DNA of 64,000 nucleotides, taken from assembly GCF_013410565.1 (NCBI RefSeq), contig NZ_JACCFO010000001.1, positions 1,178,001-1,242,000 on the forward strand, written 5' to 3'. Origin of the DNA: Streptomonospora nanhaiensis. GTDB taxonomy: Bacteria > Actinomycetota > Actinomycetes > Streptosporangiales > Streptosporangiaceae. The notes under the pieces are model-generated. The model saw only the letters and a program-made list of their open reading frames with translations. It searched no databases and was not told the DNA's origin. The position numbers were made by a program, and so were the translations under genes. Below are positions 1 through 64,000 of the stretch, piece by piece (within the stretch, counting starts at the first letter, position 1; every line of letters starts with the position of its first letter).

Positions 1-564
1 CGAGAGCACGACGTTGTTGCGGTTCTTGTCGAGCTCGATGATCTTGGCCTCAAGCTCGCGACCGACGTAGGGCTGGAGGTCGCGCACACGGCGCATCTCG
101 ACCAGGGAGGCCGGAAGGAAGCCCCGGAGTCCGATGTCGAGGATGAGGCCGCCCTTGACGACCTCGATCACGGTGCCGGTGACAACGCCGTCCTCTTCCT
201 TGATCTTCTCGATCGTGCCCCAGGCGCGCTCGTACTGGGCGCGCTTCTTGGACAGGATGAGGCGGCCTTCCTTGTCCTCCTTCTGGAGGACGAGGGCCTC
301 GACGTGGTCGCCGACGGACACGACCTCGCCTGGGTCGACGTCGTGCTTGATCGACAGTTCCCGGGACGGGATAACACCCTCGGTCTTGTAGCCGATATCG
401 AGCAAGACCTCGTCTCGATCGACCTTAACGATGGTGCCTTCGACAATGTCACCGTCGTTGAAGTACTTGATGGTCTCGTCGATCGCTGCGAGGAAGGCTT
501 CCTCGGACCCGATGTCGTTGACCGCTACCTGGGGTGTCGAGGTTACCTCGGTGCTGCTCGTCAT
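1..564 (-). CDS. rpsA: 30S ribosomal protein S1, 5' portion only
   Basis: This is the N-terminal 188 residues of ribosomal protein S1, which binds mRNA on the 30S subunit through tandem S1 (OB-fold) repeats. The gene runs off the left edge, so its C-terminal repeats are missing. The visible part begins MTSSTEVTSTPQVAVNDIG, a short acidic leader, followed by a first S1 repeat (around DGDIVEGTIVKVDRDEVLLDI) and a second (GVVTGTVIEVVKGGLILDIG). The spacing and the GFLPASLVE motif are typical of actinobacterial RpsA. The ATG at 564 is the first in-frame start before the repeats. A plausible promoter lies about 240 bases upstream. Identity is very secure. Confidence 0.95.
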   Translation of the reverse strand, partial: MTSSTEVTSTPQVAVNDIGSEEAFLAAIDETIKYFNDGDIVEGTIVKVDRDEVLLDIGYKTEGVIPSRELSIKHDVDPGEVVSVGDHVEALVLQKEDKEGRLILSKKRAQYERAWGTIEKIKEEDGVVTGTVIEVVKGGLILDIGLRGFLPASLVEMRRVRDLQPYVGRELEAKIIELDKNRNNVVLS

Positions 565-984
565 GTGTGGGTGGACTCCGGATACGGACATTGGCAGAAA
601 GGGTGCGCCGCGGAACCGCCCGGCCGCGCCGCCACCGCCGGGGCGACCCGCCCGGACGAAAGGCCCGGATGGGGTCGGTGACCCGGTGAGGTGCCGGCGG
701 ACCGCTGCGCCGACCCGAATCCCGGGGGTCGAGTATGCGATCTGGCTGTCACACCGGCACGATCTCCGAGGTCGAGTTGCGCACGCGAGTCCACAACGCT
801 CTAGCCACAATATGAGACGGGGGCGGTCAGGTCAATCGGAATCCGGCCGACAAACCGGGTTTCGCGCATCCGCGTGATCTTACTCCCCTTCCGGCCGCGG
901 GCGGGAACGGGGCGCCCGGAGCGCGGCGGGGGCCGCGCGCGAGCGGTGCCGGCCGGCCCGGCGGCGGGCGCCGGCGGGCGGGGG
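565..984. other. Intergenic region between arfB and rpsA
   Basis: This 420-base stretch holds the rpsA promoter and a long rpsA 5' leader. The leader is GC-rich with several short inverted repeats but no clear coding potential. The part next to arfB (about 890-984) is a run of GGC/GCC repeats that could fold as a terminator for arfB. No other gene is seen. Confidence 0.5.
807..835 (-). promoter_or_regulatory. Probable rpsA promoter
   Basis: On the minus strand a -35 TTGACC (835-830) is separated by exactly 17 bases from a -10 TATTGT (812-807). Both fit the main actinobacterial sigma factor consensus. Transcription would start near 800, leaving a leader of about 235 bases before rpsA. Seen by eye; no start-site data. 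Confidence 0.55.
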
Positions 985-1449
985 TCAGTCGTCGGCGCCG
1001 CGCCCGCGCATGCGCTTGACCTGGGATCGCCGCTTCTTGGCCGCCAGCCGCCGCTCGGCGGAACCGCGCGTGGGCCGGGTGGCGCGCCGGGCGCGGGGCT
1101 CGGGCGCGGCGGCGAGGGAGAGCCGCACCGCCAGGCGCTCCCGGGCGGTGTCGCGGTTGCGCGCCTGGGAGCGGAAGTCCTCGACCGTGACGGTGTAGAC
1201 GGTCCCGACCAGGTGGCCCGCCAGGCGGCGCAGCGCGCGTTCGCGCTCCGGCGCGGACAGCGACCGGGTGGTCGCCAGGTCCAGGGAGAGCGAGACGCGG
1301 GTGTCGGAGGTGTTGACGTGCTGGCCGCCGGGTCCGCCGGAGCGGGAGAACCGCCAGACCAGCTCCTGCTCGACGAGCCGGACGCGGGGGGAGGTGCGGA
1401 CCGGGTCGGCGGTCTGCGGCCGGCCCACCGGCTCCGGTGTCCTGCCCAT
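985..1449 (-). CDS. arfB: Alternative ribosome-rescue factor ArfB (YaeJ/ICT1-type peptidyl-tRNA hydrolase)
   Basis: ArfB hydrolyses peptidyl-tRNA on ribosomes stalled at the end of broken mRNAs. The protein is about 154 residues, the usual size for ArfB and far smaller than a full release factor. It keeps the catalytic GGQ motif in the context SGGPGGQHVN near residues 38-47. It ends in a Lys/Arg-rich tail (AAKKRRSQVKRMRGRG), the part known in this family to sit in the empty mRNA channel. It lacks the codon-recognition domain of RF1/RF2. The ATG at 1449 follows a GAGG; an in-frame GTG at 1458 is an alternative start. It stands alone between rpsA and polA, all on the minus strand. Confidence 0.88.
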   Translation of the reverse strand: MGRTPEPVGRPQTADPVRTSPRVRLVEQELVWRFSRSGGPGGQHVNTSDTRVSLSLDLATTRSLSAPERERALRRLAGHLVGTVYTVTVEDFRSQARNRDTARERLAVRLSLAAAPEPRARRATRPTRGSAERRLAAKKRRSQVKRMRGRGADD

Positions 1450-1565
1450 GGTCCTCACCCCCAGGGTTCGCGTTCGTCGGCGGCCGGGCGGCGCCGTGCC
1501 GCCCGGTCGGTGCGGTCCGCCGCCCGTTCGGGTGCGGCGGTCCGCGCCGACCGGGAATTCCCGGT

Positions 1566-4325
1566 TCAGTGCGCGGCGTCGTGCCAGTCGCGGCCGACGC
1601 CGACGGAGACCGCCAGCGGCACACGAAGAGGATAGGCGCCGGCCATCTTGTCCGACACCAGTTTTCGCACGGGGTCGAGCTCGTCGGCGGTGACCTCCAG
1701 CACGAGTTCGTCGTGGACCTGCAGGAGCATGCGGGAGCGGTGGCCGGCCTCGCGCAGGGCGGTGTCGACGTCGAGCATGGCGACCTTGATGATGTCGGCG
1801 GCCGAGCCCTGGATGGGGGCGTTGAGCGCCATGCGTTCGGCCATGTCCCGGCGCTGGCGGTTGTCGCTGGTGAGGTCGGGCAGGTAGCGGCGGCGGCCCA
1901 GCATGGTCTCGGTGTAGCCGTCGCGCCGGGCGCGGTCGACGACCGCCTGGAGGTAGTCGCGCACCCCGCCGAACTGGACGAAGTAGTCGTCCATGAGGGC
2001 CTTGGCCTCCTTGGGCGTGATGCCCAGCTGCTGGGAGAGGCCGTACTCGCTCAGCCCGTAGGCCAGGCCGTAGTTCATGGCCTTGATGCGCGCCCGGGCC
2101 TCGCCGTCGACCTCGGTGACGTCGATGCCGAAGACGCGGGCGGCGATCTCGGCGTGGAAGTCGTGGCCGGTCTGGAACGCCTCGATGAGGGCGGTGTCCT
2201 CGGACAGGTGGGCCATGATGCGCAGCTCGATCTGGCTGTAGTCGGCGGTGAGGAGGTGCTGGTAGTCCTCGCCCACCACGAACGCGCGCCGGATGCGCCG
2301 CCCGGCGTCGGTGCGCACCGGGATGTTCTGCAGGTTGGGTTCGACCGAGCTGAGGCGGCCGGTGGCGGCCACGGTCTGGTTGTAGGTGGTGTGGATGCGG
2401 CCGTCGGCGGCGATGGTCTTGACCAGCCCCTCGACGGTGGTGCGCAGCCGGGTCTGGTCGCGGTGGCGCAGCAGGATGACCGGCAGCTCGTTGTCGGTGC
2501 GCGCGGCCAGCCAGGCCAGCGCGTCGGCGTCGGTGGTGTAGCCGGTCTTGATGCGCTTGGTCTTGGGGAGGTCGAGTTCGGTGAAGAGGATCTGCTGGAG
2601 CTGCTTGGGCGAGCCGAGGTTGAACTCGCGGCCGACCACGCGGTGCGCCTCGGCCACGGCCTGGCGCACGGCGGCGGCGAACTCCTCCTCAAGGGAGTCG
2701 AGGTAGGCGCGGTCGGCGGCGATGCCGGTGCGCTCCATGCCGGCCAGCACCCGCACCAGCGGGAGTTCGACGTCGCGCAGGAGCGCGGCGCCGCCGCGCT
2801 TGTCGAGGTCGGAGTCGAGCCCGGCGGCGAGGTCGAGGGTGGCCCGGGCCCGCACGGCGAGGTCGAGGCGCTCGGCGGCGCGGGAGTCGCCCTCGCCCTC
2901 GCCGAGGTCGAGGGCGAGCTGGCCGCCGTCGCCCTGCTGCTCGGTGAGTTCGCGGTTGAGGAAGCGCCGGCAGAGGTCGCCCAGCTCGAACTTGCGCCCG
3001 CCGGGCTGCACCAGGTAGGCGGCGAGCGCGGTGTCGCTGGTGAGGCCGCGCAGCTCCCAGCCGCGCGCCCACAGGGCCAGCAGCGGGCCCTTGGAGTCGT
3101 GCAGGGCCTTGGGGAAGCGGGGGTCGGCCAGCCAGGCGGCCAGGGCGGACTCGTCGTCGGCGCCCAGGGCGGCGGGGTCGGCGTGGAGGGCGGGGCCGTC
3201 GGGCGCGGCGACGGCCAGGCCGGTGAGTTCGCCGGTGCCCGCGCCCCAGGTGCCGGTGACGGCCAGGCCGCAGCGGGCGCCGGAGGAGGCGTGCCGCTGC
3301 AGCCAGGCGGCCACGGTGCCGGGTTCGGCCGCGGTGAGGTCGACGCTGAACTCCTCGGCGGCGACCGCGGGGGCGGCGGTCTGCTCGGCCTCGCCCAGCA
3401 CGGAGAAGAGGCGGTCGCGCAGGGTGGAGGCGAACTCCAGGTTGTCGAAGAGGTCGTTGACGCCGGAGCGGTCGGCCTCGCCCATGGTGAGGTCGTGGAC
3501 GCCCGCGTCGAGCCGGACGTCGGGGTCGAGGCGGTTGAGCTGCTGGTTGCGCAGGACCTGGTCGAGGTGGTCGCGGAAGCTCTGGCCGGCCTTGCCGGTG
3601 ACCTCGTCGGCGTGGGCGACCAGCTCCTCGAGCGAGCCGTACTTGGCGATCCACTTGGCGGCGGTCTTGGGGCCCACCCCGGGGACGCCGGGGAGGTTGT
3701 CGGCCTTCTCGCCCACGAGCGCGGCGAGGTCGCGGTAGCGCTCGGGCGGCACGCCGTACTTCTCCTGGACCCGTTCGGGGGTCATGCGGGTGAGGTCGGA
3801 GATGCTCTTGCCGGGGTAGAGCACGGTGCAGGTGCGGTCGACCAGCTGGAAGGCGTCGCGGTCGCCGGAGGCGATGAGGACCTCCATGCCCTCCTCGCGG
3901 CCGCGGGCGGCGAGCGTGGCGATGACGTCGTCGGCCTCGTAGCCGGGGGCGGAGACGCTGGTGATGCCCACGAGCTTGAGCAGCTCCTGCACGAACTCCA
4001 CCTGGGAGGGGAACTCCTGGGGGGTGTCGGCGCGCCCGGCCTTGTAGTCGGTGTAGATCTCGTCGCGGAAGGTGGGTCCGGAGAGGTCCCAGGCGACCGC
4101 GATGTGGGTGGGCCGCTCATCGCGGAGCAGCTTGATCAGCATCGAGGTGAAGCCGTAGATGGCGTTGGTGGACTGGCCCGTGCTGGTGGTGAACTTGTCG
4201 ACCGGCAGGGCGAAGAACGCGCGGAACGCCATGGAGTGGCCGTCGAGCAGCAGCAGGCGTCCGCAATCGGACGGCGCCGCCTGCGCCGGGGACGGGCCGT
4301 TCTGACCGGGGGTCTCTTCTGTCAT
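1566..4325 (-). CDS. polA: DNA polymerase I
   Basis: Family A DNA polymerase of 919 residues, used in Okazaki fragment maturation and repair synthesis. The N-terminal third is the 5'-3' flap nuclease (LLLLDGHSMAFRAFFA, GYEADDVIATLA, SGDRDAFQLV, and the helix-hairpin-helix PGVPGVGPKTAAKW). The middle region aligns with the 3'-5' exonuclease fold but shows no obvious DxE metal motifs, as is usual in actinobacterial PolA. The C-terminal polymerase has motif A (DYSQIELRIMAHLSED), motif B (RARIKAMNYGLAYG) and motif C (QVHDELVLEV). The ATG at 4325 is preferred over an upstream in-frame TTG at 4337, because a -10 TAGGAT at 4343-4338 would start transcription around 4331. The leader would therefore be only a few bases long. 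Confidence 0.96.
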   Translation of the reverse strand: MTEETPGQNGPSPAQAAPSDCGRLLLLDGHSMAFRAFFALPVDKFTTSTGQSTNAIYGFTSMLIKLLRDERPTHIAVAWDLSGPTFRDEIYTDYKAGRADTPQEFPSQVEFVQELLKLVGITSVSAPGYEADDVIATLAARGREEGMEVLIASGDRDAFQLVDRTCTVLYPGKSISDLTRMTPERVQEKYGVPPERYRDLAALVGEKADNLPGVPGVGPKTAAKWIAKYGSLEELVAHADEVTGKAGQSFRDHLDQVLRNQQLNRLDPDVRLDAGVHDLTMGEADRSGVNDLFDNLEFASTLRDRLFSVLGEAEQTAAPAVAAEEFSVDLTAAEPGTVAAWLQRHASSGARCGLAVTGTWGAGTGELTGLAVAAPDGPALHADPAALGADDESALAAWLADPRFPKALHDSKGPLLALWARGWELRGLTSDTALAAYLVQPGGRKFELGDLCRRFLNRELTEQQGDGGQLALDLGEGEGDSRAAERLDLAVRARATLDLAAGLDSDLDKRGGAALLRDVELPLVRVLAGMERTGIAADRAYLDSLEEEFAAAVRQAVAEAHRVVGREFNLGSPKQLQQILFTELDLPKTKRIKTGYTTDADALAWLAARTDNELPVILLRHRDQTRLRTTVEGLVKTIAADGRIHTTYNQTVAATGRLSSVEPNLQNIPVRTDAGRRIRRAFVVGEDYQHLLTADYSQIELRIMAHLSEDTALIEAFQTGHDFHAEIAARVFGIDVTEVDGEARARIKAMNYGLAYGLSEYGLSQQLGITPKEAKALMDDYFVQFGGVRDYLQAVVDRARRDGYTETMLGRRRYLPDLTSDNRQRRDMAERMALNAPIQGSAADIIKVAMLDVDTALREAGHRSRMLLQVHDELVLEVTADELDPVRKLVSDKMAGAYPLRVPLAVSVGVGRDWHDAAH

Positions 4326-4337
4326 CGCCACAGGCAA

Positions 4338-4347
4338 ATCCTAGGAT
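4338..4347. promoter_or_regulatory. Palindromic -10 element shared by the polA and thioesterase genes
   Basis: ATCCTAGGAT is a perfect 10-base palindrome, so it presents a TAGGAT -10 hexamer on both strands. On the minus strand it is placed for polA (start at 4325). On the plus strand it is placed for the thioesterase, with a leader of about 120 bases. No convincing -35 is seen on either side. Inference from sequence only. Confidence 0.4.
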
Positions 4348-4380
4348 GCCGTGCGGACATTTGCGCGCCGCTCGGCGCCC

Positions 4381-4426
4381 CCGGCGCCCCGCGCCGCCGG
4401 GGGCGCCCGGCGGCGCGGGGCGCCGG
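4381..4426. repeat. Perfect 21-bp inverted repeat with 4-base loop
   Basis: The arms at 4381-4401 and 4406-4426 are exactly complementary over 21 bases and flank the loop GGCG. The repeat lies between the divergent polA and thioesterase genes, 48 bases before the thioesterase start. In the thioesterase mRNA it would form a very stable 5'-leader hairpin. It is not at the 3' end of any gene, so an ordinary terminator role is not expected. Confidence 0.8.
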
Positions 4427-4474
4427 CGGGCCGCGGACGGCGCGGGCCGGGGCGATCGCAGAACGGGAGAGGCG

Positions 4475-4891
4475 ATGTCGATCGACGCCGAGAAGCTGAA
4501 CGCGATGATCAACGCCAACACGGCGGCCGGGGACCTCGGCCGGCGCATGGGCCTTGAGGTGCTGGAGGCGTCGGCCGACCGGGTGGTGGGCCGGATGCCG
4601 GTGGAGGGCAACACCCAGCCCTACGGGCTCCTCCACGGCGGCGCCTCGTGCGTGCTGGCGGAGTCGCTGGGCTCGATCGGCTCGATGATCCACGCCGGCG
4701 AGGGGCGGGTGGCCATGGGCGTCGAGATCAACGCGACCCACCATCGCAGCGCGACCTCCGGGCACATCACCGGTGTGGCCACGCCGGTGCACAAGGGCCG
4801 CACCCTGGCCACGTGGGACATCGCCATCACCGACGACGAGGGCCGGCGCGTGTGCACCTCGCGGCTGACCTGCCTGATGCGCGACGCCTGA
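4475..4891 (+). CDS. Hotdog-fold acyl-CoA thioesterase (PaaI/MenI-like)
   Basis: A 138-residue single hotdog domain that probably hydrolyses an acyl- or aroyl-CoA thioester. The family active site is visible as YGLLHGGASCVLAESLGSIGS: the HGG turn and the following Glu in the long helix match the PaaI/EntH/MenI type. The C-terminal strands (VHKGRTLATWDIAITDDEGR) complete the fold. A GGGAGAGG ribosome site precedes the ATG at 4475; the longer in-frame ORF upstream runs through the GC hairpin and is not credible as coding. It is divergent from polA. The substrate cannot be told from sequence; DHNA-CoA (menaquinone pathway) and phenylacetyl-CoA are both possible. Confidence 0.85.
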   Translation: MSIDAEKLNAMINANTAAGDLGRRMGLEVLEASADRVVGRMPVEGNTQPYGLLHGGASCVLAESLGSIGSMIHAGEGRVAMGVEINATHHRSATSGHITGVATPVHKGRTLATWDIAITDDEGRRVCTSRLTCLMRDA

Positions 4892-4897
4892 GCGCCG

Positions 4898-4954
4898 CCC
4901 GGACGCGAAGCGGCCCCGCTCCCCACTGGGGGGCGGGGCCGCTTCGCGTCCGGG
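4898..4954 (+). terminator. Hairpin terminator after the thioesterase gene
   Basis: Arms 4898-4919 and 4933-4954 are perfectly complementary over 22 bases, with a 13-base loop, starting seven bases after the stop codon. There is no T-tract, as is common for actinobacterial terminators. Confidence 0.75.
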
Positions 4955-5267
4955 GGCCGATCGGGGGCCGGAGGGTCCCACCGGGGCGGGGCGCCTGGGG
5001 CGCCGCACACATTGCGTGGTCACCAACCGCGATTCCGCGGCGGCGGATCGTGAGAAATGCCGCTGATCAGCGCATTTCACCTCAGATGTTGACTACGGAG
5101 CGATAACGGCATGAATCCGACTCAGCAGCGACATGAGAAGCGATCTACCGGAAGGTGAACCCTTGTGATTAAGCTCCGCTAACGCCCTTGGTTAAGCGCG
5201 ATCACCCTCGCCGCGGCCAGTGCGTGGAGCCCCTGCGCTATCCAGCCGGTTGAACGGAGACACCTCG
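4955..5267 (+). promoter_or_regulatory. livK upstream region
   Basis: About 310 bases without a gene, with noticeably lower GC around 5030-5200. It contains a TTGACT at 5089-5094 and two copies of TTAAGC 23 bases apart (5169-5174 and 5192-5197), which could be promoter or regulator-binding elements. No -10/-35 pair with good spacing stands out. The livK ribosome site is GGAGA at 5256-5260. Confidence 0.4.
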
Positions 5268-6515
5268 ATGCCAAGAAAGAAGGCCCTCAGCCTCATCGCT
5301 GCGGCCTCGGCCCTCACCCTTGGGTTGACCGCCTGCGGAGGCGGCGGAGGAGAGGACGGAGGCGGCGAGAACGAGCCGCTGCAGTACGGCTACGTCCTTC
5401 CGGAGACGGGTGACCTCTCCCACCTGGGCCCGCCCCAGATCAGCGCGGCGCAGTACGCGCGCGAGCAGATCAACAGCGCCGGCGGCGTCCTCGGCGCGGA
5501 GCTGCCCGAGATGCTCACCGGCGACGAGGCCAACGACGCGGCGCAGGCCACCGAGGCCGCCAGCCGCCTGATCGACCAGGACGCCGACGTCATCATCGGC
5601 GCCGCCGCCTCCGGCATGACCCAGGCCATCATGGACACGGTCACCAGCGCCGAGGTCGTGGAGTGCTCCGGCTCCAACACCGCCCCGGGCCTGGCCGAGG
5701 AGGACGAGAGCGGGTTCTACTGGCGGACCGCCCCCAGCGACCTCATGCAGGGCCCGGTGCTCGCGCAGAAGATCGCCGCCGACGGCCACCAGAGCGTCGC
5801 GATCACCTACCGCGCCGACGACTACGGCGAGGGCCTGGCCAACGCCACCGCCGACGCGCTGGAGCAGAACGGCATCGAGGTGACGTTCAACGAGGGCTAC
5901 GACCCCAACGCCTCCAACTTCGACTCCGTGATCAACGGCATCGCCGACGCCGAGCCCGACGCGGTCGTCATCGTCGCCTTCGAGGAGGGCGTGCAGGTCG
6001 TCACCGGCCTGATCGAGGCCGGGGTCAGCGCCGACCAGATGTACGGCACCGACGGCCTGAACGACGAGACCCTCGCCGAGAAGGTCGACGCCGAGGACCC
6101 GGGCACGGTCTCCGGCTTCCAGGGCACCGCCCCCGACAACGGCGGGGACGACTTCATCGACGACCTCACGTCCTTCGACAGCGACCTGGAGGTCTTCCAG
6201 TTCTCCGGCCAGGTCTACGACTGCGTGATCGTCACGGCGCTGGCGGCCGAGCAGGCCGAGAGCACCGACCCCGCGGTCTTCGTGGAGGAGATCGCGGCGG
6301 TGTCCAAGGGGGGCACCGAGTGCACCACCTTCGAGGAGTGCCGCGACCTGATCGCCGACGGCGAGGACATCGACTACCAGGGCGTCAGCGGTCCGCTCGA
6401 CTTCAACGACACCGGTGACGTCACCTCGGCGACGTTCCAGATCTACGGCTTCGACGACGAGGGCGTCCACAGCAAGCAGGACGAGATCACCGTCGACGCG
6501 GAGTCCGGCGAGTAG
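5268..6515 (+). CDS. livK: Branched-chain amino acid ABC transporter substrate-binding lipoprotein
   Basis: A 415-residue extracytoplasmic receptor of the Leu/Ile/Val-binding type (periplasmic-binding-protein class I fold). The N-terminus has a signal peptide ending in the lipobox LTAC, so Cys22 should be lipidated and the protein tethered to the membrane. A Gly/Glu-rich linker follows. The body starts LQYGYVLPETGDLSHLGPP and contains the usual ligand-binding stretches (IIGAAASGMTQAIMDTV, AITYRADDYGEG). The ATG at 5268 is chosen for its GGAGA site and complete signal peptide. It is convergent with the livHMGF operon, which encodes the rest of the transporter. It has its own promoter region and a double terminator, so it can be expressed above the membrane parts. 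The ligand could also be another amino acid or amide. Confidence 0.92.
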   Translation: MPRKKALSLIAAASALTLGLTACGGGGGEDGGGENEPLQYGYVLPETGDLSHLGPPQISAAQYAREQINSAGGVLGAELPEMLTGDEANDAAQATEAASRLIDQDADVIIGAAASGMTQAIMDTVTSAEVVECSGSNTAPGLAEEDESGFYWRTAPSDLMQGPVLAQKIAADGHQSVAITYRADDYGEGLANATADALEQNGIEVTFNEGYDPNASNFDSVINGIADAEPDAVVIVAFEEGVQVVTGLIEAGVSADQMYGTDGLNDETLAEKVDAEDPGTVSGFQGTAPDNGGDDFIDDLTSFDSDLEVFQFSGQVYDCVIVTALAAEQAESTDPAVFVEEIAAVSKGGTECTTFEECRDLIADGEDIDYQGVSGPLDFNDTGDVTSATFQIYGFDDEGVHSKQDEITVDAESGE

Positions 6516-6531
6516 GAGCCGGCGCGCCTGA

Positions 6532-6573
6532 CCGCCGCCTCCGCTCCGCCGCGCGGCGGAGCGGAGGCGGCGG
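6532..6573 (+). terminator. Terminator 1 after livK
   Basis: A perfect 42-base palindrome (arms of 21 bases, 6532-6552 and 6553-6573) begins 16 bases after the livK stop codon. The stem must open a few pairs at the tip to form a loop. There is no T-run. Confidence 0.7.
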
Positions 6574-6607
6574 GCCCACCACCCCACCCCATCCCCCATC
6601 CCCCCAG

Positions 6608-6641
6608 CGGACGGCCCCGGCACCCGTGCCGGGGCCGTCCG
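6608..6641 (+). terminator. Terminator 2 after livK
   Basis: A second hairpin with 16-base complementary arms (6608-6623, 6626-6641) follows the first by 34 bases. Tandem hairpins here would block read-through from livK into the antisense strand of livF. Confidence 0.6.
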
Positions 6642-6876
6642 TGTTCCGGCCGCCGGGCGCGCCCGCCCTCCGAGGGGAGGGGCGGCCGCACCGCCCCTCC
6701 CCTCTTCCCCGGCCCTCCCCGCGCCCACCGCGCCGCGCGTGCGGCCCTGTGGACCGAGGGCCGCGGGACGCGGGCCGCGGCCACCGGCCGGGGCGCCCGC
6801 GGCCCGCGCACCCGGGCACCGCTCCCGTCCTCTCCCCGCCCCTCCCCCGCCCCTTCGGCGCCCCCGGCACGCCGAA

Positions 6877-6905
6877 GGGGCGGCGCCCGGTTCGGGCGCC
6901 GCCCC
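6877..6905 (-). terminator. Terminator after livF
   Basis: 13-base arms (6877-6889, 6893-6905) around a 3-base loop lie 47 bases beyond the livF stop on the minus strand. A weaker hairpin at 6852-6878 adjoins it. The remaining gap between livK and livF is C-rich and shows no gene. Confidence 0.6.
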
Positions 6906-6951
6906 TGTGCGGCGGTCGTCCGGGCGGCGGCGCCGCCCGGACGGGGCCGGG

Positions 6952-7968
6952 TCAGTCGGCCTTGGCCAGCGTCCCCAGGTACAGCTCGATCACGTTGGGG
7001 TCGTCCAGCAGCTGGCGCCCCGTGCCGGTGTAGGCGTTGCGGCCCTGGTCGAGCACGTAGCCGCGGTCGCAGATCTGCAGGCAGCGGCGGGCGTTCTGCT
7101 CCACCATGATCACCGAGACGCCCGTCTCGTTGATCTGGCGGACCCGCTGGAAGACCTCGTCCTGGAACATCGGCGACAGGCCGGCCGTGGGCTCGTCCAG
7201 CAGCAGCACCGAGGGCTCCATCATCAGCGCCCGGCCCATGGCGACCATCTGCCGCTCGCCGCCCGACAGCGCCCCGGCCTTCTGCTTGCGGCGCTGGCCC
7301 AGCAGCGGGAACAGCTCGGCCACCGCCTCCAGGCGGCGCTGGAACACCTTGGGCCGCAAGAACGCGCCCATCTCCAAATTCTCCTCGACGGTCAGCGAGG
7401 GGAACACGTTCTGCGTCTGGGGCACGTACCCCACGCCGCTGGAGACCAACTGGTGGGCGCTGCGGCGCACGATGCTCTCGCCGCGCAGCGTGATGCTGCC
7501 CGAGCGCACCGGCAGCAGCCCGAAGATGGTCTTGATCAGCGTGGACTTGCCCGCCCCGTTGGGACCGATGATCCCCACGACCTCGCCCTCGGTGAGGGTA
7601 AGCGTGCAGCCGTTGAGGATGTTGACCTCGGGGATGTAGCCGGCCTTCAGCTCGTGGGCCAGCAGCAGGTAGTCGCCGGGGTCGCCGACCCGCGGTGCCG
7701 CCTCCCCCGCGTGCTCCAGGACGTCCTCGCGGTGCTCCTGCAGCACCTCGGCCTCGGCCTTGGTCTGCGGGGGGTGGTCCAGCGGCGCGGCGGCTGTTGG
7801 GCGCGCGGCGCTGCCGGGCCGCTCGGATGCCGTCCGGGTGCCGGCCGGGGCCGGCTGCTCCGCATCCCTGCCGGTGGCGGCGCCGCCGGGCTCGGGGGCC
7901 CCGGGCGCCGGCGCGCCCGCGGCCTCGGTGCCGCCCGCGGAACCGGGCGCGGTGCCGGACTCGCTCAC
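6952..7968 (-). CDS. livF: Branched-chain amino acid ABC transporter ATP-binding protein LivF
   Basis: One of two ATPase subunits powering the Liv importer. The ATPase has Walker A GPNGAGKSTLIKTIFGL, signature LSGGERQMVAMGRAL and Walker B LLLDEPTAGLSP. The GTG at 7968 overlaps the livG stop by four bases (GTGA), giving 338 residues. That is about 100 more than a normal LivF: the first ~98 residues are an Ala/Pro/Gly-rich, low-complexity stretch before the ATPase begins near GDYLLLAHELKAGY. The extension is in frame and contiguous, but its function is unknown. An internal start would remove it, but none with a good ribosome site is obvious. Last gene of the livHMGF operon. Confidence 0.92.
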   Translation of the reverse strand: MSESGTAPGSAGGTEAAGAPAPGAPEPGGAATGRDAEQPAPAGTRTASERPGSAARPTAAAPLDHPPQTKAEAEVLQEHREDVLEHAGEAAPRVGDPGDYLLLAHELKAGYIPEVNILNGCTLTLTEGEVVGIIGPNGAGKSTLIKTIFGLLPVRSGSITLRGESIVRRSAHQLVSSGVGYVPQTQNVFPSLTVEENLEMGAFLRPKVFQRRLEAVAELFPLLGQRRKQKAGALSGGERQMVAMGRALMMEPSVLLLDEPTAGLSPMFQDEVFQRVRQINETGVSVIMVEQNARRCLQICDRGYVLDQGRNAYTGTGRQLLDDPNVIELYLGTLAKAD

Positions 7969-8858
7969 GGCTTCACCTCCGTCTTCGCGCCGCCGCGCGG
8001 CTCGTCGTGCTGGGTGCCCAGGTAGGCGTCGATGACCTGCTGGTCGGACCGGACGTCGGAGGGCCGGCCCTCGGCGATGACCCGGCCCTGGGCGAGGACC
8101 ACGATCCAGTCGCTGATGCCCATGATCACGTCCATGTCGTGCTCGACGAAGAGCACGGTGGTGCCCTCGTCGCGCAGCGCCGTGATGTGGCCCAGCAGCG
8201 ACTGCACCAGGGCGGGGTTCACCCCGGCCATGGGCTCGTCGAGCATGACCATGCTCGGGTTGACCATGAGCGCCCGCGCCATCTCCAGCAGCTTGCGCTG
8301 GCCGCCGGACAGGCTGCCGGCGATGTCGTCCTTCTTGGCGTCGAGCTTGAACCGGGCGAGCAGGTCCATGGCGCGCTCGCGGTTGGCCTCCTCCTGCCTG
8401 CGCCACATCCACCAGCCGAAGGCGCCGAAGAACCCCTCACCGACCTGGCCGGGCGCGGCCAGCAGCATGTTCTCCAGCACGGTCAGGCGGGTCAGGGCCT
8501 TGGTGAGCTGGAAGGTGCGCACCATGCCCCGGCGCGCCACCCGGTGGCCGGCCACCCCGTTGAGGGGGCGGCCCTGGAACTCCCAGGTGCCCTCGTTGGG
8601 CTTGTCGAACCCGGTGAGCAGGTTGAACAGCGTCGACTTGCCCGCGCCGTTGGGACCGATCAGCGCGGTGATGGTGCCGCGCTGGACCTCCAGGCGGTCC
8701 ACGTTCACCGCGGTCAGGCCGCCGAAGGAGCGGCGGATGTTCGACGCGGTCAGGATGGGGTCCGGCTTGGCGACGCCGGGCACCGGCTCCACCGCGGCCA
8801 GCGGGTCGCCGGCCGCGCCGGGCGCGGTGCGCGTCGCTTCGTTCCCGTCACTTGACAT
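7965..8858 (-). CDS. livG: Branched-chain amino acid ABC transporter ATP-binding protein LivG
   Basis: The second ATPase of the Liv importer, 297 residues. Walker A is GPNGAGKSTLFNLLTG, the signature is LSGGQRKLLEMARAL and Walker B is VMLDEPMAGVNP. The C-terminal BCA-type extension (VIAEGRPSDVRSDQQVIDAYLG) is characteristic of LivG/LivF ATPases. The start overlaps the end of livM by 11 bases and its stop overlaps livF by four, so translation of livM-livG-livF is probably coupled. The ~35 residues before the ATPase core are extra but modest. Confidence 0.94.
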   Translation of the reverse strand: MSSDGNEATRTAPGAAGDPLAAVEPVPGVAKPDPILTASNIRRSFGGLTAVNVDRLEVQRGTITALIGPNGAGKSTLFNLLTGFDKPNEGTWEFQGRPLNGVAGHRVARRGMVRTFQLTKALTRLTVLENMLLAAPGQVGEGFFGAFGWWMWRRQEEANRERAMDLLARFKLDAKKDDIAGSLSGGQRKLLEMARALMVNPSMVMLDEPMAGVNPALVQSLLGHITALRDEGTTVLFVEHDMDVIMGISDWIVVLAQGRVIAEGRPSDVRSDQQVIDAYLGTQHDEPRGGAKTEVKP

Positions 8859-9846
8859 TGACCAGCATCTCCTTGCGGTTGCCGACGAGGCCCTGTGGCC
8901 GGTAGATGATCAGCAGCATCAGCGCGATGCCCACCAGGGCGTGGCGCAGCGCACCGGAGTCGGAGGTGGCCAGGAACGGCAGCGCCCCCGAGGAGGCCAG
9001 CGAGCGCAGCGACTCGTCGAACAGCGTGAGCAGGAACCACATGATCACGGGGCCGATCACCGGGCCCCAGAGCGTGCCCACGCCGCCGAGCAGCAGCATC
9101 GCCCACAGGTAGAACGTCACCTGCGGCATGAACTGGTCGGGGGTGATGTTGCCCTGGTTGAGCGCGATGAGCACACCGGCCACGCCGCCGAACACGCCGC
9201 CCAGCACCAGGCTCTGCAGCTTGTAGGTGAAGGCGTCCTTGCCGAGGCTGCGCACGGCGTCCTCGTCCTCGCGGATGCCCTTGATGACGCGGCCCCAGGG
9301 ACTGCGCATCAGCATGGCGGTCATGCCCAGCGCCAGGGCGACACACCCCCACGACACCAGCATCAGCCACAGCTCGTCGGCGGAGAAGTCGACGTCGCCG
9401 ATGCCGTAGCTGCCCGGCGGGATGATGCCGAGCCGGTCGTTGAACTCGTAGAACCCGTCGGCGAAGCTCTGCCGCCCGTACACGCCGCCGGTGATGGGGC
9501 GGGCGAACTCGGCGCGGTAGAGCAGGCGCAGCACCTCGGCCACGGCGATGGTCGAGATGGCGAGGTAGTCGGCGCGCAGCCGCAGGGTGGGGATGCCCAG
9601 GATGAGGGCGAGCACCACCGAGCACAGCACGCTGACGCCGAACCCGGCCCACAGCGGCAGGCCGAAGGTGGTGACGCACACGGCCACGCCGTAGGCGCCC
9701 ACGAGCATGAACCCGACCTGGCCGAAGTTGAGCAGGCCGGTGTAGCCGAAGTGCATGTTCAGGCCGATGGCCGCCAGCACGTAGATGGCCGCGATGGGCC
9801 CGATCGCCGTTTCGAGGGACAGGGCCAGGGTCATCATGATGTCCAT
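8848..9846 (-). CDS. livM: Branched-chain amino acid ABC transporter permease LivM
   Basis: Integral membrane subunit of 332 residues with about nine to ten hydrophobic segments. The family hallmark GLNMHFGYTGLLNFGQVGFMLVGAYG lies in the first two membrane segments (residues 28-53). The conserved cytoplasmic loop that contacts the ATPases is seen at SPWGRVIKGIREDEDAVRSLGKD. It sits 12 bases after livH and overlaps livG. It would form the translocation channel together with LivH. Confidence 0.94.
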   Translation of the reverse strand: MDIMMTLALSLETAIGPIAAIYVLAAIGLNMHFGYTGLLNFGQVGFMLVGAYGVAVCVTTFGLPLWAGFGVSVLCSVVLALILGIPTLRLRADYLAISTIAVAEVLRLLYRAEFARPITGGVYGRQSFADGFYEFNDRLGIIPPGSYGIGDVDFSADELWLMLVSWGCVALALGMTAMLMRSPWGRVIKGIREDEDAVRSLGKDAFTYKLQSLVLGGVFGGVAGVLIALNQGNITPDQFMPQVTFYLWAMLLLGGVGTLWGPVIGPVIMWFLLTLFDESLRSLASSGALPFLATSDSGALRHALVGIALMLLIIYRPQGLVGNRKEMLVNVK

Positions 9847-9858
9847 CGTCTGTCTCCC

Positions 9859-11337
9859 CTAGCCGACCCGCTCGCGCCGGCCGAGGATGCCCTGCGGCCG
9901 GACCAACAACACGACGATCATGATCAGCAGTGCCCACACGTTCATCAGCTGCGCCGAGAACCACAGGGTGGACAGCTGCGCGACGAGCCCGATCGCCAGG
10001 CCGCCGACCATCGCGCCGTAGGCGGTGCCCAGACCGCCCAGGATGACGGCGGCGAACATCAGCAGCAGCAGGTGGAAGCCCATCTGCCAGTACACCGACT
10101 GGTTGAGGCCCAGGAACACCCCGCCCAGCGCCGACAGGCCGCCGCCCAGCATCCACACGTAGACGGTGACGCGGTTGACGTCGATGCCCGAGGACTCGGC
10201 GAGGTCGCGGTTGTCCGAGACCGCGCGCATGGCCTTGCCGATGCGGGTGAACTGCAGCATGCTCGCCACGCCGACCAGCACCGCCACCGACAGCACCATG
10301 ATTCCCAGGTCGCGGGGGGTGATCGCGATCGGCCCCAGGGTGATCATGTCCTGGATGCGGAACTGCACGTACTTCTCGCGGTTGGCGCCGAAGGCCACCA
10401 GCAGCAGGTGGCGCAGCAGCAGGGCCACGCCGATGGTCACGATGAACATCTGGATCATCGCGACGTTGCGCCGGCGCAGCGGCCGCCACAGGAACACCTC
10501 GAGCACCCCGCCCACCGCGGCGCCGCAGACCACGGCCAGTGCCGCACCCACGATCAGCGGATTGGTGACCAGCCCCAGCACGGGCACGTCGGCGAAGGGC
10601 TCGTGGACGCCGGTGAGCAGCGACGTGCCGCTGAAGATCATGGCCATCACGGCGCCGAAGGTGACCATGTCGCCGTGGGCGAAGTTGATGAGCCGGGTGG
10701 TGCCGAAGATGAGCGACAGGCCCACCGAGGAGATCGCGATGATCAGGCCGAACAGCAGGCCGGCGACGGTCAGGCCGACGACCTGGTTGACCAGGCCGGG
10801 CCCCGCGGCCACCCCGGGGGACTCGACGACGCCCTCGCCCGCCTCGGCGCCGGAGCCGGCGGAGTCCTCACCGCCGGAGCCGCCGGAGTCCTCGGAGTCG
10901 GACTCCGCGGACTCGCTGGGCGAGGCGGCGACGTCGCCCTCCCCTTGGGGCACGAGCCGGTAGACCACGGCGAAGCGCTGGTCCGCCCGCACCTCCACGT
11001 CCCGTTCGGCTCCCGCGGGAACCTGAAGCAGGTCGAACTCTTCGGGGACGGTCTCCTCGTCGAGCACCACCTGGTAGGTGCCGGGTTCGGGCACCTCTAC
11101 TTCCCAATTGCCGTCGGCGTCGGTGGTGGCGGAGCCGATCTCCTCGCCCTCCTGCGACACGGCGATGTCGATGCCTTCGACACCTTCGTCGTCGCTGTCG
11201 GGGTTGCGGATCTGGCCCCACACAGACTCACCGCCCTGGGCGTCTGCTGCTGCTGTCCCCGGGATCGCCAGGAGTGCGGCGATGACGGCGAGCAGCAGCG
11301 TCACGAGGCGTGTGCGCACGTGCGCTCCCTTGCGCAT
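9859..11337 (-). CDS. livH: Branched-chain amino acid ABC transporter permease LivH with a secreted N-terminal domain
   Basis: The C-terminal ~320 residues (from about 172) are a normal LivH permease: SVGLSLIFGTTRLINFAHGD is the family hallmark and PLRRRNVAMIQMFIVTIGVA follows. In front is an extra ~170 residues. These comprise a signal peptide (MRKGAHVRTRLVTLLLAVIA…ATA), a beta-rich domain of the carboxypeptidase-regulatory/CNA-B kind (residues ~36-125, with GSATTDADGNWEVEVPEPGTY) and an acidic Ser/Gly/Glu linker (~126-165). The added domain should lie outside the membrane. First gene of livHMGF. Its start may alternatively be a GTG seven codons in. The domain fusion is read directly from one uninterrupted frame; its role is unknown, perhaps docking of LivK or cell-wall contact. 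Confidence 0.9.
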   Translation of the reverse strand: MRKGAHVRTRLVTLLLAVIAALLAIPGTAAADAQGGESVWGQIRNPDSDDEGVEGIDIAVSQEGEEIGSATTDADGNWEVEVPEPGTYQVVLDEETVPEEFDLLQVPAGAERDVEVRADQRFAVVYRLVPQGEGDVAASPSESAESDSEDSGGSGGEDSAGSGAEAGEGVVESPGVAAGPGLVNQVVGLTVAGLLFGLIIAISSVGLSLIFGTTRLINFAHGDMVTFGAVMAMIFSGTSLLTGVHEPFADVPVLGLVTNPLIVGAALAVVCGAAVGGVLEVFLWRPLRRRNVAMIQMFIVTIGVALLLRHLLLVAFGANREKYVQFRIQDMITLGPIAITPRDLGIMVLSVAVLVGVASMLQFTRIGKAMRAVSDNRDLAESSGIDVNRVTVYVWMLGGGLSALGGVFLGLNQSVYWQMGFHLLLLMFAAVILGGLGTAYGAMVGGLAIGLVAQLSTLWFSAQLMNVWALLIMIVVLLVRPQGILGRRERVG

Positions 11338-11715
11338 CTGACCGATTCATTATCAATGTCCTAAACCGACTGTTTTCTGGTCGGTGGCGTGAGTTTAGCC
11401 GGGTTTACTCCTGCACTTCAGCAGCCCTTAAGCCCGCGTGATGGAAACGTCACTGCTTTGTGCGCAACCGTGATGCCGCGCTGGACGGCCCGCGACCGGG
11501 GCATGGCGCAGCGTCACCCTCGGTCACCGCCCGCAGGCCGCACGGGCCGACGGGCCGCGCGGAAGCGGGGGCCGCCGCCGCGCCCCTGCCCGGCGGCAGC
11601 CCCGCGGCAGCCGCCCCGCGCGCCGCCGGATGCGCCGCGCACGCGAAAGGGCCCCGGCGCGGCGCGCCGGGGCCCGACAAGGCGAAAAGGGGTGCGGGCG
11701 GGTGTCAGCCCGGGG
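11338..11715. other. Intergenic region between the ANTAR regulator gene and livH
   Basis: About 380 bases. The livH-proximal part (11340-11450) is less GC-rich and should hold the livH promoter on the minus strand, though no clear -10/-35 pair was identified. The middle is low-complexity GCC/CGC sequence with no convincing gene. The distal part carries the terminator listed separately. Confidence 0.45.
11649..11675 (-). terminator. Terminator after the ANTAR response regulator gene
   Basis: 12-base perfectly complementary arms (11649-11660, 11664-11675) around a GGC loop, 41 bases past the stop codon. On the minus strand the stem is followed by CTTTCG, a very short T-run. Confidence 0.65.
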
Positions 11716-12312
11716 TCACTGCTGCTGCTCGCTCAGGGTCTCGATGACGGTCTCGGCGACCTTGCGCATGGTCAGCCGGCGGTCCATGGAGTTCTTCTGG
11801 ATCCAGCGGAACGCCTCGGGTTCGCTGAGCCCGTGGCGGCTCTGCAGCAGGCCCTTGGCCCGCTCGACCAGCTTGCGGGTCTCGAGCCGGTCCTGCAGGC
11901 CCGAGACCTCGGCCTCCAGCGCCGCCAGCTCGGCGTAGCGGCTGACCGCCATCTCGATGGCCGGTACGAGGTCGGCCTTGTTGAACGGCTTGACCAGGTA
12001 GGCCATGGCGCCGGCGTCGCGCGCCCGCTCGACCAGCTCGCGCTGGGAGAACGCGGTGAGGATGACGACGGGCGCGATGCGCTCGGCGGCGATGCGCTCG
12101 GCGGCGGTCAGGCCGTCCATGACCGGCATCTTGATGTCGAGGATGACGAGGTCGGGCTTGTGCTCGGTGGCCAGCCGGATGGCGGCCTCGCCGTCGCCGG
12201 CCTCGCCCACGACCGTATAGCCGTCCTCCTCAAGCATCTCCTTGAGGTCGAGCCGGATCAGGGCCTCGTCTTCCGCGATCACCACGCGGCTCTGCGTCGT
12301 CGTCACGTACAT
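11716..12312 (-). CDS. Response regulator with ANTAR RNA-binding output domain
   Basis: A 198-residue two-domain regulator. The N-terminal receiver (residues ~8-122) has the phosphoacceptor Asp in DLVILDIKMPVMDGL, the acidic pair in VVIAEDEAL and the Lys in AYLVKPF. The C-terminal ANTAR domain (around LVERAKGLLQSRHGLSEPEAFRWIQ) is an RNA-binding three-helix module known to act as an antiterminator. The domain architecture is that of PdtaR/AmiR/NasT proteins, and the actinobacterial PdtaR orthologue occupies the same place near polA and pyk. The ATG at 12312 is the first residue of the receiver; the longer upstream frame is not credible. No cognate kinase lies nearby. Confidence 0.9.
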   Translation of the reverse strand: MYVTTTQSRVVIAEDEALIRLDLKEMLEEDGYTVVGEAGDGEAAIRLATEHKPDLVILDIKMPVMDGLTAAERIAAERIAPVVILTAFSQRELVERARDAGAMAYLVKPFNKADLVPAIEMAVSRYAELAALEAEVSGLQDRLETRKLVERAKGLLQSRHGLSEPEAFRWIQKNSMDRRLTMRKVAETVIETLSEQQQ

Positions 12313-12435
12313 GAGGGTACCGAGATCCGCTAGGATGCAGAGCAACGGCCACGGGAACGGAGCCAAGGCGTGACCTTGGCAGCCGCGCCGCGCGCCCCCA
12401 GGTCGGGTGCGGTACCCGTCGCCTGCGGCCGCGCG

Positions 12436-12509
12436 GCCCTGATACGCCAATCGGTAGAGCGAGCGAGCTCAAACCTCGTACAGTGTGGGTTCGAGTCCCA
12501 CTCAGGGCA
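12436..12509 (+). tRNA. tRNA-Leu (anticodon CAA), atypical short variable region
   Basis: A 74-base cloverleaf: acceptor arms 12436-12442 and 12502-12508 pair perfectly over 7 bp. The D stem is only 3 bp (CGC/GCG), with a GG-containing loop. The anticodon stem is 12463-12467/12475-12479 with loop CTCAAAC (anticodon CAA at 12470-12472). The T stem is 12485-12489/12497-12501 with loop TTCGAGT. The discriminator is A (12509), as in tRNA-Leu. CCA is not encoded. The variable region is only five bases (12480-12484), whereas bacterial tRNA-Leu normally has a long variable arm. It could be a functional but odd tRNA or a degenerate copy. Confidence 0.75.
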
Positions 12510-12622
12510 CCCCGGACCTCCCGGTGCACACCCGCGGCGCTCCCCCTTCGCGCGGACCTCCACCGCCCCGCCGGACCCATCGGGCCGCGGTGCGTCTCCC
12601 ACCCCGACGGCGCCGACCGGCC

Positions 12623-13228
12623 TCAGTCCGCGTCCGCCGGTGCGAACGTTGCGAACGCCGTGTCGAGCGCGGTCAGGATGTCGGGGGTCCCGCCCTGCTC
12701 CGCCCAGAACGAGAACGCGGCGTCGAAGCAGGTGAGCGCCGTGTGGACGAGCACGGTGGCCTGGAGTTCGTTGAGCGGCGGATGCGCGTCGACGCTCTCT
12801 GAGACGACCGGGGTCAGCAGCCGGCAGAGGTGCATCTGCCGTTCCAGGTTCCTGGCCCGCAGGGTCTCGCTGGCGTTGATGATGCGGACCAGTCGCGCCC
12901 AGCGGGCGGCCGGCGGCTGGATCTGCTCCGCCGTGGCGCGCATGAGGCGGTGCAGCGCGTCCCAGGGCCGGTACCGGCCGAGGTTCTCGGCCAGCCGGTC
13001 GCGGAGGGCCTCGCCGCCGGCGGCCGGAAGGTCGCCGAAGAGCACGTCCTCCTTGGTGCCGAAGTACCGGTAGAAGGTGCGATGGGAGATTCCTGCGGCG
13101 GCCGCGATGTCCTCGACCGTCGTGTGGTCGAAGCCGCGCTCCTCGAACAGGCGCGTCGCCGTCTCCGCCAACTCCTCGCGCAGCATTTCCCGCGCGCGCT
13201 CTCTGATGCCCACGATGGTGTCTTCCAC
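12623..13228 (-). CDS. TetR-family transcriptional regulator
   Basis: About 201 residues. The N-terminal helix-turn-helix is clear: ETATRLFEERGFDHTTVEDIAAAAGISHRTFYRYFGTKEDVL, at roughly residues 20-60. The C-terminal ligand-binding helices resemble the actinobacterial MftR-like or TetR_C group but are not assignable to a ligand. The GTG at 13228 is the most likely start. GTG at 13213 or 13258 is possible, since none has a strong ribosome site. It is divergent from an MFS exporter and very probably represses it through the palindromic sites between them. Confidence 0.85.
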   Translation of the reverse strand: MEDTIVGIRERAREMLREELAETATRLFEERGFDHTTVEDIAAAAGISHRTFYRYFGTKEDVLFGDLPAAGGEALRDRLAENLGRYRPWDALHRLMRATAEQIQPPAARWARLVRIINASETLRARNLERQMHLCRLLTPVVSESVDAHPPLNELQATVLVHTALTCFDAAFSFWAEQGGTPDILTALDTAFATFAPADAD

Positions 13229-13258
13229 GACTCGTAGTCCGGCTGCCCCAACTGTCAC

Positions 13259-13284
13259 ATACTGCCACCAAAGGCATATACTGC
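13259..13284. promoter_or_regulatory. Promoter/operator between the TetR regulator and the MFS exporter
   Basis: The octamer ATACTGCC occurs twice here, 19 bases apart (13259-13266, 13278-13285). Between and across them GGCA…TGCC half-sites (13273-13285) form a partial palindrome. TATACT at 13277-13282 can serve as the plus-strand -10 for the exporter. An overlap of -10 and operator is what TetR repression needs. The assignment is inference. Confidence 0.45.
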
Positions 13285-13375
13285 CGTAGTCGTCACCGCC
13301 GCACGAGAAAACCTCCCCGCCGCAGGGTCGAGGCACGGCGCCGCGCTTCCTTGAAGGTCTGTCCACAGGAGTTCC

Positions 13376-14857
13376 ATGGCTACCGCCGCTACGCCCACGG
13401 CCCGTCCGACCGATGGCATCGACCCGCGGGGGATGCGGGTGATCTGGCTGCTGCTGATCGCCGCGTTCGTCGCCATCTTGAACGAGACGACGATGGGGAT
13501 CGCGATCCCCCACCTCAACGTCGACCTGGGGATCCCGCCCTCGCTGGGCCAGTGGCTGACCAGCGCCTTCATGCTCACCATGGCGGTGGTGATCCCGATC
13601 ACGGGGTTCCTGCTGCAGCGGTTCACCACGCGCGGCGTGTTCCTGACCGCGGCCTCGCTCTTCTGCGCCGGCACGCTGGTCTGCCTGGTCGCTCCGGGGT
13701 TCGCCGTGCTGCTGGTGGGGCGCGTCGTGCAGGCGTCGGGGACGGCGATCATGATGCCGCTGCTGATGACCACCGTGATGAACGTGATCCCCACCCACTC
13801 GCGCGGCCGCATCATGGGCCGCGCCGGGATCGTGATGGCCCTGGCCCCCGCGGTGGGCCCCACGCTGTCGGGGCTGATCCTGGACTCGCTGAGCTGGCGG
13901 TGGCTGTTCGGGCTGATCCTGCCGATCGCGGTGTTCGCGCTGCTGATCGGGGCGAAGTGGATGCTGAACCTCGGCGAGCCGGAGCCCAAGCACATCGACG
14001 TGCTCTCGATCGTGCTCTCCGCGATCGGGTTCGGCGGGCTGGTCTTCGGGCTCAGCCAGCTCGGCGGCGAGCACCAGGCCGAGGCGGCGCTGTCTGTCGG
14101 GACGATCGCGGTGATCACCTGCGCCGCCGTGGTCTCGCTCGGGGTGTTCGTGTGGCGGCAGCTGCTGCTCCAGCGCAGGGACGCCGCACTGCTGGACCTG
14201 CGGGTGTTCCGCTCGGTGAACTTCACGGTGGCGGTCGCGGTCATGTCGGTGCTGGCGCTGTCCATGTTCGGCGGCCTGACCCTGCTGCCGCTGTACCTGC
14301 AGAACGTGCTCGGACTGACCGCCACGGAGGCCGGGCTCGTCGTGCTCCCCGGTTCGGTGCTCATGGGGGTCATGGGCCCGATCATCGGCCGCGTCTACGA
14401 CGCGCGCGGTCCGCGGCCGCTGCTGATCCCCGGGACGGTCCTGGTCGCGGCGGCGCTGTGGTTCTACAGCACCGTCGGGCAGACGACACCGGTGTGGCTG
14501 CTCGTCGCCATCCAGACGGGGATGTCGTTCGGGCTCGCGATGTCGTTCACCCCGCTGTTCTCGTCCTCGCTCGGCTCGCTGCGGCCGCGCCTGTACTCCC
14601 ACGGTTCGGCGGTGCTGAACACACTGCAGCAGGTCGCGGGGGCGGCCGGCGTGTCGCTGCTGATCACCACGATGTCCTCGGTCGCCGGCGGGCAGCCCGC
14701 CGGACTCGGCGAAGCCGCCGCGCAGGCGGCCGGTGTCCACACGGCGTTCCTCACCGCGGCGGTCATCTCGCTGGTCGCGGTAGCCGGAGCGTTCTTCGTC
14801 CGCCGCCCGCCGGCCGACGACGCCTCCGCCGCCGACGCCCCGGCGCCGGCGCACTGA
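13376..14857 (+). CDS. MFS drug exporter, DHA2 (EmrB/QacA) type
   Basis: A 493-residue proton-driven exporter with about 14 hydrophobic segments, the DHA2 number. Motif A-like sequences follow TM2 (TGFLLQRFTTRGVFL), and GRVVQASGTAIMMPLLMTTV is the motif near TM4 typical of EmrB/LmrB/QacA pumps. The opening LLIAAFVAILNETTMGIAIPHL also fits that family. Start ATG 13376 has a CAGGAG site. Divergent from the TetR gene, which probably controls it. The substrate is unknown; drug or dye efflux is the usual role. Confidence 0.9.
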   Translation: MATAATPTARPTDGIDPRGMRVIWLLLIAAFVAILNETTMGIAIPHLNVDLGIPPSLGQWLTSAFMLTMAVVIPITGFLLQRFTTRGVFLTAASLFCAGTLVCLVAPGFAVLLVGRVVQASGTAIMMPLLMTTVMNVIPTHSRGRIMGRAGIVMALAPAVGPTLSGLILDSLSWRWLFGLILPIAVFALLIGAKWMLNLGEPEPKHIDVLSIVLSAIGFGGLVFGLSQLGGEHQAEAALSVGTIAVITCAAVVSLGVFVWRQLLLQRRDAALLDLRVFRSVNFTVAVAVMSVLALSMFGGLTLLPLYLQNVLGLTATEAGLVVLPGSVLMGVMGPIIGRVYDARGPRPLLIPGTVLVAAALWFYSTVGQTTPVWLLVAIQTGMSFGLAMSFTPLFSSSLGSLRPRLYSHGSAVLNTLQQVAGAAGVSLLITTMSSVAGGQPAGLGEAAAQAAGVHTAFLTAAVISLVAVAGAFFVRRPPADDASAADAPAPAH

Positions 14858-14883
14858 GGCGGCCCCGGCCCTCCTCCCCCGCC

Positions 14884-14927
14884 ACGCACCGGCGGCCCCG
14901 CGCGTTCGCGTGGGGCCGCCGGTGCGT
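14884..14927 (+). terminator. Terminator after the MFS gene
   Basis: Perfect 16-base arms (14884-14899, 14912-14927) with a 12-base loop, 26 bases after the stop codon. Confidence 0.7.
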
Positions 14928-15099
14928 CGTGGGCCCCGCGCGCCGCCGCCGGTCACATCGCGGCCACAACCTGAGCACAACCCGTGGCTGAGGGCGCCAC
15001 CGGGCCCCGCGGTCGCCGATGCTTGATGGCGGGAGTGTGTCCACCGACAGCGCCTCCGCCGCCTTGGGCGCGTGCTGTCCGCCGCGAAGGGAGTGGCCG

Positions 15100-16038
15100 G
15101 TGCTGACCGCGGTGGCCGCGATCGCCGGGGCGCTGGCGATCGGATTCTGGGCCCTGGTGGCCTGGGGCGCCAAGCGCCGGCAGCCGCTGCTGCTGGCGCC
15201 GATGGCGGTCCTGGTCGTGGGGCTGGTCGTGGTGGGCGAGCCCGCGTGGGCGTTCCTCCCGGCGGTGCTGCTGGCCGCCGGCTCCTTCACCGAACTGGTG
15301 ATCGGCTCCCGCGAGGCGCCCGCGCTGCGCGCCGCCGACCCCGATGCCCCGCTGACCACCGAGCGCTGGGCCGCCGCCGTGGCCGCACCGTTCCGCGTGG
15401 CGCTGGCCGAGCCCTGGGACGAGGTCGAGCGCCCGCAGCTGCGCCGCCGCTACCGGCGGGCCTTCGAGCGGGAGTGGGGGGTCGTCGACCGCGCCTCGCT
15501 GCTGGCGGCCGTCGACCGGGTCTGGGCCGACCTGCACAGCGGCGGCGACTGCGACCTGGTGGTGGACTTCCGCGCGGCCACGCTGCGCGGGCGGCTGCGC
15601 TCGGGAGCTCCCGAGGAGCGCGTGGTGGGGCTGACCCCCGACCAGGTGGGCCGGCTGCGCGCGGTGACCGGGGCCGACCCCGCCTCCGCCACCGTGGTCA
15701 TCGGCGCCCACCAGTGGTGGCGCTCGGCGCAGATCATCCGCCTGGCCTGCGGCGGGGCGACCCTGGAGTGGCTGAGCGGCGCCGAGACCCGGGCGCTGCT
15801 GCGCCGGGCAGCGGCCGACCTGCAGCGGCGCTACCCGGGCTGGCAGCAGTACGCCGAGGCCTTCCACGCCGGCTACCTGCTGTGGTACGGCCAGCGCGGG
15901 CCCGGCTGGGAGCGCGTGTGGACCGCGCTGGGCCTGCTGGTGGCGGATCCGGCGAGCCCGTGGAACCTGCTGCCCTGGGACATGCCGCTGGAGCGGGTCG
16001 GGCACGAGGCCGGGGCGCCGAGCGCCCAGCCGAGGTAG
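15100..16038 (+). CDS. DUF1266-like membrane-anchored protein
   Basis: 312 residues. Two hydrophobic segments lie at the N-terminus (VLTAVAAIAGALAIGFWALV; LLLAPMAVLVVGLVVVG), followed by a soluble region rich in Trp and Arg. The C-terminal part (YAEAFHAGYLLWYGQRGPGW; LLVADPASPWNLLPWD) resembles DUF1266 proteins, whose function is unknown. GTG 15100 is chosen because AAGGGAG lies six bases upstream; the ATG at 15019 lacks a ribosome site. Convergent with pyk. The family assignment is from memory of motifs and is moderate. Confidence 0.6.
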   Translation: MLTAVAAIAGALAIGFWALVAWGAKRRQPLLLAPMAVLVVGLVVVGEPAWAFLPAVLLAAGSFTELVIGSREAPALRAADPDAPLTTERWAAAVAAPFRVALAEPWDEVERPQLRRRYRRAFEREWGVVDRASLLAAVDRVWADLHSGGDCDLVVDFRAATLRGRLRSGAPEERVVGLTPDQVGRLRAVTGADPASATVVIGAHQWWRSAQIIRLACGGATLEWLSGAETRALLRRAAADLQRRYPGWQQYAEAFHAGYLLWYGQRGPGWERVWTALGLLVADPASPWNLLPWDMPLERVGHEAGAPSAQPR

Positions 16039-16242
16039 CGGGCCAGAAAGCCGGAGGCGATGCCGGCGGGCCGGCCGCGGGCCCGGGCTCCCCGTCGGCC
16101 CTCCCCGGTGAAGCGGTGACCGCCTCCCCGGGGCAGGGGCCGTGGTGAGCGCGCCCGCCGTGTGGTGGGCCGGGCCTGCTCGGCCGGCCGCGGCGGCGCG
16201 GTGGGGCCGGCCGCTCGGGCCGGCCGCCGGCGGATGCGCCGG

Positions 16243-17673
16243 CTACTTGCCGTGGGCGATCGCGTCGCCGATGCGGTGGACCCGCAGGAAGTTGGTGGAA
16301 CCAGGGGTTCCGGGCGGGCTGCCGGCGACGATGACGATCTTGTCGCCCTTCTGGTAGACGCCCATGTCGAGCAGTTCGCTCTCGACCTGGCGCACCATCT
16401 CGTCGGTGTGGTCGACCCAGGGCACGCAGTGGGTCTCGACGCCCCAGGTGAGCGACAGCTGCGCGCGCGTGGCACCGCTGGTGGTGAAGGCCATCAGCGG
16501 GATGGGCGAGCGGTAGCGGGCCAGGCGGCGCGCGGTCTCGCCGGACATGGTGAAGGCGACCAGGGCCTTGGCGCCGACGGTGGCTCCGACCTCGGCGGCG
16601 GCGCGGGCGATGGCCCCTCCCGTGGTCTCGGGGACCCGGTTGAGGATGTGCGAGGCGCGCAGGGACTCCTGCTCGGCCGCCGCGACGATGCGGGCCATGG
16701 TCTCGACGGTCTCGATCGGGTAGCGCCCCACGCTGGTCTCGCCGGAGAGCATGACCGCGTCGGCGCCGTCGAGGACGGCGTTGGCGACGTCGGACGCCTC
16801 GGCGCGGGTGGGCCGCGGCGCGCTGATCATGGACTCCAGCATCTGCGTGGCGACGATGACCGGCTTGGCCTTGTCGCGGCAGCGCTCGATGGCGCGCTTC
16901 TGCACCATCGGGACGTTCTCCAGGGGCAGTTCGACGCCGAGGTCGCCGCGGGCGACCATGACGCCGTCGAAGACCTCGATGATGTCCTGGAGGCGCTCGA
17001 CGGCCTGCGGCTTCTCGATCTTGGCGATGAGCGGGACCCGGACCCCGACCTCGTCCATGATCTGGTGGACGTCCTCGGCGTCGGAGGGGCTGCGCACGAA
17101 GGACAGCGCGACCATGTCGACGCCCTCCTCCAGTGCCCAGCGCAGGTCGGCCTCGTCCTTCTCGGTGAGGGCCGGGACGCTGACGGCCACGCCGGGCAGG
17201 TTGAGCCCCTTGTGGTTGGAGACCTGGCCGCCGATCAGCACGCGGGTCTGGACCTCGGTGCTGGTGGTCTTGACGCACTCCAGTACGACCCGGCCGTCGT
17301 CGATGAGGACGCGGTCGCCGGGGCGGACGTCGCCGGGCAGGCCCTTGTAGGTGGTGGAGACCTGGTGCCGGTCGCCGGGGACGTCCTCGACGGTCACCGT
17401 GAACTCGTCGCCCGCGACGAGTTCGACGGGGCCGTCGGGGAAGGTGCCCAGGCGGATCTTCGGCCCCTGGAGGTCGGCGAGGATGCCCACGCTGCGTCCG
17501 GTAGCCTCGGCGGCCGCCCGGACGTTGGTATAGCTGGTGTGGTGGTCCTCGTGCGTTCCATGGCTGAGGTTGAGTCGCGCCACGTCAAGTCCCGCGTCGA
17601 CGAGCGCCCGGATGGTCTCGGGGCTCGACGTCGCGGGACCGAGGGTCGCGACGATCTTTGCTCGACGTGTCAC
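16243..17673 (-). CDS. pyk: Pyruvate kinase
   Basis: Converts phosphoenolpyruvate and ADP to pyruvate and ATP, the last step of glycolysis. 476 residues, full length. The N-terminus TRRAKIVATLGPA and substrate motif DVARLNLSHGTHEDH are canonical. IAKIEKPQAVERL holds the active-site Lys, MVARGDLGVELP the divalent-metal/substrate loop, and the C-terminal allosteric domain continues to the end. The B domain lies at about residues 70-165. The GTG at 17673 gives the conserved N-terminus; a GTG three codons earlier is possible. A TAGAGT at 17689-17684 could be a -10 that leaves a leader of only a few bases. The 200 bases downstream contain GC-rich inverted repeats that may terminate it. Confidence 0.96.
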   Translation of the reverse strand: MTRRAKIVATLGPATSSPETIRALVDAGLDVARLNLSHGTHEDHHTSYTNVRAAAEATGRSVGILADLQGPKIRLGTFPDGPVELVAGDEFTVTVEDVPGDRHQVSTTYKGLPGDVRPGDRVLIDDGRVVLECVKTTSTEVQTRVLIGGQVSNHKGLNLPGVAVSVPALTEKDEADLRWALEEGVDMVALSFVRSPSDAEDVHQIMDEVGVRVPLIAKIEKPQAVERLQDIIEVFDGVMVARGDLGVELPLENVPMVQKRAIERCRDKAKPVIVATQMLESMISAPRPTRAEASDVANAVLDGADAVMLSGETSVGRYPIETVETMARIVAAAEQESLRASHILNRVPETTGGAIARAAAEVGATVGAKALVAFTMSGETARRLARYRSPIPLMAFTTSGATRAQLSLTWGVETHCVPWVDHTDEMVRQVESELLDMGVYQKGDKIVIVAGSPPGTPGSTNFLRVHRIGDAIAHGK

Positions 17674-17744
17674 GCCTAACACTCTAAAGCGTCTCGCTGG
17701 TGCAGTGGTCTAAACCAGGTTGCGACTGGGCGTACGCCAGGTCG

Positions 17745-18299
17745 CTACTTGGCGAACGCGTCGAGCAAAGCCCGGTCGAAGGCCGGCAGATCGTCGGGCT
17801 TGCGGCTGGTGACGAGCGTGTTGGGGCCCATCGCGCAGGTGACGACCTCCTCGTCGACCCACTCGCCGCCGGCGTTGCGGACGTCGGTGGCGAGGCTGGG
17901 GTAGGAGGTGAGCCGGCGCCCGTCCACGGCGCGCGCCTCGATCAGCGTCCAGGGCGCGTGGCAGATGGCGGCCACCGGCTTGCCGGTGTCGAAGAACTCC
18001 TTGACGAACTCCACGGCGCGCGGCACGGTGCGCAGGAAGTCGGGGTTGGCCACGCCGCCGGGCAGCACCAGGCCGGTGAAGTCGGCCGCGCCGACCTCCT
18101 CGACGGTGGCGTCGACGGTGAAGGTGTCGGCCTTGTCGAGGTGGTTGAACGCCTGGATCTCCCCCGGCGAGGTGGACACCAGCCGCGGGGTGCCGCCGGC
18201 CTTCTCCACGGCCTCCCAGGGGTCGGTCAGCTCGATCTGCTCGGTGCCCTCGGGGGCCACGAGGAAGGCGACGGCGGCGCCGGCGAGGTCGGAAGGCAT
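17745..18299 (-). CDS. PfpI/DJ-1 family protein
   Basis: 184 residues with the flavodoxin-like DJ-1/PfpI (class I glutamine amidotransferase-like) fold. The nucleophile elbow is AICHAPWTL with Cys113; the upstream LVLPGGVANPDFLR gives the Gly-rich loop and the acidic site. YPSLATDVRNAGGEWVDEEVV is typical of the YhbO/PfpI branch. Members act as proteases or as protein/nucleotide deglycases, so stress protection is the likely role but is not proven. GGAGG precedes the ATG at 18299. It stands downstream of a hypothetical prenyltransferase-like gene on the same strand. Confidence 0.85.
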   Translation of the reverse strand: MPSDLAGAAVAFLVAPEGTEQIELTDPWEAVEKAGGTPRLVSTSPGEIQAFNHLDKADTFTVDATVEEVGAADFTGLVLPGGVANPDFLRTVPRAVEFVKEFFDTGKPVAAICHAPWTLIEARAVDGRRLTSYPSLATDVRNAGGEWVDEEVVTCAMGPNTLVTSRKPDDLPAFDRALLDAFAK

Positions 18300-18494
18300 G
18301 GTGGGCGTCCTCCTTCGTACGTACGGCGGATTCGGCTGTGCGCTCGGGCGCCCGGACCCGCCGGCGGCGCACCGGTGTGCGCCCCGGGCTCCGCGCGCCC
18401 GCACCTTTGCCCCTGCCCACGCGGGCGGGCGCTTACGCGTGCGGCCGGCCACAAGGGGCCGGCCGCGGGTCGAAGGGCGGCGTGGGCCAGGAGG

Positions 18495-19397
18495 TCAGCC
18501 GACGCGCAGGGGCGCGGGCACCTCCTCGGCGATGCGCCCGTAGGCGCGCAGGGTGAGCAGCCGGTGGACGGTGATGATGCCGCGCCACTCGCTGCGGGCG
18601 GCCTCGGCCCAGGTGGGCCAGGGGACGTCCCAGCCGCCGTCGGGGCGCTGGTCGGCGACGAGCGCGTCGAGGTGGGCGGCGATCTCGTCGTCGCTGAACA
18701 GCCGGCGGGCGATGTGGTCGGGCCGCGGGGCGATGTCCAGCGGCTTGTGCACGTGCCCGGTGGCGGCGGGGTCGAGGGCGAGCCCCGCGCGGATGGCCGA
18801 GGCCAGCCGGGTGAACTCCGCCTCGGCGCGCGGCCGGTCGGGGACGTGCTGGAGGAAGGTGCACACGGCGATGGCCTGGTCGGGCTCGGTCCAGTGCAGG
18901 GCGCCGATGCGGGTCCAGCAGAAGGCGGTGGCGCGGTCGCGCCAGGCGTGGCAGAGGTGGTGGCGGTGCAGGAGGCCGACGATGGTCGCCGTGGGGTAGA
19001 GGGCGCCGCTGTGGTCGGCGGCCTCGCGCCACCACGGCGCGGCCTCGGTGTGTCGGGCTGAGGGCAGGACGCAGGGCACTCCGCCGTTGGCGTGGGTGAC
19101 GCTGGTCAGGTAGCGGCACAGGCCCGCGCCGACGTCCCTGGGGACGGGCCCGAGTTCGTCGAGGTAGCCCAGTGCCGTCGCGGCGGCGAGCGGCTGGCTG
19201 CCGTGGCCGCGCAGATCGGGTTCGAGTCCGTTGCCGTAGCCGCCGTCGACGTTGCGGTAGGACTCCAGAGCGGAGCGGACCGGGCCTGCGGGCCCGCTTC
19301 GGAAGTGAAACGCGAACCGGTGTCGGTCGATCAGCCGGGCGTTGCGCCAGATGAAGTGCTCCGCGGAGCGGAGGGCTTCCGAGGTCACCTTGCTCAT
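18495..19397 (-). CDS. Terpene-cyclase/prenyltransferase-fold (alpha/alpha toroid) protein of unknown function
   Basis: 300 residues. Two Gly-rich repeats resemble the QW-type repeats of squalene/prenyltransferase toroids: YRNVDGGYGNGLEPD near residue 47 and QRPDGGWDVPWPTW near residue 250. Between them are mostly alpha-helical segments. No DxDD or other cyclase catalytic motif is visible, so it is probably not a terpene cyclase; the fold may serve binding. ATG 19397 is the first start. A plausible alternative is to regard it simply as a conserved hypothetical. Confidence 0.65.
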   Translation of the reverse strand: MSKVTSEALRSAEHFIWRNARLIDRHRFAFHFRSGPAGPVRSALESYRNVDGGYGNGLEPDLRGHGSQPLAAATALGYLDELGPVPRDVGAGLCRYLTSVTHANGGVPCVLPSARHTEAAPWWREAADHSGALYPTATIVGLLHRHHLCHAWRDRATAFCWTRIGALHWTEPDQAIAVCTFLQHVPDRPRAEAEFTRLASAIRAGLALDPAATGHVHKPLDIAPRPDHIARRLFSDDEIAAHLDALVADQRPDGGWDVPWPTWAEAARSEWRGIITVHRLLTLRAYGRIAEEVPAPLRVG

Positions 19398-19528
19398 GGT
19401 CCCGAATGTACGCCTGTGCCCCCGACCAGCACCGCAGCCGCAATGACCTTAATGCCCGGTTTTGCCGTTTTATGGCGCTGTCTTACGCCCGTTACGCGGA
19501 ATTTGCCGGAAAAAACATGAACGGATCC

Positions 19529-19924
19529 TTAACGCGGCTGTTCGGCGCCGTCCCCACGAACCCGGCGGCCGCCCTGGCGGCGCAGCACCAGCAGGCCGAT
19601 CCAGGAGACCGCCACGCACACGCCCATGCCGAACTGCACGAGGCCCAGGTGCTCCTCGGGGTAGACCACCCCGGTGAGGTAGTGGTCGATGAACCCCTCG
19701 GGCGGCAGGCCCTCCTGGCCGGCGCGCCGGCGCGCCCAGTCCTCGACCACGGTGAGCGGGCAGGTCCATCCGACTTCGAGCAGGCCGACGGCGTAGGCGG
19801 CCACCACCAGGTGGGGCCAGAACGCGTGCGGCCAGCGCCAGGCGAGGAACCCGCCGAGCGCGACGTAGGCGAGGAAGCCGAAGTGCACCAGCATGGCCGC
19901 CTCGCCGATGAAGCGATAGACCAT
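19529..19924 (-). CDS. DUF2784 family membrane protein
   Basis: 131 residues with three to four membrane segments. The N-terminal LVHFGFLAYVALGGFLAWRW and the central GWTCPLTVVEDWAR match the DUF2784 pattern (CPLT…E). The loop following it, ending FIDHYLTGVVYPE, is also typical. The start at 19924 keeps the full first membrane segment but lacks a ribosome site; an ATG at 19894 preceded by GAGGCGG is an alternative. Function unknown. Confidence 0.75.
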   Translation of the reverse strand: MVYRFIGEAAMLVHFGFLAYVALGGFLAWRWPHAFWPHLVVAAYAVGLLEVGWTCPLTVVEDWARRRAGQEGLPPEGFIDHYLTGVVYPEEHLGLVQFGMGVCVAVSWIGLLVLRRQGGRRVRGDGAEQPR

Positions 19925-20036
19925 GCAAGGGAAATACCCCCGGCGCGCACGGCCGGAACGTCCGGCGCGGCCGGGGATGCGGGCCGCCGCGGCGCCTCGC
20001 GTGCCCGGCTCGACCGCGCCGCCGGGCCGCTCGGCG

Positions 20037-20077
20037 GGGCCGGCGGCGCGGGCGGGTCCCGCCCGCGCCGCCGGCCC
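20037..20077 (-). terminator. Terminator after gltD
   Basis: Perfect 20-base arms (20037-20056, 20058-20077) separated by one base lie just past the gltD stop on the minus strand. A few tip pairs must open to form the loop. Confidence 0.65.
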
Positions 20078-20082
20078 ACCGC

Positions 20083-21537
20083 CTAGACCAGGGGCCGCTC
20101 GGTGGGGGCGATCCCGGTCGGCAGGCTGGTGGACCCGCTGAGGTAGCGGTCCACCCCGGCGGCCGCGGCGCGGCCCTCGGCGATGGCCCACACGATCAGC
20201 GACTGGCCGCGGCCCATGTCGCCGGCGCAGAACACGCCCTCGACGGTGGTGGCGTAGTCGCGGTCGCGCACGACGTTGCCGCGCCCGTCCAGCTCCACCC
20301 CCAGGTCCTCGATCATCCCGGCCTTCTGCGGGCCGACGAAGCCCATGGCCAGCGTGACCAGGCCGGCCGGGATCTCGCGCTCGGTCCCGGGCACCGGCTC
20401 GAAGCCCTTGTCGGTGCGCGTGACGTCGACCAGCTTGAGCGCGCGCACCCGGCCCTGGTCGTCGCCCAGGAACTCCAGGGTGTTGACCGAGTACAGCCGC
20501 TTGCCGCCCTCCTCGTGGGCGCTGGTGACCTTGTAGACCATCGGCATGGTCGGCCAGGGCTGGTGGGCGGGCCGCTCGGCGGGCGGCTTGGGCATGATCT
20601 CCAGCTGGGTGACCGAGGCCGCGCCCTGGCGGTGGGCGGTGCCCACGCAGTCGGCGCCGGTGTCGCCGCCGCCGATGACGATGACGTGCTTGCCCTCGGC
20701 GTTGATGGCGGGGACCTCGATGTCGCCCTGCTGCACCCGGTTGGCCTGGGGCAGGTACTCCATGGCCTGGTGCACACCGTCCAGCTCGCGCCCGGGCACG
20801 GGCAGGTCGCGCCAGGCGGTGGCGCCGCCGGCCAGCAGCACGGCGTCGTGGCGGGCGCGCAGCTCGGCCACGCTGATGTCCACGCCGACGTTGACGCCGG
20901 TGCGGAACACCGTGCCCTCGGCGGCCATCTGGCCCAGGCGGCGGTCGATGTGCCGCTTCTCCATCTTGAACTCGGGGATGCCGTAGCGCAGCAGCCCTCC
21001 GATCCGGTCGGCCCGCTCGTAGACGGTGACCTCGTGCCCGGCGCGGGTGAGCTGCTGGGCGGCGGCCAGGCCGGCCGGCCCCGAGCCCACCACGGCGACC
21101 TTGCGGCCGGTGCGCACCGCGGGCGGCTGGGGCCGGACCCAGCCCTCCTCCCAGGCGCGGTCGATGATGGAGACCTCGACGTTCTTGATGGTCACGGCGG
21201 GCTGGTTGATGCCCAGCACGCACGCCGACTCGCACGGGGCCGGGCACAGCCGCCCGGTGAACTCCGGGAAGTTGTTGGTGGCGTGCAGCCGCTCGATGGC
21301 CTCGCCCCAGTCGTGCCGGTAGACGAGGTCGTTCCACTCGGGGATGAGGTTGCCCAGCGGGCAGCCGTTGTGGCAGAACGGGATGCCGCAGTCCATGCAG
21401 CGCGACGCCTGCCTGACGACGGTGCCGCGGTCGAAGTCGGCGTAGACCTCGCGCCAGTCCTGGATGCGGACGTCGACGGGGCGGTGGGCGGGCAGCTCCC
21501 GCTCGGTGATCTTGAGGAAACCCTTCGGGTCAGCCAT
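20083..21537 (-). CDS. gltD: Glutamate synthase (NADPH) small subunit
   Basis: 484 residues. Supplies electrons from NADPH via FAD and 4Fe-4S clusters to the large subunit. The N-terminal cluster-binding Cys sets are CMDCGIPFCHNGCPLGN and CPAPCESACV. The FAD Rossmann motif is VAVVGSGPAGLAAAQ and the NADPH motif is VIVIGGGDTGADC. AGGAGGGAG precedes the ATG at 21537. It follows gltB after 36 bases, and the two are surely one operon. Confidence 0.96.
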   Translation of the reverse strand: MADPKGFLKITERELPAHRPVDVRIQDWREVYADFDRGTVVRQASRCMDCGIPFCHNGCPLGNLIPEWNDLVYRHDWGEAIERLHATNNFPEFTGRLCPAPCESACVLGINQPAVTIKNVEVSIIDRAWEEGWVRPQPPAVRTGRKVAVVGSGPAGLAAAQQLTRAGHEVTVYERADRIGGLLRYGIPEFKMEKRHIDRRLGQMAAEGTVFRTGVNVGVDISVAELRARHDAVLLAGGATAWRDLPVPGRELDGVHQAMEYLPQANRVQQGDIEVPAINAEGKHVIVIGGGDTGADCVGTAHRQGAASVTQLEIMPKPPAERPAHQPWPTMPMVYKVTSAHEEGGKRLYSVNTLEFLGDDQGRVRALKLVDVTRTDKGFEPVPGTEREIPAGLVTLAMGFVGPQKAGMIEDLGVELDGRGNVVRDRDYATTVEGVFCAGDMGRGQSLIVWAIAEGRAAAAGVDRYLSGSTSLPTGIAPTERPLV

Positions 21538-21573
21538 GGTCGGTTTCTCCCTCCTTTCTGTGGCGGCCGGCTC

Positions 21574-26136
<4,563 letters not shown>

Positions 26137-26904
26137 CTACCCTCCTGTCGTCGTACGTCTGGGCTTTGATAAAGCGCATCCGGGACGACATTGGCCCTGC
26201 TGCGTGCGAAGACGGCCCTCCGCCTGGCGCCGGTACCGCGGTGTCCGGACGTGCCGGCACGCGTCACCTCGTCGTGGTGACCGGCGTTTTCCCAGGTGAG
26301 TGGCCACACTCGTGAGTAGCTACGTTATACATCGGTCCAGCCCCGGCATGGAACCCAAGGTCTAGACCAACCACCGCCACAGCGCGGTGGTCGAGGACGG
26401 CGCCTTCGGCACCCCCCGAGGGGATCGGCGTCGGTCCTCCGTCGGGGCACTAGCCGTGATCTTTCCATCCGGCCGTTCCCCGCAAACATGTCCCCATGCC
26501 TCAAACACCCCAAACCGGGGCGAATGCGGCTAGGGAACCGTACCGTGCCGTGGGTCGCGCTCCGTCACCGGGGCCGCCTCGGCACACCAGTCAGGGTAAC
26601 CCGCGCGACACAGATCGGACATATACCGCCGGGCGTGAACGGCCGCCGGCCCCGCGCACGCGCGCGCCCGCCACCGCGCCGTGGCCGCTCGACGTGCGCG
26701 GGCAGTGCAACGGCGGCCGTCCCCGCACCATTCCCGATCCCCCGGCACACGCCCACGATCCGCGCCGCCGCCGGGCCGCGCGCGCCTCCCCCGAACCCGG
26801 CCCCGCGCGGCCCGCGCACCGCCCCGCGGCCGCCCCCGCGCACCGGCGACGTGATCGTTTTCACGCCCGCCACGGCCCCCCGCGGCCCGTGGGAGGATCG
26901 TCCG
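26137..26904. other. Divergent intergenic region between gltB and the BpsA-like gene
   Basis: 770 bases with no credible gene. It contains a minus-strand -10 TATAAC (26329-26324) suited to gltB with a ~180-base leader. It also holds a perfect palindrome GGTCTAGACC (26359-26368) and a 7-bp stem CCACCGC/GCGGTGG just beyond it. From about 26630 the sequence is C-rich and low in complexity, up to the GGGAGG ribosome site of the plus-strand gene. Confidence 0.5.
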
Positions 26905-28623
26905 GTGACCGACCGCGCCGCCGAAGACCCCGCCCACCAGGGTGATCAACACCACGCGCCCGCCGCGGACCCCGCGGACGGACCCCCCGCGCCGCCGCGC
27001 TCCCCGCTCGACGCGCTGCTCGCCGAGCACGGCGTCGCCGCGCCGCGCCCGCACCGGGTCCTCGGCGCGCTCTCCTCGGGCGAGTGGTGGACGCCCCGCG
27101 ACCTGGTGCGCGCCACCGCCGTGGCCCACCGGGTCGTCCAGGCCGTCCTGGAGGCTCTGGGCGAGGAGGCCGAGTGGGACTCCCGGGGCCGTGTGCGGCT
27201 GCGCTCCCCCCGCGCCTACGCCCGCTACGCCCGGCCGGCCGCGCCCGACCCCCTGGGCCCCGCCCTGGCCGGCGGTGCCGCCTCCGCGGCGGCGGCCGAG
27301 ATCGCGCGCCTGGTCGAGGCGGCCCCTCCCCCGCTCACCGACCTCGACCACGTCACCGCCACCCCGCGGACCGCGCTGCGCCGCGCCGCGTTCCTGGGCG
27401 AGAACTACGCCCTGGCCGGCGCGCGGCTGCTGTGCGTGGGCGACCACGACCTCACCTCGCTGGCCGCCACCCTCGTCAACCCGGGCCTGGAGGCCGTGGT
27501 CGTCGACATCGACGAGCGGATCCTGGCCTACATCGACGACGCCGCCGCCCGCCTGGGCCTGCCCGTCCGCTGCCACTTCGCCGACCTGCGGCTGGGCCTG
27601 CCCGCCGCCGTGCGCGGCACCTGCGACCTCGCCTTCACCGACCCGCCCTACACCCCCGAGGGCGTCGAACTCTTCCTGCGCCGCGCCCTGGAAGGCCTGG
27701 CCCAGCCCCAGCGCGGCCGGGTGCTGCTCGCCTACGGCGCCAGCGAGACCACCCCCGCCCTGGCCGCCAAGGTCCAGCAGCGCCTGGCGCGGCTGGGCCT
27801 GGTCACCGAGGCGCTGTGGCCGGAGTTCCACCGCTACCTCGGCGCCGAGGCCATCGGCGCCGCCGCCGACCTCTACGTGCTGCGGCCCACCTCGCGCACC
27901 CCGGCCGCGCCGCGCGGCGGCCCGGCCCGGGCCCGGGTCTACAGCCGGGGCGCCAACGCCGCCGAGGCGGCCGGCTCCTGGGGCGAGGCGGAGGCGCGGG
28001 CGGCACTGGAGCGCGCGGCGCCCGACACCGTCGTCGGCGACTGGCCCGCCGGCCCCGCCGAGGGGCACGCGGACGCGCCCCGGCGGGTGCGCCTGGAGAC
28101 CTGGCTGGAGTCGCCGGTGGCCGCCGACCGCGCCGCCCTCAACCTCACCGGCGGCTGGGCGGCGCTGCTGCCCCGCGCCGTGCTCGCCGCCACCGGCACC
28201 GAGGTCTTCGCCGCGGTGCCCTCCCACGACCCCCGCGTCCGCGACCAGGCCGGGCAGCGCGCGCTCGCCGACCTGCTGGCGCCGCGCTTTGCGGTCCGGT
28301 TCCTGCGCGGGGTCCCCGGCCCCCGCCTCACCCTGGTGCACGCCGCCGAGCGCGCCCCGGCCGGGCCCGCCGAGGAGCTGCTGGCCCACTGCCTGCGGCG
28401 GGCGCACGGCACGCTGACCGCCACCCTGCGCGAGGGGCTGCAGCGCGCCGCCGCGGCCGCGGGCGCCCCGCTCAACAAGCGCGCGGCGCGGCTGGCCGTG
28501 GCCCGGGCGGCGCCGTGGCTGCGCGGCCACACCCCGCTGGACCTGCCCGAGCACCGGTTCGCCGACCTGCGCGCGGCGGCCCAAGACCTCGCCGCCCCGT
28601 TCTCCGCGCCCACGGGCGGCTGA
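26905..28623 (+). CDS. Branched-chain polyamine synthase (BpsA)-like aminopropyltransferase, extended
   Basis: 572 residues. The N-terminal ~370 residues carry a winged-helix-like start (RVLGALSSGEWWTPRDLV) and the BpsA catalytic domain: GDHDLTSLAATL, VVDIDERILAYI and the TDPPYTPEGVELFL loop. These motifs define N4-bis(aminopropyl)spermidine synthases, which transfer aminopropyl groups from decarboxylated SAM to make branched polyamines. The C-terminal ~200 residues have no counterpart I recognise. GTG 26905 follows GGGAGG by eight bases; the in-frame sequence further upstream is low complexity and not needed. The substrate in this organism is unknown. Confidence 0.75.
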   Translation: MTDRAAEDPAHQGDQHHAPAADPADGPPAPPRSPLDALLAEHGVAAPRPHRVLGALSSGEWWTPRDLVRATAVAHRVVQAVLEALGEEAEWDSRGRVRLRSPRAYARYARPAAPDPLGPALAGGAASAAAAEIARLVEAAPPPLTDLDHVTATPRTALRRAAFLGENYALAGARLLCVGDHDLTSLAATLVNPGLEAVVVDIDERILAYIDDAAARLGLPVRCHFADLRLGLPAAVRGTCDLAFTDPPYTPEGVELFLRRALEGLAQPQRGRVLLAYGASETTPALAAKVQQRLARLGLVTEALWPEFHRYLGAEAIGAAADLYVLRPTSRTPAAPRGGPARARVYSRGANAAEAAGSWGEAEARAALERAAPDTVVGDWPAGPAEGHADAPRRVRLETWLESPVAADRAALNLTGGWAALLPRAVLAATGTEVFAAVPSHDPRVRDQAGQRALADLLAPRFAVRFLRGVPGPRLTLVHAAERAPAGPAEELLAHCLRRAHGTLTATLREGLQRAAAAAGAPLNKRAARLAVARAAPWLRGHTPLDLPEHRFADLRAAAQDLAAPFSAPTGG

Positions 28624-28662
28624 CCGGCGGCACCGGTGCGAGCGCCGAGCGGGCGCACACGG

Positions 28663-28696
28663 CGGCGCCGCCGCACGGTCGAGCGCGGCGGCGCCG
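28663..28696. terminator. Bidirectional terminator
   Basis: 12-base arms (28663-28674, 28685-28696) with a 10-base loop sit between the convergent BpsA-like gene and the membrane-anchored paralog, and can serve both. Confidence 0.6.
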
Positions 28697-28713
28697 GAGC
28701 ACGCGGGGCCTCA

Positions 28714-29598
28714 TCAGGCCACGGGCGTGGTGGTGGTCTGGCTCTCCTGGAGGGTCTCCAACTGGACCACCCGGTTGTAGAGCGGGTCGCGGAAGGCGCT
28801 GAGCGCGATCAGCGGCGACACCAGGCTCTCGCGCTCGGCGGTGTCGGTGGAGTCGGTCGCCTGCACCCACGTGACGGTCAGGTAGTGGCCGCTGACGGTG
28901 GCCTCGGCGGCGCTGTAGCCCGCGCCGAGGTCGGCCAGCTCGCCGTCGGCGCCGGGCACGGTGATGAAGCCCGCGGGCTCGGCCTCGGGGTCCTTGGGCG
29001 GCTTGAGCGCGGTGGCCACCGCCTGGGCGGCCTCCTGGTCGCGCAGGTTGAACATCACGGCGGCGCCCAGGTAGTCGCCGGAGGTGTAGCCGGCGCGGGC
29101 GGCCTGGGTGCAGTCGGCGTCGGCCAGCGCGGCCGCGACCTCCTCGCCCCACACCGCCGACGCGCAGTCCTCGGTCAGCCCGGACTCGGCCAGCGTGAAG
29201 GTGACGTTCTGGCTGGAGCTGTCGATCTCCTCGGCGTCGCCGAAGATCTCGCCCTCGCTGAGCGGCCGGGAGTCGACCTCGCGCGTGGCCAGGATCTCGT
29301 CGCCGGTGTCGTGGGTCTCATAGGCCGTGGGCACGGGGTTCTCCGGCGCGGAGCCGCCCGAGACGAACTGCAGGACCAGCACGACCGCCAGCGCCACGAC
29401 GGCCACCCCCAGCGCGCCCATCAGCAGCGGCAGCATCCGGGTCCTGCGCCTGCCGCCCGCGCGGGCGCCGCCCCTGCGCCGCCGGCGGGCTCCCTTGCGT
29501 CGGGAAGACGACACGGCCAGACCCGCGATGGCGTCGGCATCGTCGGTTTTCCTCCTCCGGCCGCGGGAACCGGGCACGGACGACTCAGAAGAAGACAC
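28714..29598 (-). CDS. Membrane-anchored extracellular protein of unknown function, paralog A
   Basis: 294 residues: an Arg/Lys-rich cytoplasmic tail (~1-54), one membrane helix (MLPLLMGALGVAVVALAVVL, ~55-78) and an extracellular domain of about 215 residues. The domain has two Cys (LTEDCASAVWGEE and ADADCTQAAR) that could form a disulfide, and ends in a Thr-rich tail. It is clearly related to the next gene upstream: both share the pattern C…VWG…A(Q/A)AL…C, then GY(S/T)xA, then GHYL(T/A)V. GTG 29598 follows GAGAGG. Not recognised in any named family; the setting next to lgt and a DsbA-like gene suggests an envelope role. Confidence 0.7.
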   Translation of the reverse strand: MSSSESSVPGSRGRRRKTDDADAIAGLAVSSSRRKGARRRRRGGARAGGRRRTRMLPLLMGALGVAVVALAVVLVLQFVSGGSAPENPVPTAYETHDTGDEILATREVDSRPLSEGEIFGDAEEIDSSSQNVTFTLAESGLTEDCASAVWGEEVAAALADADCTQAARAGYTSGDYLGAAVMFNLRDQEAAQAVATALKPPKDPEAEPAGFITVPGADGELADLGAGYSAAEATVSGHYLTVTWVQATDSTDTAERESLVSPLIALSAFRDPLYNRVVQLETLQESQTTTTPVA

Positions 29599-29728
29599 CA
29601 GAACCTCTCGGACAGGTCGCGGGGGAAACGGGGAAACCCTGTGCAGGGTGGGACGGCGGGGCTGAGGGCGGCCCGCCGCGCTGTCGCACAGCCTAGCCTG
29701 AGCGCGGCGGCGCCCGTCCCCGCCCGGG

Positions 29729-30973
29729 TCAGGAGCCCTCGCCCTCCTCGGCGTCGCGGACCTGCCGGTAGACCCACGTGGAGGCGTCCATCGCCAGCAC
29801 GTTGAGCGTGGAGAGGTGCTCGTCGTCGCCGGGCGGGGCGCCGTCGGCGCGCGCCACCCAGTAGACGGCCAGGTAGTGGCCCATCACCTGGGTAGTGGCC
29901 TGGCTGTAGCCCTCCTGGAGCCCGCGCACCTCGGTGTCCATGGGCAGCACGAACCCGGCCTCGGTGGACTCCCCCTGGGGGTCCAGGGCGGCCGAGACCG
30001 CGCCCGCGGACTCCGCGCTGTCCAGGTCGAACAGGGTGAACTGGGCGATGTAGTCCTCGTCGGGGTCGCGGAAGACCGCACCGGCGGCCGAACCGCACGC
30101 GCCGTCGACCAGCGCCTGGGCGACCGCGTCGCCCCACACCATGGCCGTGCAGGTGTCGGTGACCTCGGTCTGGCCGCGCACCAGCTCGTAGTCGTTCAGC
30201 TCCAGCTTCTTGGTGTCCTTGGCGAACACCTGGTCCTCGGCCATCGGCTTGGCGTCGCCGGAGCGCTCGGCGATGGGCGCGAAGCGCTCGCTGCCCTCGG
30301 GGTCGCCCTGGTAGAGGGTCGGCACCAGGGTCGAGTGCCCCTCGGGCGGCTCGACGATGGCGGTGGAGCCCGCGCCGCCGGCGGACTCGGGCGCCGACGT
30401 CAGCTGGTAGGCCAGCACGCCCAGCAGGGCCACCAGCGACACGCAGCACAGCGCGAGCAGGGTGGCCAGCACCACGGTGCCGCGCCGGCGCGTGCTGTGC
30501 TCGGCGAGGTTGGCCACGACCTGGTTGGGGCGGTCGCCCAGCACGCTGACGCGGCGCAGCGCCGAGGCGGAGAACCGGGAGACCGGGTCCACGGCGGCGG
30601 CCCGGCGCCGCCCGCCGGTGTCGTCGCCCTGGCCGCGCCGGGATCGGCGCGGGGCCGGCGCGGGCGGCTGCTCCTCGGGCGCGGGGGCGCCGCGGCGCCC
30701 CTTGGCCGCCGCGCGGCCGCCGCGCTTGGGCGGCTGGGCGGCGCGCCGCGCCTCGGCCGCGGCGGCCCGGCCGCCGCGGCGGGAGGCGGCGCGGGCGCGG
30801 CTCGGGCCGCGCCCCTCGGCGCCGCCCGAGCGGTCCTGCGCCATCGCGCCGCCGTCGTCATGGCCGTCGTCGTGGCGGTCGGCGGAGTCGTGGCGGTCGC
30901 GTGGCGCGCGGGCCGGCGCCGGTCCGCGCGCGCGGCGTCTGCCCGAGCGCCCGGTGGAGTCGGATCTGCTCAC
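29729..30973 (-). CDS. Membrane-anchored extracellular protein of unknown function, paralog B
   Basis: 414 residues. A long, very basic and Ala/Pro/Arg-rich cytoplasmic part (~1-165) precedes one membrane helix (VLATLLALCCVSLVALLGVLAY). An acidic extracellular domain follows with paired Cys (TDTCTAMVWGDAV and VDGACGSAAG) and the closing motif GYSQATTQVMGHYLAVYWV. The extracellular part matches paralog A along its length; the cytoplasmic part does not. GTG 30973 has GGATGAGA upstream. It lies between lgt and paralog A on the same strand. Function unknown. Confidence 0.7.
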   Translation of the reverse strand: MSRSDSTGRSGRRRARGPAPARAPRDRHDSADRHDDGHDDGGAMAQDRSGGAEGRGPSRARAASRRGGRAAAAEARRAAQPPKRGGRAAAKGRRGAPAPEEQPPAPAPRRSRRGQGDDTGGRRRAAAVDPVSRFSASALRRVSVLGDRPNQVVANLAEHSTRRRGTVVLATLLALCCVSLVALLGVLAYQLTSAPESAGGAGSTAIVEPPEGHSTLVPTLYQGDPEGSERFAPIAERSGDAKPMAEDQVFAKDTKKLELNDYELVRGQTEVTDTCTAMVWGDAVAQALVDGACGSAAGAVFRDPDEDYIAQFTLFDLDSAESAGAVSAALDPQGESTEAGFVLPMDTEVRGLQEGYSQATTQVMGHYLAVYWVARADGAPPGDDEHLSTLNVLAMDASTWVYRQVRDAEEGEGS

Positions 30974-31051
30974 GTGGTCTCATCCATCCGTCGGGCCGCG
31001 CGGCGCGGTGTCGCGCCGCCGACCCGGCTGTGCGTGGCGGGTGCCTGCTTC

Positions 31052-32155
31052 TTAGGACCGCGCCCCGTCAGCGCCCCCGGCCTCGGGCCGGGGGGCGGTC
31101 GCGCCGTCGTCCACGGCGGTGGGATCGGCGGTCGCGGCACGGGTGCGGTCCGGGTCGTCCACCGCCGTGGTCTCGGCGGCGGGGTCGTCCGAGGACGCGG
31201 GGTCGGTGTCGAAGACCTGGGTGCCGGAGTCGTGGCCCACGGGCACGACGCGGGTGGAGAACCGGTCCATGCGGCGCCCGGCCCACCAGAAGTAGGCCAG
31301 CGCGCCGGCGAACAGCAGCACCGAGGTCCAGTTGTTCAACCGGAGGCCGAGGATCTCGTGCGCGGGGTCGACACGCAGGTACTCGATCCAGAACCGCCCC
31401 ACACAGTAGCCCATGATGTACAGCGCGAAGAGCCGTCCGCCGCCGAGGCGGTCCTCGAAGCGCCGCCCCAGCCAGGCCAGCAGCGCGGCCAGGGCCAGGC
31501 ACCACAGGAACTCGTAGAGGAAGGTGGGGTGGTAGGTGGTGTGGTACTCGGTGGTGCTGCCGGGCAGCGGCTGCATGCCCGGGCGGGGTTCGCCGTTGGC
31601 GTTGTAGGTGTAGTCCAGCGAGACCCGCACCGCCCACGGCAGGTCGGTGGGAGCGCCGAACAGCTCCTGGTTGAAGTAGTTGCCCCAGCGGCCGAGCGCC
31701 TGGGCCAGCGGGATGGTGGGCGCGATGGCGAAGGACAGCTTGGACATCGACAGCCCGCGGCGGCGGGCGACGTACCACACGCCCACGGCGCCCAGGGCGA
31801 CCGCGCCCCAGATGCCCAGGCCGCCGCTGCGGATGTTCAGCGCCTGGATGGGGTCGCGGCCCGGGCCGAAGTAGAGCTGGTAGTCGGTGATGACGTGGTA
31901 GAGCCGCCCGCCGACGAGGCCGAGGAGCACCGCGGGCACGGCGAGGTCCATCATGGTGCCGCGCTCGCCGCCCATGGCGCTCCAGCGGCGCTCGGCCCAG
32001 AACACCGCGACCACGACCCCGGCGAGGATGCACAGCGCGTAGAAGTGGATGGTCACCGGGCCGAGCGAGATCGAACTCACGTCGGGGCTGGGGATGGCCG
32101 CGAGGGCGCGGCCGGTGTCGGCCGCGCCCTCGGGGGCGATCAGCGGGATCGTCAT
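31052..32155 (-). CDS. lgt: Prolipoprotein diacylglyceryl transferase
   Basis: Transfers diacylglycerol from phosphatidylglycerol to the lipobox Cys of prolipoproteins such as LivK. 367 residues with about seven membrane helices. The Lgt signature region is seen as IRSGGLGIWGAVALG and LAQALGRWGNYFNQELFGAPTDLPW; the His-Pro-Thr-Phe-Leu-Tyr-Glu segment (YHPTFLYEFLW) is also conserved. The C-terminal ~70 residues are an acidic, Asp/Ala/Thr-rich tail typical of actinobacterial Lgt. It starts 20 bases after the DsbA-like gene, suggesting co-transcription. Confidence 0.95.
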   Translation of the reverse strand: MTIPLIAPEGAADTGRALAAIPSPDVSSISLGPVTIHFYALCILAGVVVAVFWAERRWSAMGGERGTMMDLAVPAVLLGLVGGRLYHVITDYQLYFGPGRDPIQALNIRSGGLGIWGAVALGAVGVWYVARRRGLSMSKLSFAIAPTIPLAQALGRWGNYFNQELFGAPTDLPWAVRVSLDYTYNANGEPRPGMQPLPGSTTEYHTTYHPTFLYEFLWCLALAALLAWLGRRFEDRLGGGRLFALYIMGYCVGRFWIEYLRVDPAHEILGLRLNNWTSVLLFAGALAYFWWAGRRMDRFSTRVVPVGHDSGTQVFDTDPASSDDPAAETTAVDDPDRTRAATADPTAVDDGATAPRPEAGGADGARS

Positions 32156-32175
32156 CGCTCGGATCTGTCCTTGGG

Positions 32176-33189
32176 TCAGGGTGAGGCGTCGGGCTGGGGC
32201 GACGCGTCGGCCGCGGAACCGCCCGCGGTGAGCGGTTCGGTGTCGACCTCGCCGGGCTCGGCCTGCTCCACCGCCTCCTGGATGCCGTTGCCGGAGTAAG
32301 CCTCGTTGCCGAGCAGGGTGCCGTTGACGTAGACGGCCGGCGTGCCGCCGAAAGCGTTCGCCCCGGAAGCGTACCTGTCTTCGACCGCCGATGTGGAGTC
32401 GATGGCCTCGCGGACGTAGGTGCCCTCCAGGAACGATCCGTCGACGCCGTTCTCCTGGCCCCAGTCGATGAGGCCGCTCAGGCCCATCTCCTGGATGCGC
32501 TCGGCGCTCAGCTCCTTCTCGGCGGCGGCGACGAGGTCGTCCAGGTAGCCGCCGGTGAAGGTGTCGACGACCTCGCTCTCGGCGTCGACGCGCTCGGCGA
32601 AGGCGGGGTCGTCGATCCCGGCCTCGGCGCCCCACTCCTTGAGCTGCTCGGCGGAGTAGCCCTCGGCGCCCTCGGCGGGCTGGTTCTCGAACAGCAGGTC
32701 GTTGTACTGCACGAATTTGCCGTAGTCGGCGGCGGCGCGCGCGGCGGCCGCGCCGCGCAGGGAGTTGGCGCCCAGGGGCGCGGGCTGCTGGGCGAAGACG
32801 CTCACCGGCCGGTAGTGCACGATCGCCTCGCCCTCGGCGGCCAGGCGCTGCAGGGTGGGTCCGCTGGTCAGCTCGAACTGTTTGCAGTGCGGGCACTGGT
32901 AGTCGGCGTAGACCTCGACCACGGGCGCCCGGGCGCCATCCTCGGCCACCACGACGCTGCCGTCCTGCTGCACCCGCTGCTCGGGCAGGCTCTCGTAGCG
33001 GTTGGCGAACTCCTGCTCCTCGGCGCGCTGGTGGGACAGCACCAGGTAGCCGCCGCCGACCACCACGAGCACCACGGCCAGCGCGGCGCCCACCACGGCG
33101 AGGACCTTGGTGCGCCGGGCGCGCACCTCGGCCTTCTGCCGTTCCTGCCTGAGTCGTTCGCGGGAGGCTTCCCGTGCCGCCTTGCCCAT
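32176..33189 (-). CDS. Membrane-anchored DsbA-like thioredoxin-fold oxidoreductase
   Basis: 337 residues. A short basic cytoplasmic stretch with coiled-coil character (~1-27), one membrane helix (~28-52), then an extracellular DsbA-type thioredoxin domain. The active site is YADYQCPHCKQFE with Cys99 and Cys102. The cis-Pro loop is FGGTPAVYVNG and an alpha-helical insertion lies between. It should form or reshuffle disulfides in exported proteins. The MauE-type gene upstream and lgt downstream on the same strand make this an envelope-biogenesis cluster. The Ser/Asp/Pro tail at the C-terminus is low complexity. Confidence 0.9.
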   Translation of the reverse strand: MGKAAREASRERLRQERQKAEVRARRTKVLAVVGAALAVVLVVVGGGYLVLSHQRAEEQEFANRYESLPEQRVQQDGSVVVAEDGARAPVVEVYADYQCPHCKQFELTSGPTLQRLAAEGEAIVHYRPVSVFAQQPAPLGANSLRGAAAARAAADYGKFVQYNDLLFENQPAEGAEGYSAEQLKEWGAEAGIDDPAFAERVDAESEVVDTFTGGYLDDLVAAAEKELSAERIQEMGLSGLIDWGQENGVDGSFLEGTYVREAIDSTSAVEDRYASGANAFGGTPAVYVNGTLLGNEAYSGNGIQEAVEQAEPGEVDTEPLTAGGSAADASPQPDASP

Positions 33190-33297
33190 CAGCCGATCAC
33201 CGTGCTTCGTCGTTGGTCCGTTGGTTGGTCAGTGGTGCGCCCGGCGCCGCGCGGGCACGGCGCGGCGCCCCGTCGCGCGGGGGGTGCGGGGCCGGGT

Positions 33298-33819
33298 TCA
33301 GCGGTAGAGGCCGAAGAGCCGGTCCATCGACAGCGGCGAGCGCGGCCACAGCATGGTGATGCCGGCCAGCGCCATGAAGCCGAGGTCGCGCGCGATGTCG
33401 AGGCCGTACCGGGTCTCGCCGGGGGCGACCTGGCCGCCCGTGCCGAAGCAGCCGCAGTCGATGGCCAGCCCGCGGGCCCAGGCCGAGACGATGCCGGCGA
33501 TGAACACCGCCATGAGCAGGCCGGTGGCGGCGCCGACGTAGCGGGTGGCCAGCCCGATGACCAGCAGCAGGGCCAGCGCGAACTCCAACAGCGGCAGCGT
33601 GTAGCCGATGAGCTGGGCGAGTTCGGGCGAGAAGAGCTGGTAGGCCTCAACGGACTGCACCGACAGCGCCGGCGGCAGCTTGGTGTAGGCGGCGTAGCCC
33701 AGCACTCCGGCCAGGGCCAGGCGGGCCAGCAGGGTGACCCACGGCTGGACGGCGGCCCAGCGGCCGGGGGCCGGCGCCGGGGCGGATGCGGCGGGTGCCG
33801 GCTGGTGTGTGGTGTCCAA
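33298..33819 (-). CDS. MauE/DoxX-type redox-associated membrane protein
   Basis: 173 residues with four membrane helices (ARLALAGVLGYAAYTKL; LIGYTLPLLEFALALLLVIGL; ATGLLMAVFIAGIVSAWA; ARDLGFMALAGITMLW). The motif GLAIDCGCFGTGG between helices 3 and 4 carries two Cys and is the MauE hallmark. MauE proteins are thought to act in disulfide formation, and the DsbA-like gene 108 bases downstream fits as a partner. The start is unsettled: TTG 33819 has GGGGAT upstream and sits downstream of a possible -10 TAGTAT (33887-33882). An in-frame GTG at 33903 is less likely. Confidence 0.8.
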   Translation of the reverse strand: MDTTHQPAPAASAPAPAPGRWAAVQPWVTLLARLALAGVLGYAAYTKLPPALSVQSVEAYQLFSPELAQLIGYTLPLLEFALALLLVIGLATRYVGAATGLLMAVFIAGIVSAWARGLAIDCGCFGTGGQVAPGETRYGLDIARDLGFMALAGITMLWPRSPLSMDRLFGLYR

Positions 33820-33948
33820 TGGTCGCAGATCCCCGGGGGCGAGACGGTCATGTACGGCGGCGCCAACAGCGCACCGTGCGGATACTACTGTATGTGGCGC
33901 CACCGCTACACGAAGTCGGCCCGATTGGAATCCGCCCGCGGGCGTGGG

Positions 33949-34017
33949 GCCGGCTCCTGCGCAATCTAACGCCGGGAAGGGCGATGGATTCCCTCCGGCG
34001 GGCCCGCAGGAGCCGGC
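33949..34017 (-). terminator. Probable terminator after trpA
   Basis: 13-base perfect arms (33949-33961, 34005-34017) enclose 43 bases that themselves fold (GAAGGG…CCCTC). It lies 64 bases beyond the trpA stop and before the MauE gene, so it may separate the trp genes from the envelope cluster. Confidence 0.55.
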
Positions 34018-34080
34018 TCACACCCGATTCTTACCTGTCTAACCCGGTTTCCACCTGGGCGGAGGCGGATGGGGGCGTGC

Positions 34081-34949
34081 TCAGTCCTCGCGCCCCAGCC
34101 GGATCCCCTGGGCCAGCTCGGCGGCGAAGGCCCGCACCGCGACCGTGGCGGTGCGCAGGTCGGGGGCGTCCAGCACCCGCTCGCAGAACCCGGTGCCCAC
34201 GATGACGCCGTCGGCGTAGGAGGCCACCTCGGCGGCCTGCCCGCCGTTGGAGATCCCCAGGCCCACGCACACCGGCAGGCCCTCGGGGGCGGCGGCGCGG
34301 GTGCGGGCCACCAGCTTCTCGGCCGCGCCCGAGACCTGGGCCCGGGTGCCGGTGACGCCCATCAGCGACGCCGCGTAGACGAAGCCGCGCGAGGCGCGGG
34401 CCGTCAGGTCGAGCCGGCGGTCGCTGGAGGAGGGCGCCACGAGGAAGATGCGGTCCAGCCCGGTGGCGTCTGTGGCGGCGAACCACTCGTCGGCCTCCTC
34501 GGGGATGAGGTCGGGCGTGATGACCCCCGATCCCCCGGCCGCGGCGAGGTCGGCGCAGAACCGGTCCACGCCGTAGCGCTCGACGGGGTTCCAGTAGGTC
34601 ATCACCAGCGCGGCGGCGCCCGTCGCGGCGGCGGCCTCGACCACGCGCAGCACGTCGGGCGGGGTGGTGCCCGCGGCCAGCGCGGTGGCGGCGGCCCGCT
34701 GGATGGAGGGCCCGTCCATGGTGGGGTCGGAGTAGGGCAGGCCCACCTCGATCACGTCGCAGCCGCCCTCGACCATCGCCTCGATGACGGCGATGGAGGA
34801 CTCCACGTCGGGGAACCCGGCCGGCAGGTAGCCGACCAGTGCGGCGCGCCCCTGCGCCTTGGCGGCGGCCAGCGCCGCCTGGAGCGCGGTCTGGTCCGCG
34901 GCCCCCTGTCCACCGCTCCGGCCGGCCGGCTCGGTGCCGATCACCCCGC

Positions 34950-34953
<4 letters not shown>
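34081..34953 (-). CDS. trpA: Tryptophan synthase alpha subunit
   Basis: 290 residues, (beta/alpha)8 barrel that releases indole from indole-3-glycerol phosphate. The motifs [15 protein letters not shown] and [23 protein letters not shown] are diagnostic; Glu and Asp of the catalytic pair fall in EVGLPYSDP and the preceding FPD loop. [13 protein letters not shown] and GTGFCERVL are also conserved. GTG 34953 overlaps the trpB stop by four bases (GTGA), so the two are translationally coupled. Confidence 0.96.
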
Positions 34954-36200
<1,247 letters not shown>

Positions 36201-36297
36201 GGCGGCGCGCTGAGCTTGCGCGCGCCGGTCGAAGCGGATCGGCGCCGCGGCACCGGCGGCGGTGGCCGCCGGGCGGGCGCGGTGTCGGCGCGGCTGC

Positions 36298-36342
36298 GGG
36301 AGTCCTCGGACGCGGAGGTGTGCGCGGAAGAGGAGGACTCCC
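36298..36342 (-). repeat. 10-bp inverted repeat in the trpC-trpB gap
   Basis: GGGAGTCCTC at 36298-36307 is perfectly complementary to 36333-36342, leaving a 25-base loop. In the trp mRNA it forms a hairpin about 100 bases before trpB. The gap contains no credible small gene: in-frame ORFs here run on as shadows inside trpB. It could be an RNA-processing or attenuation structure. Confidence 0.5.
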
Positions 36343-36451
36343 TAGCGCCATCGGCCGGCCGCGGGGCGCCGCAGCGCGGCCGCGCCGAACCGCCGGTCGG
36401 CGGTGGGCGGACCGGGGCGGCGGTGGCCTGCCGGGCGGGCGGGCATGGGCG

Positions 36452-37258
36452 CTAGTTCCGGTCCCGCAGCGCCGGGTGGGCGCCGGCGGTCACCAGGTCG
36501 GCGACGGCGTCGCGCGGGTGGCGGCCGCGTACCAGGCTCTCGCCCACCAGGACGGCGTCGGCGCCGTGCCCGGCGTAGGCGAGGAGGTCGTGGGGGCCGC
36601 GGACGCCGGACTCGGCGACGCGGACGCGGTCGGCGGGGATCAGGGGAGCCAGGCGGGCGAAGGTGTCGCGGTCGACCTGGAGGGTCTTGAGGTCGCGGGC
36701 GTTGACGCCGATGACGGTGGCGCCGGCGTCGAGGGCGCGGCCGACCTCCTCCTCGGTGTGCACCTCGACCAGCGGGGTCAGCCCGAGGGACTGGGCGCGC
36801 TCGACGAGGGACACGAGGGCGTCCTGGTCGAGGGCGGCGACGATGAGGAGCACGGCGTCGGCCCCGTGGACCAGGGCCTCCCACAGCTGGTAGGAGGTGA
36901 CGACGAAGTCCTTGCGCAGCAGCGGGGTGGAGACCGCGGCGCGGACGGCGGCGAGGTCGTCCAGGCTGCCGTTGAAGCGCCTGCGCTCGGTGAGGACGCT
37001 GATGAGGGCGGCTCCGCCGGCGGCGTAGTCGCGGGCCAGCGCGGCGGGGTCGGCGATCTCGGCCAGGGGGCCCTTGGACGGGCTGGAGCGCTTGACCTCG
37101 GCGATGACCTGGACACCGGGGCGGCGCAGGGCCGCCACCACGTCCTGGGGGCGCGGCACCGAGCGCGCCCGCTCCTTCAGCTCCTCCAGGGGCGTGGCCG
37201 CCTGCCGATCGGCGAGATCGGCGCGCACTCCGTCGACAATCTCGTCGAGCACGCTCAC
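36452..37258 (-). CDS. trpC: Indole-3-glycerol phosphate synthase
   Basis: 268 residues. Closes the indole ring from CdRP. Begins [15 protein letters not shown], and the hallmark [11 protein letters not shown] supplies the catalytic Lys. [26 protein letters not shown] and [14 protein letters not shown] complete the barrel. GTG 37258 follows a GAGGGGG. First trp gene of the trpCBA group. No trpE, trpG, trpD or trpF lies nearby; the PRA isomerase step is probably done by PriA further right in this window. Confidence 0.95.
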
Positions 37259-37401
37259 GTGGGACTGCCCCCTCAAATCGCCGTGTTGCGGACGCCCCGC
37301 GGACGCGGGGCTCGGTGGTCGGCGGGTGGCGCCCGTGGCCCCGCGCGCCCCGGCGGGGGCGCGGCCGTGTCCGGACGCGAACCGGTTCCCGCGACTGCCT
37401 C

Positions 37402-37414
37402 GATCGTATCGATC
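37402..37414. promoter_or_regulatory. Palindrome upstream of trpC
   Basis: GATCG-TAT-CGATC is a 13-base palindrome about 145 bases upstream of trpC, in the gap between trpC and the DUF2752 gene. On the minus strand it contains TACGAT, usable as a -10. A 7-bp hairpin (37294-37311) lies between it and trpC. Candidate operator/promoter only. Confidence 0.35.
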
Positions 37415-37464
37415 CCGGGCGGGCGCGGGGCCACTCCCCCCGGCGTTGGGGGGACTCGGGCGGT

Positions 37465-37908
37465 TTATCCGGGGGCCAGGAAGGCCCCGAAGGGCAGGTT
37501 GCGGACCAACCAGAACCCGAGGATGGCGGCGAGGAGCACGTAGAGCCAGATCGGGTTGAGGGCCTTGCGGGGCACGGTGCGCGGCGGGGCGGGCCGCACG
37601 GAGCGGTAGAGCCACCGGCCGTAGCTGTAGAGGATGAACGGCAGCAGCACCACGAACAGGGGGTTCATGTCCAGGGCGCCCACGACGTCGAATTCGGTCA
37701 GCGCGTGGACGGCCCGCATGGTCCCGCAACCCGGGCACCAGGTTCCGGTGATCATGAGCCAGGGGCAGGTGGGGTAGTGGCCCGGCTCGTTGGGGTCGAC
37801 GAAGTGCAGCAGGGCCGCCCCGGCCAGGCCCCCCGCGCCCACCAGCAGCGGCGCCGCCGCCGGGTGCGGGCGGCGGCGCCGGGACAGCGAGGTCTCCTCG
37901 GCCGACAT
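37465..37908 (-). CDS. DUF2752 membrane protein
   Basis: 147 residues, three hydrophobic segments. The conserved core [25 protein letters not shown] has the Cys-x-Gly-Cys-Gly-x3-Ala arrangement of DUF2752. The next helix ([14 protein letters not shown]) and the C-terminal helix follow. The ATG at 37908 shares a base with the stop of the upstream gene (TGATG), so translation is coupled. The same family sits upstream of trpC in other actinomycetes; its role is unknown. Confidence 0.85.
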
Positions 37909-38276
37909 CAGTAGGTCGAGACGCTGCTCATGGCGGCGGCGAACATCACGAAGTAGAGGATGAAGATGATCACGTAGGCGAGGATGCCGACGATCACACC
38001 GATCAGCGTGAAGCGCTTGGCCTTGGCGGCCTCCTCCTGGGCCCCGGCGTAGTCGCCGAGGTTCCACTGGGCGTTCACCTTGGCGGCGGCCAGGATGGCC
38101 GGGATGGCCAGCGGCCAGCAGCAGAACATGGCCAGGATGGCGGGCACGAGGAAGTTGTTCGGCGGCTCGCCGCCGCCGGCGGCGCTGGGGTACCCGCCCG
38201 AGCCCCCGGGAGGCGGACCGTAGCCGCCGCCGGGCGGCTGGGAGGGCGGCGGACCGGGCGGAGGACCGTAGCTCAT
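37908..38276 (-). CDS. CD225/dispanin family membrane protein
   Basis: 122 residues. A Pro/Gly/Tyr-rich N-terminus (~1-40) is followed by two membrane segments. The first contains the dispanin signature [19 protein letters not shown], then a polar loop with [14 protein letters not shown] and a second long hydrophobic helix. These match CD225 (IFITM-like) proteins of bacteria. ATG 38276 is preferred; a GTG three codons upstream has the ribosome site too close. Coupled to DUF2752 by TGATG. Confidence 0.85.
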
Positions 38277-38511
38277 GGTCGACACGTCTTTCGTTGCGGT
38301 GACTACTGGTTTGGATACTGGTTGCGATCCGGGAGGATGCGCCCTCGCGCGCGTGCTGCTTGCGCGCCAACGGGGTCCTGGCTGGCCGCACGCCGTGAAC
38401 GCGTCGCGGGCAGACCCGCATCATGCCAGATAAACGGGACGGCTGCCGAAACGGAGGCCATTCGGCGGCAAGCCGTTCCCCGTAATGTAACCACGGGGTG
38501 CGACAGACGCC

Positions 38512-38539
38512 ACGGCCCGCGGCGTCCGCCGCGGGCCGT
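38512..38539 (-). terminator. Terminator after the HGxxPAAW-type gene
   Basis: 13-base perfect arms (38512-38524, 38527-38539) with a 2-base tip, 26 bases past the stop codon. The rest of the gap to the CD225 gene (38286-38511) has no gene; it presumably holds the promoter for the CD225 and DUF2752 genes. Confidence 0.6.
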
Positions 38540-38564
38540 ACCGGTGAAGCGCGTTCCGCCTGGG

Positions 38565-38984
38565 CTAACGCGAGGATCCCGCGGTCTCGCCGGCCGAGGC
38601 GGCGGCGGACCCGGCGGGGGCGGCGGAGTCGGCGGAGTCGTCCTTGGCGCCGTCCCTGCCGTGGCCGCCATCGGCCGTCACGGCGTCCTTGACCTCCTTG
38701 ACGGCCTCCTTGGCGGTCTTCTTCGCCTTGGCCTGGAGCGCCTCCCACTCCTCGCGCGTGGGCGGGACGGGACGCGGGGTCTTGCGGCCGAGGCCGGCCT
38801 TCTTCATGACTCCGGCGATCACGGCGAAGACCACACTGCCGCCCAGGCCCACGGCGGTCCACAGCATGAGGTCGCCGCCGAGGATGATCGCGACGCCGGC
38901 CACGCTCCACAGCACGATCCAGCTCAGGGTCAGGAACCACGCGGCGACGGTGTTGCCGTGGTCCTCGTGGTGTTCGTCGGCCAT
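38565..38984 (-). CDS. HGxxPAAW-family membrane protein
   Basis: 139 residues: short His/Asp/Glu-rich start (DEHHEDHGNTVAAW), two membrane helices (FLTLSWIVLWSVAGVAIIL; LWTAVGLGGSVVFAVIAGVM), then a Lys/Ala-rich tail. HGNTVAAW is the HGxxPAAW motif with Val in place of Pro. The ATG overlaps the stop of the Trp-associated gene (TGATG). This gene pair is conserved beside trp genes in actinomycetes; function unknown. Confidence 0.82.
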   Translation of the reverse strand: MADEHHEDHGNTVAAWFLTLSWIVLWSVAGVAIILGGDLMLWTAVGLGGSVVFAVIAGVMKKAGLGRKTPRPVPPTREEWEALQAKAKKTAKEAVKEVKDAVTADGGHGRDGAKDDSADSAAPAGSAAASAGETAGSSR

Positions 38985-39679
38985 CAAGGCTCCTTCGGAT
39001 TCTTCGGCTCGGTGTGCGCGTCGGAGCGCCCGGCGGGGGCCGGTTCGCGCGCCGGGGCCTCCGGCGCGGCGGCGTCCGGCGGGTCCAGGGTGGGATCGGC
39101 CCCGCTGTCGAGCGACTTCCACAACTCGGCGGGATCGCTGGAGCGGGCCGCGCCCGGGGCGCTGTGGCGATCGTACCTGCTGCTCATGCCCGGCCAGGCG
39201 GCACCCCGAAGTAGTATCGCCGCCCCCGCCGCCACCAGCAGCGCCGCCCCGACGGCGGCCAGAGCGGGCCACTGGGCCGCCACGCGCAGCGCCTCGACGC
39301 GCCCCTGCGCGGTGGACTGCTCGGCGGCCAGCGCGGTCAGCGCGGAGGTGCGGGTGCCCTGCCACACGGAGTACAGGGCGGCGGCACCGAAGGCCGCGAC
39401 GGCCGCGCCCACCGCGCGGCGCGCCCAGCCGCGCGCGGCGACCACAGCGGCCAGGGCGGCGAGTCCGGCCAGGCCCAGGGCGAAGGCGGGCGCGGCGGCG
39501 TCCTGGCCGGTCAGCTCGACGGGGGCGGGGGCCACGCGGCCGCCCAGGGCGATCTCGGCCCGGGCCCACACGCGGCCGCCCGCGCCCAGCAGGACCCCGG
39601 CGCCGGCGGCCAGCGCCGCCAGGACGGCGCCGTACTCGGCGCGGGCGCGGCGCGCGGCCCGGGGGCCGTGCTCGGTCAC
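38984..39679 (-). CDS. Trp-biosynthesis-associated membrane protein (TIGR02234-like)
   Basis: 231 residues with four membrane helices. The features fit the actinobacterial Trp operon-associated family: a first helix after [19 protein letters not shown], an extracytoplasmic loop ([16 protein letters not shown]) and the pair [12 protein letters not shown]. The ~65-residue C-terminal tail is acidic and Pro-rich. The GTG at 39679 overlaps the hisI stop by four bases. In related genomes trpE lies between this gene and hisI; here it directly abuts hisI. Confidence 0.8.
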
Positions 39680-40095
39680 GCCGGCTCCCGCGCGCCGGCG
39701 GGGGCCGTGCCGCCGCCCAGGGGCAGCTCGCCGGCGTCGAAGCACGTGTGGTCGCCGGTGTGGCAGGCGGCACCGGTCTGGTCGACACGCACCAGCAGGG
39801 TGTCGCCGTCGCAGTCCAGGGCCACGCCCACGACCCGCTGCACGTTTCCCGAGGTGGCGCCCTTGACCCAGTACTCCCCGCGGCTGCGCGACCAGTAGGT
39901 GGCGCTGCCGGTGTCCAGGGTGCGGCGCAGCGCCTCGTCGTCCATCCAGGCCAGCATCAGCACCTCCTTGGTGTCGTGCTGCTGGACGACGGCGGGCAGC
40001 AGGCCGTCGGGGTTGCGCTTGAGCCGGGCGGCGATCTCGGGGGCGAGGCGGGCGCCGGCGGTTCCGGCACCGCCTCCGGCGGGGCTGATGCTCAT
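39676..40095 (-). CDS. hisI: Phosphoribosyl-AMP cyclohydrolase
   Basis: Opens the adenine ring of PR-AMP in histidine synthesis. 139 residues, single-domain (no HisE fused). The zinc-site and active-site motifs are [45 protein letters not shown], with the Asp and Cys metal ligands. GGAGG lies very close to ATG 40095, and a possible -10 (TAGGGT) is so near that the mRNA may be leaderless. It is separated from the other his genes by the SIS and ABC genes. Confidence 0.95.
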
Positions 40096-40235
40096 ACCTC
40101 CACCCTATGGCGGTGCCGGGCCCGGTCGCGGCCGGGTCGCCCCGCCGCGCGCACCCGGCACACCCGGTTGTTTTGTAGAGTTCCAGCGCCACCGTGGCAC
40201 CCTCCTCACCGCTTGGCCGACCTGGCAGGAGACCC

Positions 40236-41222
40236 GTGACCGCCGCACAGCTGACCGCCGACCTGGCGGGCAAGCCCGACGCCCTGATGGGCCTGGCCGA
40301 CCGCCTGGCCCGCCACGACCCCTACGGCGCGCTGCCCACGCTGCTGGAGGACGAGCCCGCGGGCATCCTGCTGCTGGGCATGGGGTCGGCCCGCCACGTG
40401 TGCGAGACCGCGGCGGCGCGGATGCGGCTGAGCGGCCTGGGCGCCACCGCGGAGTTCGCCTCGGCCGAGAGGTCGCTGCCGCCGGGCCCCGACACCCTGG
40501 TGGTGGCGGTCGCCGCGGGCGGCGGGGCGCGCGAGCTGTGCTCCCTGCTGGACACCTACGCCGAGCGCTCGGCCATCATCGTGCTCGGCGACGACCCCGA
40601 CTCCCCGGTGGCGCGCTACGCCGACATCCTGGTGCCGCTGCTGGCGGGGCCCGACCGCAGCGGACTGGCCTGCGCTGCGGTGCAGAACGCGCTGGCGCTG
40701 CTGCTCCTGCTGGGCTACCGGCTGGGCGCGCCCGCGGTCTCCCCCGGCGCCGACCTGGCCCAGACCCTGCGCCGGGCGGCCAACGCCACGGCCGGGCTGC
40801 TGGAGCGCGCCGGCACCTGGGTGCCCGAGGTCGCCGCCGCGCTGTCCTCGCCCGACGGCGTGCACCTGGTGGCCCCCGCCGAGCGGCTGTCCTCGGCCGC
40901 GCACGGGGCGCTGGCGCTGCGCAAGGGGCCGGTGGTCAAGGCGTACGCGGCCGAGACCGGCGAATGGTCCCACAGCGACCGCTACCTCGCGGCGGTCACC
41001 GACTACCGTGCGCTGCTGTTCGCGGGCTCCCACTACGACGATCGGACCGCCGAGCACCTGACCCAGCTGCGCGGCAGGCTGGTCGCGGTGGGCGGCGAGG
41101 TGCCCGGCGCTGCGGCGACCGTGCGCTACCCCGGCGACACCGTGCCCGACGTGGCGCTGCTCACCGAGCCGGTGGTGGCCGAGCGGCTGGCCGCGCACTG
41201 GTGGGCCGAGCGGGGACGCTGA
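40236..41222 (+). CDS. SIS-domain sugar isomerase/aminotransferase-like protein
   Basis: 328 residues with two SIS (phosphosugar-binding) domains. The first starts ILLLGMGSARHVCETAAARM and the second near GVHLVAPAERLSSAAHGALALRKGPVVKAYAAETGEWSH. There is no glutaminase domain, so it is not GlmS itself. In the second domain YAAETGEWSHSDRYLA replaces the usual Glu-x-x-His-Gly. The pattern recalls the GlmS isomerase half, but the substrate is unknown. GTG 40236 follows AGGAG. Divergent from hisI. Confidence 0.8.
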   Translation: MTAAQLTADLAGKPDALMGLADRLARHDPYGALPTLLEDEPAGILLLGMGSARHVCETAAARMRLSGLGATAEFASAERSLPPGPDTLVVAVAAGGGARELCSLLDTYAERSAIIVLGDDPDSPVARYADILVPLLAGPDRSGLACAAVQNALALLLLLGYRLGAPAVSPGADLAQTLRRAANATAGLLERAGTWVPEVAAALSSPDGVHLVAPAERLSSAAHGALALRKGPVVKAYAAETGEWSHSDRYLAAVTDYRALLFAGSHYDDRTAEHLTQLRGRLVAVGGEVPGAAATVRYPGDTVPDVALLTEPVVAERLAAHWWAERGR

Positions 41223-41247
41223 GCCCCCGCCCGGCGCGGCCGCCTCA

Positions 41248-43083
41248 TCAGGCCGAACTGCGCACCCACGAGGCGTACAGGTCGGCGTAGACGCCGGGGA
41301 CGGCCGCCAGCTCCTCGTGCGTGCCGCGCTGCACCACCCGGCCCTCGTCGAAGACCAGGACCTCGTCGGCGGCCTCGGCGGTGGAGAGCCGGTGGGCGAT
41401 GGCCACCGAGGTGCGGCCGCGGGTGAGCCGGTCCAGGGCCCGCTGGATGCGGACCTCGGTGTCGGGGTCGACGGCCGAGGTGGCCTCGTCCAGCACCAGC
41501 AGGTCGGGGTCGGCGACGTAGGCCCGCACCAGCGCGACCAGCTGCCGCTCCCCCGCCGACAGCGACTCCCCGCGCTGGCCCACGGGGGTGTCCAGGCCGT
41601 GGGCCAGGCCCGCCAGCCAGTCGGCCAGGCCCAGTTCGGCGACGGCGGCCTCCAGTTCGGCGTCGGTGGCCTCGGGGCGGGCGAAGCGGATGTTGGCGCC
41701 CAGTGAGGAGTCGAAGAGGAAGCCCTCCTGGGGCACCATGACGACCCGGCCGCGCAGGGAGGAGAACGCGACCTCGCGCAGGTCCACGCCGTCGATGAGG
41801 ACCCTGCCCTCGACCGGGTCCATCAGCCGGGTGAGCAGCTTGACGAACGTGGTCTTGCCCGAGCCGGTCTCGCCGACGACCGCCACGCGGGTGCCGGGGG
41901 CGATCTCCTCGTCGACCCCGTCCAGCACGGTGGGGCCGTCGGGGTAGGCGTAGGAGACGCGCTCGAAGCGGACCGCCACCGGGCCGCGCGGCAGGGTGCG
42001 CCCGGCCTCGCCGGGGTCGGCGATGTCGGGCACGGTGTCGAGCACGCCCAGCACCCGCCGCCACCCGGCGATGGCGTTCTGCGCCTCGTTGAAGATCTCG
42101 GTGGCCATCATCATCGGCGCGATGAACAGGGTCATCAGGAACAGGAACGCCACCAGCTCCCCGGCGGTGATGCCGCCGCCGATGCCCAGCAGCACGCCGG
42201 CCACGACCACGGCCGCGTTGCCGACGGCGGCGACCAGCTCGGCGAAGGGCGAGACCGCCATGGACAGCCGCTGCGCCCGGACCTGGGCGGTGCGGGTGGC
42301 CAGCACCGTGGTGTCGATGCGGCGGGCGGTGCGCTCCTCGGTGGCGTGTGCGCGGATGACGGCGGCGCCCATGACGGTCTCGCCGATGGCGCCGAGCATG
42401 TCGCCGGTGCGCTCGCGGACCGTGAGGTAGGCCCGGGAGAGCCGGACCTGCAGCCAGCGGGCGCCGTAGACAAGCGGCAGGAAGCAGACCCACACCAGCA
42501 GGGTCAGCTCCCAGGAGTAGACGGCCATCAGCACGGTGGCCACGATGAGCTGGCCCACGCTGACGATGAGCTGGAGCCCGCCCCACTGCATGAACGTGCT
42601 GATCTGGTCGACGTCGGCGGTCACCCGGGCCACCAGCGCGCCCTTGCGCTCGCTGTTCTGGGTGAGCACCGACAGGTCGTGCACGTGCCGGAACGCCTTG
42701 CGGCGCAGGGTGGCCAGCGCCGACTCGGTGGCCCGGTAGAGCCGGACGTTCATCACGTAGGCGGCGGCCATGGTGGCGGCCAGCAGGACGGCGCAGACGC
42801 CCACGGTGGCGGCGGCGAACCCGAGGTCGGGGCCGCCGCCCTCGGCGCCCACGCCGCGGTCGATGATCTGCTGGATGGCGATGGGCACCACGACCTTGCC
42901 CACGGTGGCCACGACGGCCAGCAGCAGGGTCAGCCACAGGCCCTCGGTGAACTCCGGGGTCAGCCGCAGGCCGCGGCGGACGGTGTCGAGGGCGCCGCCG
43001 TTGGCGCGCCGCAGCCCGGGACCCGCGGCGGGGGCCTCGGCGCCGGGCGCGGGGCGGGTGCGGTCGGAGGCGGGGGCGCTCAT
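41248..43083 (-). CDS. ABC exporter half-transporter, consensus-ATPase subunit
   Basis: 611 residues: six-helix type-1 exporter membrane domain (~35-330), then an ATPase. Walker A is GETGSGKTTFVKLL, Walker B LLVLDEATSAVD with the catalytic Glu, and the switch His is in VAIAHRLST. Its signature is LSAGERQ, not LSGGQ. Its start overlaps the stop of the upstream half-transporter by four bases (ATGA), so they are made together and should form a heterodimer. In that dimer the altered signature pairs with the altered Walker site of the partner. Substrate unknown; drug or lipid export is usual. Confidence 0.93.
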   Translation of the reverse strand: MSAPASDRTRPAPGAEAPAAGPGLRRANGGALDTVRRGLRLTPEFTEGLWLTLLLAVVATVGKVVVPIAIQQIIDRGVGAEGGGPDLGFAAATVGVCAVLLAATMAAAYVMNVRLYRATESALATLRRKAFRHVHDLSVLTQNSERKGALVARVTADVDQISTFMQWGGLQLIVSVGQLIVATVLMAVYSWELTLLVWVCFLPLVYGARWLQVRLSRAYLTVRERTGDMLGAIGETVMGAAVIRAHATEERTARRIDTTVLATRTAQVRAQRLSMAVSPFAELVAAVGNAAVVVAGVLLGIGGGITAGELVAFLFLMTLFIAPMMMATEIFNEAQNAIAGWRRVLGVLDTVPDIADPGEAGRTLPRGPVAVRFERVSYAYPDGPTVLDGVDEEIAPGTRVAVVGETGSGKTTFVKLLTRLMDPVEGRVLIDGVDLREVAFSSLRGRVVMVPQEGFLFDSSLGANIRFARPEATDAELEAAVAELGLADWLAGLAHGLDTPVGQRGESLSAGERQLVALVRAYVADPDLLVLDEATSAVDPDTEVRIQRALDRLTRGRTSVAIAHRLSTAEAADEVLVFDEGRVVQRGTHEELAAVPGVYADLYASWVRSSA

Positions 43084-45140
43084 CGCACGGTCTCCTGGGT
43101 CGCCTCGGTGTCGTCCGCGCCCGCCGGGGCCGCCGCGCCGCCCCGGTCCCCGGCGCCGTCGGGTGCGGCGGCTCCCGCGGCCCCGCCGGGCTCGCCGGGC
43201 AGACGGCCCGCGCGCAGCGGCCGCGGCGCGGGGTCGTCGGTGTCGGCGGGGTCGGCGGCCTCCCCGGCGCCGGCGGCCCGTTCGGCGGCGCGTTCGGCCG
43301 CGGCGCGCTCGTAGGCGGTGACCAGGCGGCGGTAGCCGGGCGAGCGCTCCAGCAGCTCGGCGTGGGTGCCCCGGTCGCGCACGGTGCCCTGTTCGAGGTA
43401 GACGACCTCGTCGGCGAGTTCGATGGTGGCTCGGCGGTAGGCCACCACGACCACGGTGGCCGCGAGGTCGGCGTCGCGCAGCCCGGCCAGGATCTGCGCC
43501 TCGACCTGGGGGTCCACCGCCGAGGTGGCGTCGTCCAGGATGAGCAGCCGGGGCCGGCGCACCACGGCGCGGGCCAGGGCCAGGCGCTGGCGCTGGCCGC
43601 CCGACAGCGTGGTGCCGCGCTCGCCCAGGCGGGTGTCCAGGCCCTCGGGCAGGGCGGCCACGAAGGAGTCGGCGCGGGCCAGGCGCAGCGCCGCCCACAC
43701 GTCGGCGTCGTCGATGTCGGCGCCCAGGGTGACGTTGCCGCGCACGGTGTCCTCGAAGATGAACGTGGACTGCGGCACCAGGGCGGCGGCTGCGGCGATC
43801 TCGCCCCGGGCGAGGTCGCGGACGTCCACGCCGTCGAGTTCGACGGTGCCGGTGTCGGGGTCGACCAGGCGCATCAGCAGTGTGGTGAGCGTGGACTTGC
43901 CCGACCCGGTGGGCCCCACCAGCGCCACGGTGCGGCCGGGGGCGATCCCGAAGTCGACGCCGCGCAGGACGGTGCTGCGCCGCCCGGGCGCGGTGTCGGC
44001 GTCGGCGAGGTCGCGCGCGCCGGTGTCGTAGGAGTCCTCGTAGGAGAAGCCCACCCCGCGGGCGGCCAGGGCGACCCCGCCGGTGCCGGGGGCGATGCGG
44101 CGCTCGCCGAAGGGCATCTCGCCCTGGGCGGTGAGCACCGCCTGGACGCGGTTCCAGCCCACCACCGAGCGCGGGAGGTCGCCCAGGATCCAGCCCAGGG
44201 AGCGGATGGGCAGGGCCAGCAGGGTGAACAGGTAGGCCACCTGCACGAGGTCGCCGGGGGCGATGGCCCCGGTGGACAGCCGCCACATGCCGATCAGCAG
44301 CACCGCCAGGATGCCGAAGTTGGGCAGGTGCTCCATGACGGGGTCGAAGACCGCGCGCATGCGCCCCACCTGGATCTGGGCGTCGCGCAGGCGGTGCGCG
44401 GCGGCGGTGAACCGCTCGGTCTCGTGCTCCTCGCGGCCCAGGCTCTTGACCACCAGCGCGCCGTCGAAGGACTCGTGGGCGACCTCGCTGACCTGGGCGC
44501 GCAGCGCCTGGGCGCGGGTGGCCACCGGCGCCACGCGGCGCTGGAAGACGATGTTGGCCACCGCCAGCACCGGGAACACGACGAAGGCGACCAGGGCCAG
44601 CACGGGGTCGGTGGCGACCATGGCGACGGCGGCGATGACCAGCATCACCAGGCTGCCGATCACCATGGGCAGCGGCGCGAGCGGCTGCCAGGTGGCCTCG
44701 ACGTCGGCGTTGGCGTTGGACAGCAGCTGCCCGGTGGCGTGGCGGTGGTGCCAGGACAGCGGCAGCCGCAGGTAGGTGCGCGAGACCGCGCGGCGGTAGC
44801 GGGCCTGCATGCGGAACTGCATCAGACCGGCGTAGAGCCGCCGGGCGGCCAGGCCCAGCGCCTTGGCGACCCCCACCCCCAGCAGCGCGGCGGCGGCCAG
44901 CGCGAGGGCGGCGGCGGTGGTGCGGTTGTCGGCGAGCGCGGGCAGGATGACGCGGTCGGTGATACCGCCCATGACCGATGCCGAGCCCACGCTGACGGCG
45001 GCGTGCAGCCCGGCACCGAGCACGGCGACGGAGAACACCACGGGTTCGGTGCGGATGGCCACCCACAGCACGTACATGCCGCGTCGGAAGACCGCCGACC
45101 GCCCCTCCTCCCGGCTGGTCGTGCTCTGGTCTCCGGGCAT
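43080..45140 (-). CDS. ABC exporter half-transporter, degenerate-ATPase subunit
   Basis: 686 residues. Six membrane helices (~20-320) precede an ATPase with Walker A GPTGSGKSTLTTLL and a normal signature LSGGQRQRLALARA. Walker B is LLILDDATSAVD, with Asp where the catalytic Glu should be. The switch His is replaced by Tyr in VVVVAYRRATIELADE. These are the marks of the non-hydrolysing site in heterodimeric exporters. The C-terminal ~80 residues are an Ala/Gly/Asp-rich tail. ATG 45140 follows GGGGGA; the first in-frame ATG at 45179 would add 13 residues. Operon with the subunit listed above. Confidence 0.93.
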   Translation of the reverse strand: MPGDQSTTSREEGRSAVFRRGMYVLWVAIRTEPVVFSVAVLGAGLHAAVSVGSASVMGGITDRVILPALADNRTTAAALALAAAALLGVGVAKALGLAARRLYAGLMQFRMQARYRRAVSRTYLRLPLSWHHRHATGQLLSNANADVEATWQPLAPLPMVIGSLVMLVIAAVAMVATDPVLALVAFVVFPVLAVANIVFQRRVAPVATRAQALRAQVSEVAHESFDGALVVKSLGREEHETERFTAAAHRLRDAQIQVGRMRAVFDPVMEHLPNFGILAVLLIGMWRLSTGAIAPGDLVQVAYLFTLLALPIRSLGWILGDLPRSVVGWNRVQAVLTAQGEMPFGERRIAPGTGGVALAARGVGFSYEDSYDTGARDLADADTAPGRRSTVLRGVDFGIAPGRTVALVGPTGSGKSTLTTLLMRLVDPDTGTVELDGVDVRDLARGEIAAAAALVPQSTFIFEDTVRGNVTLGADIDDADVWAALRLARADSFVAALPEGLDTRLGERGTTLSGGQRQRLALARAVVRRPRLLILDDATSAVDPQVEAQILAGLRDADLAATVVVVAYRRATIELADEVVYLEQGTVRDRGTHAELLERSPGYRRLVTAYERAAAERAAERAAGAGEAADPADTDDPAPRPLRAGRLPGEPGGAAGAAAPDGAGDRGGAAAPAGADDTEATQETVR

Positions 45141-45375
45141 ACGTCCCCCTGCGCCTCGACGCTTGCATGTGGCGGCCATGACGAGGGCGTCCCATGACAG
45201 GACGCCCGCCTTCCAACCTACTCCGCCGCGCGGGGCAGGCTGTAGCCGTTTAGTTCAGCGGTGGGCGGGTGCGCCCTATTCCGCCTCCTTCGGCGCGGAG
45301 CGCGAGGGGTGGCGGCGGACGGCGTGTCGTGCTAGGAGTGCGCGCCCGGGGGTGCCGGGGTGCCGGGCCTGCGTG

Positions 45376-46142
<767 letters not shown>

Positions 46143-46146
<4 letters not shown>

Positions 46147-46874
46147 GCCGCGCGCACCGCCTTGAGGGCGTCCTCCAGGGTGAAGGCCCCCTCGTAGAGC
46201 GCGGTGCCCATGATGGCGCCCTCGACGCCCTCGCCGGTCAGCGCGGCGATGGCGGTGAGGTCCTCCAGGGAGGAGATGCCGCCGCTGGCCACCACGGGCT
46301 TGTCGGTGAAGCGGGCCACGGTGCGCAGCAGCTCCAGGTTGGGGCCCTGCAGGGTGCCGTCCTTGGTGACGTCGGTGACGACGTAGCGGGGGCAGCCGTC
46401 GGCCTCCAGCCGCTCCAGCGTGGTCATCAGGTCGCCGCCGTCGCGGGTCCAGCCGCGCGCGGCCAGGGTCTGGCCGCGCACGTCCAGGCCGATGGCGATC
46501 CGCTCGCCGTGCTCGGCGATGATGCGGGCGCACCACTCGGGGTTCTCCAGCGCGGCGGTGCCGATGTTGACGCGGGTGCAGCCGGTGGCCAGGGCCGCCG
46601 CCAGCGACTCGTCGTCGCGGATGCCGCCCGACAGCTCCACGCGGACGTCCAGCCGGCCCACGATCTCGGCGAGCAGGTCGCGGTTGTGGCCGCGGCCGAA
46701 GGCGGCGTCGAGGTCCACCAGGTGGATCCACTCGGCTCCGGCGCGCTGCCAGCCCAGGGCGGCCTGGAGGGGGTCGCCGTAGCGGCCGCCGGAGCCGGCC
46801 TTGCCCTGGACGAGCTGGACGGCCTGGCCGTCGGCGACGTCGACGGCCGGCAGGAGTTCAAGGGTGGAGGACAT
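46143..46874 (-). CDS. priA: Bifunctional phosphoribosyl isomerase PriA (HisA/TrpF)
   Basis: 243 residues, HisA-type (beta/alpha)8 barrel. [22 protein letters not shown] contains the first catalytic Asp, [19 protein letters not shown] the second, and [11 protein letters not shown] is a phosphate loop. In actinobacteria lacking trpF this enzyme isomerises both ProFAR (His pathway) and PRA (Trp pathway). No trpF is present in the trp cluster of this window, which supports the double role by inference. Overlaps hisF; 70 bases after hisH. Confidence 0.94.
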
Positions 46875-46944
46875 GAGCGCCTTCTGGTCGGATGCGGATC
46901 GTGGTGCTGTGCGGTGCGGTGCCCTGGGGGCGGGCCGGGCGCGG

Positions 46945-47592
46945 CTAGAGCGTGCCCACCCAGTTGGCCAGCAGCCGGGCTCCGGCGTCGCCGGACTTCT
47001 CGGGGTGGAACTGGACGGCGCTGAGCGGGCCGTTCTCCACGGCGGCGACGAAGGGCGCGCCGTGGGTGCTCCAGGTGACCAGCGGCGGCGCGATGTGCGC
47101 CGAGGCGGGGGTCAGCGTCCAGTCGAGCACGCCGTAGGAGTGCACGAAGTAGAACCGGGCGTCGCGGTCGAGCCCGGCGAACAGCCGGCTGCCCTGGGGC
47201 GCCTCGACGGTGTTCCAGCCCATGTGCGGCACGACGTCGGCGCGCAGCCGCTCCACGGTGCCGGGCCACTCGCCGCAGCCCTCGCTGGTGACGCCGTGCT
47301 CCACCCCGCGCTCGAACAGCACCTGCATGCCCACGCAGATGCCCAGCACCGGGCGGCCGCCGGCCAGGCGCTTGCCGATGACCCGGTCGCCGCCGACGGC
47401 GCGCAGTCCCTCGGCGCAGGCGGCGAAGGCGCCCACGCCCGGCACGACCAGGCCGTCGGCCTCCAGCGCGGCATGGGGGTCGGCGGTCACGGCGACCTCG
47501 GCGCCGGTGCGCTCGACGGCGCGCTGGGCCGAGCGCAGGTTGCCCGAGCCGTAGTCGAGGATGACCACGCGTGGTGGTGTGCGCTGCGTCAT
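46945..47592 (-). CDS. hisH: Imidazole glycerol phosphate synthase glutaminase subunit
   Basis: 215 residues. Class I glutaminase that feeds ammonia to HisF. Start [22 protein letters not shown], oxyanion region [16 protein letters not shown], nucleophile elbow [14 protein letters not shown] (Cys), and the catalytic His/Glu in [19 protein letters not shown] is also conserved. Located between the small membrane ORF and priA with gaps of 70 bases on each side. Confidence 0.96.
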
Positions 47593-47662
47593 GTGCGCAT
47601 CCCGCCTTTCACTGGGGTGCGGGTGGGTCGGTGGTGTGGTGGGCGCGGTGCGGCGGGGCGGC

Positions 47663-47824
47663 TCAGCCGAAGTAGCCCAGGCGCAGCGCGCCGGCGACGA
47701 CCGCCAGCAGCGCGCACGCCCCCAGGCCCGCCGCCAGGACCTTGTTGACCCGCCACAGGGCGGCCGTGCCTCCGGCGAGCAGTCCGCCCAGGGCGACGAG
47801 CAGGACGCCCCAGAGCGCGCTCAC
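47663..47824 (-). CDS. Small two-helix membrane protein between hisB and hisH
   Basis: 53 residues, starting GTG at 47824, which shares a base with the hisB stop (TAGTG). Two hydrophobic segments ([21 protein letters not shown] and [25 protein letters not shown]) are joined by a short RVNK loop. Overlap with hisB and its co-directional position imply translation coupling within the his operon. Not recognised in any characterised family. Function unknown. Confidence 0.7.
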
Positions 47825-48417
47825 TACAGCGCGCCCTTGGTGGAGGGCACGCCGCTGACGCGGGGGTCGCGCTCGCAGGCGAAGCGCAGCGCCCGGGCGA
47901 AGGCCTTGAACTGGCACTCCACGATGTGGTGGGCGTTGCGCCCGTAGGGCACGTGGACGTGCAGGGCCACCCGGGCCTGGGCCACGAAGGACTCGAAGAC
48001 GTGGCGGGTCATGGTGGTGTCGTAGTCGCGGCCGATGACCGGGGCCATGCCCTCGGGCTCGCTGTGCACGAGGTAGGGGCGGCCCGACACGTCGACGGTG
48101 ACCTCGGCCAGCGCCTCGTCCAGGGGGACCTTGGCGTCGGCGAACCGGCGGATGCCGGCCTTGTCGCCCAGGGCCTCGCGGAAGGCCGCGCCCAGCGCCA
48201 GGGCGGTGTCCTCGATCGTGTGGTGGGAGTCGATGTGGAGGTCGCCCTCCGTGCGGACGGTGAGGTCGAACAGTCCGTGCTTGGCGAGCTGGTCGAGCAT
48301 GTGGTCGTAGAAGCCGACTCCGGTGGAGATGTCGGCGACCCCGCTGCCGTCGAGGTTCAGCTCCACGACGACCTTGGTCTCCTTGGTGGCGCGTTCGACG
48401 CGGCCGGTGCGGCTCAT
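47824..48417 (-). CDS. hisB: Imidazoleglycerol-phosphate dehydratase
   Basis: 197 residues, monofunctional type without the phosphatase domain. Two His-rich manganese-binding motifs are present: DSHHTIEDTALALG and the C-terminal YGRNAHHIVECQFKAFARAL. GVGFYDHMLDQLAKHGLFDL is the first repeat. Lies 49 bases after hisC. Confidence 0.96.
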   Translation of the reverse strand: MSRTGRVERATKETKVVVELNLDGSGVADISTGVGFYDHMLDQLAKHGLFDLTVRTEGDLHIDSHHTIEDTALALGAAFREALGDKAGIRRFADAKVPLDEALAEVTVDVSGRPYLVHSEPEGMAPVIGRDYDTTMTRHVFESFVAQARVALHVHVPYGRNAHHIVECQFKAFARALRFACERDPRVSGVPSTKGAL

Positions 48418-48466
48418 GGCGGTGCGGTTCTCCCGGGAGGATGGCGGTGGGCGGTGGGCGGCTGCT

Positions 48467-49627
48467 CTACCGGTGTTCGGCGCGTACCTGGAGCAACGCC
48501 GTGCGGAAGGCCGACATTTCCTCCGGCGTGCCGACGGTGACGCGCAGCTTGCCGGGGGGTCCGACCTCGCGGACGAGCACCCCGTGCTCCAGCAGGCCGC
48601 GCCAGGCGGCCGAGCGGTCGGGGAAGTCGCCGAAGAGGACGAAGTTGGCGTCGGAGTCGGCGACGGTGTAGCCCTGGCCGCGCAGCCAGGCGACGAGGGC
48701 GTCGCGCTCCTCGCGCAGCTGCTTGACCTGGCCCAGCAGTTCGTCGCCGAACTCCAAGGCGGTGCCGGCCACCACCTGCGTGACCGACGACAGGTGGTAG
48801 GGCAGCCGGACGAGTTGGAGGGCGTCGACCACGGCGGGGTGCGCGGCCAGGTAGCCCACGCGCGCGCCGGCCAGCGCGAACGCCTTGGACATGGTGCGGG
48901 TGACGACGAGCCGCGGGTGGTCGGCCAGCAGGCTCAGCGCGCTGGGGGTGTCCTCGCGGCGGAACTCGGCGTAGGCCTCGTCGACCACGACCATGCCGGG
49001 GGCGGTCTCGGCGACGGCGGCGATGACCTCCAGCGGCAGCGCGGTGCCGGTGGGGTTGTTCGGCGAGGTGAGGAAGACGATGTCGGGGCGGTGGCGCTCG
49101 ACGGCGGCCGCGGCGGCCTCGGGGGTGAGCCCGAAGTCGGGGCCGCGCTCGGCGCCGACCCACTCGGTGGCGGTCACCCGGCTGATCACCGGGTACATCG
49201 AGTAGGACGGCTCGAACCCCAGCGCGCGGCGGCCGGGGCCGCCGAACGCCTGCAGGAGCTGCTGGAGCACCTCGTTGGAGCCGTTGGCCGCCCACACCGA
49301 CGCGGTGTCGAGCCCGTGGCCCAGGTAGCGGGCGAGGTCGGCGCGCAGCCGGGTGGCGTCGCGGTCGGGGTAGCGGTTGAGCCCGGCGGCCACGTCGGCG
49401 ACGTTGCGGCCCAGGGCCTCGGCCAGGCGCGGCGAGGGCGGGTAGGGGTTCTCGTTGGTGTTGAGCGCCACCGCCACCGGCAGCTGCGGCGCGCCGTAGG
49501 GCTCGGTGCCGCGCAGGTCCGCGCGCAGGGGGAGGTCGGCCAGGGTGAGGGCGGCGGGGTCGGGCCGGGCGGATTCGTCCATGGGGGCGGGTGCGTCCCT
49601 TGGGTCGGTGGGGTCGGTCGGGGTCAC
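48467..49627 (-). CDS. hisC: Histidinol-phosphate aminotransferase
   Basis: 386 residues, PLP fold type [13 protein letters not shown] is the N-terminal HisC signature, [14 protein letters not shown] and VVDEAYAEF bind PLP, and [17 protein letters not shown] carries the Schiff-base Lys. I choose the GTG at 49627, which overlaps the hisD stop by four bases and has GGAGGCG upstream. The ATG at 49582 lacks a ribosome site. Makes L-histidinol phosphate from imidazole-acetol phosphate. Confidence 0.95.
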
Positions 49628-50937
49628 CGGGCGCCTCCGGCGGGTCCGGCGCCCACGCGCGCGATGACGGCCTCGCCGTGGGCGGGGAGGTCCTCGGCCT
49701 GGGACAGGGCGACCACGTGGGGGGCGACCTCGGCCAGGGCGGCGCGGTCGTAGGACACGACGTGCATCCCGCGCAGGAAGGTCTGCACGCTGAGCCCGGC
49801 GGTGTGGGCGGCGCTGCCGCCCGTGGGCAGCACGTGGTTGGAGCCGGCGCAGTAGTCGCCCAGGGACACCGGGGAGTGGTCGCCGACGAAGACGGCGCCG
49901 GCGTTGCGGACCCGCGCGGCGTGGGCGTGGGGGTCGGCGGTCATGATCTCCAGGTGCTCGGCGGCATAGGCGTCGACCACCGCCAGGCCGTGGTCGATGT
50001 CGTCCACCAGGACGATCCCCGACTGGCGGCCGGCCAGCGCCTCGGCCACGCGGTCGCGGTGGCGGGTGGCGGGCACGCGGGCGGCCAGTTCGGCCTCGAC
50101 CTTTCCGGCGAGGTCGGTGGAGGGCGTGACCAGCACGGAGGCGGCGACGACGTCGTGCTCGGCCTGGCTGATGAGGTCGGCGGCGACGTAGCCGGGGTCG
50201 GCGGTGTCGTCGGCGAGGATGGCGATCTCGGTGGGGCCGGCCTCGGCGTCGATGCCGATCACGCCCTTGAGCAGGCGCTTGGCCGCGGCCACCCAGATGT
50301 TGCCGGGGCCGGTGACCATGTCGGCGCGCGCGCAGGGGCCGGCGCCGTAGGCGAACATCGCGACGGCCTGGGCGCCGCCCACGGCGTAGACCTCGTCGAC
50401 GCCCAGCAGCGCGCAGGCGGCGAGCACGGTGGGGTGGGGCAGGCCGCCGAACTCGGCCTGGGGCGGGGAGGCCACGGCGAGCGAGGCGACCCCGGCCTCC
50501 TGGGCGGGCACGACGTTCATGACGACGCTGGAGGGGTAGACGGCGCGGCCGCCGGGGACGTAGAGCCCCACGCGGGCCACGGGCACCCACCGCTCGGTGA
50601 CCGTGCCGCCGGGCACGACGGTGGTGGTGGTGTCCTCGCGCCGCTGGTCGGCGTGGACCAGGCGGGCGCGGCGGATGGACTCCTCCAGGGCGGCGCGGAC
50701 CTCGGGATCGAGCGCGGCGAGGGCGGAGTCGACCGCCTCGCGCGGCACGCGGATGTCGGTGAGCGCGACGCCGTCGAACCGCTCGGTCAGCTCGATCAGC
50801 GCCTCGGTGCCGCGGCGGCGGACGTCCTCGCAGATGGGGCGGACCCGGTCGAGGGCGGTCTCGATGTCCAGCTCGGCGCGCGGCAGCAGGTCGCGCGGGT
50901 CGCCGACGGCGCCCCGGAGGTCGATACGGGAGATCAC
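49624..50937 (-). CDS. hisD: Histidinol dehydrogenase
   Basis: 437 residues, zinc enzyme catalysing the last two steps of histidine synthesis with NAD. The family signature is [22 protein letters not shown], with further conserved [18 protein letters not shown] and [23 protein letters not shown] 50937 gives [16 protein letters not shown] -10 ends seven bases before this GTG, so the mRNA would begin at the start codon. First gene of the his operon. Confidence 0.96.
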
Positions 50938-50943
50938 GCGTTC

Positions 50944-50949
50944 ATTCTA
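50944..50949 (-). promoter_or_regulatory. hisD -10 element, probably leaderless
   Basis: TAGAAT on the minus strand ends at 50944; seven bases further is the GTG at 50937. There is no ribosome site between. No clear -35 was seen. The remainder of 50950-51119 is GC-rich repeats without a gene. Confidence 0.5.
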
Positions 50950-51119
50950 GGGGCCGCGCGCGGGGCCGGTCGGCACCCGGCCGCGCTGGTGGCGGGCCCG
51001 CGGGGCGGCCGGGGGGCGCCTTCGGGGCGTCCGCGCGGCCCGCGGCGCGGGCGGGCGCCCGAAACGGCCCGGAAAGGGCTGAGGGAAGGCTTACCGAAAC
51101 AGCGGTGAATGGGGTCGAA

Positions 51120-51153
51120 TTAGACTCGCCTGAGTTTGGATCACCTAGCCTAA
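51120..51153. promoter_or_regulatory. Iron-box-like (IdeR/DtxR/DmdR) sites upstream of ferritin
   Basis: Read on the minus strand, 51153-51135 matches the 19-base IdeR consensus TTAGGTTAGGCTAACCTAA at about 14 positions, with half-site TTAGGCTAG strongest. A second, weaker match on the plus strand (51120-51138) overlaps it. The sites lie about 85-120 bases before the ferritin start, a position from which iron-bound IdeR activates ferritin genes in mycobacteria. Counted by eye. Confidence 0.5.
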
Positions 51154-51203
51154 ATCAACGTAGCCAAGGTTTTCCTGCGTGTCGCGCATTACTCGGACAT
51201 TAA

Positions 51204-51232
51204 TCGACACCGCATTTCGGCCGCGTTATTAT
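51204..51232 (+). promoter_or_regulatory. Ferritin promoter, leaderless
   Basis: -35 TCGACA (51204-51209), a 17-base spacer and -10 TATTAT (51227-51232). The predicted start is the A of the ATG at 51239, with no ribosome site before it. Confidence 0.65.
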
Positions 51233-51238
51233 TCAGGC

Positions 51239-51811
51239 ATGAACGCGCTGAGAAGAACCGCTGACCACGGCCCCGCCGGCCTCACCAAGTTCCACCGGCT
51301 GCTGCTGGAGCAGGTGGGCCACGAATTCACCGCGTCGCACCAGTACTTCGCGCTCGCGGCCTGGTTCGACGACCGCGACCTCCCGGCCCTGGCCCGGGTG
51401 TTCTACCGCCAGTCGCTGGAGGAGCGCGACCACGCCGCCATGATCGTGCGCTACCTGATCGACAATCACGTCGCGCCCGACATTCCCGGCATCGGGGAAA
51501 TCCAGACCTCCTTCACCGAGCCGCGCGAACTCGTCGCCCTCGCGCTGCGCCAGGAGCAGCAGGTCACCGAGCAGATCAAGGCGCTGGCCAAGGCCGCCCG
51601 CGACGAACTCGACTACACCGGCGAGCAGTTCCTCAACTGGTTCCTCCAGGAGCAGGTCGAGGAGGTCGCCACCATGTCGACCCTGCTCAACGTGGTGGAG
51701 CGCGGCAGCGGCAACATGTTCGACGTCGAGACCTGGGTCACCCGCGAACTGTCCTCCCCCGCCGAGGGCGACTCCAACGCGCCCGAGACCGCCGGCCCCG
51801 CCGTCAGCTGA
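51239..51811 (+). CDS. Ferritin (BfrB/Ftn-type)
   Basis: 190 residues, four-helix ferritin-like iron-storage protein. Ferroxidase ligands are visible: Glu in LLLEQVGHEFTASHQYFAL, the Glu-x-x-His of YRQSLEERDHAAMIVRYL, and the later Glu in LNWFLQEQVEEVATM. No heme-ligand Met is evident, so it belongs with ferritins rather than bacterioferritins. The ATG at 51239 fits the promoter exactly; the in-frame GTG at 51179 would lie upstream of the -35. The last 20 residues are an acidic, disordered tail. Probably iron-responsive through the upstream iron boxes. Confidence 0.93.
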   Translation: MNALRRTADHGPAGLTKFHRLLLEQVGHEFTASHQYFALAAWFDDRDLPALARVFYRQSLEERDHAAMIVRYLIDNHVAPDIPGIGEIQTSFTEPRELVALALRQEQQVTEQIKALAKAARDELDYTGEQFLNWFLQEQVEEVATMSTLLNVVERGSGNMFDVETWVTRELSSPAEGDSNAPETAGPAVS

Positions 51812-51831
51812 CCGCCGCGCAGGCCCCTGGT

Positions 51832-51853
51832 CCCGCCCGCCGCGGCGGGCGGG
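51832..51853 (+). terminator. Terminator after ferritin
   Basis: A perfect 22-base palindrome of C/G (arms 51832-51842 and 51843-51853), 20 bases past the stop codon. Confidence 0.55.
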
Positions 51854-51899
51854 CGCGGTCGCACCCACTCGGGCCCCGGCGGTTGGGCATACTTGAGCA

Positions 51900-52577
51900 A
51901 TGCCTCACCGGTTGCCGCTCTTCCCCCTCGGCACGGTCCTGTTCCCCGGGGCCGCTCTGCCGCTCCACGTGTTCGAGGAGCGCTACCGCCGCCTGGTCGC
52001 CGACGTCCTCCAGACCCCCGAGGGCGAGCCCCGGGTCTTCGGCGTGGTGGGGATCGAACTCGGCCACGAGGTCGGCCCCGGGTCCGCCCACCGGATCGCC
52101 GCGGTCGGCTGCACCGCCGAGGTCCGCACCGCCCGGCGCCGCGCCGACGGCCGCTACGACCTGGTGGTCGAGGGCGGCACCCGGTTCCGGGTCGACCGCC
52201 GCGACGACCCCGACGCCGACACCCCCTTCATCCGCGCCGACACCACGCCCCTGCCCGACGAGGTGGGCCCCGGCGCCGAGGACTACGCTGAGCGTGTCAG
52301 GCGCCGCTTCGGCGTCTACCGCGAGCGCCTGCGCCGCGTCGGCGTGCCCGCCGAGCCGCCCGAGGAGCTCCCGGCGGACCCCCTGCCGCTGTCCTACGCG
52401 GTGTCGGCCGCCATGGTCGTCGACCAGGCCGATCAGCAGGACCTGCTGGAGGCCGACCACGCCGCGGCCCGGCTGGAGCTGGCCGCCGGCCTGCTGCGCC
52501 GCGAGAACCGCGTGCTGGCGTCGCTGCCCGTGCTTCCGGCCGGGCGGTTCCTGCGGCACGAGGTCAACCTGAACTGA
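51900..52577 (+). CDS. Lon-protease substrate-binding (N-terminal-like) domain protein
   Basis: 225 residues consisting of a single LON-NTD/PUA-like domain. The opening LPLFPLGTVLFPGAALPLHVFEERYRRLV is the classic LON-NTD motif, and the helical part (LEADHAAARLELAAGLLRREN) ends it. There is no ATPase or protease domain, so it is a stand-alone member of unknown function. There is no ribosome site before ATG 51900, and a CATACT seven bases upstream suggests a leaderless mRNA. Confidence 0.88.
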   Translation: MPHRLPLFPLGTVLFPGAALPLHVFEERYRRLVADVLQTPEGEPRVFGVVGIELGHEVGPGSAHRIAAVGCTAEVRTARRRADGRYDLVVEGGTRFRVDRRDDPDADTPFIRADTTPLPDEVGPGAEDYAERVRRRFGVYRERLRRVGVPAEPPEELPADPLPLSYAVSAAMVVDQADQQDLLEADHAAARLELAAGLLRRENRVLASLPVLPAGRFLRHEVNLN

Positions 52578-52630
52578 CGGGCGTGCCCCGCGCGGGGCAC
52601 GCGGGCACGAGGCGAGGAGGCACGACAGCG

Positions 52631-53113
52631 GTGAGCGGCAAGGGCACCCCGGCCACGGTGGCGGCGACGCGGGCGGGCATCGCGTTCACCCTGCACCCCT
52701 ACACGGCGGCGGGCGGCGGCGGGTCCTACGGCGAGGAGGCCGCCGACGCGCTGGGCGTGGCGCGCGACCGGGTCTTCAAGACCCTGGTGGCCGAGGTCGA
52801 CGGCGCGCTGACGGTGGGCGTGGTGCCGGTGAGCGCCACCCTGGACCTCAAGGCGCTGGCCGCCGCGGCCGGCGGGAAGAAGGCCGCCATGGCCGACCCC
52901 GCTGCCGCCGAGCGCGCCACCGGCTACGTGCGCGGCGGCATCAGCCCGCTGGGCCAGCGCCGGCGGCTGCGCACGGTCGTGGACTCCTCGGCGGCCGCCC
53001 ACCCCACCGTCTTCGTGTCGGCGGGGCGGCGCGGCCTGCAGATGGAGTTGGCGCCGGCCGACCTCGTGCGCCTCACGGGCGCCGCCACGGGCCCCATCGC
53101 CGCCGGCGGCTGA
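52631..53113 (+). CDS. ybaK: Cys-tRNA(Pro)/Cys-tRNA(Cys) deacylase, YbaK/EbsC family
   Basis: 160 residues. Editing enzyme that clears mischarged aminoacyl-tRNA. SYGEEAADALGVARDRVFKTLVAEVDG has the conserved Lys, DLKALAAAAGGKKAAMAD and GYVRGGISPLGQRRRLRTVVD the catalytic Gly-rich loops. These match YbaK rather than the ProX subgroup. GTG 52631 follows GAGGAGG. Confidence 0.92.
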   Translation: MSGKGTPATVAATRAGIAFTLHPYTAAGGGGSYGEEAADALGVARDRVFKTLVAEVDGALTVGVVPVSATLDLKALAAAAGGKKAAMADPAAAERATGYVRGGISPLGQRRRLRTVVDSSAAAHPTVFVSAGRRGLQMELAPADLVRLTGAATGPIAAGG

Positions 53114-53230
53114 CCCGCGGGTTCGCCCGATCCGCGTGGCGAAGGTCACGATGCCCCTTTCCTCCGTGCCTCTTCGGATTTACCGTTGTGTCACCGAGGT
53201 GCATGGCGCGGGGTCCGTGGAGGAGGCGCG

Positions 53231-54349
53231 ATGGTCACGGCAATCGTGCTCGCAACAGCACTGGGCTACCTGGTCATCGCCGCCTGCTACCTCGCCACGC
53301 GGTGGCGCTACGCGCGCATCCGCCGGGCCGGGCCGCGGCGCCCCGCGGTCGGCCCCGAGGACCTCTCCCCCTTCGAGCTGGGCATGCTGGCCGGCGGCCG
53401 GCAGCGCGTGGGCGAGGTCGCGCTGGCCGAGCTCTACCTGAGCGGCCGCGCGGTGGCGCGCGGCCACGGCATGGTGGCCCGCACGCCGCAGGGCGGTTCG
53501 CCGCCGGCGCCGCTCTCGCCCGCGCCCTTCGCGCGGATGCTCGACGCCCGCCTCACCGCCGGCCGACCCGTCCCGGCCGAGCAGCTGGTGCGGGTGGCCG
53601 CCAAGGGCGACCCCGCCGTGGCCGCCCTGTGGCGGCTGCGCCGGCTGGGCCTGTTCTTCGCGCCCGAGCGGCTGCGCCGGGTGGGCGGGCTGCGCGGCGC
53701 GGCCTGGGGCCTGCACATGCTGATCGGGGTGGCCGGGGTCGCCTCGGGCGGCGCGGCCGTGCTGTGGGCGATGGTCCCCAAGGGCGAGCGCATCGACGCG
53801 GTGCCGCTGGTGTTCGCGGTGGTGCTGATCACCTACCCGTTCCTGCTCTACCTGGCCGACCGGCTGATCGGCGGCATGCAGGGCGCGGTGGTGGCGGCGG
53901 CGCTGGTCACCGGCGCGGCGATCCCGGTGGTGCCGGCGCCGCGCGGGCTCGCGGCCGGACTGGTGCTGCTGGCCGGGTGGTCGGTGCTCAACGGGGTGTA
54001 CCGGTGGACCGGGGGCAAGCTGGGGCCGCGCACGGTGGCCGGCGACGCCCTGCTGGCCGAGGCGCGCGCCGACCTGCCCGGCCCCGAACCGGTCGACACC
54101 GCGCTGCGCGCCACGGCGCTGCTGGGCTTCCAGGCGCTGCGCCGCAGGCCGCGCGCAGGGCGCGTCCCCCAGGGGCCCGCGTGCGCGGAGTTCGCGGCGG
54201 TGCGGTCGTTCGCCGCGGCCTGCGGCAGCGGGGTGGGCCGGCCCAACACCGGCCTGGGCGGCAACTTCGCCGGCGACGGCGGCAGCGGGGAGTGGGGCGG
54301 CGACGGCGCCGCTCCCCCGGCGGCCCGCCGGCGCCCCCAGCCCGACTGA
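53231..54349 (+). CDS. TIGR04222-like membrane protein
   Basis: 372 residues. One N-terminal helix (VTAIVLATALGYLVIAACYL), then the conserved SPFELGMLAGGRQRVGEVALAELYLSG region typical of TIGR04222 proteins. After a basic amphipathic region come three or four more membrane helices (~155-250). The Gly-rich C-terminal tail, with two Cys, resembles the Gly/Cys tails of the family but is shorter in Cys. GGAGGAGG precedes ATG 53231. Function unknown. Confidence 0.75.
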   Translation: MVTAIVLATALGYLVIAACYLATRWRYARIRRAGPRRPAVGPEDLSPFELGMLAGGRQRVGEVALAELYLSGRAVARGHGMVARTPQGGSPPAPLSPAPFARMLDARLTAGRPVPAEQLVRVAAKGDPAVAALWRLRRLGLFFAPERLRRVGGLRGAAWGLHMLIGVAGVASGGAAVLWAMVPKGERIDAVPLVFAVVLITYPFLLYLADRLIGGMQGAVVAAALVTGAAIPVVPAPRGLAAGLVLLAGWSVLNGVYRWTGGKLGPRTVAGDALLAEARADLPGPEPVDTALRATALLGFQALRRRPRAGRVPQGPACAEFAAVRSFAAACGSGVGRPNTGLGGNFAGDGGSGEWGGDGAAPPAARRRPQPD

Positions 54350-54370
54350 CCGCCGGGCGCGGCGCGCCGC

Positions 54371-55114
54371 TCAGGCCCGGCCGCCGCCGGGGCCGGGGGT
54401 GTCCGCGCCGCCGGGGCGTCCGGGGTGCCCGGGCGGCTCAAAGGGGCCGGGGCTCCCGGTACCCTCGGGCCGGCCGCCGCCGTCGGCGGGCCCGGCCCCC
54501 TGATGCGGGCCGGCGGGCCCGGGCGGGTCGCCGCCGCCCTCGCCGGGGTCCTCGGGCGGGCGCGCGCCGGGCACGTCGCCCCGCCACAGGCTGACGGCGT
54601 CGAACAGCCCGTACTGCAGCACGGCGACGAACGGCCAGGCCACCAGCGCGCTCAGCGCCTGGAGCCGCAGCCCCGACTCGACGACGTCGCCGGGCTCGGC
54701 CGCGGCCACCGCGTCGGCGAACTGGGCCGCGTCCAGCAGGGTGCCGGTCTGCCAGGCGGCCGCCGAACCCGCGGCCGAGCCCAGAGCCAGGCCCAGCAGG
54801 CAGGCCAGGCGCAGGTCAGCGCGCACGCGCGCGGCCAGGCGGTACTGCACCATGTAGGCGGCGTAGCCGCAGACGAGCCCGGCGGCCATCGCCATCAGCG
54901 CGAACCAGCCGTCCACGGCGAACGTCGTCTCGGTCACCGGGTAGGGCAGCACCTCGCCGCCGGTGCCCACCGTGACGTCGGGGCGCGGCGCGACCAGCCA
55001 CCACAGCCCGCCCAGCGGCGGGCCCAGCGCGGTGACGGCCCCGGCGACCGCGGCCGCCGTTCTCAGCTGCCGGGGGCGCGCCGCCGCGGCGGGCGCCCCG
55101 TCCTCCTTGCCGAT
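54371..55114 (-). CDS. DUF2567-like membrane protein, start codon unclear
   Basis: Roughly 250 residues. About four membrane helices surround an extracytoplasmic loop (VAPRPDVTVGTGGEVLPYPVTETTFAVDGWFA), the layout of actinobacterial DUF2567 proteins. The last ~60 residues are a Pro/Gly/Glu-rich tail. The start is a problem: there is no in-frame ATG, GTG or TTG between 55273 and the first helix. I list the region from the ATC at 55114, which has GAGAGGAG upstream. GTG 55273 would overlap the divergent DinB gene antisense. Convergent with the TIGR04222 gene. Confidence 0.6.
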   Translation of the reverse strand: MGKEDGAPAAAARPRQLRTAAAVAGAVTALGPPLGGLWWLVAPRPDVTVGTGGEVLPYPVTETTFAVDGWFALMAMAAGLVCGYAAYMVQYRLAARVRADLRLACLLGLALGSAAGSAAAWQTGTLLDAAQFADAVAAAEPGDVVESGLRLQALSALVAWPFVAVLQYGLFDAVSLWRGDVPGARPPEDPGEGGGDPPGPAGPHQGAGPADGGGRPEGTGSPGPFEPPGHPGRPGGADTPGPGGGRA

Positions 55115-55210
55115 CTCGGCGCTCCTCTCGCCTTGTCCGCCTGCCCGGGCGCGGGCGCGCCGGGGGGAAAACCAGTGGTCCGGGCGCGGGAGCCGACCGA
55201 CAATGACCGG

Positions 55211-55750
55211 ATGGAACACACGATCGAGTCCGTGGGGACCTCCGGTCCGGCCCGGCGCGTCGAGCCGCCGCACTCGGCCGACGAGCGCACCATGCTCACC
55301 GCGTGGCTGGACTGGCACCGATCAACCGTACGGGAGAAATGCGCGGGTCTGGACTCGGGGGCGGCCCGGCGGGCGCCGCTGCCGACCTCGCCGCTGATGT
55401 CGATCGGGGGGATCGTCTCGCACCTGCGGTGGGTGGAGCACGCCTGGTTCGAGAGTGTGCTGCTCGGACTGCCCGATCAGGGACCCTATACCAGGGACGA
55501 CCCCGACGCCGAGTGGCGGCTGGGGGCGCGGGTGCCGCTGGCCGAACTCCTGGACGCCTACGACGCCCAGTGCGCCCGCTCCCGCGAGATCACCGCCAGG
55601 CTGGAGCTGGGCAGCACCTCGCGCGGGCGGGCCTCCGACGGCCCGCGCACGCTGCGCTGGGTGCTGGTGCACATGATCGAGGAGACCGCGCGGCACAACG
55701 GCCACCTGGACCTGCTGCGCGAGGCCGCCGACGGCGCCCGGGGGCGCTAG
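55211..55750 (+). CDS. DinB family protein (DUF664-type)
   Basis: 179 residues, four-helix DinB/YfiT fold. Conserved histidines for metal binding are in LMSIGGIVSHLRWVEHAWFE and HMIEETARHNGHLDLLREA. In actinobacteria many such proteins are mycothiol-dependent transferases; that role here is inference. ATG 55211 gives MEHTIESVG and leaves no strong ribosome site. Divergent from the DUF2567-like gene. Confidence 0.85.
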   Translation: MEHTIESVGTSGPARRVEPPHSADERTMLTAWLDWHRSTVREKCAGLDSGAARRAPLPTSPLMSIGGIVSHLRWVEHAWFESVLLGLPDQGPYTRDDPDAEWRLGARVPLAELLDAYDAQCARSREITARLELGSTSRGRASDGPRTLRWVLVHMIEETARHNGHLDLLREAADGARGR

Positions 55751-55761
55751 CGCGCGGCGGT

Positions 55762-55792
55762 GCCGCGCCCCGGGGCGGCCGCGGGGCGCGGC
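55762..55792. terminator. Bidirectional terminator between DinB and PadR genes
   Basis: 10-base perfect arms (55762-55771, 55783-55792) and an 11-base loop between two convergent genes. Neighbouring GC repeats can extend the structure. Confidence 0.5.
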
Positions 55793-55847
55793 GCGGCGGG
55801 GCCGCACCGCGCCCGGTGGGAGGGTGCCCGCCGGCCAGGCGCGGGCG

Positions 55848-56789
55848 TCAGCCGGCCGTGCCGCGGGGGGCGGTGCCGTCCGGCCCGTCCGATCCGTCCG
55901 CGCCGCCGGGTGCCGGCTCCTCTGCGGGGTCCTCCTCGGCGAGGATGCGGTAGAGCCCGCGCTTGGTCTCGCCCAGCAGCCGCTTGGCGCGCTCGACCTG
56001 CTCCTCGGTGCCGGCCTGGGCCACCTGGGCGGCGGCGGCCGACAGCTGGGCGGCCAGCGCGCTGATCTCGGCGTAGCGCGAGAGCGCGTCCTCGTACTCC
56101 TCGGGCACGGCGTCCCAGGGCGGGGTCAGCTCGGCCGCGTGCCGCTCGACGTAGGCGTGGCCCTCGTCGGTCAGCTCGAAGGGCCGCCGGCGCCCGCCCT
56201 CGGCGTTCTCGGCCAGGCGCACCAGGCCCTCGTCCTCCAGTTGCTGCAGCATCGGGTACACCGACCCGGGGCTGGGCCGCCACGCCCCGCCGCTGCGCTC
56301 GCGCCCCTCGCGGATGACCTCGTACCCGCTGCGCGGCTCCTCGGCCAGCAGCAGCAGGATCCCGGTGCGCACGTCGCCCCGGCGCGCCCGGGGGCCGCCG
56401 CGGCGGCGCCGCCCGCCGCCGAACATCTCGAAGGGGTTGGGCGGGAACGGCCCGCCACCCCAGGGGCCGTGCGGCGCGCCCGGCGGAACGGGCGGCATGT
56501 GCGGCGGGTGGGGCGGCGGGAAGCCGGGGTGGTGGCCGCGCCCGCCGGGCCCCCCGTGGCCGCCGGCGGCCGCCCGCAGGACGGCGCGCGGGCCGTGCCA
56601 TCCTCCCCAGCCGCCCCACCGGCCCGGGCGCCCCCGCGGCCCGGTGCGGGGGTCGGCGGCGTCCTCGGTTTCGTCGTGGTCGCGCACGGCGTCGTGCGCG
56701 GCACGGGCCGCGTGCGCGAAGCGGGCGGCGGCCGCGAAGCCGGGACCGCCCGGTCCGCGCCAGGTCCACGGCATCGGAATCGCTGTCAT
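55848..56789 (-). CDS. PadR-family transcriptional regulator with a long Gly/Pro/His-rich N-terminus
   Basis: 313 residues. The winged helix lies at about 138-215 (RTGILLLLAEEPRSGYEVIREGRERSGGAWRPSPGSVYPMLQQLEDEGLVRL), followed by a coiled-coil-like C-terminal helix for dimerisation. In front is a ~135-residue segment rich in Gly, Pro, His and Trp (GRWGGWGGWHGPR; PHPPHMPPVPPGAPHGP), an unusual length for PadR. GGGGAGG precedes ATG 56789. A palindrome CGATATATCG about 75 bases upstream is a likely self-operator. The ligand is unknown; the His-rich stretch might bind metal. Confidence 0.88.
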   Translation of the reverse strand: MTAIPMPWTWRGPGGPGFAAAARFAHAARAAHDAVRDHDETEDAADPRTGPRGRPGRWGGWGGWHGPRAVLRAAAGGHGGPGGRGHHPGFPPPHPPHMPPVPPGAPHGPWGGGPFPPNPFEMFGGGRRRRGGPRARRGDVRTGILLLLAEEPRSGYEVIREGRERSGGAWRPSPGSVYPMLQQLEDEGLVRLAENAEGGRRRPFELTDEGHAYVERHAAELTPPWDAVPEEYEDALSRYAEISALAAQLSAAAAQVAQAGTEEQVERAKRLLGETKRGLYRILAEEDPAEEPAPGGADGSDGPDGTAPRGTAG

Positions 56790-56861
56790 GGCGACCTCCC
56801 CTGGATCGACCAGTCCTCCGTAACGAGCTCCGACACACTACCGACCGTCGGAACAATTACA

Positions 56862-56871
56862 CGATATATCG
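56862..56871. promoter_or_regulatory. Candidate PadR operator
   Basis: CGATATATCG is a perfect palindrome of 10 bases in an AT-rich patch upstream of the padR-like gene. A second palindrome CCGAC-C-GTCGG lies at 56841-56851, and TGTAAT on the minus strand between them could be a -10. PadR proteins often repress their own gene from such sites. Confidence 0.45.
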
Positions 56872-57025
56872 GCAATAGGTCGCGGTCAACGCCCGGCGGT
56901 GGGCGGAGCCGGCCGCGGGCGGCACCCTGTTCACCCGCCGATCGTCGGGGGGACGTTTGGAGGTGGCACCCTGGGACGCCGTCCGCCCCGCCCGGCACCG
57001 GACCCGACCGTCGAAGGGACCCCGC

Positions 57026-58255
57026 ATGACCGGCCCCCGCACCCTGCTCGCCCTCTCGGCCGCCGCCGCGCTGCTGTGGTCGGCGGCGGCCGTGCCCGCC
57101 TCGGCGGACCACGGCGGCCACCGCCCCGGCGGCGAGGTCCGCTTCGCCACCTTCAACGCCTCGCTGAACCGGCCCCAGGAGGGCGGCCTGGTCGCCGACC
57201 TGTCCACCCCCCACGACGCGCAGGCCCAGGACGCGGCCGAGGTCATCCAGCGCACCCGGCCCGACGTGCTGCTGGTCAACGAGTTCGACTACGACTCCGA
57301 GGGGCGGGCCGCCCGCCTGTTCCAGCGCAACTACCTCTCCCACGGCCAGAACGGCGCCGAGCCGATCCACTACCCCTACCGCTACACCGCTCCCAGCAAC
57401 ACCGGCGTGGCCAGCGGCCTGGACCTCGACAACGACGGGCGCACCGTGACCGAGCCCGGGCAGGGCGGCTACGGCGACGACGCCTACGGGTTCGGCGCCT
57501 TCCCCGGCCAGTACGGGATGGTGGTGTACTCCCGCTACCCCATCGACACCGGCGCGGTGCGCACCTTCCAGACCTTCCGCTGGGCCGACATGCCCGGCGC
57601 GCTGCTGCCCACCGACCCCCAGACCGGCGAGCCCTTCTACTCCGACGAGGAACTGGAGCGGTTGCGGCTGTCGTCCAAGAGCCACTGGGACATCCCCGTG
57701 CGCACCGGCCGCGGCAAGCCCGTCCACCTGCTCGCCGCCCACCCCACGCCGCCCTCCTTCGACGGCCCCGAGCGCCGCAACGTGGCCCGCAACCACGACG
57801 AGAACCGCTTCTTCGCCGACTACGTCTCGCCCGGCCGCGGCGGCTACATCTACGACGACGACGGCCGCCGCGGCGGCCTGCGCCCCGGCGCGCGGTTCGT
57901 GATCGCCGGCGACCTCAACGCCGACCCCAACGACGGCGACGGCCACCCCGACGCCACCCGCCAACTGCTGGAGCACCGCCGCGTCAACGGCGGCCTGCTG
58001 CCCGCGAGCGAGGGCGGGCCCCAGGCCGCCGCGGCCCAGGGCGGCGCCAACACCGGGCACACCGGCGATCCGGCCCACGACACCGCCGACTTCGGCGACG
58101 TCCCCGGCCCCGGCAACCTGCGCGTGGACTACGTCCTGCCCTCGCGCGGGCTGCCGGTGCGCGGCACCGGGGTGTTCTGGCCCGCCGCCGGCGAGCCCGG
58201 CGCCGAGGCGGCCGCCGCCTCCGACCACCACCTGGTCTGGCTGGACGTGCGCTGA
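57026..58255 (+). CDS. Secreted endonuclease/exonuclease/phosphatase-family protein
   Basis: 409 residues. Signal peptide (~1-28, ending ASADHGGH), then an EEP-fold metallohydrolase. Catalytic markers are RFATFNASLNRP, DVLLVNEFDYD (metal Glu), HLLAAHPTPPSFDG, VIAGDLNADPNDGDG and the terminal SDHHLVWLDVR. The insertion between them (YRYTAPSNTGVASGLDLDNDG) is common in secreted actinobacterial members. The substrate may be nucleic acid or a phospho-compound. ATG 57026 gives the intact signal peptide. Confidence 0.88.
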   Translation: MTGPRTLLALSAAAALLWSAAAVPASADHGGHRPGGEVRFATFNASLNRPQEGGLVADLSTPHDAQAQDAAEVIQRTRPDVLLVNEFDYDSEGRAARLFQRNYLSHGQNGAEPIHYPYRYTAPSNTGVASGLDLDNDGRTVTEPGQGGYGDDAYGFGAFPGQYGMVVYSRYPIDTGAVRTFQTFRWADMPGALLPTDPQTGEPFYSDEELERLRLSSKSHWDIPVRTGRGKPVHLLAAHPTPPSFDGPERRNVARNHDENRFFADYVSPGRGGYIYDDDGRRGGLRPGARFVIAGDLNADPNDGDGHPDATRQLLEHRRVNGGLLPASEGGPQAAAAQGGANTGHTGDPAHDTADFGDVPGPGNLRVDYVLPSRGLPVRGTGVFWPAAGEPGAEAAAASDHHLVWLDVR

Positions 58256-58264
58256 GGCCGAGCG

Positions 58265-58288
58265 CGTGCGGGGCCGCCGCCCCGCACG
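58265..58288 (+). terminator. Terminator after the EEP-family gene
   Basis: 10-base arms (58265-58274, 58279-58288) with a CGCC loop, nine bases past the stop codon. Confidence 0.6.
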
Positions 58289-58401
58289 GGCTCCGCGCCC
58301 GCCGGGTGTAACCGCCCCGCACCCGGGTACCGCGCACCTACACAGGCCCCGCCCGGCCGAGCCGCCGGGCGGGGGCGGCCTGCGGACGAGCGGGGGCGAG
58401 C

Positions 58402-59067
58402 ATGGAACGGGGCGGCAGACGGGCCGAGGGCGCCGGTCTCGCGGAGTACCGGCGCAAGCGCGACTTCGACCGCACCCGCGAGCCCGAGGGCGCCCCGCGC
58501 CGCAAGCGCCGGGGCCGCGGCGAACCCGTGTTCGTCGTCCAGCACCACGTCGCCCGGCGCGAGCACTACGACTTCCGGCTGGAGGTCGACGGCGTGCTGA
58601 AGTCCTGGGCGGTGCCCCGCGGACCCTCCACCGACCCGCGCGCCAAGCGGCTGGCCGTGCCCACCGAGGACCATCCGCTCGACTACGCCGAGTTCGAGGG
58701 CACCATCCCCGCCGGCGAGTACGGCGGCGGCACCGTGCTGGTCTGGGACACCGGCACCTACACCAACACCACCAGCAAGAAGGGCCGTGAGCTGACCATG
58801 GCCGAGGGCCTGGAGCACGGCCACGTGTCGTTCCGGCTGCACGGCGAGAAGCTCAGCGGCGGCTACGCCCTCAACCGGTTCCGCGGCGACGACGGCGAGG
58901 AGGCATGGCTGCTGGTCAAGGAGAAGGACGCCGCCGCCGACCCCCGCACCGACCCCGTCTCCACCCGGCCGGAGTCGGTGCGCACCGGCCGCGTCCTGGC
59001 CGAGGTCGCCGACGACGACGGCCGCACCCTGCAGGGGCGGCCCCGCGACCCGGGCGCCGACCGGTGA
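58402..59067 (+). CDS. DNA-ligase-D-type 3'-phosphoesterase domain protein
   Basis: 221 residues. Corresponds to the phosphoesterase (PE) module of LigD, which trims 3' ends during non-homologous end joining. The key sequence FVVQHHVARREHYDFRLEVDGVLKSWAVPRGPS contains the conserved His and Arg residues. DHPLDYAEFEGTIPAGEYGGGTV follows. It is free-standing: no ligase domain is attached. The stop overlaps the next gene by four bases (GTGA). Confidence 0.92.
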   Translation: MERGGRRAEGAGLAEYRRKRDFDRTREPEGAPRRKRRGRGEPVFVVQHHVARREHYDFRLEVDGVLKSWAVPRGPSTDPRAKRLAVPTEDHPLDYAEFEGTIPAGEYGGGTVLVWDTGTYTNTTSKKGRELTMAEGLEHGHVSFRLHGEKLSGGYALNRFRGDDGEEAWLLVKEKDAAADPRTDPVSTRPESVRTGRVLAEVADDDGRTLQGRPRDPGADR

Positions 59068-60017
59068 GCGCGGAACCGGCCCGGCTGCGCGCGGGGGCGC
59101 GCACGGTCGCGGTGGGCCGCCCCGGCAAGGAGCTGTTCGGCGCCGAGGGGGTCACCAAGCGGGAGCTGGCCGAGCACTACCGCGCCGTGGCCCCGGTGAT
59201 GCTGCCCCACCTGCGCGGGCGCCCGCTGGCCCTGCACCGCTTCCCCGACGGGATCTCGCCCGACGCCGGCACCGAGGGGTTCTACCAGAAGCAGCTGCCC
59301 GCCCACGCCCCCGACTGGGTGAAGGGCGTGGAGGTGCGCCGCGAGCACGGCGGCAGCATCACCATGGTGGTCTGCGACGACACCGCCACCCTCGTGTGGC
59401 TGGCCGACCAGGCGGTGATCACCCCGCACCCGTGGCTGAGCCGCGCCGGGCACCTGGACCGCCCCGACCGCGTCATCGTCGACCTCGACCCCTCCGGCGC
59501 GGACTTCGCGCTGGTGCGCGCCGCCGCCCGCGACGTCCGCACGGCCCTGGAGGAGATCGGGCTGGCCGCCTTCACCATGACCACCGGCTCGCGCGGGCTC
59601 CACGTGGTGGCCCCCGTCCGGCCCGAACTCGACTTCGCCGGCGCCCGGGAGTTCACCCGCGGCCTGGCCGAGCTGGTGGCGCGGCGCCGGCCCGACGCCT
59701 ACACCACCGAGTTCCGCAAGGCCAAGCGCGCCGGGCGGCTGTTTTTGGACGTGCTGCGCAACGCCTACGCCCAGCACGCCGTGGCCCCCTACGCGGTGCG
59801 CGCGCTGCCCGGAGCACCGGTGGCGGTGCCGCTGGACTGGGCGGAGCTGGACGGCGTGGAGTCGGCGGGGGCCTGGACGGTGCGCACCCTGGGGCGGCGG
59901 CTGGCCGAGAACCGCGAGGCGGGCGGCGACCCCTGGCACGGGATGGCGCGGCACGCGCGCTCCCCGCGGCGGGCCGCCGAGCGGCTGGAGCGGCTGCTGC
60001 GCGACACCGGCGGCTGA
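59064..60017 (+). CDS. DNA-ligase-D-type polymerase (primase-like) domain protein
   Basis: 317 residues. Corresponds to the LigD polymerase module, an archaeo-eukaryotic-primase-fold enzyme filling gaps in end joining. The two catalytic Asp are in VIVDLDPSGADF; further motifs are GFYQKQLPAHAPDWV, MTTGSRGLHVVAP and RRPDAYTTEFRKAKRAGRLFLD. GTG 59064 overlaps the PE gene, so the two are made together. No ku or ATP-dependent ligase gene is in the window; they must be elsewhere if the pathway is complete. Confidence 0.93.
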   Translation: MSAEPARLRAGARTVAVGRPGKELFGAEGVTKRELAEHYRAVAPVMLPHLRGRPLALHRFPDGISPDAGTEGFYQKQLPAHAPDWVKGVEVRREHGGSITMVVCDDTATLVWLADQAVITPHPWLSRAGHLDRPDRVIVDLDPSGADFALVRAAARDVRTALEEIGLAAFTMTTGSRGLHVVAPVRPELDFAGAREFTRGLAELVARRRPDAYTTEFRKAKRAGRLFLDVLRNAYAQHAVAPYAVRALPGAPVAVPLDWAELDGVESAGAWTVRTLGRRLAENREAGGDPWHGMARHARSPRRAAERLERLLRDTGG

Positions 60018-60067
60018 GGGGCGCAGCGCCACTCCCCCGCCGCGCCGCGCGGGCCAGGGCGCGCGAC

Positions 60068-60448
60068 TCAGCGTGCGGCGCGCTCCTCCTCGGCGGCCTC
60101 CAGGCCGGCCTCGATCACGCCGGCCATGATGCGGGCCAGCCGCGCGGCGCCCAGCCGGGGCGCGCGCTCGGCCATCGCCGCCACCAGCGCCCGCTCGCGC
60201 TCGGGGTCGCGCCCGGCGAACCCGCCCACCGGCTTGAGCCGCTGCACGTCGGCGGCGAGCAGGGCGCGGCGCTCCAGGAGGTCGGCGAGCTGGGCGTCGA
60301 TGCGGTCGATGCGCTCGCGCAGTTCGCCGACGCCGGCGGAGGGCGCGGGGACGCGGTGCGGCGCGGCGGCCGGGAGGTCAGCGGGGTCGGCGGTGGGGGC
60401 GGCGCCGGCCGGGTCGAGGGTACGGGTGGTCTCAGCCATCTCAGCCAT
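60068..60448 (-). CDS. Chorismate mutase (AroQ type)
   Basis: 126 residues. Converts chorismate to prephenate, the first step to Phe and Tyr. After a ~45-residue Ala/Pro-rich lead, the helical AroQ domain starts GELRERIDRIDAQLADLLERRALLAADVQRLKP, with the conserved Arg, Asp, Lys/Arg and Glu of this fold. DPERERALVAAMAERAP is the second helix. ATG 60448 follows GGAGAG. Its mRNA leader carries a peptide with Phe and Tyr codons and a terminator, so it is probably controlled by attenuation. Confidence 0.92.
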   Translation of the reverse strand: MAEMAETTRTLDPAGAAPTADPADLPAAAPHRVPAPSAGVGELRERIDRIDAQLADLLERRALLAADVQRLKPVGGFAGRDPERERALVAAMAERAPRLGAARLARIMAGVIEAGLEAAEEERAAR

Positions 60449-60508
60449 GGTCTCTCCGTGTTGGTGGCGCGGCCGCTCCACTCCGGTCGCGGAGCCGCCG
60501 CTGGAAGC

Positions 60509-60543
60509 AAAAAGGAGCGCAAGGCCGATGCCTTGGCGCTCCT
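60509..60543 (-). terminator. Attenuator terminator upstream of chorismate mutase
   Basis: On the minus strand a 13-bp stem (one bulged base) with loop ATCG is followed directly by five T. Arms on the plus strand are 60513-60525 and 60530-60543. This is the only hairpin I noticed in the window with a proper T-run. It lies 61 bases upstream of the chorismate mutase start and 30 bases past the leader peptide stop. An earlier 7-bp hairpin (60565-60571 with 60577-60583) has the leader stop codon in its loop. Confidence 0.8.
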
Positions 60544-60572
60544 GAGCCGGCGTGCGGACCGCGACCGCTGGG

Positions 60573-60632
60573 TCAACCAGCGGGCGACCGGCGCGCAGCC
60601 GGCTGCCTAAAGTCGCGATAGCCGAAGATCAT
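60573..60632 (-). CDS. Leader peptide of the chorismate mutase attenuator
   Basis: 19-codon ORF encoding MIFGYRDFRQPAARRSPAG, with Phe3, Tyr5 and Phe8, the end products of the pathway it precedes. It stops inside the loop of a hairpin that comes before the terminator. There is no ribosome site; a TACACT -10 ends eight bases before the ATG, so the transcript probably begins at the ATG. Starved Phe-tRNA or Tyr-tRNA would stall the ribosome within the first eight codons. Confidence 0.75.
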   Translation of the reverse strand: MIFGYRDFRQPAARRSPAG

Positions 60633-60639
60633 GGCGTTG

Positions 60640-60645
60640 AGTGTA
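60640..60645 (-). promoter_or_regulatory. -10 of the chorismate mutase leader transcript
   Basis: TACACT on the minus strand, fitting TAnnnT. The predicted start is at or next to the leader-peptide ATG (60632). No good -35 is seen. Confidence 0.5.
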
Positions 60646-60701
60646 GCGCGGCCCGCCGCCCCTCCGGGTCGGTGCGGCCGGTTCGGCGGCGGGCCGGCGC
60701 G

Positions 60702-62498
60702 CTAGCGCTTGGCGTACATCTCCTCGATGGCGGCGGCGTAGCGGTCGGCGATCCGGGCGCGGCGCAGCTTGAGCGTGGGCGTCATGGTCTCGGTCTCGAC
60801 GCTGAAGGGCTCGGGCAGGATGCGGAAGGCCCGGATGGACTCCGCACGCGAGACCGCCCGGTTGGCGGCGTCGACCGCCTTCTGCACCTCGGCGCGCACG
60901 GCGGGGTCGGAGTCGGGGTCCCCGGCGGCCGGGCGGCCCTCGCGTTCGCGCCAGGCGGCGAGTTCGTCGGCGTCCAGGGTGATCAGCGCGCCGACGAAGG
61001 AGCGGCCGTCGCCCACCAGCATGCACTGGTCGACCAGCGGGTGGGCGCAGACGCGCTCCTCGGCGGGCACCGGCGAGACGTTCTTGCCGCCGGCGGTGAC
61101 CAGGATCTCCTTCTTGCGGCCCACGACGCGGACGTAGCCGTCGTCGTCGACCGCGCCGAGGTCGCCGGTGGCGAACCAGCCGTCGACGAACGCCGCCTTG
61201 GTCTCCTCGGGGCGGTTCCAGTAGCGGGTGAACACCGGCCCGCCCCGGACCAGGAGCTCCCCGTCGTCGGCGAGGCGGACCTCGACCCCGGGCAGCGGGC
61301 CGCCGATGGTGCCCGGCCGCACCCGGCCCGGCGTGTTGGCCAGCACCGCGGCGGTGGTCTCGGTCAGCCCGTAGCCCTCGTAGACCTCCAGGCCGATACC
61401 CCGGTAGAAGTGCAGCAGGCGCGGCTCCAGCGCACCGCCGCCGGAGATCACGCGACGGCAGCGCCCGCCCAGCGCGCCCGTAAGCCGGCGGTAGACCAGC
61501 GCGTTGAAAAGGCGGCGGCGCAGCCGCAGCAGCGGACCGGGGCCGCCCTCGTCCAGGGCGGTGCTGTAGGCCACCGCGGTGGCGGTGGCGGCGTCGAAGA
61601 TCCGGCGGCTCAGGCCGCTGGTGCGCTTGCGCGCCGTGGCGTGGATCTTCTCGAAGACGTAGGGCACCGCCAGCAGGAACGTGGGCCGGAACGTGCCGAG
61701 GTCGGCGATGAGGGAGCGGACGCTGGCGGTGTGGCCCAGGCAGGCGCCCGCGTGGATGACGCCGACCTGCACCATGCGGCCGAAGACGTGGGCCAGCGGC
61801 AGGAACAGCAGGGTGGAGGGCGGGGTGCCGTCGGGCTCGGGCTCGAAGACCACGCCCAGTTCCTGCACCACCGCCGCGATCTCGGCGCGGAAGTTGGCGT
61901 GGGTGAGGACGCAGCCCTTGGGCGAGCCGGTGGTGCCCGAGGTGTAGACGATGGTGGCGGGGTCCTCCACCGCCACGCCCGCGCGGCGCTCCTCCACCGC
62001 GGAGTCGGGCACCCCCGCGCCCGCCTCGCGCAGCCGGTCCAGCGCGCCGGAGTCGAAGGTCCACACCCGGGCCAGGCCGGGCAGCCGGTCGCGCAGGCCC
62101 TCGACCAGGGCCGTGTGCTCGGCGTCGTCGACCGCGCAGGCCACCGCGCCGGAGTCGTCGAGGATCATCGCGACCTGCTCGGCCGACGACGACGGGTAGA
62201 CGGGCACGGACACGGCGCCGGCCGTCCAGACGGCGTAGTCCAGCAGGGTCCACTCGGGGCGGTTGGCCGACAGCAGGCCCACCCGGTCGCCGGGGCCCAC
62301 CCCGGCGGCGATCAGCCCCTTGGCCAGGGCCACGACGTCGTCGCGCACCTGGGCCGCGGTGCGGACGCGCCACCCGTCGGCCTCGCGCACGCTGATCATG
62401 GGCGCGTCGGGATGGCGCCGGGCGCGGTCGAAGAGGGTCTCTGCCAGGCCGCCGTCGACGCCCAGCGGCCGCGGGGGCGGGGAGGAGAAGCTGGTCAC
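60702..62498 (-). CDS. fadD: Long-chain acyl-CoA synthetase (FadD15-like)
   Basis: 598 residues, ATP-dependent fatty-acid:CoA ligase of the ANL superfamily. The AMP-binding P-loop is TIVYTSGTTGSPKGCVLTHANF. Further motifs are LLFLPLAHVFGRMVQ, EGYGLTETTAAV and WFATGDLGAVDDDGYVRVVGRKKEILVTAGGKNVSP. GTG 62498 (VTSFSSPPP) is chosen because a TATACA -10 at 62512-62507 would start transcription about two bases before it. An in-frame GTG at 62525 lies upstream of that -10. Gene symbol is by family. Confidence 0.92.
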   Translation of the reverse strand: MTSFSSPPPRPLGVDGGLAETLFDRARRHPDAPMISVREADGWRVRTAAQVRDDVVALAKGLIAAGVGPGDRVGLLSANRPEWTLLDYAVWTAGAVSVPVYPSSSAEQVAMILDDSGAVACAVDDAEHTALVEGLRDRLPGLARVWTFDSGALDRLREAGAGVPDSAVEERRAGVAVEDPATIVYTSGTTGSPKGCVLTHANFRAEIAAVVQELGVVFEPEPDGTPPSTLLFLPLAHVFGRMVQVGVIHAGACLGHTASVRSLIADLGTFRPTFLLAVPYVFEKIHATARKRTSGLSRRIFDAATATAVAYSTALDEGGPGPLLRLRRRLFNALVYRRLTGALGGRCRRVISGGGALEPRLLHFYRGIGLEVYEGYGLTETTAAVLANTPGRVRPGTIGGPLPGVEVRLADDGELLVRGGPVFTRYWNRPEETKAAFVDGWFATGDLGAVDDDGYVRVVGRKKEILVTAGGKNVSPVPAEERVCAHPLVDQCMLVGDGRSFVGALITLDADELAAWREREGRPAAGDPDSDPAVRAEVQKAVDAANRAVSRAESIRAFRILPEPFSVETETMTPTLKLRRARIADRYAAAIEEMYAKR

Positions 62499-62616
62499 CC
62501 TTCCGGTGTATAGGACCGCCCGCACCCGTTCCCACCGGGGGCGGCATGATCTATTTCATAGCCGCGCGCGGACCCGCGCCGCGCCGGTCCCCCCGGCGGC
62601 CACGCACCCGGCCGCC

Positions 62617-63396
62617 TCACAGGGCGTGGCCGCCCGCCACCTGCACCACCTGCCCGGTGATCCAGCGGGCCTGGCGCGAGGCCAAGAACACCACGGCGTC
62701 GGCGATGTCCTCGGGCGTGCCCACCCGCCCCAGGGGGATGGCCCGGCTCACCTCGGCGACGAGGGCGTCGTCCATCCAGCCGGTCTGCACGGGGCCCGGC
62801 GCCACGGCGTTGACGCGCACGCCCGCCCCGCCCAGGTCCAGCGCGGCGGCGCGGGTCAGCGCCTCGACCGCGGCCTTGGAGGTGCCGTAGCCGATCTGGC
62901 CGGGGAACGCGCGGGCGGCGTCGGTGGAGATGTTGACGGCGCAGGACGCCGCTCCGGTCGGGGTGCGGCGGGCGAGTTCGGCGATGAGCAGGGCGGGCGC
63001 GGCGGCGTTGACCCGGTAGGCGCGGGCGAGGCCCTCGGCGGTGAGCGCGTCGAAGGAGTCGGGGTTCTCGCAGTGGGCGGCGTTGTTGACCAGCACCTCC
63101 ACCCGGCCCAGGCGGCGTTCGACCGCGTCCAGGAGCCGCGGGGCGGCGTCGGGGGCGGCGAGGTCGACGCCCACGGCGACCGCGCCGGGGAGTTCGGCGG
63201 CCAGCCGCTCGGCGGCCTCGGCGCCGGGGGCGGTGTGCTCCCAGGCCACACCGTCGGGCGGGGGCTGCGGGGTGTCGAGGTAGTGCACGGCCACCCGGGC
63301 GCCCTGGTCGGCGAAGGCCCGCGCGATGGCGGCCCCGATCCCGCCGGCGGCTCCGGTCACGAGCACGGCACATCCGCTCAGTCCGGTGTCGATCAT
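62617..63396 (-). CDS. SDR-family oxidoreductase
   Basis: 259 residues, classical short-chain dehydrogenase. Cofactor motif VLVTGAAGGIGAAIARAF, structural VLVNNAAHC, catalytic Ser in AVNISTDAARAF, and the Tyr-x3-Lys pair in YGTSKAAVEAL. RVNAVAPGPVQTGW and DIADAVVFLASRQARWITGQVVQVAGG close the fold. It resembles 3-oxoacyl-ACP reductases but the substrate is not known. No ribosome site precedes ATG 63396; a CACACT seven bases upstream suggests a leaderless mRNA. Confidence 0.9.
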   Translation of the reverse strand: MIDTGLSGCAVLVTGAAGGIGAAIARAFADQGARVAVHYLDTPQPPPDGVAWEHTAPGAEAAERLAAELPGAVAVGVDLAAPDAAPRLLDAVERRLGRVEVLVNNAAHCENPDSFDALTAEGLARAYRVNAAAPALLIAELARRTPTGAASCAVNISTDAARAFPGQIGYGTSKAAVEALTRAAALDLGGAGVRVNAVAPGPVQTGWMDDALVAEVSRAIPLGRVGTPEDIADAVVFLASRQARWITGQVVQVAGGHAL

Positions 63397-63699
63397 GGGG
63401 CGCAGTGTGCCCGGTTCGGCGCGGCGCGGTCCATCGATTTTCCGGGCCGCGGGCCGCCGGGCGGGCGGGGCTGCGCGGCGCAGCCCGCCCGCTGTGACCT
63501 GCGCATGCGCCTGATCGCGGGCGGACGCGGCGGGCACGGGCGGTGCCGCGCCGCGGGCGGCCCGGCACCCGCGGCGCAATATCGCGGCCCGCCCGGGGTA
63601 GTACCGCAGTCAGCAGGGACCCGGCGATTGCCGACCCTGAGCCTGACAGCCGAAGAACGCGCACGAAGCAAGGAGCCATCCCCCCGAGGAGGCAATCTC
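63397..63699. other. Divergent intergenic region before the small Arg-rich gene
   Basis: 303 bases. GC-rich with several overlapping inverted repeats around 63510-63570, then a patch with AATATCG and TAGTAC (about 63575-63605) that may hold the plus-strand promoter. A GAGGAGG ribosome site stands just before 63700. No other gene seen. Confidence 0.4.
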
Positions 63700-63981
63700 A
63701 TGGGGACCCGTAGAACCTGGATCGAACGCAAGGCCCGCCAGTTCCTCAACGGCCGGGGCGGCGCGCCCACCGCGCGCTCCCCGCGGCCCCACCGGACGGG
63801 CGGAGTGGCGCCGACCCGCGGGTTCGGCGGTATGTCCCGTCGTCGGCGGCCGACCTACGGCGCGGGGCCGCGTCCGGCCCGCCGGGTCGGGGGCCGTCCG
63901 GGCGGCGGCCTGCCGCCGGAGATGTCCCGCGGCATCCGCCAGATCGAGTCGCGGCTGCGCCGTATGCTGCGCCGCCACTGA
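63700..63981 (+). CDS. Small Arg/Gly-rich basic protein of unknown function
   Basis: 93 residues, very rich in Arg, Gly and Pro: MGTRRTWIERKARQFLN opens, FGGMSRRRRPTYGAGPRPARR is central, and MSRGIRQIESRLRRMLRRH ends. A strong GAGGAGG lies seven bases before the ATG, and it stands divergent from the SDR gene. The two ends could form short amphipathic helices, with a disordered middle. It may bind nucleic acid or an acidic partner. No family recognised. Confidence 0.6.
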   Translation: MGTRRTWIERKARQFLNGRGGAPTARSPRPHRTGGVAPTRGFGGMSRRRRPTYGAGPRPARRVGGRPGGGLPPEMSRGIRQIESRLRRMLRRH

Positions 63982-64000
63982 CCGGCCACGGCGAGCGGCC

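Follow-up and report, generated by a model that had tools for sequence, protein, structure and literature searches.

The leader upstream of the chorismate mutase (CM) gene in the DNA of Streptomonospora nanhaiensis that we analysed (64,000 nucleotides, hereafter the window) is probably a ribosome-mediated attenuator of this gene. The proposal is supported by sequence evidence of several kinds, i.e. the leader itself, selection on its codons, the promoter spacing, competing RNA helices, a terminator and a match between the codons and the branch of the pathway. The leader is conserved, and it would add a new target, together with an RNA family that is widespread and absent from Rfam 15, to a known kind of regulation, with a switch that is possibly unusual.

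All elements of the leader lie on the minus strand. The -10 element TACACT (60640..60645) is located 7 nt upstream of the leader ATG at 60632, and the transcript is probably leaderless. The leader ORF with its stop (60573..60632) has 19 codons and encodes MIFGYRDFRQPAARRSPAG. Its Tyr codon TAT (60618..60620) is a candidate sensor, a Tyr preceding the control Phe in most CM leaders, and codon usage in relatives points to Phe-8 (TTT, 60609..60611, next base A) as the control codon. Four segments in and behind the ORF have alternative partners. The sensor-codon segment Z (ATCGCGAC, 60612..60619) can pair with B0 (GTCGCGGT, 60558..60565), which lies 3' of the stop codon and could also pair with A2. 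Within the ORF, A1 (GCCGGCTGCG, 60594..60603) has A2 or B as its partner, and A2 (CGCCGGTCG, 60585..60593, limits approximate) can form either a hairpin with A1 or a helix with the stop region. B (CGCACGCCGGC, 60546..60556) lies directly 5' of the intrinsic terminator (60509..60543) and can pair with A1 or with the D element (AGCGGCGGCTCCGC, 60489..60502, limits approximate), which is complementary to B and lies 3' of the T-run. The terminator consists of the stem AGGAGCG(c)CAAGGC-ATCG-GCCTTGCGCTCCT (60543-60513, 13 bp with one bulged C) and a run of five T (60513-60509). The Shine-Dalgarno sequence GGAGAG (60452..60457) and a stand-alone CM of 126 amino acids follow (60068..60448, start at 60448; Pfam CM_2, E 1.4e-13). 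Convergent with the CM gene are two plus-strand ORFs, 58402-59067 and 58905-60017, which overlap in different frames and carry LigD_N (the DNA ligase D phosphoesterase domain) and the LigD primase-polymerase domain.

The original prediction had listed the 19-codon leader, TACACT, the stop-codon hairpin, the 13-bp stem and the downstream CM, and we confirmed each of them at its exact minus-strand position. Two details need rewording. The stem was said to be followed by T5; both the stem and the five-T run exist, but the first T doubles as the last base of the 13-bp stem, leaving four T after it. The 7-bp hairpin enclosing the leader stop (CCGCTGG..CCAGCGG, 60583-60565) is present as well, but in the predicted fold it is only the tip of a longer hairpin with A1 (in the second half of the ORF) and B as its arms. 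The claim that this is the sole T-run terminator of the window holds, as scanning both strands of the 64 kb for hairpins (fold energy < -12) directly adjoining TTTTT gave this site alone. A terminator scan of 58000-63000 gave one terminator-like site against 0.4 expected, which is a shorter version of the CM terminator. The fold of the leader RNA has a z-score of -3.7, with 0 of 200 shuffles as good.

The leader is found in front of CM genes in many relatives. Of 109 loci upstream of CM or a CM-containing fusion, 72 combine a short ORF, its stop and a T-run, the ORF having a Phe codon at a constant position, with the search pattern itself having demanded the Phe-codon motif and the T-run. The loci were drawn from 134 genomes with a CM match, 90 of which were read; 26 further loci brought the number to 116, and seven were dropped. 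Six of these seven look like second copies, and the other (L036) carries the leader and has no demonstrable twin. The 109 loci retain at least five second copies, one with the leader (L051, left out of the counts based on 71 leaders) and four without it (L034, L038, L041 and L049), and include two from non-actinobacterial MAGs (L055 and L056). In some of the 37 misses the gene is a fusion, and the 900 nt taken were too few to reach the leader; R1, a covariance model that we built from 56 CM leaders, matches leaders in several genomes counted as misses, e.g. G003, G065 and G139. At the Herbidospora loci CM is present and the leader was not found in the stretch read, and of the six genomes examined from the same genus as the window, three lack both a CM match and an R1 match. 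In three cases (L018:838-1824, L016:886-1764 and L163:312-1316) the gene behind the leader joins CM_2 to part of a DAHP-synthase-like domain (about positions 79-201 of 270); long open frames at CM loci suggest many more fusions, while the CM of the window stands alone.

The CM leader peptides resemble MDRRYFGFTQPAPGEPVAVT, MTHRYFVFSQPTHPSAAFT or that of the window. The closest named CM locus is that of S. mangrovi (L031), with a CM 97% identical over residues 40-112. Alignment in relatives had been set beforehand as a refuting check, and both the Phe/Tyr codons and the terminator stem turned out to be conserved; the T-run varies in length and is short (CTTTC) in many relatives. A TANNNT element stands 6-7 nt before the leader start in 61 of the 67 leaders whose upstream region was long enough (one sequence being counted twice), compared with 1 of 259 control windows from the same regions having it in the 6-11 nt slot. 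This spacing supports leaderless transcription, as had been proposed from the window alone. Leaderless transcription is also reported for several S. lividans leaders in the passages of PMC8079986 available to us.

Codon usage in the leaders singles out one Phe codon. The last Phe before A1, which we call the control codon, is encoded by TTT in 67 of the 71 leaders and by TTC in four, and all 43 Phe codons that come earlier in these leaders are TTC. The downstream ORFs, as far as they were fetched, use TTT at none of 45 Phe codons and TAT at none of 34 Tyr codons, and five ORFs of the window likewise have TTT in 0/45 and TAT in 0/38; Tyr in the leaders is encoded by 42 TAT and 9 TAC. The original prediction had pointed to the Phe and Tyr codons of the leader in general. 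They are conserved as a feature, but the conserved control is Phe-8, often preceded by Tyr, and Phe-3 occurs in just 2 of 72 leaders, namely that of the window and that of S. mangrovi. Tyr is present in 49 and missing in 22 of the 71 CM leaders; ten of the 71 have fewer than two Phe/Tyr residues, and some keep little beyond one Phe. It may be that the Tyr codon does not act as a sensor, since Tyr availability is described as being without effect on the aroF operon of C. glutamicum in the part of PMC11802643 that we used. The base after the control codon is A in 70 of 71 leaders (ACG, ACC, ATC, AGC, ATG, AGG or AGA), even where rare Arg codons result, as in the window (60611-60608). As the A is kept whatever the next amino acid, the constraint may lie partly on the RNA. 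The spacing from the control codon to A1 has zero gaps in the alignment of 56 leaders, and hence a ribosome halted at the control codon would cover part of A1.

Covariation suggests that the leader can adopt competing helices. Our helix statistics come from the alignment of 56 CM leaders; swapping and shuffling leave the effect of shared ancestry in place, and we therefore take these tests as strong hints and not as proof. For A1:B together with A2:B0, 92.7% of the cells are paired and 29 cells have a double change, against 8.0 in the shuffles (0/500 reach this), and pairing falls below 48% when the partner is slid along. In A1:B, six pairs have a double change versus 3.4 in shuffles (4/500), with 15 pair types versus 13.2 (42/500). 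The alternative helix A1:A2 is 98.4% paired, with nine double-change cells versus 2.0 (0/500 shuffles); its double-change pairs and pair types, the measures least affected by ancestry, are not above the shuffles (234/500 each). A1:A2 and A1:B are mutually exclusive, and the covariation of A1:A2 is the weaker. RNAalifold alone picked A1:A2 and part of the terminator, not A1:B. The mean duplex energy of Z:B0 is -9.6 in 70 CM leaders versus -8.5 with swapped partners (0/400), and -15.4 versus -12.0 in 34 DAHP synthase leaders (0/300); a clean double change is seen in L095. The mutually exclusive helices involve the leader ORF and the sensor codons, as would be expected of an attenuator.

The predicted folds change with the position of the ribosome while the terminator stays. 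In the ensemble predicted for the free RNA, A1:B (mean of 8.2 pairs) together with A2:B0 (6.4) dominates, with Z:B0 (1.5) in a minor role. A ribosome two codons before the control Phe is predicted to leave A1:B in place (10.1 mean pairs). With the ribosome at the Phe codon A1:B goes down to 4.4 and A2:B0 is retained at 7.7, and both are lost in the prediction when the ribosome is at the stop codon. The terminator helix T1:T2 is predicted in all four states with means of 11.7-11.9 pairs over 70 leaders, and it falls more than two pairs below its stop-codon-state value in just one to three leaders. Stalled and completed translation would thus differ in the adjoining hairpin and not in the terminator itself.

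The arrangement had been called that of classical attenuation, and on this point our results give no support. Not only is the terminator predicted in all four ribosome states, but the folding check for an antiterminator also gave no conserved partner of the terminator 5' arm (T1) in 46 windows across 66 leaders. This search took every second 10-nt window from -18 to +43 nt of the control codon and in the last 45 nt ahead of the terminator, the T1 arms of other species serving as controls. The best of the 46 windows starts four bases before the control codon (z -2.1). The stretch round this codon, P, gives slightly longer runs with T1 than swapped partners do (4.96 versus 4.71, 0/500), but the energies are not clearly better (40/500), making it a weak lead; P:T1 has the wrong sign for an antiterminator because a halted ribosome covers P. 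Without a conserved partner of T1, we infer the link between fold and termination.

We propose that attenuation would work as follows. RNA polymerase would start at or beside the leader ATG, and a ribosome would begin on the leaderless 5' end. When charged Phe-tRNA, and perhaps Tyr-tRNA, is plentiful, the ribosome should reach the stop codon and cover A2 and B0; with both leader folds thus prevented, the terminator would halt transcription before CM. When Phe- or Tyr-tRNA is short, the ribosome would presumably stall at the rare TAT/TTT codons and thereby remove the Z:B0 hairpin, and the B0/B stretch could then fold back on A1/A2. The resulting long hairpin would abut the terminator, and we would expect more read-through into CM. 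The step that we infer above all is the weakening of the terminator by the A:B hairpin, which does not overlap the terminator.

Leaders of the same design precede DAHP synthase genes as well. R1 matches 117 of the 200 family genomes and, at the level of the class, 55 of 394. Its matches stand before type-I DAHP synthase, recognized by motif, in at least five cases within the family and at 11 of the 16 loci read outside it; the other five of the 16 precede CM, with Pfam CM_2 in 5/5. PF00793 confirmed the identity of the DAHP synthase at three R1 loci, two of them outside the family. A second model, R2, built from the DAHP synthase leaders, matches 61 of the 394 genomes of the class and 106 of the 200 of the family, many of the family matches being CM leaders again, and a DAHP synthase or CM motif lies within ~1.5 kb at 59 of 59 checked genome-wide R2 loci. 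At least 44 loci among the matches listed have a DAHP synthase leader, and three of them were not parsed, leaving 41. A T-run was not seen at one DAHP synthase leader locus (L169). Six loci of one family (L203, L205-L208 and L210, family f4) form a distinct subgroup, YWRFI[EK]APGGAD[KN]AQ.

The codon content of the leaders tends to follow the metabolic branch. The DAHP synthase leaders read RWYWRF, RWYAYF, YWRF or RRYPYF, and their control codon is TTT in 39 of 41. In the stretch ending with the control Phe, 25 of the 41 contain Trp and 16 lack it, against none with Trp among the 71 CM leaders (Fisher p 1.7e-14, without correction for ancestry). DAHP synthase serves Trp, Tyr and Phe, and chorismate mutase serves Tyr and Phe only, which fits this tendency. 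Four genomes in which both loci were read (G238, G342, G351 and G360) carry a leader at each of the two, in front of DAHP synthase and in front of a CM gene. In the genome of the window itself, one DAHP synthase (G000:C1:1362886-1363602, L177; PF00793 with a ferredoxin-like domain) is preceded by a leader that we spotted by eye and that neither R1 nor R2 detected; it encodes MQHSFWRFYGYRPTARTVARQALR, which includes Phe, Trp and Tyr, and is accompanied by TATAGT and a strong terminator hairpin. Leaders were not found by eye at the other type-I DAHP synthase of this genome (L176), nor at its pheA, and a second R1 match there (L168, E 0.28) looks like chance. We regard it as possible, but on balance doubtful, that one RNA design serves two aromatic control points throughout the actinomycetes, with codons that spell the branch, and that folds competing for B control the terminator without capturing its arm, through a neighbouring helix or ribosome-dependent folding kinetics. 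The literature passages that we searched do not describe attenuation of this sort.

Control could instead act on translation or mRNA fate after read-through, with the terminator as a constant brake and B, once freed by a stalled ribosome, pairing with D to rearrange the region before the ribosome-binding site. We consider this unlikely. B:D does pair better than swapped (0/300) and shuffled (0/100) partners in 69 leaders, and with the ribosome halted at Phe it is predicted to rise in 47 of 70 leaders and to fall in seven. However, it rises at the stop codon too (mean 0.29 free, 0.55 halted and 0.46 at stop) and so hardly separates the states, and the predicted accessibility is unchanged both for the Shine-Dalgarno sequence (Wilcoxon p 0.53; up in 21 and down in 18 of 70) and for the CM start codon (p 0.14). 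It is decidedly improbable that the ORF is simply a small-protein gene with its own terminator, CM not being regulated. The promoter element and the terminator would suit such a gene, but the codon bias confined to one site, the codon-pathway match, the paired segments and the 59 of 59 checked R2 loci near a DAHP synthase or CM motif argue against it; the 109 CM loci, having been picked upstream of CM, have no bearing here.

An arrest by the nascent peptide, of which TnaC is an example, would have the peptide halt the ribosome on sensing free Phe or Tyr, and would account for the similar residues 3' of the control Phe in many relatives (F[ST]xPAPGEP). We think this very improbable, since the similar part overlies the paired A1 and A2, so that RNA structure can explain the likeness, while the residues before the control Phe vary widely and the same stretch reads differently in other clades, e.g. 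PTDPSAALT or PARERSAAG. Least credible, and to us scarcely worth entertaining, is a riboswitch, T-box or other known RNA class. A long structured leader would favour such a class, but a search with the 4227 Rfam models gave nothing at E<=1 near the leader, with one weak match at 58998-59023, and nothing at gathering score in 12 related loci. Ribosome-mediated attenuation is the reading that we keep.

If true, the Phe/Tyr pathways of many actinomycetes, some of which make aromatic-derived antibiotics, would gain a built-in amino-acid sensor at CM and DAHP synthase. The leader would also allow attenuation in GC-rich genomes to be studied in a leaderless system where a single control codon dominates.

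The closest known leader is AroR of aroF in Corynebacterium glutamicum, reportedly described by Neshat et al. in 2014. By its description in the parts of PMC11802643 and PMC4046766 that we used, it is likewise actinobacterial, has Phe-Tyr-Phe before a gene of the aromatic pathway and is reported to be induced when Phe is limiting (PMC11802643); its target is DAHP synthase, whereas that of the window leader is chorismate mutase. The DAHP synthase leaders of other actinomycetes share the design of the window leader. In E. coli, pheA encodes a chorismate mutase-prephenate dehydratase controlled through pheL by charged Phe-tRNA, and pheL has a run of Phe codons, a ribosome-binding site and a classical antiterminator. 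Unlike pheL, leaders of the window type have one control TTT, mostly with Tyr, and are probably leaderless, and an antiterminator was not found in them. Both place a Phe leader in front of a gene whose product has chorismate mutase activity, and charged Phe-tRNA would be the signal for the window leader as it is for pheL, which PMC11802643 also mentions. The trp, ilv and leuS leaders of Streptomyces and Corynebacterium, as the excerpts of PMC1262725 and PMC8079986 describe them, are also actinobacterial short peptides, several leaderless and several with terminators, for amino acids other than Phe/Tyr. Two F/Y uORF candidates in a figure legend of PMC6429828 likewise contain Phe/Tyr and are linked to genes of shikimate metabolism. 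Our literature search, with most subscription papers beyond reach, found AroR and no leader before an actinobacterial chorismate mutase. Conserved RNA structures were not seen upstream of phenylalanine/tyrosine operons in the Actinobacteria studied in PMC1262725, according to the passages at hand, and the CM leader, if we are right, would bring RNA control to those pathways.
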